IMG/VR virus record: IMGVR_UViG_3300028384_001119 | Location: 1 to 28,077 of that record | DNA from: a virus | Strand: one strand, 5' to 3' | DNA: 28,077 nt | Part shown: in pieces, positions 1-28,077 of the stretch | How the letters are laid out: each line of letters begins with the position of its first letter | How positions within the stretch are numbered: position 1 is the stretch's first letter | Made by a program: the position numbers and the translations under genes | The notes under the pieces: model-generated | What the model saw: only the letters and a program-made list of their open reading frames with translations | Told to the model about the DNA's origin: nothing | The model's database searches: none

Positions 1-208
1 CTCAGAAGATGTTGCGCCAACGACAGATACTACAAAACAAAGCGGCATAACATTTGAGAATTCATCATCGCCTGTGTATTTAGATATTACATATACGCCT
101 GCCTCTACTGGGTATGGTAATAATGTAAACGGCGTTGGCTCTTCAAGCATTGCAAATGTTATTGGTGTGGCCACAGCGAGTATTGCAAATGTTAATGGCG
201 CAACATAA
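1..208 (+). CDS. C-terminal end of a probable tail-fibre or adhesin protein (5' partial)
   Basis: The frame starting at base 2 is open to the TAA at 206-208 and runs off the left edge of the window, so only the last 68 residues are visible. They are rich in Ser, Thr, Gly and Asn and poor in charge, as in beta-structured receptor-binding or fibre tips. The end carries two copies of an 11-residue unit (SIANVIGVATA, then SIANVNGAT). From memory, such I-x-x-V-x-G-V-A units often finish fibre or lectin-like proteins of marine phages; that is recall, not a search. A fibre gene just upstream of the packaging genes suits a circularly organised phage genome, in which the end of the structural module meets its start. 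The gene's start, length and any N-terminal domains lie outside the window, so its function is inference. Confidence 0.6.
   Translation, partial: SEDVAPTTDTTKQSGITFENSSSPVYLDITYTPASTGYGNNVNGVGSSSIANVIGVATASIANVNGAT
146..198 (+). repeat. 33-base direct repeat coding an 11-residue unit
   Basis: Two near-identical 20-base segments, 146-165 and 179-198, differ at two positions and share ATTGCAAATGTTA. The period is 33 bases, so the reading frame is kept, and the repeat encodes the IANVxG units at the end of the partial fibre gene. Confidence 0.75.
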
Positions 209-220
209 ATAAAAAATAAC

Positions 221-229
221 TATCTTTAC
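221..229 (+). promoter_or_regulatory. Weak Bacteroidota-type -7 box candidate (TATCTTTAC)
   Basis: TATCTTTAC lies 25 bases before the ATG at 254, in the 45-base gap after the fibre gene. It matches the Bacteroidota sigma -7 consensus TAnnTTTG at all but the last base. I see no convincing TTG at the -33 distance, so this is only a candidate start for the packaging/structural transcript. Confidence 0.15.
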
Positions 230-253
230 AAATAACTTTTAAAACAAAAACAA

Positions 254-595
254 ATGACAACTTTTGAATGGAACTGCTTAACAGTAGATACATACCCAAC
301 TTCTGAAGATAACACAGACGTAGTATACAATGTACACTGGCGAGTAACTGGAACATCTGATCAAACAGACGCAGACGGAAATGCTTACACTGCTACAAGT
401 ATTGGAACTCAAACTTTAAGTACAGATGATATTACAGACTTTGTAGAGTTTGCTGATTTAGACAATGCAACTGTAAAAGGCTGGGTTAAAGCTGAAATGG
501 GTACTGACGCTGTTACAGAAATCGAAAACGGTATTAATAACCAAATTGACGAGCAAATTACACCAACAAGTGTTACAAAAACCATTGGCGCTTAA
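254..595 (+). CDS. DUF7936-like small phage protein
   Basis: This 113-residue acidic protein starts at an ATG in an A-rich stretch (AAACAAAAACAAATG), the usual look of a Bacteroidota start without a Shine-Dalgarno sequence. It opens MTTFEW, then has D-x-Y-P, a D-V-V-Y-N-V-H-W-R-V strand and an alternating pattern that predicts a small beta-rich fold. A helical end follows (VKGWVKAEMG ... IENGINNQIDEQI). The order of F-E-W, V-H-W, W-V-x-A and I-x-x-Q-I resembles the DUF7936 family, which I recall as common beside structural genes of marine phages. The function of that family is unknown to me. The gene lies between the fibre end and the packaging genes and is probably co-transcribed with the genes downstream. 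Family assignment is from memory of the pattern. Confidence 0.7.
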   Translation: MTTFEWNCLTVDTYPTSEDNTDVVYNVHWRVTGTSDQTDADGNAYTATSIGTQTLSTDDITDFVEFADLDNATVKGWVKAEMGTDAVTEIENGINNQIDEQITPTSVTKTIGA

Positions 596-617
596 GAATA
601 ATTAGTAATATTCTTAA
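592..617 (+). other. AT-rich inverted repeat at the end of the DUF7936-like gene
   Basis: TTAAGAATA at 592-600 pairs perfectly with TATTCTTAA at 609-617 across an 8-base loop, and overlaps the stop codon at 593-595. It has only one G-C pair and is followed by A's rather than T's. It would be a weak structure and is not a typical terminator. Confidence 0.35.
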
Positions 618-658
618 AAAACAAGTGATTAATTAAATATACTTAAATCAAATCAATT

Positions 659-922
659 ATGAGTACAGAAAAAAAATTAACAGAAGAGCAATTAACTAAA
701 TTGCAAAGTTTTGTAAATGTGATTAACCAAGCTCAAGGTGAGCTAGGGGGCATGGAAGTGCGTAAGCACCAATTACTCCACCAAGTAGGTAAAACACAAG
801 AAGATTTTGCAGCGTTCCAACAAGAGCTAGAAGACGAATACGGGAAAGTTTCAATCAGCATTGAAGACGGAAGTCTAAAACCACTTGAAGAAGAAACTGA
901 TGAAGCTAATTCGGAAGATTAG
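659..922 (+). CDS. Small acidic coiled-coil protein, function unknown
   Basis: An 87-residue protein with ATG start after an A/T-rich leader. Residues about 6-62 are charged and hydrophobic in a heptad-like pattern (LTEEQLTKLQSFVNVINQAQ, then VRKHQLLHQV and FAAFQQELEDEYG), which predicts one long helix or a helical hairpin. After KVSISIEDGSLK the tail is almost wholly acidic (EEETDEANSED). The pattern is prefoldin-like in a loose sense only. I recall similar small proteins with a YGKVSI motif in marine phage structural modules, without a known role. The C-terminal codons overlap the next gene by 23 bases, so the two are translationally linked. A role in assembly or as a chaperone partner would be pure inference from its neighbour, the GroES-like gene. 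Confidence 0.75.
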   Translation: MSTEKKLTEEQLTKLQSFVNVINQAQGELGGMEVRKHQLLHQVGKTQEDFAAFQQELEDEYGKVSISIEDGSLKPLEEETDEANSED

Positions 923-1118
923 TATAGGTAAAGATTATAAAACAGATGCCATGCATTACTCCGTAGGCCAAGAGGTTTACGGAGGGCATGTCATTTGTAA
1001 TATAATTGAGGAAGAAGAAAAGTATTCCATATACATAGAAAAAAACAAAGAGGTAATTCTTTGGAAAGACTTTAACAAAAACATGGGAATCTCAGTTGAA
1101 TATAACTTAGATTATTAA
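900..1118 (+). CDS. Small conserved phage protein, function unknown
   Basis: A 72-residue protein from the ATG at 900 (MKLIRKISIGKDY). A TTG at 885 would add five residues (MKKKL) but has no better context, so I prefer the ATG. The first 22 codons or so overlap the preceding gene's 3' end, and the stop codon overlaps the next start in the arrangement TAATG at 1116-1120, which suggests coupled translation. The sequence predicts a short beta-rich domain: K-I-S-I-G, then Y-S-V-G-Q-E-V-Y-G-G-H-V-I-C-N-I, then Y-S-I-Y-I and V-I-L-W. I recall a short marine-phage family with the A-M-H-Y-x-V-G-Q core next to terminase genes. No catalytic motif is visible and no function can be assigned. Confidence 0.7.
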   Translation: MKLIRKISIGKDYKTDAMHYSVGQEVYGGHVICNIIEEEEKYSIYIEKNKEVILWKDFNKNMGISVEYNLDY

Positions 1119-1711
1119 TGAAAAGTCCATATTGTTATATAGTTAAACCAAAGGCTGAACGATCTTCTGCTAAAAAAAATATTGAAGGAAAAGAGTTAAT
1201 ATTAAACACAGAGCTTCAGAATTATCAATATGTTAGCAGACACGGTGTTGTAATAGACACACCGCTTGTAGGTGTTACTCCTGTAGTTTCAGGTGACGAG
1301 ATTATTGTGCACCATAATGTATTTAGAAGATTTTATGATGTAAGGGGTAACGAAAAAAATAGCAAAAGCTATTTTAAGGAAAACATGTTTTTAGTGGACA
1401 CAGACCAAATATTTGCTTATAAAAGCAAAGACGAATTGTGGAAACCTATGGATGGTTTTTATTTTGTAAAGCCATTAAAAAACAAAGACATGTTTTCTTC
1501 AGACAAAGAAATGCCACTTAAAGGCATTATTAAATATGGCGACTCTGAAATCCCCGCCGGCACACTAGTTGGGTTTAGCCCTCGCTCCGAATACGAATTT
1601 ATTATTGGCGGAGAAAGATTATACCGTGTGCAAAAAAAATACATTACAATTAAATATGAATATCAAGGAGACGAAGAAGAGTATAATCCGAGCTGGACAC
1701 AAAGCAGTTGA
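1118..1711 (+). CDS. Tandem GroES-like (Cpn10-fold) co-chaperonin
   Basis: This 197-residue protein reads as two GroES-like units. Unit 1 (about 5-102) has YIVKP, a polar loop ending KELILN that sits where GroES has its mobile loop and I-V-L tripeptide, then SRHGVVI, SGDEIIVHH and a final ENMFLVDTDQIFAYK that parallels GroES EEVLIMSESDILAIVE. Unit 2 (about 112-182) repeats FYFVKP, LKGIIKYG, AGTLVGFSP and ERLYRVQKKYITIKY, but its loop is short and lacks a hydrophobic tripeptide. GroES is 97 residues and T4 gp31 is 111, so the length suits a fused pair, as in plastid Cpn20. It would cap host GroEL to fold virion proteins, probably including the capsid protein. Alignment was by eye. The last 56 bases overlap the next gene. 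Confidence 0.75.
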   Translation: MKSPYCYIVKPKAERSSAKKNIEGKELILNTELQNYQYVSRHGVVIDTPLVGVTPVVSGDEIIVHHNVFRRFYDVRGNEKNSKSYFKENMFLVDTDQIFAYKSKDELWKPMDGFYFVKPLKNKDMFSSDKEMPLKGIIKYGDSEIPAGTLVGFSPRSEYEFIIGGERLYRVQKKYITIKYEYQGDEEEYNPSWTQSS

Positions 1712-1931
1712 CGAGCTTATTAAAGTAGCTGAAGAAAAAATCATTACTAATACAGAAGATGATGTATCTGCAGACAGACTTAAAAATGCCGCGGCAACAA
1801 AGAAGCTAGCCATATTTGATGCGTTCGAAATACTTAACCGTATACAAGAAGAAGAACGTGTATTAGATAACAAACCTAAAGAAGATAAACCTAAAACATT
1901 TTCAGGGTTTGCAGAAAGAAGATCTAAATAA
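1656..1931 (+). CDS. Candidate small terminase subunit or packaging accessory protein
   Basis: A 91-residue, mostly helical, charged protein. I chose the ATG at 1656, inside the end of the GroES-like gene, because an upstream extension would read through that gene's coding body, and homologues I recall begin close to the A-V-D-E-L-I-K-V-A segment (17-25). The core (about 38-66) holds A-D-R-L-K-N-A-A-A-T-K-K-L-A-I-F-D-A-F-E-I-L, followed by an acidic and lysine-rich linker and an F-A-E-R-R tail. Its size and its place directly before the large terminase (ATG at 1931 overlaps the last base of its stop codon) fit a small terminase. I see no clear helix-turn-helix, so the assignment rests mainly on position. 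It could equally be a packaging accessory protein. Confidence 0.6.
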   Translation: MNIKETKKSIIRAGHKAVDELIKVAEEKIITNTEDDVSADRLKNAAATKKLAIFDAFEILNRIQEEERVLDNKPKEDKPKTFSGFAERRSK

Positions 1932-4150
1932 TGTACGAGCAAACGTTATATAAGATTGTAGAACCCGTAAAAAACACTACGAAGCATCGATTAAATAAAT
2001 CAAAACGCTGGGAGTACGGCTACAATAAAGATCACGACATTGTTGTTATAAGTAAGACAGGTCAGATAGGAGATATATACGAGATACAAGGCTTGTGTAT
2101 AGCATTGCCGCCAGCACCCAAAAGGTTGGCCAAAGGCGAAAACAAATGGGTTGCACAGGACTATCCTAAGGAGCTTAAAAATATCAAGACTATATTCGAC
2201 TGGAAAGAATATCCGGATGAATTTAAAGAGACCTGGAGCGATTATATAGACGAAGAATTTAATAGAAGAGATGAAGGACATTGGTTTTATAATAAAAATG
2301 TTCCAACTTATATCACTGGCACTCATTACATGTACTTGCAGTGGTCCAAAATTGATGTTGGGAAGCCAGACTTTAGGGAAGCAAACAGATTATTCTTTAT
2401 ATTCTGGGAGGCTTGCAAGGCAGACATCAGGTGCTATGGAATGTGTTATCTTAAAAACAGGCGTTCAGGATTTAGCTTTATGGCCTCAGGCGAGACCGTT
2501 AATATGGCAACAATTTCAAGTGACTCAAGATTCGGTATATTATCTAAGTCAGGACAAGATGCTAAAAAAATGTTCACAGACAAAGTGGTACCAATATCGG
2601 TTAACTATCCTTTCTTCTTTAAACCAATACAAGACGGTATGGACCGTCCGAAAACAGAACTAGCATATAGGGTTCCTGCGTCTAAGTTAACACGTAAATC
2701 TATACAAGCAAAAGATCAGCGCCAACAGCTCGAAGGCCTTGATACGACTATAGATTGGAAAAATACAGGTGATAATAGTTATGACGGTGAAAAGCTAAAA
2801 CTATTAGTACACGATGAAAGCGGTAAGTGGGAAAGACCAGATAATATATTAAACAACTGGCGTGTAACAAAAACAACGTTACGTTTAGGATCAAGAATTA
2901 TCGGTAAGTGTATGATGGGTTCGACCAGTAATGCGCTTGACAAAGGTGGTGAAAATTTTAAAAAGCTGTATTATGATTCAGACGTTACCAAACGAAACGC
3001 CAACGGACAGACTCGCTCGGGATTATATTCTTTGTTCATACCTATGGAATGGAACTACGAAGGATTCATTGATACTTATGGAATACCTGTATTCGACACA
3101 CCGGACAAACCTGTCGAAGCACCAGACAGCACATTAATTGATGTTGGTGTTGTTGATTATTGGCAAAACGAAGTAAACGGTTTAAAAGGCGATCCTGAAG
3201 GGTTAAACGAATTTTATCGCCAATTCCCTCGTACTGAGGAACATGCGTTTAGAGACGAAGCAAAAAATAGTATATTTAACTTAGTTAAAATACACCAGCA
3301 AATAGATTATAACGGTGATAGCGTGCACAATGCACCAATTACTCGCGGTAGTTTTCAATGGCAAAATGGCATTAAAGACACAAAAGTATTATTCACGCCA
3401 AATCCGCAAGGGCGGTTTAATATAAGCTGGGTGCCTGATGCGGCATTGCAAAACAGACAAACAGTTAAAAAAGGTATAAAGTTTCCAGGTAATGAACATA
3501 TGGGTGCATTTGGATGTGACTCATATGATATATCAGGAACAGTTGGCGGTAACGGATCTAAAGGTGCATTGCACGGACTAACTACATTTAGTATGGAAAA
3601 CGCTCCGGCAAATACATTCTTTTTAGAATATATAGCGCGCCCACAAACAGCAGAAATGTTTTTTGAAGATGTACTTATGGCATTAGTATTTTACGGTATG
3701 CCGCTGCTTGCTGAAAATAACAAACCAAGATTATTATATTATTTAAAGCGCAGAGGTTACCGCGGCTATTCAATGAACAGACCAGATAAAATATGGAATA
3801 AGTTATCTGTAGCTGAAAAAGAAATAGGCGGTATACCTAACTCAAGTGAAGACATTAAACAGGCACACGCTGCCGCAATTGAATCATATATTGAAAAACA
3901 CGTTGGATTAAATGAAGATGGCACATATGGTAGTATGTATTTTAATCAAACATTAAACGACTGGGCAAGGTTCAACATTAATAATAGAACAAAGTTTGAT
4001 GCCGCAATAAGTTCAGGACTTGCTATTATGGCATGCAATAGACACTTATACAGACCAGTCGCAGAAAAACAGACGCAGACATTGAATATAAATTTAGGCC
4101 GATATAATAATAAAGGCGCAAGATCACAAATAATAGAAAATTATGGCTGA
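1931..4150 (+). CDS. terL: Terminase large subunit (DNA-packaging ATPase/nuclease)
   Basis: A 739-residue packaging motor that pumps DNA through the portal and cuts the concatemer. The ATPase half has a deviant Walker A loop around 174-182 (L-K-N-R-R-S-G-F-S, without the usual G-K-S/T; a basic residue at the front of the loop may take the lysine's role, as in lambda-type terminases). Walker B is LLVHDE at 291-296, with D295 and the catalytic E296. The coupling motif is G-S-T-S-N at 330-334. The C-terminal RNase H-like nuclease begins at about F-G-C-D-S-Y-D, with D530 as a likely first metal ligand, and continues to about residue 690. Its start overlaps the preceding stop and its end overlaps the portal start by 8 bases. 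Length is ordinary for marine phage terminases. Confidence 0.93.
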   Translation: MYEQTLYKIVEPVKNTTKHRLNKSKRWEYGYNKDHDIVVISKTGQIGDIYEIQGLCIALPPAPKRLAKGENKWVAQDYPKELKNIKTIFDWKEYPDEFKETWSDYIDEEFNRRDEGHWFYNKNVPTYITGTHYMYLQWSKIDVGKPDFREANRLFFIFWEACKADIRCYGMCYLKNRRSGFSFMASGETVNMATISSDSRFGILSKSGQDAKKMFTDKVVPISVNYPFFFKPIQDGMDRPKTELAYRVPASKLTRKSIQAKDQRQQLEGLDTTIDWKNTGDNSYDGEKLKLLVHDESGKWERPDNILNNWRVTKTTLRLGSRIIGKCMMGSTSNALDKGGENFKKLYYDSDVTKRNANGQTRSGLYSLFIPMEWNYEGFIDTYGIPVFDTPDKPVEAPDSTLIDVGVVDYWQNEVNGLKGDPEGLNEFYRQFPRTEEHAFRDEAKNSIFNLVKIHQQIDYNGDSVHNAPITRGSFQWQNGIKDTKVLFTPNPQGRFNISWVPDAALQNRQTVKKGIKFPGNEHMGAFGCDSYDISGTVGGNGSKGALHGLTTFSMENAPANTFFLEYIARPQTAEMFFEDVLMALVFYGMPLLAENNKPRLLYYLKRRGYRGYSMNRPDKIWNKLSVAEKEIGGIPNSSEDIKQAHAAAIESYIEKHVGLNEDGTYGSMYFNQTLNDWARFNINNRTKFDAAISSGLAIMACNRHLYRPVAEKQTQTLNINLGRYNNKGARSQIIENYG

Positions 4151-6566
4151 ACCAGTTGTAAAAAGTTATTTTCCTAGTCAGATTGCAAGTGACTTAGAGA
4201 AAATTACACCAGAGTACGGACTCAAGGTGGCTAAAGCTATAGAGCACGAATGGTTTAAAAGAGACTCTGGTACAAACCGGTATTATAATAACCAAAACAC
4301 TTTTCACAGAAGAAGGCTATATGCCCGCGGTGAACAATCAATACAAAAGTATAAAGATGAATTATCTATCAATGGTGATTTGTCATATCTTAATTTAGAT
4401 TGGAAGCCCGTACCTATTATCCCTAAGTTTGTAGATATTGTTGTAAATGGTATGTCAAATAGAACATTTGATATTAAAGCATTTTCACAAGATCCATATG
4501 GTATTAGTAAAAGAACTGAATATATGGAATCAATTATGCGCGATATGCAAACGCGTGAATTAAATGATTACGTATTAAATGAGTTTGGTCTTAATTTATA
4601 TGAAAATAAAAAAGAGGAATTACCTGACTCTCAGGAAGAGCTAGAGCTTCATATGCAACTAAGCTACAAGCAGGCCGCGGAAATTGCACAAGAGCAAGCA
4701 ATTAATACAATACTAGAGGGTAATAATTATGATTTAACCCGACGCCGTTTAATGTACGATTTGGTTACAATTGGAATGGCATGTGTTAAAAATAACTTTT
4801 CTACCTCAGAGGGCGTAACAGTAGAATATGTAGATCCTGCTGATATTATATATTCATATACTGATTCGCCTTATTTTGATGACATTTATTATGTTGGTGA
4901 AATTAAAACAATACCAATAAACGAATTAAAGAAAAAATTCCCTGAGCTATCAAATGATGACTTAGAAGAAATTACAAAACAAGGTATTCAAAATACTGAT
5001 TTTTACCATAGAACAATGGATGAGACGAATAACATCGACTCAAACTCTGTTCAAATATTATACTTCAATTATAAAACATATATGAATGAAGTATATAAAA
5101 TAAAAGAAACCGCAACCGGTGCATCAAAAATATTAATTAAAGATGATCAGTTTAATCCGCCTACAGATGTATTAGATGGTAACTTTGAAAAAGTATCGCG
5201 ATCATTAGAAGTATTATACGAAGGCGCTTTAGTATTAGGAACTAATACATTATTAAAATGGGGCATGGCTGAAAATATGATGCGCCCTAAAAGTGATCAT
5301 ACTAAGGTTAAAATGAACTATAGTATTGTTGCGCCAAGAATGTATAAAGGTCGTATTGAGTCATTGGTAAGCCGCATTGAAGGTTTTGCTGATATGATTC
5401 AATTAACGCACTTAAAGCTACAACAAGTATTATCTCGTATGGTACCAGATGGGGTTTATCTTGATGCTGACGGGCTAGCCGAGATTGACCTAGGTAATGG
5501 AACAAATTATAATCCGCAAGAGGCATTAAATATGTTCTTCCAAACTGGTTCTGTTATCGGACGTTCTTTTACCTCAACAGGTGATATGAATCCTGGCAAA
5601 ATGCCAATTCAAGAACTTGCAAGTGGTAGTGGTAATAATAAAATACAATCGCTTATTGCATCGTATAATTATTATTTGCAAATGATTCGTGATGTGACGG
5701 GTCTTAATGAAGCGAGAGACGGGAGTACACCTGATAAAAATGCATTAGTTGGTGTACAAAAGCTAGCGGCTGCAAATTCAAACACAGCTACGCGTCATAT
5801 ATTACAAGCGGGATTATTTTTAACAGCTGAAACTGCAGAATGCTTAAGTCTGCGTATATCAGATATATTAGAATATTCACCAACACGAGAAGCATTTATT
5901 CAAAGCGTAGGTGTTCATAATGTTGCTACATTAAGCGAAATGGTTAATCTTCATTTATATGACTTTGGTATATTCCTTGAATTAGCCCCTGATGATGAAG
6001 AAAAGCAATTGCTAGAAAATAATATACAAATGGCATTGTCTAATGGTCTTATTGAATTAGGCGATGCTATTGATTTGCGAGAAATTAAAAATATTAAGCT
6101 GGCCAACCAATTATTGAAGCTGCGGCGTGGCAAAAAACTTGAAAGAGATCAAGCTGCTCAACAAGCAAATATTCAAGCTCAAGCAGAAGCAAATGCACAG
6201 TCGCAACAAGTTGCAGCCCAGGCTGAAGTACAAAAGCAACAAGCGCTACAGCAATTAAATCTTCAAATTGAACAAGCTAAAGCCCAGTTAGATCAACAAA
6301 AGCTAATGCAAGAAGCTGAAGTTAAAAAAGAATTAATGAAGCTTGAATTTCAAATGAACATGCAGCTTAAAAATATGGAAGCTGAGGTTTATAAAAGCAA
6401 AGAAGGATTTAAAGAAGACCGCAAGGACGAGCGTGTAGATAAACAAGCATCTCGCCAAAGCGAACTTATTGACCAAAGACAAAACAATACTGGTCCAAAA
6501 AACTTTGAGTCAGCCGGCAATGATGTGCTGGGTGGCTTTGACTTAGGTTCTTTCGAACCTAGGTAA
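4143..6566 (+). CDS. Portal protein
   Basis: An 807-residue protein directly after, and overlapping, the large terminase; this size, order and sequence pattern fit the dodecameric portal through which DNA enters and leaves. The N-terminal part has the helical Y-A-R-G-E-Q-S-I-Q-K-Y-K pattern and a D-W-K-P-V-P-I-I-P-K-F-V-D-I-V-V-N-G-M region (about 80-100) that I recall from marine podovirus-like portals. The middle is a mix of helices and strands (wing, stem, crown). From about residue 660 to 790 the chain is Gln/Ala/Glu/Lys-rich (QAEANAQSQQVAAQAEV and similar), predicting a long coiled coil, followed by a Gly-rich end. Such C-terminal helices can form a barrel reaching into the capsid, which would suit contact with the ejection core encoded downstream. 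A hairpin covers its last codons. Confidence 0.9.
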   Translation: MAEPVVKSYFPSQIASDLEKITPEYGLKVAKAIEHEWFKRDSGTNRYYNNQNTFHRRRLYARGEQSIQKYKDELSINGDLSYLNLDWKPVPIIPKFVDIVVNGMSNRTFDIKAFSQDPYGISKRTEYMESIMRDMQTRELNDYVLNEFGLNLYENKKEELPDSQEELELHMQLSYKQAAEIAQEQAINTILEGNNYDLTRRRLMYDLVTIGMACVKNNFSTSEGVTVEYVDPADIIYSYTDSPYFDDIYYVGEIKTIPINELKKKFPELSNDDLEEITKQGIQNTDFYHRTMDETNNIDSNSVQILYFNYKTYMNEVYKIKETATGASKILIKDDQFNPPTDVLDGNFEKVSRSLEVLYEGALVLGTNTLLKWGMAENMMRPKSDHTKVKMNYSIVAPRMYKGRIESLVSRIEGFADMIQLTHLKLQQVLSRMVPDGVYLDADGLAEIDLGNGTNYNPQEALNMFFQTGSVIGRSFTSTGDMNPGKMPIQELASGSGNNKIQSLIASYNYYLQMIRDVTGLNEARDGSTPDKNALVGVQKLAAANSNTATRHILQAGLFLTAETAECLSLRISDILEYSPTREAFIQSVGVHNVATLSEMVNLHLYDFGIFLELAPDDEEKQLLENNIQMALSNGLIELGDAIDLREIKNIKLANQLLKLRRGKKLERDQAAQQANIQAQAEANAQSQQVAAQAEVQKQQALQQLNLQIEQAKAQLDQQKLMQEAEVKKELMKLEFQMNMQLKNMEAEVYKSKEGFKEDRKDERVDKQASRQSELIDQRQNNTGPKNFESAGNDVLGGFDLGSFEPR
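6541..6564 (+). other. RNA hairpin at the portal stop codon
   Basis: ACTTAGGTTC (6541-6550) pairs with GAACCTAGGT (6555-6564) as a 10-bp stem with one G-U pair and a TTTC tetraloop. It ends on the first base of the portal stop codon. The following 35 bases are almost pure A/T, but there is no T-run, so a processing or stability element between portal and scaffold is as likely as a terminator. Confidence 0.5.
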
Positions 6567-6599
6567 TATAATAAGTGTATAATTATATAATATTTTATC

Positions 6600-7799
6600 A
6601 TGAACGAAGAAGAAAACAAGGTTGTTGAAGCCGTTGAAGAAACGACTCCGCAAACCGAAGAAACAACACCTGCGGTTGAAGACGACGGTGTTATTAAAGT
6701 AGACTTAAGAAATTTAAATCAAGAGCAAGAAGATGCCGTTCCAGAGCAAGAAACAAATGCAAGCGATGATACTGTCGGAGAATCCGAAGACAAGGAAAGT
6801 AGCGAAGCAGTGGTTGAAGAAGTACGGGAGCCCAGCGAAGAAGAGCAGCCCGTACAAGCAGAAGAGCAATCCGTTCTTGAAGAAATAACTGAAGAGGAGG
6901 TACAGGAACAAACAGCTGAATTAGCGGACGAAGTTGAAGAAGCAATTACTGAACAACAAGAAAGCGGAATTGAGCTACCTGAAAACATTCAAAAAGTTGT
7001 TGATTTTATAAATGATACTGGTGGCACTTTAGAAGACTATGTGCGTTTAAATCAAGATTATTCGCAGCTAGCTGAAAATCAGTTACTTGTTGAGTATTAT
7101 AAGCAGTCTAAGCCGCATCTTACTGATGAGGAGATTAGCTTTCTTATTGAAGACAAGTTTGATTATAACGAAGACATAGACGAAGAGCGTGATATTAAGC
7201 GTAAGAAACTTGCATTTAAAGAAGAGCTTGCCCAAGCTAAAAGCCATTTAGAAAATCAAAAATCTAAATATTACGAAGAAATTAAAGCTGGTTCAAGGTT
7301 AACGCCTGACCAGCAGAAAGCAGTTGATTTTTTCAACCGCTATAATAAAGAAAACGAGGAGGTCACTCGCGCTGCAGAACAGCAAAAAAAGACGTTCTTA
7401 AAAAGAACGGATGAAGTATTTTCAAATGAGTTCAAAGGTTTTGAATATAATGTTGGAGATAAAAGATACCGTTTTAATGTTAAGGATGCTTCTGAGGTAA
7501 AGAATACGCAGTCTGATATTAATAATTTTGTCAAAAAGTTTTTGGATGAAAACAATAATATGAAAGACGCTAAAGGTTACCACAAATCGCTATTTACTGC
7601 AATGAATGCGGACGCTATTGCAAATCACTTTTATGAACAAGGCAAAGCTGATGCGCTTAAAGATAGTATTGCGCGATCCAAAAATGTAAATATGGATCCG
7701 CGTAAATCTCATGAGCCCGTCGCAGATGTTAAAGGATTTAAAGTGCGAACAATTAGTGGTGATGACTCTTCTCGCTTAAAAGTGAAAATTAGAAAATAA
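6600..7799 (+). CDS. Capsid scaffold protein
   Basis: A 399-residue, very acidic protein between portal and major capsid genes, the standard place for the scaffold that guides procapsid assembly and then leaves. Residues 1-125 are low-complexity Glu/Gln/Thr/Val and probably disordered. A helical region follows (IQKVVDFINDTGGTLEDYVRL, then YSQLAENQLLVEYYKQ), with further coiled coil at about 195-265 (KRKKLAFKEELAQAKSHLENQ). The C-terminal 60 residues turn basic and end in DDSSRLKVKIRK, as in scaffolds whose basic tail binds the inner capsid wall. No protease motif is visible, so scaffold removal by a self-encoded protease is not supported here. It begins 33 bases after the portal and ends 20 before the capsid gene. 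Function comes from position and composition. Confidence 0.85.
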   Translation: MNEEENKVVEAVEETTPQTEETTPAVEDDGVIKVDLRNLNQEQEDAVPEQETNASDDTVGESEDKESSEAVVEEVREPSEEEQPVQAEEQSVLEEITEEEVQEQTAELADEVEEAITEQQESGIELPENIQKVVDFINDTGGTLEDYVRLNQDYSQLAENQLLVEYYKQSKPHLTDEEISFLIEDKFDYNEDIDEERDIKRKKLAFKEELAQAKSHLENQKSKYYEEIKAGSRLTPDQQKAVDFFNRYNKENEEVTRAAEQQKKTFLKRTDEVFSNEFKGFEYNVGDKRYRFNVKDASEVKNTQSDINNFVKKFLDENNNMKDAKGYHKSLFTAMNADAIANHFYEQGKADALKDSIARSKNVNMDPRKSHEPVADVKGFKVRTISGDDSSRLKVKIRK

Positions 7800-7819
7800 C
7801 AAATTAAAATTTAAAAACT

Positions 7820-9241
7820 ATGAGTTTTGCAACTGGGGGAGCATTCCCCGCTGGGTTAACACCCTCACCAACTAAAACGTTGTTCGACAAAAACTATTTA
7901 GCTATCGGAGACAACGATTTTAACTTTACTAAGCAATTCTTGCCAGAAGTATATGAAAAAGAAGTAGAGCGTTACGGAAATCGTTCTATCTCTTCTTTCT
8001 TGCGTATGGTAGGAGCTGAAATGCCAATGGCTTCTGACGAAGTTGTATGGTCAGAACAAGGACGTCTACACGTTGCTTATGATGATGCTAAAATTGCTAC
8101 AGTAAATACTAATACTGACAACACAGTAAACATTACTGGACACGCAATCCGCGCTAACCAAACTATCATTGTTGCTAATGGTTTTGTAACTGTTCGCGCC
8201 TTTGTTAAGTCGGTTGCCACGGACAGCATCGAAGCTTACCCACTAGATTCGGATACTTGGCCAGCAGATTTTGTTGCCGTTGGAACAAACCCAGACCTTA
8301 AAGTATTTGTTTATGGTTCTGAATTTGGAAAAGGTTCAGCTGGTATGCAAGGATCAATTGACGCCGGTTTCCAAAAATTCTCTAACAGCCCAATTATTAT
8401 GAAAGATAAATATTCAATCAACGGTAGTGATACTGCACAGATTGGATGGGTTGAAGTAACTAGCGAAATGGGAACTTCAGGATATCTATGGTACCTAAAG
8501 TCTGAGCACGAAACTCGTCTTCGTTTTGAAGATTATCTTGAAATGACTATGGTAGAAGCTGAAAAAGTAACAGCATCTACTGACATTGTAGACGCAAATT
8601 CACAAACAGTACGTGGTACTGAAGGTCTTTTTGCTGCTATTGAGTCACGAGGATTGATTTTCAACGATCACGATTTTGATAACACAACTGGACTTACTGG
8701 TCTTGCTGAGTTTGACTTAATCTTAGCTGAGCTTGATAAGCAAGGTGCTATTGAAGAAAACATGCTTTTCTTAGATCGTGGTACTTCATTGGCTATCGAT
8801 AATATGCTGGCACGTGCTAATTCTTACGGAACTGGTGGTACTTCTTACGGGGTATTCAACAACAGTGAGGATATGGCTCTTAACTTAGGATTTAGCGGAT
8901 TCCGTCGTGGATCTTATGATTTCTACAAAACTGACTGGAAATACTTGAACGACGCTGCTACTCGCGGTCTTACCGCTGATATCGACGGTGTTCTTGTACC
9001 AGCTGGTGTATCTACTGTTTACGATCAAACATTAGGTAAAAACATCCAACGTCCTTTCCTACACGTTCGTTATAGAGCTTCTGAAGCTGACGATCGTCGT
9101 ATGAAGTCTTGGATCACTGGTTCAGTTGGAGGAAATTATACTTCTGACATCGACGAAATGAACGTACACATGCTTTCTGAGCGTTGTCTGTGTGTTCAAG
9201 GTGCTAACAACTTCGTATTATTGAAGGACACTGCTAGCTAA
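7820..9241 (+). CDS. Major capsid protein
   Basis: A 473-residue protein placed after the scaffold, of a type I recall as the major capsid protein of marine podovirus-like phages (presumably HK97 fold). The N-terminal arm runs from T-G-G-A-F-P-A-G, then L-P-E-V-Y-E-K-E-V and R-S-I-S-S-F-L-R-M. A beta-rich insert follows (about 90-200), and the C-terminal half has the W-Y-L-K-S-E-H-E-T-R segment, a central helix-and-sheet domain and a V-R-Y-R-A-S-E-A-D-D-R-R-M-K-S-W segment near 415. Codon use sets it apart: of 21 arginines, 16 are CGT, 3 CGC, 1 CGA and only 1 AGA, and AAC, TTC and GAC are frequent, a sign of very high expression. A terminator-like hairpin follows 16 bases after the stop. Confidence 0.92.
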   Translation: MSFATGGAFPAGLTPSPTKTLFDKNYLAIGDNDFNFTKQFLPEVYEKEVERYGNRSISSFLRMVGAEMPMASDEVVWSEQGRLHVAYDDAKIATVNTNTDNTVNITGHAIRANQTIIVANGFVTVRAFVKSVATDSIEAYPLDSDTWPADFVAVGTNPDLKVFVYGSEFGKGSAGMQGSIDAGFQKFSNSPIIMKDKYSINGSDTAQIGWVEVTSEMGTSGYLWYLKSEHETRLRFEDYLEMTMVEAEKVTASTDIVDANSQTVRGTEGLFAAIESRGLIFNDHDFDNTTGLTGLAEFDLILAELDKQGAIEENMLFLDRGTSLAIDNMLARANSYGTGGTSYGVFNNSEDMALNLGFSGFRRGSYDFYKTDWKYLNDAATRGLTADIDGVLVPAGVSTVYDQTLGKNIQRPFLHVRYRASEADDRRMKSWITGSVGGNYTSDIDEMNVHMLSERCLCVQGANNFVLLKDTAS

Positions 9242-9257
9242 TATTTATTTAGTAGGA

Positions 9258-9284
9258 TTACCCCTGATGTAATGTCGGGGGTAA
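9258..9284 (+). terminator. Terminator-like hairpin after the capsid gene
   Basis: TTACCCCTGA (9258-9267) pairs with TCGGGGGTAA (9275-9284): ten pairs including one G-T, with a 7-base loop, then CTCTTACTTTTATT. The T-rich but interrupted tail suggests partial termination, leaving some read-through to the connector genes, or protection of the abundant capsid mRNA 3' end. Confidence 0.7.
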
Positions 9285-9320
9285 CTCTTACTTTTATTAA
9301 CTATTTAATTTTATTATATC

Positions 9321-10163
9321 ATGGCAACTAAAAAAACAGGTGCAAAAAAGCCTGCACCAAAAGTACAGGAAGTTGTAGAGCAAAAAGTTGTTGCTCCATC
9401 ACCTAAGGCTGTTGAGCCTAAAAAACCAGAATGGGAATTTAAAGATAGAACATATTATTTAATTAGTAGAAAACAACCGCTAATTATGACAGTCCCATCT
9501 AAACATTCTCAAAAGCGATCTTTATTATGGTTCGATCCAGAAAAAGGTTATCAAAGAGAATTACGTTATGCAACAAATCAACCTAGCCCATTTGTAGATG
9601 AACAAGAAGGGCCGGTGACATTAGAGCATGTCGTATTTAGAAATGGATCATTAACAGTGCCCGCGCAAAAAGTGGCATTGCAAAAATTACTTTCATTATA
9701 TCATCCGCTAAAAGATAAATTGTATACAGAATTTAATGCTGTAGCAAATGCAGAAGATGATCTTGATAAAATAGAACTCGAGCTGGAAGCTTTAAATTTA
9801 GCTTCGTCGTTAGACATAGATGAATTAGAAGCTATTCTTCGAGTTGAATTTGGATCCAAAGTTTCAAATATGACTTCAAAAGAAATTAAGCGCGATGCTC
9901 TTATATATGCCAAACGGCAGCCAGCAACATTTATTGATCTTGCAAAAGACGAAAATGTTCAGCTACGTAATTTTGGTGTAAAAGCTGTTGAACAAGGATT
10001 TATTTCGTTATCACAAGATCAACGTTATTTTGCTTGGGCATCAACAGATAGAAAACTATTTACAATTCCATTTGATGAAAACCCATATTCAGCACTAGCT
10101 GCTTGGTTTAAAACAGATGAAGGCGTAGAAGTTTATCATAATTTAGAAAAAAGACTTAAATAG
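9321..10163 (+). CDS. Conserved phage virion-module protein, function unknown
   Basis: A 280-residue protein just after the capsid gene and its terminator. Residues 1-38 are Lys/Ala/Pro/Val-rich and probably disordered (MATKKTGAKKPAPK). The body starts at EWEFKDRTYYLI and continues with V-P-S-K-H-S (a turn), L-L-W-F-D, then R-Y-A-T-N-Q-P-S-P-F-V-D-E-Q and a beta segment. From about 140 to 215 there are helices (LDIDELEAILRVEFG; TSKEIKRDALIYAKRQPATF). I recall this body as widely kept in marine phages between capsid and connector genes, but not what it does. Position suggests a head-vertex, decoration or head-completion protein. There is no catalytic motif. Its codon bias is ordinary, unlike the capsid gene, so it is probably made in smaller amounts. 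Confidence 0.75.
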   Translation: MATKKTGAKKPAPKVQEVVEQKVVAPSPKAVEPKKPEWEFKDRTYYLISRKQPLIMTVPSKHSQKRSLLWFDPEKGYQRELRYATNQPSPFVDEQEGPVTLEHVVFRNGSLTVPAQKVALQKLLSLYHPLKDKLYTEFNAVANAEDDLDKIELELEALNLASSLDIDELEAILRVEFGSKVSNMTSKEIKRDALIYAKRQPATFIDLAKDENVQLRNFGVKAVEQGFISLSQDQRYFAWASTDRKLFTIPFDENPYSALAAWFKTDEGVEVYHNLEKRLK

Positions 10164-10210
10164 TCACCTTTATAGTAATGGGCTACTGTAAAAGGTGGCC
10201 CATTATTATA
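10163..10210 (+). promoter_or_regulatory. Two alternative stem-loops before the first connector gene
   Basis: A 13-bp stem joins TATAGTAATGGGC (10171-10183) and GCCCATTATTATA (10198-10210) with one G-T pair and a 14-base loop. A competing stem joins CACCTTT (10165-10171) to AAAGGTG (10191-10197), whose second arm lies in the first stem's loop. Both cannot form in full. The structure ends 15 bases before the ATG at 10226, which suits an attenuator, processing site or translation control. No T-run follows. Confidence 0.6.
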
Positions 10211-10225
10211 ATAATAAAAAGCATT

Positions 10226-10933
10226 ATGGCAATAAGCGTAGATACAGTATATCAAAGAGTACTTGCAATCTTAAACAAAGAGCAAAGAGGTTATTTAACG
10301 CCGCAAGAATTTAACTTATTTGCCAACCAGGCTCAAAGAGATATTTTTGAGCAATACTTTTATGACATTAATCAGTTTGGCCGTTTACACGGGAATGATA
10401 CAGAATATTCTGATATGCTTAACATACTTAATGAAAAGATTAGCGTATTTGAGAAAGAAGGCACCGTTACAAGTGGCACAACACTTCCAACTGACTTATA
10501 CCGCTTAGGAACAATAAAAGTGTCTTATACGGATCCTATTACGTCCGCAACGAAAATAGCCGAAGCAGAGCGAGTAAATAAAAATGAATATTTATATTTA
10601 TCACTATCTCCGCTAGCTAGGCCAACAGTTAGCCGCCCTATATATATTAGAGATACTGATGGCGTTGAAGTGTACGGGCCTGCCCAATTAACTACCGGTA
10701 TAACATGTAATTATATAAAGATACCAACCGATGCAGAATGGAACTATACCATGGTATTAGGCGTTGCTCAATACAATGCATCAACTTCAACTGATTTTGA
10801 ACTACACGAATCCGAAGAGCCAGAGCTTGTGGAAAAAATATTGGAACTATCTGGGATGTTACTTAAAGATCCAGGTGTATACCAAATAGCTAATCAAGAA
10901 GAGCTTGAAAGAATTCAACAAGAAAAAGCATAA
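10226..10933 (+). CDS. Head-tail connector/adaptor-like virion protein
   Basis: A 235-residue protein. A longer reading from 10178 would begin inside the hairpin and encode a basic, Ile-rich stretch unlike the rest, so the ATG at 10226 (MAISVDTVYQRVLAI) is chosen. The front is helical: YQRVLAILNKEQRGYLTP, then E-F-N-L-F-A-N-Q-A-Q-R-D-I-F-E-Q-Y-F-Y-D (about 25-44), a pattern I recall from marine phage connectors. A beta region follows (L-P-T-D-L-Y-R-L-G-T-I), and the end is helical (LVEKILELSGMLLKDP). Helices around a beta core are typical of adaptor proteins that dock under the portal. It sits after the conserved 280-residue protein and is followed, after tandem stop codons TAA TAG, by a second connector-like gene. 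The exact ring position is unknown. Confidence 0.7.
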   Translation: MAISVDTVYQRVLAILNKEQRGYLTPQEFNLFANQAQRDIFEQYFYDINQFGRLHGNDTEYSDMLNILNEKISVFEKEGTVTSGTTLPTDLYRLGTIKVSYTDPITSATKIAEAERVNKNEYLYLSLSPLARPTVSRPIYIRDTDGVEVYGPAQLTTGITCNYIKIPTDAEWNYTMVLGVAQYNASTSTDFELHESEEPELVEKILELSGMLLKDPGVYQIANQEELERIQQEKA

Positions 10934-10936
10934 TAG

Positions 10937-11815
10937 ATGGCATTATTTACAGGAACTCAACAACAATATTATGAAGGTAGTGACCACGGTAATTATCAAT
11001 TCATATATTTAGACGATATTATTACCAATTTTATTATTGCTTATGTTGGTGAAGATAAAATTATATCTAAAATAAAAAGAACTGACGTAGCTTTTCACGC
11101 GCAACGCGCTATGCAGGAATTAAGCTATGATACTGCTCGTTCTGAAAAATCACAAGAAATAGAGGTTCCGCCTAGCTTGCAAATGATTTTGCCGCATGAT
11201 TATATAAATTATGTCAAGCTTACTTGGGTAGATGATTCAGGTGTTGAAAGAATTATTTATCCATCATCAAAAACAAGTAACCCGTTACCGTTATTACAAG
11301 ATAGCGATTACGATTACACGTTTGATAATGACGGTAATTTGCTTACTGCCAATGAGTCTGAAACGTGGAAAAAGTTTAAGGCAGCAGGTTCAACAGAAGA
11401 AGATGAATTAAGTGATTTAGAAGAAAACACTTCTTTCACTCAATTATTTGGTCAGCGTTATGGCGTTGATCCTCAACATACTCAAAGCAACGGATTATTT
11501 TTTATTGACCCAATAAAGTCTAAAATATTTTTTAGCGCAGATATGACCGGCCGTATTGTAACACTTAAATACATATCTGATAACGTTGCAACAGTTGCGG
11601 AAATGAAAGTACATAAATTTACGGAAGAGGCCATGTATAAAAGCATAGCTCACGCAATACTTTCAACACGTGCTAATACACCAGAATACATTGTAAATAG
11701 ATTTAATAAAGAAAAGTTTGCTGCCGTTAGACAAGCCAAATTGCGTCTATCTAATATTAAATTAGAGGAGCTTACGCAAATAATGCGTGGTAAGTCTAAG
11801 CAAATAAAACACTAA
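10937..11815 (+). CDS. Head-tail connector / tail tubular protein A-like
   Basis: A 292-residue protein starting immediately after the tandem stops of the previous gene. The N-terminal half has helices (FIIAYVGEDKIISKIKRTD; RAMQELSYDT), a beta edge S-Q-E-I-E-V-P-P-S-L-Q-M-I-L-P, then D-Y-I-N-Y-V-K-L-T-W. This strand order recalls tail tubular A / gateway proteins (T7 gp11-like). A long acidic insert lies at about 115-165. The C-terminal part has F-F-I-D-P, G-R-I-V-T-L-K-Y-I-S-D, then the helix TEEAMYKSIAHAILSTRAN and an end rich in Lys and Arg (KLRLSNIKLEELTQ ... KHQ-free basic tail). I recall this C-terminal segment as highly conserved in marine phages. It would join the adaptor ring to the stabilisation/nozzle protein encoded next. 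Confidence 0.7.
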   Translation: MALFTGTQQQYYEGSDHGNYQFIYLDDIITNFIIAYVGEDKIISKIKRTDVAFHAQRAMQELSYDTARSEKSQEIEVPPSLQMILPHDYINYVKLTWVDDSGVERIIYPSSKTSNPLPLLQDSDYDYTFDNDGNLLTANESETWKKFKAAGSTEEDELSDLEENTSFTQLFGQRYGVDPQHTQSNGLFFIDPIKSKIFFSADMTGRIVTLKYISDNVATVAEMKVHKFTEEAMYKSIAHAILSTRANTPEYIVNRFNKEKFAAVRQAKLRLSNIKLEELTQIMRGKSKQIKH

Positions 11816-11818
11816 GAT

Positions 11819-14800
11819 ATGCCAGAATTAAAACGGTTATTTCTTAAAGGTCGAATGAATAAAGACCTTGATGAGCGATTAGTGCCTAATGGTGAATATA
11901 GAGATGCTTTAAATATACAGGTGGGATCATCTGAAGGCAGTGATGTAGGTGCTATTGAGAATATCTTAGGTAATCAAGTTGCGCGTAAAAAACGGAACAA
12001 GCAATTATGGGAAGAAGATGATGCTACTCATAACTATTATGGCCTACCCTTAGATGCCGCGTGTATTGGCGCTATTAAAGATGATATTAATGATAAGATA
12101 TATTATTTTGTAACATCATCTGAAGCTGATTGCATAATTGAATACGATAAAACAAGAGATTATGTTGAGCCTGTTTTAGTTGATACGCAAAATGTATTAA
12201 ATTTTTCTTCAAGCAAGCTTATTACAGGAGCTAATATTTTAGATAATTATTTGTTTTTTACAGATGATAACTCTGAGCCTAAAAAGGTAAATATTGATAG
12301 AGTTGCTTTTACAACAACAAATTTTGTAACGCATAGCCAGTATAAAGGCCGGAATTTTGTTGAGTCAGATGTTACTGTAATTAAAAAATCTCCTCTTCGA
12401 GCGCCAGAAGTTTCTTTTTCAAATTCAAAAAGAGATGGCGATGTTATTACAACACTTATTGCAAACTTTATTGACGGAGGCACAGATACCGGTTCACTTG
12501 GAACATCTTTACCATTAAGCGAAGATGATAATGACCGGATATATACTTTTAATTTTCAATCTGAGGTAGTTTTTTTAGAAGGTGACATAATAAAGTTATC
12601 CGCAAATCCTATTGCAGGAGATGCACTTTATGACGGTTATGAAGTTCGTTTGGAAATTGTTACGGTTAATAGCCCTGTACAATATGATACAAAAATTATT
12701 GGTATATCTCCGGAAGTTCCAGATGATGATGATTTTTTATGGGAAGCAGAATTAGAACAAGAAGATCCCATATTTCAATTTAAATTCTCAAGATTTGGTT
12801 ACCGTTGGAAATATGAAGATAATCAGTTTTCAGCATTTTCTCCATTTACAGAGGTTGTTTTTTTACCATCAAAATTTGACTACAGCGGTAAAAAAGGATT
12901 TAATGAAGGAATGGCAAATACAATTAGACTTATTAATTTATTTGATCCTGATTTATATACAAACGCAACAGATTTTCAAAACAAGGTTACGGATTTAATT
13001 CCAGATGATGTAGATAAGATTGAAATATTATATAAAGAAACTAATAATTCTGCAGTATATATTGTAGATGAAATTGATCCGGACGATTTAGTGTATGCAA
13101 CATGGGAAGGGTTTAAAATTGAAAGTGAACTTATATATAAAATTGTTCAATCGAATCAAATATTGAGACCCTGGGATAATGTACCTCGTAAAGCAAAATC
13201 ACAAGAAATTGTTGGAAACAGATTAGTCTACGGCAATTATTTGCAGAATTATACATTAAATACTACAGTAAAATTAAACGCGTTTTCTAGAATTTCTTCC
13301 GCAAAATCAACTAATACATATAATACATCGGTAAAGTCAGACAGAATTTATCAAGCAGGTGTTGTATTTAAAGATGAATATGGCAGAGAAACTCCGGTTT
13401 TTACAAGTAAGAATGCATATATAAATATACCTAAAACTTCCGCTGGCAGAGCAAATCAAATTGCCGTTCAAGGTTTAGATACTCCGCCGCAAGGATTTAC
13501 TCATTATAAATATTTTATTAAAGATTTAGCTGGAGAGTATTATAATTTAGCCGCTGAAAGAATTTATCCGTCTAACGACGGCGTTAGCACTTGGATTGCA
13601 TTTCCATCAAGCGAAAGAAATAAAGTATCGGAAGATGATTATTTAATTTTAAAAAAGGGGCATAATTCAACATTGCCAGTTATAGACGCTAATAATAAGT
13701 ATCGAATATTATCTATAAAAAATGAAGCGCCTACTGAAATTACAGAAAAAAGAGTTCTTGAGCAAAGCACCAGCATAACTTTTGGAGCAACATATGGTAG
13801 TTATACCGCTGCAACTACTAGTACTGCAGGCGGAACCCCTGTTCAAGGAAATACAGTTTTTTTAATTGCACAAGAAGATGAAAATGGTTTAGGCTTATCA
13901 AATGGAGTTGGTGAAGAATTAAAAGAATCTCTTAAAGCAGGAAACTATATTAAGTTTACTTCTACCATAGGTGATACCAATTATTATAAAATACTAAGAG
14001 TACAATTTACAGGCGCTGATGACGCGGCAAAAGTGTATCTAACAACAGCATTTGGTAATGACGTAGATTGTTTGTATGAAGCTGATGGCACAGGCGATTT
14101 ACGATTAACAGAAAATGAAATATTAGTTTATTCTGTCGACAATGATTCTGTAAATGCTAAATACCAAGGATTTTTCTTTGTTAAAATAGAAGCAAATCAA
14201 ACATTATTAGAAAATGTTTTTCAAGATGAAAATTTTGTTGGCATTAATTCACATACATTTTTAGGTTTTGAAAATTTAGATGCTCCCGATTCTGCAACAC
14301 AGCAAATTACAGATACAACATTTGATGCCCCTTATGATAGAACTACTAATACTTTTTTACAAATATGGGGCGGTGGCGTAAGTCCAAGAAGAACATATGA
14401 TAAAAAGTTTTATAATGGAGGGCTTGACGGGGCTTATGCAGGAACATACCCCTCATATAATGAACTAATGCCAACCTGGGCAGATGAAGAAGGAGATACT
14501 GAATGGGATATTGTACCAGAAATAAGATTATTTGATAATGAAATAGGAGTTGTGCCAGAAGAACTACCTTTAGGCTTTTGGGACGCTTTAAAAACCGGGG
14601 GCACTAAAATAAGATTTAGTAATCATAACACTGTATATACAATAGAAGAAGTAAGGGAACATACAATTCCATGGCTAGCTCCATTTGGAGGCAATGGAGA
14701 GGATTTTCTTCAAAGGTTATATATTAAATTTGATAAGCCATTAGAGCAAACAGTTAATCCTAATTTTTTAGGCGGAGATGAATTTATAAGCATTTCAATT

Positions 14801-16069
14801 TTAGGATTAGCTGAAGATTCTGATTATCCATCAAATAACCCGGCGGTATTTGAAACTGAGCCTAAAGAAATTGCGGATTTAAATATATATTACGAAGCCA
14901 GTGACGCTTTTCCAATAGCGGACTATAATAATGTAAAAACATTAACATGGCATAACTGTTTTTCATTTGGTAACGGCGTAGAGTCAAATCGCATTAGGGA
15001 TGATTTCAATGCAGCTTTTATAGACAAAGGCACTAAGGCTTCTGCAGTATTAGAAGATCCATATGAAGAAGAAAGAAGAGCCACAGGTCTTATATATTCA
15101 GGTATATATAATTCAACATCTGGTTTAAATGGTCTTAATCAATTTATACAGGCTGAAAAAATAACAAAAGACATTAACCCAATATACGGTAGTATACAAA
15201 AGCTCCATACGCGCGATACAAACTTAGTGACTCTTTGTGAGGACAAATGCTTGCGTATATTGGCAAATAAAGACGCATTATTTAATGCTGATGGCAATGT
15301 AAATGTTACTTCTAATAACAATGTACTCGGGCAAGCTGTTCCTTTTGCTGGTGAATTCGGCATATCTAAAAATCCAGAAAGCTTTGCTTCATATGGCTTT
15401 AGAGCATATTTTTCAGATAAAAAACGTGGAGTGGTATTAAGATTGTCTATGGACGGCTTAACTGAAATTAGCAGCAAAGGCATGTCTGATTATTTTTATG
15501 ATAATTTAAAAGCTGCTACAACAGTATTAGGTAGCTATGATATATACTCAGATACATATAATTTAACTTTAAATAACGATACTGTTTGCTTTAAAGAATC
15601 ATCGGATGGCTGGCCAACTCGCAAGTCATATATACCAGAATGGGGTATATCATTAAATGCTGATTATTATACAATGGACAATGGTATGCTGTGGTCTCAT
15701 AATAATCAAACTAGAAATACATTTTATGAGGGCAGTGCAGCCAAATCAAGTGTGCAACTTATATTTAATGATAACCCTAGTCAAATTAAAAACTTTAAAA
15801 CATTATCTTACGAAGGTGATAACGGCTGGACAGCACCGCTAATTCAGACTGATCAGCAAGATGGTCAAGTTACAACGTTTTTGGATAAAGAAAACATATA
15901 TTATAACTATATTCGAGGTAACGCAGACACATGGAATAATAGCGGACAAAGTGGCACACTTGATTTAAAACAATTTGCCGCACAAGGTATTGGTAACCCA
16001 TCAAGCATTGCACCATATACAGGCAATACTACGTTTACGGTAACAGTTAAAAATGATCCAAATAATTAA
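11819..16069 (+). CDS. Stabilisation / tail nozzle protein (tail tubular protein B-like)
   Basis: A 1416-residue protein, much longer than T7 gp12 (794) or P22 gp10 (472). It opens with MPELKRLFLKGRMNKDLDER, then L-V-P-N-G-E-Y-R-D-A, and V-G-A-I-E-N-I-L-G-N, a start I know as the packaged-DNA stabilisation protein of marine and crAss-like phages. The chain is beta-rich throughout, with D/G turns, as expected for the propeller-like nozzle under the portal. The most conserved part to my memory is about residues 1095-1250: Y-G-S-I-Q-K-L-H-T-R-D-T-N-L, C-E-D-K-C-L-R-I-L-A-N-K-D-A-L-F-N-A-D-G, I-S-K-N-P-E-S-F-A-S-Y-G and S-D-K-K-R-G-V. Residues about 640-1080 look like extra inserted beta domains. 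It directly follows the connector genes and probably plugs and extends the tail tube. Confidence 0.8.
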   Translation: MPELKRLFLKGRMNKDLDERLVPNGEYRDALNIQVGSSEGSDVGAIENILGNQVARKKRNKQLWEEDDATHNYYGLPLDAACIGAIKDDINDKIYYFVTSSEADCIIEYDKTRDYVEPVLVDTQNVLNFSSSKLITGANILDNYLFFTDDNSEPKKVNIDRVAFTTTNFVTHSQYKGRNFVESDVTVIKKSPLRAPEVSFSNSKRDGDVITTLIANFIDGGTDTGSLGTSLPLSEDDNDRIYTFNFQSEVVFLEGDIIKLSANPIAGDALYDGYEVRLEIVTVNSPVQYDTKIIGISPEVPDDDDFLWEAELEQEDPIFQFKFSRFGYRWKYEDNQFSAFSPFTEVVFLPSKFDYSGKKGFNEGMANTIRLINLFDPDLYTNATDFQNKVTDLIPDDVDKIEILYKETNNSAVYIVDEIDPDDLVYATWEGFKIESELIYKIVQSNQILRPWDNVPRKAKSQEIVGNRLVYGNYLQNYTLNTTVKLNAFSRISSAKSTNTYNTSVKSDRIYQAGVVFKDEYGRETPVFTSKNAYINIPKTSAGRANQIAVQGLDTPPQGFTHYKYFIKDLAGEYYNLAAERIYPSNDGVSTWIAFPSSERNKVSEDDYLILKKGHNSTLPVIDANNKYRILSIKNEAPTEITEKRVLEQSTSITFGATYGSYTAATTSTAGGTPVQGNTVFLIAQEDENGLGLSNGVGEELKESLKAGNYIKFTSTIGDTNYYKILRVQFTGADDAAKVYLTTAFGNDVDCLYEADGTGDLRLTENEILVYSVDNDSVNAKYQGFFFVKIEANQTLLENVFQDENFVGINSHTFLGFENLDAPDSATQQITDTTFDAPYDRTTNTFLQIWGGGVSPRRTYDKKFYNGGLDGAYAGTYPSYNELMPTWADEEGDTEWDIVPEIRLFDNEIGVVPEELPLGFWDALKTGGTKIRFSNHNTVYTIEEVREHTIPWLAPFGGNGEDFLQRLYIKFDKPLEQTVNPNFLGGDEFISISILGLAEDSDYPSNNPAVFETEPKEIADLNIYYEASDAFPIADYNNVKTLTWHNCFSFGNGVESNRIRDDFNAAFIDKGTKASAVLEDPYEEERRATGLIYSGIYNSTSGLNGLNQFIQAEKITKDINPIYGSIQKLHTRDTNLVTLCEDKCLRILANKDALFNADGNVNVTSNNNVLGQAVPFAGEFGISKNPESFASYGFRAYFSDKKRGVVLRLSMDGLTEISSKGMSDYFYDNLKAATTVLGSYDIYSDTYNLTLNNDTVCFKESSDGWPTRKSYIPEWGISLNADYYTMDNGMLWSHNNQTRNTFYEGSAAKSSVQLIFNDNPSQIKNFKTLSYEGDNGWTAPLIQTDQQDGQVTTFLDKENIYYNYIRGNADTWNNSGQSGTLDLKQFAAQGIGNPSSIAPYTGNTTFTVTVKNDPNN

Positions 16070-16071
16070 TT

Positions 16072-17025
16072 ATGCCAATTCAAACATATACAGTTACTTC
16101 CGCTTCATTTGAAGCAGAGTCTGGCGACAATATATCGGCAGGAAGCAATCCAACTGTTACACTTGTTATATCGCCTATTGAAGGATATACCGTAAGCAGT
16201 GGTGATTTTTCTATTGGTGAAACATTACCAAGCGAAGTAGCGAGCGCTGTATTTTCGCAAGATGGGGATAATGTTAATTGTTTAGTTACTTTTGCGGGCA
16301 GCTTTGTTATGCCTTCAGACGATGTTGAATTATTAATAGATATTGATGGAACGGCAAATCAGCAAGGATTTACTATTGATGGAGATTATATTACAACAGA
16401 AACAAATACAACTGGATCTTCCGGAACAACAGCATTTTCACAAACGGCGGTTGAAGGAACAACTGTAACGTTATTTACAAAAACATTTACAGCAACAAGC
16501 GGTTATTATTTTCAAACGCCTCCATATTATTATCAAACTCAAGGCACACAAAGAGAAGATGACGCATATATTATAACTTATACTGATACTGAACTTGGCG
16601 GTAAAATTACATCTAGAAGTTTTACAGTAAAATATCTTGTTGGCACACAAAGCAAAACATTAAATGATTTAAACTTTGTTGCAGATGCTGTTGAAATATA
16701 TACCGCACCTATTGAAATAACAGGTTATGGTATTGCTGTAAATACTATTGCTCAAGCTGGTGAAACGCGAGCTGTTACAATATATGGAGATCCTGGGGCT
16801 GAGGTTACGTTTACAACAACGGCACCATACCCGGTTGATTCATTTTATTCTGATAATAATACATTTACACAAACAGTTGGAGCAACTGGTAAAATTGTAT
16901 ATCAATTGGCATTTCCAGAAAATACAACAGGCAATAATCAAACATGGACATTTACATTGTCTGGCACTGATTTAGCTTCACCATTCCCGCAAACTAATCC
17001 ATTTACAATAACTCAGAAACTATAA
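16072..17025 (+). CDS. Beta-rich putative virion surface protein
   Basis: A 317-residue protein dominated by Thr, Gly, Val, Ile, Tyr and Phe, with no cysteine and very little helix, starting two bases after the previous stop. Residues about 1-112 form one apparent beta-sandwich: Y-T-V-T-S-A-S-F, then G-S-N-P-T-V-T-L-V-I-S-P, G-Y-T-V-S-S-G-D-F and a V-M-P-S-D-D-V-E-L-L-I-D edge. Residues about 115-210 and 213-317 may be two more (F-T-A-T-S-G-Y-Y-F; A-G-E-T-R-A-V-T-I-Y-G-D-P-G-A-E-V). The Ig-like pattern and position between the nozzle and ejection genes suggest a tail appendage or decoration protein. No enzymatic motif is seen. I recall a similar N-terminal pattern (T-x-T-S-A-x-F ... D-F-S-I-G) in other marine phages. 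Confidence 0.65.
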   Translation: MPIQTYTVTSASFEAESGDNISAGSNPTVTLVISPIEGYTVSSGDFSIGETLPSEVASAVFSQDGDNVNCLVTFAGSFVMPSDDVELLIDIDGTANQQGFTIDGDYITTETNTTGSSGTTAFSQTAVEGTTVTLFTKTFTATSGYYFQTPPYYYQTQGTQREDDAYIITYTDTELGGKITSRSFTVKYLVGTQSKTLNDLNFVADAVEIYTAPIEITGYGIAVNTIAQAGETRAVTIYGDPGAEVTFTTTAPYPVDSFYSDNNTFTQTVGATGKIVYQLAFPENTTGNNQTWTFTLSGTDLASPFPQTNPFTITQKL

Positions 17026-17026
17026 T

Positions 17027-17362
17027 ATGGCATCAGTAGAAAGCATAGTAATTAATTTTTCTGTACCTCTTAATGTATCTTTACAAATAGGGAGTGATGT
17101 TATATATTATCAAGATAGTGTTACGAGTAATGTATATAGACTTGGGGTGGTTACCGCAAAAACAGATACAAGCATTACATGCGAAATTTCTAGCTTAACA
17201 CCACCACCAGATAGCTCAAATGATTTTATATTTTTTATGAAAGACAATGACGCTAATACGTCCGGTATTGTAGGCTATCACGGCACAGTTGACATGGAAG
17301 TGACATCGACAAGTAAAAAAGAACTATTTGCTGTAAATACAGAAGTATTTATAAGCAGCTAA
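17027..17362 (+). CDS. Small beta-rich virion-associated protein
   Basis: A 111-residue, cysteine-poor, beta-rich protein beginning one base after the previous stop (TAATATG). It opens S-I-V-I-N-F-S-V-P-L-N-V-S-L-Q-I-G-S-D-V-I-Y-Y, then V-Y-R-L-G-V-V, T-S-I-T-C-E-I and F-I-F-F-M-K-D-N. These alternate hydrophobic and polar residues as a small barrel or sandwich would. The end (V-D-M-E-V-T-S-T-S-K-K-E-L-F-A-V-N-T-E-V-F-I-S) adds two more strands. I recall similar short proteins (opening S-I-K-I-N-F) next to the preceding family in marine phages, so the two may act together, but no function is known to me. The 35 bases after its stop are A/T-rich, with no clear hairpin. Confidence 0.6.
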   Translation: MASVESIVINFSVPLNVSLQIGSDVIYYQDSVTSNVYRLGVVTAKTDTSITCEISSLTPPPDSSNDFIFFMKDNDANTSGIVGYHGTVDMEVTSTSKKELFAVNTEVFISS

Positions 17363-17397
17363 TAATACGTAATAATATAACTATAAATTAATAAATT

Positions 17398-18039
17398 ATG
17401 GCAGAACCATTTGTTTCCGGCATGGTGGCCGGCGCGGTTGGCAGCGCAGTACAAGGATTGACGGGTGCAATAGGCTCTTTCGTTGGAGGCGGTGCTCGAC
17501 GAAGAGAAGAGCGTCAAGCAAAACGTGAATTTGAGGAGGCGATGCGTGGGTATAAAAATTTTCAATTTGAAAATCCATATACAACTCTACAAAATACCGC
17601 AGAAGACTTAACTGTTAATCAGCAACAAGCTCAGTTTTTAGCCCAGCAACAACAGCAAGGGCTGGCTAATACTATGGGCCAACTACAAGGTGCAGCAGGT
17701 GGATCCGGAATAGCTGCGCTGGCTCAAGTTATGGCAAATCAACAATCACAAAATCTACAACGTGCATCCGCCAGTATAGGTATGCAAGAATCACAAATCC
17801 AAAGACAACAAGCCGCGCAAGCACAACAAATTCAACAATTACAAGCACAAGGACAGGCTGATATTCAAACTGCTGAATATGGAAGACAGCAGACACTTTT
17901 GGGTATGGGTCAACAGCGATTAGCAGCGGCTAGAGCAGCTAGACAACAAGCTACTTCTCAGTTAGTAGGGGGTATAGGTCAAATGGCTGGCGCGGCGGGG
18001 GAAATCGGCGCGTTAGGAGCAATGGGTGAATTAAATTAA
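17398..18039 (+). CDS. Internal virion (ejection) protein, T7 gp14-like
   Basis: A 213-residue protein with the look of the smallest podovirus ejection protein. Residues 4-32 are a Gly/Ala/Val-rich glycine-zipper-like segment (VSGMVAGAVGSAVQG, then GAIGSFVGGG), able to enter a membrane. A basic region follows (ARRREERQAKREFEEA). Then come F-E-N-P-Y-T-T-L-Q-N-T and E-D-L-T-V-N-Q-Q-Q-A-Q-F, which I recall well from marine phages, and a Gln/Ala-rich helical body (about 80-185; GSGIAALAQVMANQQSQ) that ends in a second Gly/Ala-rich segment. T7 gp14 is ejected first and forms the outer-membrane pore. Membrane-active ends around a helical middle fit this role. It starts the three-gene ejection block and is 6 bases from the next gene. 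Confidence 0.75.
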   Translation: MAEPFVSGMVAGAVGSAVQGLTGAIGSFVGGGARRREERQAKREFEEAMRGYKNFQFENPYTTLQNTAEDLTVNQQQAQFLAQQQQQGLANTMGQLQGAAGGSGIAALAQVMANQQSQNLQRASASIGMQESQIQRQQAAQAQQIQQLQAQGQADIQTAEYGRQQTLLGMGQQRLAAARAARQQATSQLVGGIGQMAGAAGEIGALGAMGELN

Positions 18040-18045
18040 GTTAAA

Positions 18046-19341
18046 ATGGCTAAACAATTATATTCAACAGGAGCAAATACTGCATTAATAAAAGGGGCAA
18101 GAGATTTAGCATTAGCTACTACAATGCCTGTCGACACCACCGCTGCGCAAAAAGCAATTGGTAAATCAACAGAGCGTTTACAAAAATATGCAATGGCTAA
18201 GGCTAATGAGCGTATAAAAAAAATACAAGCAACGCAAAAAAAAATTGCTGACCGCATAGATAAATTTCCAGTTGAAGATGTAAAAGTACCTCAAAAATAT
18301 AGAGAGGCTAATGATAAATGGATTCAAGGACAAAGAGGGAGATATATTCAGTTTGTTAATCAACTTGAAGGTGTTGGGCGAGGATCAGATGAGGAATATA
18401 ATATTAAACGCCAGATGGCTGGTATTATAACATCTATTGAAAATAATAGTGACCAATGGAATAAATATAATGACGCTAAAAATTTAGATAAAGAAGAATA
18501 CTATGGCGGCGATATTTCTAATGGTAATGATCCAGGCGATGTTGACTACTTAGGTAATTTTACAATTGATGAAAACGAATTTGCTGGCAATGATGATAGC
18601 GGTAATATTTTATTTTTTAAAGGCGGTGATGTACAAGCCTGGAACGATAGACCTAGTGTAAATATTAAATCTAGGAAAGCAGCTATTGCTCTTGATAATA
18701 TGGCTACTCGTATTATAAGAAGAGGTCAGAAATTTGATGGCACAAATGAAATAGAATATCGCAATGATCTTATTCAGTTAATGGAAGAAAATCCTAATGC
18801 GGTATATTCATTAGCAAGTGATGATCTTTTTGGCGCATTTGACACAACGCAAGATGCTGAAGGCAATATTATTAAACTTGAACCTATCGAGGGCGGGTAC
18901 GAATTAGCAAAAGAAAAAGGAGTTGGCGAATTGCAAAATAAAGTGCTTGAAACATATATGGGTTATTTAAGCCAAGTTGCAAATAACGCATATAATGCTA
19001 AGCAAAAAAGAGACAATAAAGGTATTAAAGATGATCCTGTTGCAACCTGGAAAAGCCAGCAAAACCCACAATACATACAAATGCTTGAAGCCGCTTCATC
19101 TGGTTTAAATTTAAATAATCAAGTTTATAAATTTCCAGATCCCATAAGAGGTGGTGTTGCTCAAGAATTTAAAACATCTTATAAGCCAGGAGATGAAAAT
19201 ATTAATTTAGTAAATAAATATGGGCAAGCAATGTCGCTACCTGTAAAAGAATTTGCTCAGTATTTTCCATTTGAAACAAAACCAGGGTATGAATCTGGGC
19301 AGGGACCATTTATAGAGCCGCAAGATAAACCACAATTTTAA
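18046..19341 (+). CDS. Internal virion (ejection) protein, middle member
   Basis: A 431-residue soluble, charged protein between the gp14-like and giant ejection genes, which suggests it is the middle (gp15-like) component of the ejection core. It starts MAKQLYSTGANTALIKGARD; residues about 30-90 are Lys/Ala/Gln-rich helices (YAMAKANERIKKIQATQKKIADRI). Beyond this are mixed helices and acid-rich loops: R-G-S-D-E-E-Y-N-I-K-R-Q-M-A at about 112-125, the segment D-Y-L-G-N-F-T-I-D-E-N-E-F-A at about 166-180, and helices near 290-330. The C-terminus is polar and proline-rich. No membrane segment or enzyme motif is seen. Homology to gp15 is not visible to me; the assignment rests on order and on recalled marine-phage neighbours. 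Confidence 0.65.
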   Translation: MAKQLYSTGANTALIKGARDLALATTMPVDTTAAQKAIGKSTERLQKYAMAKANERIKKIQATQKKIADRIDKFPVEDVKVPQKYREANDKWIQGQRGRYIQFVNQLEGVGRGSDEEYNIKRQMAGIITSIENNSDQWNKYNDAKNLDKEEYYGGDISNGNDPGDVDYLGNFTIDENEFAGNDDSGNILFFKGGDVQAWNDRPSVNIKSRKAAIALDNMATRIIRRGQKFDGTNEIEYRNDLIQLMEENPNAVYSLASDDLFGAFDTTQDAEGNIIKLEPIEGGYELAKEKGVGELQNKVLETYMGYLSQVANNAYNAKQKRDNKGIKDDPVATWKSQQNPQYIQMLEAASSGLNLNNQVYKFPDPIRGGVAQEFKTSYKPGDENINLVNKYGQAMSLPVKEFAQYFPFETKPGYESGQGPFIEPQDKPQF

Positions 19342-19356
19342 TAAATAATATATTGC

Positions 19357-22300
19357 ATGTTTGAAATTTGGGAGCAGCTATCCAACTTAGGGTACACTAC
19401 TAAAACATTTGAAGAATTTCAAAATGAATATTCTTCAGGAGAAGGGCAAAAGCTTTTACATGAAAAGCTAGCGGCTGCCGAGATGACAAGTAAAAACTTT
19501 GAAGTCTTCTCGTCCGAATATTTTACTACACCTCCAGAGCAAATTACAGGTGCTGTTGCAAAAATAAAAGCATTACCAGGCTTTGATCAACAAAAGATTG
19601 ATAAAGAAAAACAAGAAAGAGCTAAAGTTATTTCTGATTTTCAAGATTATGCTGATGAATACTTAGATTTAGACTTAACAACTAAAGGGCAAAGACCAAT
19701 TGATAAAGGAACAGCTATATCAATACCTACACCTATCGGCCCAGATATTCCTATTTTTAGTATTAGCGACCCAATTAAGGGTAGAAATATCGAAGAACTT
19801 GCTGAAGACCCGAAATTTGAAGAAGAACTTCGTAATCAAATATTAGGTGATTATAAAATAAATAATCCAGAAGCGCCATTACCTAATGACTTTGACATTG
19901 ATAAAGCTGTAAGAAAATCTATTAATAATAAAAGACAAGAAGTAAAACAAGACAAAAAATACGCTGCGTTAAAAGAAAAAGATTTTTTAAAGCAAAATAA
20001 CCAGTATGTTCCTTTTTTAAATGAAGGAACTAAAGGCTTTATTTCTGAAATGAATAAAGCTGAGCAGAATGCAGCAAATGTAAAAATAAAATTAACTGAA
20101 TTAAACAATCAATTAAAAAATATAACTCAGTTTGATCCAGCTTATTCTGAAATTTTAACTGAAAAAGTAAATTTAGAAAAACAATTTCCGGATTTATTAA
20201 AAGAAATTGATTCAAATTACAAGCCATTTTTAAATTTAAAAACTGGGCAAAGACTAAATGCTGAAGATGCGGCACAGCTGCCTGCTAATATAATTGAAGA
20301 CCTTTCTGAAAAAGATAAAAAATTATCAGAATATTATAATTCTTTACCTGCCGAAAAATTAGAACAATCTTTTTTTGAACATTTATTATATAAGCAAGAG
20401 GCTGCTGAAATAATGAATCAAAAAATTACTTCTTTATCTCCAATTAGTCCTGATAGTCCTCTTGGTCGTAAATACACGCAAAAAGGATATAAGCCTAATG
20501 AAAATGGCACATTTACGGTGCCATTAAAGCATGCTTCTTACGGTACTGGCGTTTTTAATGATGAATTTATTGAAGAGCAAAGAGCTTATTATAAAAACGA
20601 CCAAATAAAATTAGGTAAAGAAAGCGAAGCGCTAAAAAATGCTTATTTCTTGAATATTAGCCCTGCTTCAATTAAAGAAGATGTTGGAGATGTTTTATTG
20701 CGTGGTGCCGAGGTTTTAACAGAAGCTACATTTGGTAAAGATGCTTTTGAATTAGGTACTTCAAAAAGAAAAGAACTTGACGAGCTGGAAAAATTACTTG
20801 AAAATTCTGATATAAAAATAACAGAAGAAGAAAAAGAAAATTTTGAAAGAGGACTAGGTTATAAAGTATATGAGCAAACCGTAGGATTTATTCCTGAAAT
20901 TGCAAAATTTGCAACAGTAAATAAAGCCGCTGGTGCCGCCGGTATTACTGCAAAAATTTCTCAATTAGTTAATTCCGGGAACAAATACAAAAAAACATTA
21001 GGTATAACACTTGATTTGCTATTAGAAGAAGCTAAATTTAAAGTAGTTACTAAAGGTGAATCACAAACCGGGGCCGGCGCTGGATTTAAACTTGGAGGCA
21101 TGGCTTTTGGTAAATTAATACCATTTAGATTTACGTCAGAATCTGGCTTAGCAAGGTTTAATCCTTTGCTTGAAAAAGCTGCATTCGGAGGTTTAGGGGG
21201 CGCTACTGGATCAGAGGCAGCATTATTAGCTGAATCATTATACAAAGATTTACAAGGCAACAAATCTTGGAAAACAAGTATACAGGATGAATTTGGCGAT
21301 ATGAGTGAAGTTAGCGAGCGTGCTCTTATTAATACACTTGTATTTGGGCTTACCGGCGTTGCTGGTATGACTCAAAAAAGCGATTGGATGTCAATGCCCG
21401 CAAAGCGGAAATATCGAACTAATCTTGAAAATCAATTAAAAAAAGAGGGGCTATCTAGTTCCGGCAGAAATAAGCTTTTAGCTCAATTACAAATAGTTGA
21501 TAGAGATATTGCAATTGCTGATAGAAATTTTTTAAACCAAGATATTGGTTCAATGCAAACACAGCGAAAGCTTGCAGAAGAAATCATAAGATCAGAAAAG
21601 TCAACGCCGGCTGATATTGCAAATGCTAAAAATTATGTAATTAAAGTTCAAGCAGCAACAGCAGCCGCTGAAAGAAATATCCGCAGACAATTTTCAAATA
21701 TTAAAAGATCAGGTATTGCTGGCGAAAAAAATATTAAACTTAAAATTGTAGATACTGAATTGCCAAATGGCGATAAAGCCACATATAATAAAGGCACAGG
21801 TGAGTTTTCTTTTAATATTAATCGATATAAACCAGGTGTTTTTGCACAAGAATTTGGTCACTTTTTTGTTGATTTAGCTTTTAAAAATAACCCAGAATTT
21901 GCGGAAGCATTTAAAAATAAAATAGCAAAAGAAGTTAATTCTAAATTATCTGGTAAAACATTTAATATTAACGGCAAAGAAGGTTTAACTTTTGAAGAAG
22001 CTATAAATGAATCATACAAAAAATCGGCGCAGCCAGAGGAATATGTAATGAATGTTGTTGAATTTTTAAATAAACCAGAATATAGAGATATATTATTAGA
22101 AACTGGTTTATTAAATAATATTAAAAACAACGTTATAAATATAGCTAATCGTATAGGTTTAAATTATAAAGCGGAAAAAAACTTTACGTCAGCGCAAGAA
22201 CTATTAAAATTTTTAGACGATTTAGGCACAGTAGCGGAAGGGGGCAACTCATCTGCAATTAAAAGAAAATTTAAAGCGTTTGAAAGCATTATAATTGATG

Positions 22301-25300
22301 GTAAAAAATTAATAAACGCAAAAACAGGAAAAGAAGTTTTAACAGAAGACGCTCAGGTTGAAGAAATGGCGTCTGCTCCTATTACTGAATCGGAGAAAAA
22401 AGATATATTTTCCAAAGCGGAAAAAGCCTATGAGCAGTTTTCAAAAGAAAACATAGATTCAGCTGGTCTTATGGTTGGTGTAGAGTTTGAGCCTATTATT
22501 GGCAAAATGGCTGACCGCATATATCGTGATATTCCTGGATATGAAATGGAAAGAAGTAATATTATTACCGATGTAATGATGGAAACTCGCCCGGGGTATG
22601 GGGGCGTTCCAGCTTTAGTAAAATCCTGGAGTCCAGAAGGTGGTGCAAAACTGACCAGTTATATATTTGGTAATTTGCCCAAACGTATTATAGGTATCGT
22701 AAATAAACATTACCCATCGCTTGGAAGAACCCGTGGGTTTGAAGAAGGGGAAACCGCTAAGTTTACAGAAGAGCAAGGGCTTGGGGGGCCAGGAGCGGGA
22801 TTTGTAGATATTTCCTCACCTGAATTAACAACAAGAATACAGGCTAAAAAAGCAGAAACAATTTTAGGTTTAAAACCAGAGTCGATAAAAGAATTTGATC
22901 GCGTAGCCGAGATGGAAGTTAAGTTTAAATTTCCAGACATTGAAGCCAAAAGCATTGTTGAATATAACTTAGGCGAAAAAGGAAATGCTGATGTAAGTTT
23001 TTACGAAAATAATACCGCTAACGTTGCAATTAACGGTAGAACAGAAAAGATTAAAGCTAGAACACCTAAAGATGTTGAGACATATTTAAAGAAAAAAGGT
23101 TTCAGTATTGAAAGCCAAGAAAAGCTAGGTAATTTCCGCCAACAAAAAATTAGCAGCTTTAGAACACAATTATACGATGTGCTACAGGCTGAGGCCGGTG
23201 GTACAATTGAAAAAGGTACAAAGCCTTCACCTGAATATTCTACGTTTATTGACAAGACTTTTCCATTATATAAAGACTATTTTAGCCAAAGCAGCATTAA
23301 CAAAAGATTTGCAGACTTTAAAGAGCCTGTAATTGATAAAGCCACTGGCAAGCAAGCAAGAGAAAAAACAGCACAAGGTAAATCTATTTTTACTAAAAAA
23401 TCTATTACCAAAGCTGAATGGATTAAGTATTTTGAAGGCGATGGTAGTGTTCGTATTGACGGTCGCCGCCGGGCTTTACTTGAAACAATTGCAGAAGAGA
23501 TTGGCTTTGATAAAATAATGGAAAAAGTTTACGATCAAAGTAAACAAGAACAAATTAAGTCACGTCAAGCCGAGCTTGGTGTTGAGCTTGTAGAAAACTT
23601 TGCTATTATTTTAGGTAAGCAGCTTGATAGATTACCTGGCCAAGAAATTGTATTTGCATCTAAAGATATTACAGAAGCATATAATAGTTTAGTTGGTAAA
23701 AATAAATCTTATACTAAAGAAGAATTTGCACGTGTACTTGTATTAGCAAGTAAAGTGGATTCAGGATATTTAAAATTTGAGCACCCTGATATTTATAATT
23801 TACTTGAGCAAGAAGTAGCTTTACGCCTTGGGGATGCCCACACACAAGCATTAGCAGCTTCTAAAAAAGATTTTGTAAAATTTGCTAATGAGACCCGGAA
23901 TGAGGTTAATAAAATTAGCAGTGATATGGTAAAAGAACCTAATCAGCTAGAAGGAAAGCAAATAGAAAGATATTATGAAGCAATAAAAGAGTTAGTTAAT
24001 TATTTACCAGCATCAATATTAAAATTAACAGGTGGCACTGGTGAAGTTAAAGTACCGGGTTCTTTTCTTAGCCAAAACTTAGGTTTTACTGGTGAGGTAT
24101 ATTTTTTAAGAGCAGGTAAATTTGCAGACTTAATAGGTGGTGCCGGAACTAAATTTGAAAATTTATCTAAAGAAACTAAAGACGCTTGGAATAAATTTAA
24201 CCAACTATTAAACGTAGGAAGTGGTCGATATAAATTTATGACTACAGATTTAGGAAATATAAAAGAAATTGTTAATATAAATACAAAAAAAATATCTCTT
24301 GAGCAAAAGCAAAAAGAAATAGATAATTTTATAAAAAGTAAAAAAGGACAATTACTTTTAAAAGAAATAAAAGCGTCAGAAGCATTTTTAGATGCAACGC
24401 TATTAACAATAAACGAAGTTTCGCGAAAAGATAATAATTTAGAGCTTGCTGAAACTTTTTACGAAAACATTATTCCATTATTTAAATCAAATAAATCAAA
24501 AAGTTTAATTAGGCTTTATTCTCCTTTCAAAACAATGCAGCTCACCGAGGGCGAAATTAGCCGTTTTGGTAATGAACATTTAAAAGCAAAAGCAGCTTTT
24601 GGCGGCAGGGTTTATTCTGAAATAAGAGAGGGTGCATTAACGCTTGAAAGATTAAAACAATTAAAAGAAAATTGGAGAAGTGTTTTAGGAGAGCAACAAG
24701 CACAAGATTATGTTGATTGGGCTTTAGGCTCAACATATGATGGTTATGCCCCATTAAAATTATCTTATTTAGGTAAACAAACTGGAGATAAAGGTAAGCT
24801 TAAAGAGCTAAAAGAAAAAGGAGATAAAAAATTATATGATACAAAAATTGCTATTGAAAACTTAAAAAACCTATATAATTTTGTTGAAGGCAAGAGCGAA
24901 TATGATTTATTTGTAAATGAAATTGCTAAAGAACTTGTTAATACCACTGAAGGTTTAAAGCTAGCAGAAGCAACAAATTTAATTCAAGATGCCATATCAG
25001 CAGAACCAATTATGTCTTCTAAAAATATTACAGAAGAGTTTGATGGTATGCTTGAACGCAGATCTGGATTAGAAGGCGAAATATCACCATCAAGAGCTAG
25101 ACAGCTTGGCAAAGGCAAAGGCAGATTTGATTTATACATACCACCAAATGCTGAAGATTTTGCTGGATTAATGTATAAGTTGTACGGCCGTGGCGAGCAG
25201 GGGACAAAAGATATGGAGTTTGTAAAACAAACTTTATTACTTCCATATGAACGAGGTGAAAATATGATTAGCTCATATCGCCAGCAGATTAGTAATAAGT

Positions 25301-27171
25301 TTAAATCTTTTAACAAGGCTTTAAAAGCATTCGATAATAAGTTTGACAAAAACGCTGTTAAAGAAATTGAAGATGCAGGTTTTACTGTTGATCAAGCTCT
25401 GCGGGTATGGATATGGAATAAAAATGGCTATGCCATACCAGATATTACATTAAAAGAAGAAACAAAGCTTGTTGAAATTGTAAGAAAAAATCCTAAATTA
25501 TTAGGAACGGCTTTGCAGTTTAGAAATATGTTTGGTGCTGGTCGGCCTTATCCGGAGCCAACCGGAGACTGGTATGCTTCTAATGTTAAGTTTGATGCGC
25601 ATCGTTATATTAATAAAGGTGCTCGCCAAATGTTTTTGGAAGAATTTATTAATAATGCTAATGAAGCATTTACCCCTGAGTTTTATGCAAAAGCAGAAGC
25701 AGCATTTGGTAAAGGTTATGTAAAAAACTTACAGCAAATGCTTAATGCAATGATTACAGGACAGTCAATGCCTACTAACTTACCTGAATATGCCGTAATT
25801 GGATTAAATTATATAAACGGTGCTGTGGGTAACATAATGTTCTTAAATGGTAGATCAGCAACACTACAGACTATTTCAATGGCAAACTTTGTTAATTGGA
25901 GTGATAACAACATATTAGCTATAGGGAAAACACTAGCTGATCCTAAAAACTTTGCTAAAACATTTATGGAATTAATGAATTCCGATTTCTTAAAACAACG
26001 TAGAGATGGTTTAGAAATTAGTGTTGAAGAAGCGGAAATTGCAAAATCATTACGCGACTCAAAAAATTCATTAAGCCATGTATGGGGTAAAATTATACAA
26101 TTAGGATATACTCCAACAAAATTTGCTGATAGTTTCGCTATCGCGGCTGGAGGTACCTCGTTTTATATTAATAGAACTAAAACATACGAAGCCCAAGGGT
26201 TTTCAAATGCTGAAGCTAAACAAAAGGCTTTTGATGATTTTAGAATGCTTGCAGAAACTCACCAGCAATCATCAAGACAAGATAAAGTTTCCAATGTACA
26301 AAGAGGTTTAACGGGTAGACTTGTATACTCATTTAGCGGTGCCCCGTTCCAAATGGCTCGCGAGCAGAAAAAAGCAGGTTTAGACTTTATTAATAGACGA
26401 GGTGATGATAAAACTAATATTTCAAAGTTTATTTATTACGGAGCAATGCAAAACTTGTTGTTTACCGCTTTGCAACAAGGTGTCTTTGCGGCAGCTTTTG
26501 AAGATGATAAAGTTTTAGATGGCAAAGATGAAAAATCAAAACGCCTTGCTAATAGTATGTTAGACGCGACCTTAAGATCTTCTGGTTTACCTGGAGCAAT
26601 GCTTGCAATGGGTAAAAATGCTATTATAAAATATATGAAAGAAAACGAAAAAGGTTATCAAGGAGATATGGGTAATGTTGTGGGTGAAGTATTAAATATT
26701 TCTCCGCCTGTAGGCTCTAAATTTAGAAATATATACAAAGGGTTACAATCAAGAAAATTTTTATTACATACTAAAAAGGGACGTAAAGAGGTCGAGGCCT
26801 CTAGTAATTTTGTAGAAAACCCATTGATGCACGCTAATGCTCGTATTATTGGTGGCATAACAAACTATCCGGTAAATCGATTAATGAGTAAAGCAGATAA
26901 TCTAACTACCGCATACACAGGTTTACACCGTGGAGCGCAAGCCGACCCTTGGCAAAGAGTATTTTTAGCTGCTGGTTGGGATAAATGGAGCTTAGGTTTT
27001 TATGATAAAAAAGAAGACGACGGCACAAAGAAAACACGAAGCGAAATAATGAAAGAAGTATGGGCTAAAAAATTTAGAGAAGAATTTATTAGAGATTCAA
27101 TTAAAGCGACTAAAGCAACAATAACAAAACCAGAATTAGAATTACTCAAAAAAAGATTAAAACAAAAATAA
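19357..27171 (+). CDS. Giant polyvalent internal virion/ejection protein
   Basis: A 2604-residue protein, nearly twice T7 gp16 (1318), ending the ejection block. The N-terminus repeats a T-x-K-x-F-E-x-F-x-x-E-Y motif (about 14-25 and 44-55). Residues 501-535 and 570-640 hold an amphipathic then Gly/Ala-rich stretch (G-G-L-G-G-A-T-G) that may insert in membranes. A zincin-like motif, Q-E-F-G-H at 831-835, lacks the first His of HExxH. About 1070-1120 is a helical module with S-W-S-P-E-G-G-A-K-L-T-S-Y-I. Residues about 2060-2390 form the C-terminal module I best recall from marine phages: W-S-D-N-N, K-F-A-D-S-F-A-I-A, Q-Q-S-S-R-Q-D and F-I-Y-Y-G-A-M-Q-N-L-L. I see no lytic transglycosylase motif. 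It probably forms the periplasm-to-cytoplasm channel for genome entry. Confidence 0.75.
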   Translation: MFEIWEQLSNLGYTTKTFEEFQNEYSSGEGQKLLHEKLAAAEMTSKNFEVFSSEYFTTPPEQITGAVAKIKALPGFDQQKIDKEKQERAKVISDFQDYADEYLDLDLTTKGQRPIDKGTAISIPTPIGPDIPIFSISDPIKGRNIEELAEDPKFEEELRNQILGDYKINNPEAPLPNDFDIDKAVRKSINNKRQEVKQDKKYAALKEKDFLKQNNQYVPFLNEGTKGFISEMNKAEQNAANVKIKLTELNNQLKNITQFDPAYSEILTEKVNLEKQFPDLLKEIDSNYKPFLNLKTGQRLNAEDAAQLPANIIEDLSEKDKKLSEYYNSLPAEKLEQSFFEHLLYKQEAAEIMNQKITSLSPISPDSPLGRKYTQKGYKPNENGTFTVPLKHASYGTGVFNDEFIEEQRAYYKNDQIKLGKESEALKNAYFLNISPASIKEDVGDVLLRGAEVLTEATFGKDAFELGTSKRKELDELEKLLENSDIKITEEEKENFERGLGYKVYEQTVGFIPEIAKFATVNKAAGAAGITAKISQLVNSGNKYKKTLGITLDLLLEEAKFKVVTKGESQTGAGAGFKLGGMAFGKLIPFRFTSESGLARFNPLLEKAAFGGLGGATGSEAALLAESLYKDLQGNKSWKTSIQDEFGDMSEVSERALINTLVFGLTGVAGMTQKSDWMSMPAKRKYRTNLENQLKKEGLSSSGRNKLLAQLQIVDRDIAIADRNFLNQDIGSMQTQRKLAEEIIRSEKSTPADIANAKNYVIKVQAATAAAERNIRRQFSNIKRSGIAGEKNIKLKIVDTELPNGDKATYNKGTGEFSFNINRYKPGVFAQEFGHFFVDLAFKNNPEFAEAFKNKIAKEVNSKLSGKTFNINGKEGLTFEEAINESYKKSAQPEEYVMNVVEFLNKPEYRDILLETGLLNNIKNNVINIANRIGLNYKAEKNFTSAQELLKFLDDLGTVAEGGNSSAIKRKFKAFESIIIDGKKLINAKTGKEVLTEDAQVEEMASAPITESEKKDIFSKAEKAYEQFSKENIDSAGLMVGVEFEPIIGKMADRIYRDIPGYEMERSNIITDVMMETRPGYGGVPALVKSWSPEGGAKLTSYIFGNLPKRIIGIVNKHYPSLGRTRGFEEGETAKFTEEQGLGGPGAGFVDISSPELTTRIQAKKAETILGLKPESIKEFDRVAEMEVKFKFPDIEAKSIVEYNLGEKGNADVSFYENNTANVAINGRTEKIKARTPKDVETYLKKKGFSIESQEKLGNFRQQKISSFRTQLYDVLQAEAGGTIEKGTKPSPEYSTFIDKTFPLYKDYFSQSSINKRFADFKEPVIDKATGKQAREKTAQGKSIFTKKSITKAEWIKYFEGDGSVRIDGRRRALLETIAEEIGFDKIMEKVYDQSKQEQIKSRQAELGVELVENFAIILGKQLDRLPGQEIVFASKDITEAYNSLVGKNKSYTKEEFARVLVLASKVDSGYLKFEHPDIYNLLEQEVALRLGDAHTQALAASKKDFVKFANETRNEVNKISSDMVKEPNQLEGKQIERYYEAIKELVNYLPASILKLTGGTGEVKVPGSFLSQNLGFTGEVYFLRAGKFADLIGGAGTKFENLSKETKDAWNKFNQLLNVGSGRYKFMTTDLGNIKEIVNINTKKISLEQKQKEIDNFIKSKKGQLLLKEIKASEAFLDATLLTINEVSRKDNNLELAETFYENIIPLFKSNKSKSLIRLYSPFKTMQLTEGEISRFGNEHLKAKAAFGGRVYSEIREGALTLERLKQLKENWRSVLGEQQAQDYVDWALGSTYDGYAPLKLSYLGKQTGDKGKLKELKEKGDKKLYDTKIAIENLKNLYNFVEGKSEYDLFVNEIAKELVNTTEGLKLAEATNLIQDAISAEPIMSSKNITEEFDGMLERRSGLEGEISPSRARQLGKGKGRFDLYIPPNAEDFAGLMYKLYGRGEQGTKDMEFVKQTLLLPYERGENMISSYRQQISNKFKSFNKALKAFDNKFDKNAVKEIEDAGFTVDQALRVWIWNKNGYAIPDITLKEETKLVEIVRKNPKLLGTALQFRNMFGAGRPYPEPTGDWYASNVKFDAHRYINKGARQMFLEEFINNANEAFTPEFYAKAEAAFGKGYVKNLQQMLNAMITGQSMPTNLPEYAVIGLNYINGAVGNIMFLNGRSATLQTISMANFVNWSDNNILAIGKTLADPKNFAKTFMELMNSDFLKQRRDGLEISVEEAEIAKSLRDSKNSLSHVWGKIIQLGYTPTKFADSFAIAAGGTSFYINRTKTYEAQGFSNAEAKQKAFDDFRMLAETHQQSSRQDKVSNVQRGLTGRLVYSFSGAPFQMAREQKKAGLDFINRRGDDKTNISKFIYYGAMQNLLFTALQQGVFAAAFEDDKVLDGKDEKSKRLANSMLDATLRSSGLPGAMLAMGKNAIIKYMKENEKGYQGDMGNVVGEVLNISPPVGSKFRNIYKGLQSRKFLLHTKKGRKEVEASSNFVENPLMHANARIIGGITNYPVNRLMSKADNLTTAYTGLHRGAQADPWQRVFLAAGWDKWSLGFYDKKEDDGTKKTRSEIMKEVWAKKFREEFIRDSIKATKATITKPELELLKKRLKQK

Positions 27172-27172
27172 A

Positions 27173-27454
27173 ATGGCAGAAATATCAAAAGACAGTAAGT
27201 TTACACTAAGTTTAGAATCATTAGTGGTACTGGGAGGCGTAGTGGTTACTACAGTGGGAATGTGGTTTACGCTTCAAGCTGAAATAGACGAAGCAAAAAA
27301 ACTGCCGCCTGCAGAAGTAACGCGAACAGAATACGATCTTAAAGATCAGTTAATTAGAGAAACAATAATTAATACACAAACTCAAGTTGAACAAAACAGC
27401 AAAAAGCTAGACGATATAGACGAAAAACTATATGAGTTAATTAAAGGGAAATAA
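27173..27454 (+). CDS. Small single-pass membrane protein, candidate holin/spanin-like lysis factor
   Basis: A 93-residue protein starting two bases after the giant ejection gene. Residues about 15-34 (ESLVVLGGVVVTTVGMWFTL) form one hydrophobic transmembrane segment after a short charged N-terminus. The rest is soluble: A-E-I-D-E-A-K-K-L-P-P-A-E-V, then T-E-Y-D-L-K-D-Q-L-I-R-E-T-I (about 52-65) and a Lys/Glu/Asp coiled coil to the end. A membrane anchor followed by a coil, just before an M15 endolysin, suggests a class of lysis membrane protein such as a holin or an i-spanin-like factor. I recall the R-T-E-Y-D-L-K-D-Q segment from marine phages without a stated function. It could instead belong to virion entry, since it directly follows the ejection genes. 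Confidence 0.6.
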   Translation: MAEISKDSKFTLSLESLVVLGGVVVTTVGMWFTLQAEIDEAKKLPPAEVTRTEYDLKDQLIRETIINTQTQVEQNSKKLDDIDEKLYELIKGK

Positions 27455-27455
27455 A

Positions 27456-27770
27456 ATGAAAAAATTAATTTTAATTGCGGGATTATTACTCGGTTTAAAT
27501 GCAACCGCACAAGAATTTACACTTGTTGAAATTAATGCTAAGTGGAATCAAAAAAACAGCATAACATTTAAAAGTGTAGATGGAGTACCAGTTAAAAAAG
27601 CATATTTAGAAGATCAACCATCACATTTTGCATCTACAATTAAATCAGTGCCAACACTTATGTTATATGTTGACGGACGATTAAGTTACAGTTGGGTAGC
27701 AGGTATTGATCTTAAATGTCCTGCAACGCCAGACCAAGTAGCTTTAGTAATTGAAAATTTTAAAAAATAA
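27456..27770 (+). CDS. Secreted thioredoxin-fold protein lacking CxxC
   Basis: A 104-residue protein with a clear signal peptide (K-K, hydrophobic LILIAGLLLGL, then NATAQ|E with cleavage after about residue 19). The mature 85 residues show a thioredoxin-like order: F-T-L-V-E-I-N-A-K-W (21-30), then a helix region, a second strand, then the S-V-P-T motif (64-67) with the cis-proline at P66, the strand L-M-L-Y-V-D-G, and a terminal helix. Where thioredoxin has W-C-G-P-C, this has W-N-Q-K-N (30-34), so both active cysteines are replaced by Asn and the enzyme cannot be a classical oxidoreductase. One Cys remains (C88). It lies between the membrane protein and the M15 endolysin, two to three bases from each, so an envelope role in lysis is plausible. 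The fold match is by eye. Confidence 0.65.
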   Translation: MKKLILIAGLLLGLNATAQEFTLVEINAKWNQKNSITFKSVDGVPVKKAYLEDQPSHFASTIKSVPTLMLYVDGRLSYSWVAGIDLKCPATPDQVALVIENFKK

Positions 27771-27773
27771 TAA

Positions 27774-28077
27774 ATGGATAACCGCATAAGTAAGCATGTA
27801 TCTTACAAAGAAGGAACGTTTTCGCAAACTGCCACTCGTAAGGACATAGACAATACTCCAACACCTGAAATATTAGAACGCATGAAGGCTACGGCTGAGA
27901 ATGTGTTTGAGCCACTTAGGGCTTACGTGGGGGCTCCAATTAAAATTAATAGCTTCTACCGCTCTATTAGCTTAAATGTAGCTATAGGGGGCGCTAAATC
28001 GAGCCAGCACACACGTGGCGAAGCAATGGATATTGACGATACGTTTGGGCATATGTCAAACAAAGATATGTTTGAAT
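27774..28077 (+). CDS. M15-family peptidase endolysin (3' partial)
   Basis: The ATG at 27774 opens a frame that is still open at the window end, giving 101 residues. It has the M15 metallopeptidase signs: S-F-Y-R (60-63), with R63 in the conserved arginine position, then S-S-Q-H-T-R-G-E-A-M-D-I-D (76-88), which is the S-x-H-x-x-G-x-A-x-D zinc-binding motif with H79 and D86 as metal ligands. The later H-x-H motif lies beyond the window. M15 enzymes of the VanY/D-Ala-D-Ala carboxypeptidase type cut peptide bonds of peptidoglycan stems. In phages they are common endolysins. There is no signal peptide, so export would depend on a holin-like partner, for which the membrane protein upstream is the nearest candidate. 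It starts three bases after the thioredoxin-like gene's stop. Confidence 0.85.
   Translation, partial: MDNRISKHVSYKEGTFSQTATRKDIDNTPTPEILERMKATAENVFEPLRAYVGAPIKINSFYRSISLNVAIGGAKSSQHTRGEAMDIDDTFGHMSNKDMFE

Follow-up and report, generated by a model that had tools for sequence, protein, structure and literature searches.

The question raised by this locus is what a virus does with an exported thioredoxin-fold protein in which both catalytic cysteines are replaced by Asn, and which is encoded between the genes of a one-TM protein and of an M15 endolysin. The window, namely the whole stretch of DNA that was analysed, corresponds to a 28,077-base linear virus record, and the features discussed here are collected in table 1. 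As is argued below, the best explanation is that the protein, indicated as c1, belongs to an obligate two-gene module of Bacteroidota phages, in which it is the periplasmic member and the membrane protein c0, encoded just upstream, the other. The closest matches of the terminase of the window virus are those of an uncultured podovirus and of Flavobacterium, Cellulophaga, Tenacibaculum and Maribacter phages, so that the host is most likely a flavobacterium. Directly 5' of the pair, a single open reading frame (window 19357-27171, 2604 residues, with no family match of note) likely encodes a giant virion protein.

Table 1. Coordinates of the c0-c1 module and of the associated genes; positions are those of the window, or of the locus named.
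Feature	Position	Strand	Remarks
c0, 93-residue one-TM protein, obligate upstream partner of c1	27173..27454	+	TM at about residues 16-34, followed by a C-tail of about 59 residues, predicted helical/coiled-coil
c1, 104-residue exported thioredoxin-fold protein without catalytic cysteines	27456..27770	+	
c1 signal peptide, residues 1-18, predicted signal peptidase I cleavage before Q19	27456..27509	+	Bacteroidetes Q-rule
c1 pseudo-active site A28-K29-W30-N31-Q32-K33-N34, in the place of A-x-W-C-x-x-C	27537..27557	+	N31 in 57/57, N34 in 54/57 (NxxN clade)
c1 predicted cis-Pro loop S64-V65-P66-T67	27645..27656	+	P66 in 65/66 representatives, the remaining one being truncated; strand/helix order of the model
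M15 peptidase endolysin, cut by the window end, variable cassette member	27774..28077	+	Pfam Peptidase_M15_3 (PF08291), E 6e-16; PHROG endolysin, E 2e-19
c25, barrel-model protein after the sister c0-c1 pair	L078:772-2043, L032:1273-2562, L092:4347-5549, and relatives		

Export, fold and cysteine loss of c1

The c1 reading frame (MKKLILIAGLLLGLNATAQEFTLVEINAKWNQKNSITF...IKSVPTLMLYVDG...) does not arise by chance, because it is under purifying selection, as indicated by dN/dS values of approximately 0.09-0.29 between close pairs, has many viral homologues and yields a predicted thioredoxin fold. Scans of IMG/VR seeded by c1, by the c1 profile, by the c1 of a sister clade and by c0 led to 133 distinct relatives, all in uncultured viral contigs, which are represented by 66 sequences at 80% identity. 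The NxxN clade, to which the window protein belongs, accounts for 57 representatives, and the sister clade for the other nine.

The export signal is well supported. In 63 of the 66 representatives a typical signal peptide is followed by Gln at position 19, and in Bacteroidetes a Gln follows the cleavage site of signal peptidase I substrates (the Q-rule; PMC5837995). For nearly all family members this feature points to export, to cleavage and to a host among the Bacteroidota, bearing out the Bacteroidota-like signal peptide that the first-pass annotation had read in this one gene, and argues against c1 being a lipoprotein. Neither a lipobox nor another outer-membrane anchor was found in the c1 of the window.

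Single-sequence searches with c1 gave no convincing match in Pfam or PHROG, nor was there any match in Pfam and NCBIfam at curated cut-offs. A profile built from 12 relatives found a thioredoxin as the best match in the PDB (E 1.2e-3), and all 21 of its listed matches are thioredoxins or thioredoxin-domain proteins. The AlphaFold2 model (pLDDT 85, above 90 in the mature part; pTM 0.75) exhibits a beta-alpha-beta-alpha-beta-beta-alpha order of elements, and its top PDB matches with Foldseek and VIA-align are thioredoxins, thioredoxin-like proteins or designed relatives, the best VIA Z being 8.8 over 82 residues at 2.9 Å. Despite such a moderate Z (near 8), the thioredoxin fold proposed initially is accepted and well supported as a prediction, because nearly all the top matches share one fold, the profile agrees, and the landmarks A-K-W, S-V-P-T and Y-V-D-G (the last at Y71-V72-D73-G74) coincide, all three being present as first described. 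Thus, the core of the thioredoxin fold superfamily, a beta-alpha-beta unit plus a beta-beta-alpha unit, is found in c1 by both predicted structure and profile, in a reduced version: in the model, helix 1 is short, and little of the usual helix 2 remains ahead of strand 2.

Equally well supported is the loss of the catalytic cysteines. No CxxC was found at the active-site position of any of the 133 relatives, and neither this motif nor the N-terminal Cys, which would mark a redox-active thioredoxin or disulfide oxidoreductase, occurs there in the family. N31 is invariant in the NxxN clade, where two representatives have His and one has Arg instead of N34; in the sister clade, T, V, A or I takes the place of N31, and the site is also cysteine-free (e.g. 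F-S-A-P-F-T-K). The two Asn residues of the first description are therefore a property of the clade, and the possibility that c1 is a lone variant of a CxxC protein is ruled out by cysteine loss across the whole family. The window protein retains one Cys, the non-conserved C88, so that it is not literally cysteine-free. The replacement of CxxC by a conserved NxxN makes thiol-disulfide exchange impossible at that site of c1. Few parts of the protein are as well conserved as the pseudo-active site, which has therefore not merely decayed; the simplest reading of its conservation is that it may have been kept for a non-redox use, such as binding.

The constant partner and the variable neighbours

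The tight gene arrangement of the first description is confirmed in the window, with gaps of 1 base between c0 and c1, and of 3 bases between c1 and the M15 gene. Across the family, it is c0 that stays in place. It is directly 5' of c1 in 66 of 66 representatives, with a 4-base overlap in 54 of 63 cases, and among the loci fetched with the window c0 together with the sister-c1 loci, c1 is the next gene in all 89 that hold enough DNA (three further loci of this set end at a contig edge). The pairing is therefore well supported, and, c0 being the constant neighbour of c1, the functional unit is the pair.

All 71 c0 proteins contain a single hydrophobic TM segment and no Cys; the C-tail of 50-70 residues is predicted to be helical or coiled-coil, and ends in a [KR][VLI][YF] motif in 70 of 71. 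An N-in topology, which would place this tail in the periplasm, is favoured by charge in 53 of 71, the charge signal being weak. Some loci with a pair also contain extra c0-like copies that have no c1 of their own. In one c0-like class, some members of which stand alone without c1, a motif of the D-x-D-x-D-G-K-x-D type, similar to those of calcium-binding loops, lies just before the TM segment (L003:2579-2881, L022:1773-2075, L071:4842-5138). A small exported-looking HMA-domain protein (Pfam E 5e-9) adjoins a c0-c1-c0 arrangement at L003:3515-3835, L017:4572-4892, L023:4635-4952 and in relatives.

Downstream of the pair the genes vary. An M15, amidase or holin gene is found immediately 3' of c1 in 29 of 65 representatives versus six expected when the downstream gene is drawn from the same loci (maximum of the random draws, 18), and within four genes of the pair in 49 of 66; none was recognized within that distance in the remaining 17. 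The M15 gene itself is directly 3' of c1 in 21 of 66, and amidases, holins, the barrel protein or unrelated genes may also come after c1. Loci in which none of the three lysis genes follows at once include small-TM genes and one protein type with an endolysin PHROG match. Many cassettes contain a holin-like 3-TM gene (PHROG holin E 5e-20) or the small-TM gene c8. The linkage to lysis genes is thus real without being universal, and M15 does not accompany c1 constantly: the placement in a lysis cassette seen in the window is frequent in the family, and of the two points put forward for checking, that homologues always lie by M15 genes and that they lack the catalytic cysteines, only the second stands. 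The pair lies in regions of late genes, away from early or accessory ones, and in several loci it is flanked by head-tail connector genes on one side and by tail or spike genes on the other. At L002:5340-5410, the amidase gene is followed by a hairpin and then a T run, possibly the point at which the late operon that contains the pair ends.

A simple and rather crude lipobox scan detected a lipoprotein gene within 4 kb of the pair in few loci. Classical o-spanin genes are therefore mostly not seen there, which leaves room for the pair to fill the outer-membrane role. A conserved lipoprotein family with an ITHVLAVTE-GDTL motif, c9, occurs near lysis genes (L029:3020-3394, L041:2282-2680, L053:3085-3429); it is found near the pair in 6 of 66 representatives, and could be the o-spanin of some loci.

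The sister pair is followed directly by the gene of c25 in 8 of 9 representatives. The protein (360-430 residues) is exported-looking, and its beta-barrel model (pLDDT 68, pTM 0.58) matches membrane barrels, nearly all of the outer membrane, among the structures listed (top, CymA, Z 12.2; OmpG, Z 11). On this basis c25 is predicted to be an outer-membrane beta-barrel, and the sister operon would provide one protein for each envelope layer.

As far as tested, the family is new within the phage records, the GTDB scans and the searchable papers. Queries with two members of c1, the c1 of the sister clade, c0 proteins of three types and the barrel gave nothing relevant when run by tblastn against 50,697 phage records, while control queries retrieved 87 records with terminase and 360 with M15. 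Two pattern scans of GTDB genomes revealed no prophage copies, divergent ones being of the kind that a pattern could miss. Two viruses related by terminase to that of the window, a cultured one and an assembled one, gave no match to the c0 and c1 profiles in the late regions scanned, indicating that this type of virus can do without the module. In the searchable papers, subscription papers being outside that scope, no lysis role was found to be described for an exported thioredoxin-fold protein without catalytic cysteines.

Possible roles at the envelope

The role to which we give the first place, tentatively and with somewhat less than even confidence, is that of a non-redox, envelope-spanning lysis accessory that would work on the principle of the two-component spanins but with no outer-membrane lipoprotein. 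In this scheme c0 would be anchored in the inner membrane and extend its C-tail into the periplasm, and c1 would dock through its old substrate groove, made by the NxxN motif, the cis-Pro loop and the conserved E52, Q54, K63 and K87, perhaps onto the C-terminal [KR][VLI][YF] end of c0. The complex would then reach the outer membrane, or a protein in it, and, after removal of peptidoglycan by the endolysin, may help break the outer membrane, which is the job of spanins elsewhere. The obligate pairing, the Q-rule signal peptide, the build of c0, the excess of lysis genes downstream, the scarcity of o-spanin genes and the barrel of the sister operon all support such a role. It is weakened by the lack of an outer-membrane anchor in c1, so that for the window pair the bridge to the outer membrane is missing, and also by the 17 representatives with no lysis gene nearby, the weak topology signal of c0, the presence of c9 in some loci, the extra c0-like copies without c1, and the two terminase relatives without the module.

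The same topology and periplasmic partner would also fit a regulator of lysis timing, with c0 as a holin or antiholin that resembles T of T4 (one TM segment, N-in, with a periplasmic C-domain) and c1 as a secreted periplasmic regulator like T4 RI, sensing the envelope state or superinfection. The frequent proximity to endolysin genes and a weak PHROG holin/anti-holin match of a divergent c0 (E 5e-4) point in this direction. However, in many cassettes the place of the holin is usually taken by the 3-TM holin-like gene or by c8, and T4 RI is a mostly helical protein, which c1 is not, making this role unlikely.

Exported phage proteins and phage-encoded barrels can act in superinfection exclusion or envelope remodelling, and the pair, along with the barrel in the sister operon, might guard the periplasm against entry of competing phage DNA or block a receptor. 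The link of the sister pair with the barrel and the location of some pairs away from lysis genes are in line with this proposal, which is nevertheless improbable to a similar degree, given the strong excess of lysis genes immediately 3', the placement in late regions and the lack of matches in a defence-family search.

That the pair contributes a virion or injection component, found at the end of a late operon by chance, would agree with its position between connector and tail or spike genes in several loci, and is very unlikely because the conserved, cleavable signal peptide argues for export and not for cytoplasmic packaging. Thioredoxin folds without active cysteines serve elsewhere as client-binding modules, and the M15 genes directly 3' of c1 would suit a chaperone or stabilizer for the endolysin or another exported lysis protein, but c1 tracks with c0 and not with any one endolysin type, since M15, amidase or neither may come next, which leaves very little probability for this role and makes an endolysin-specific chaperone unlikely.

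Returning to the spanin-like accessory, its interest lies in that outer-membrane breakage by Bacteroidota phages is poorly described, and the widespread obligate pair is a concrete candidate for it. Annotated spanins are present in only a few of the North Sea flavophage isolates (PMC8776804), and no spanin was found in 91 of 677 surveyed phages (PMC6139136). With this pair, viruses of marine Bacteroidota-type bacteria may have a means of breaking the envelope that is so far undescribed; if this is true, it would clearly exemplify how a redox fold can become a structural adaptor, a conserved motif having replaced the catalytic one. The wider proposal, that a lipoprotein-free complex, in which a coiled-coil protein anchored in the inner membrane is joined by a secreted, redox-dead thioredoxin fold as adaptor and, in one lineage, by a phage-encoded outer-membrane barrel, replaces spanins in uncultured marine Bacteroidota phages, is rather doubtful.

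Likeness to known systems

With thioredoxin (PDB 1v98, 5jy5, 2trx) c1 shares the fold, the A-x-W at the start of helix 1, the cis-Pro loop and the D-G turn. It differs in the family-wide NxxN in place of CxxC, in the shortened helix 2 region and in being exported. A binding use of the fold that is independent of redox chemistry, as proposed for c1, is found in host thioredoxin, which is the processivity factor of T7 DNA polymerase; this thioredoxin is, however, cytoplasmic and host-encoded, and keeps its CxxC. In T4, holin T and the periplasmic RI act in lysis control, and the combination of a one-TM inner-membrane protein with a periplasmic partner is what c0 and c1 would also form, although no sequence relation was seen and separate holin genes are present in many c0-c1 cassettes.

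The closest parallel in layout is with the two-component spanins (lambda Rz-Rz1, T4 PseT.3-PseT.2), as defined in PMC6139136, which are encoded by adjacent and often overlapping genes near those of endolysin and holin, and combine a one-TM subunit that has a helical domain with a second subunit exported to the periplasm. The single TM segment and predicted helical tail of c0 would suit an i-spanin, its N-in orientation being favoured by charge alone, and the T4 o-spanin contains a beta-alpha-beta element, a further likeness to c1. At variance with these systems, c0 contains no Cys, the sister pair is accompanied by a barrel protein, and c1 is a soluble thioredoxin-fold substrate of signal peptidase I rather than a lipoprotein, so that the lipobox of the o-spanins is not found in it. 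The likeness to spanins is one of working principle, not of membership, and the kind of system, a two-component envelope complex encoded among late phage genes, is already known.
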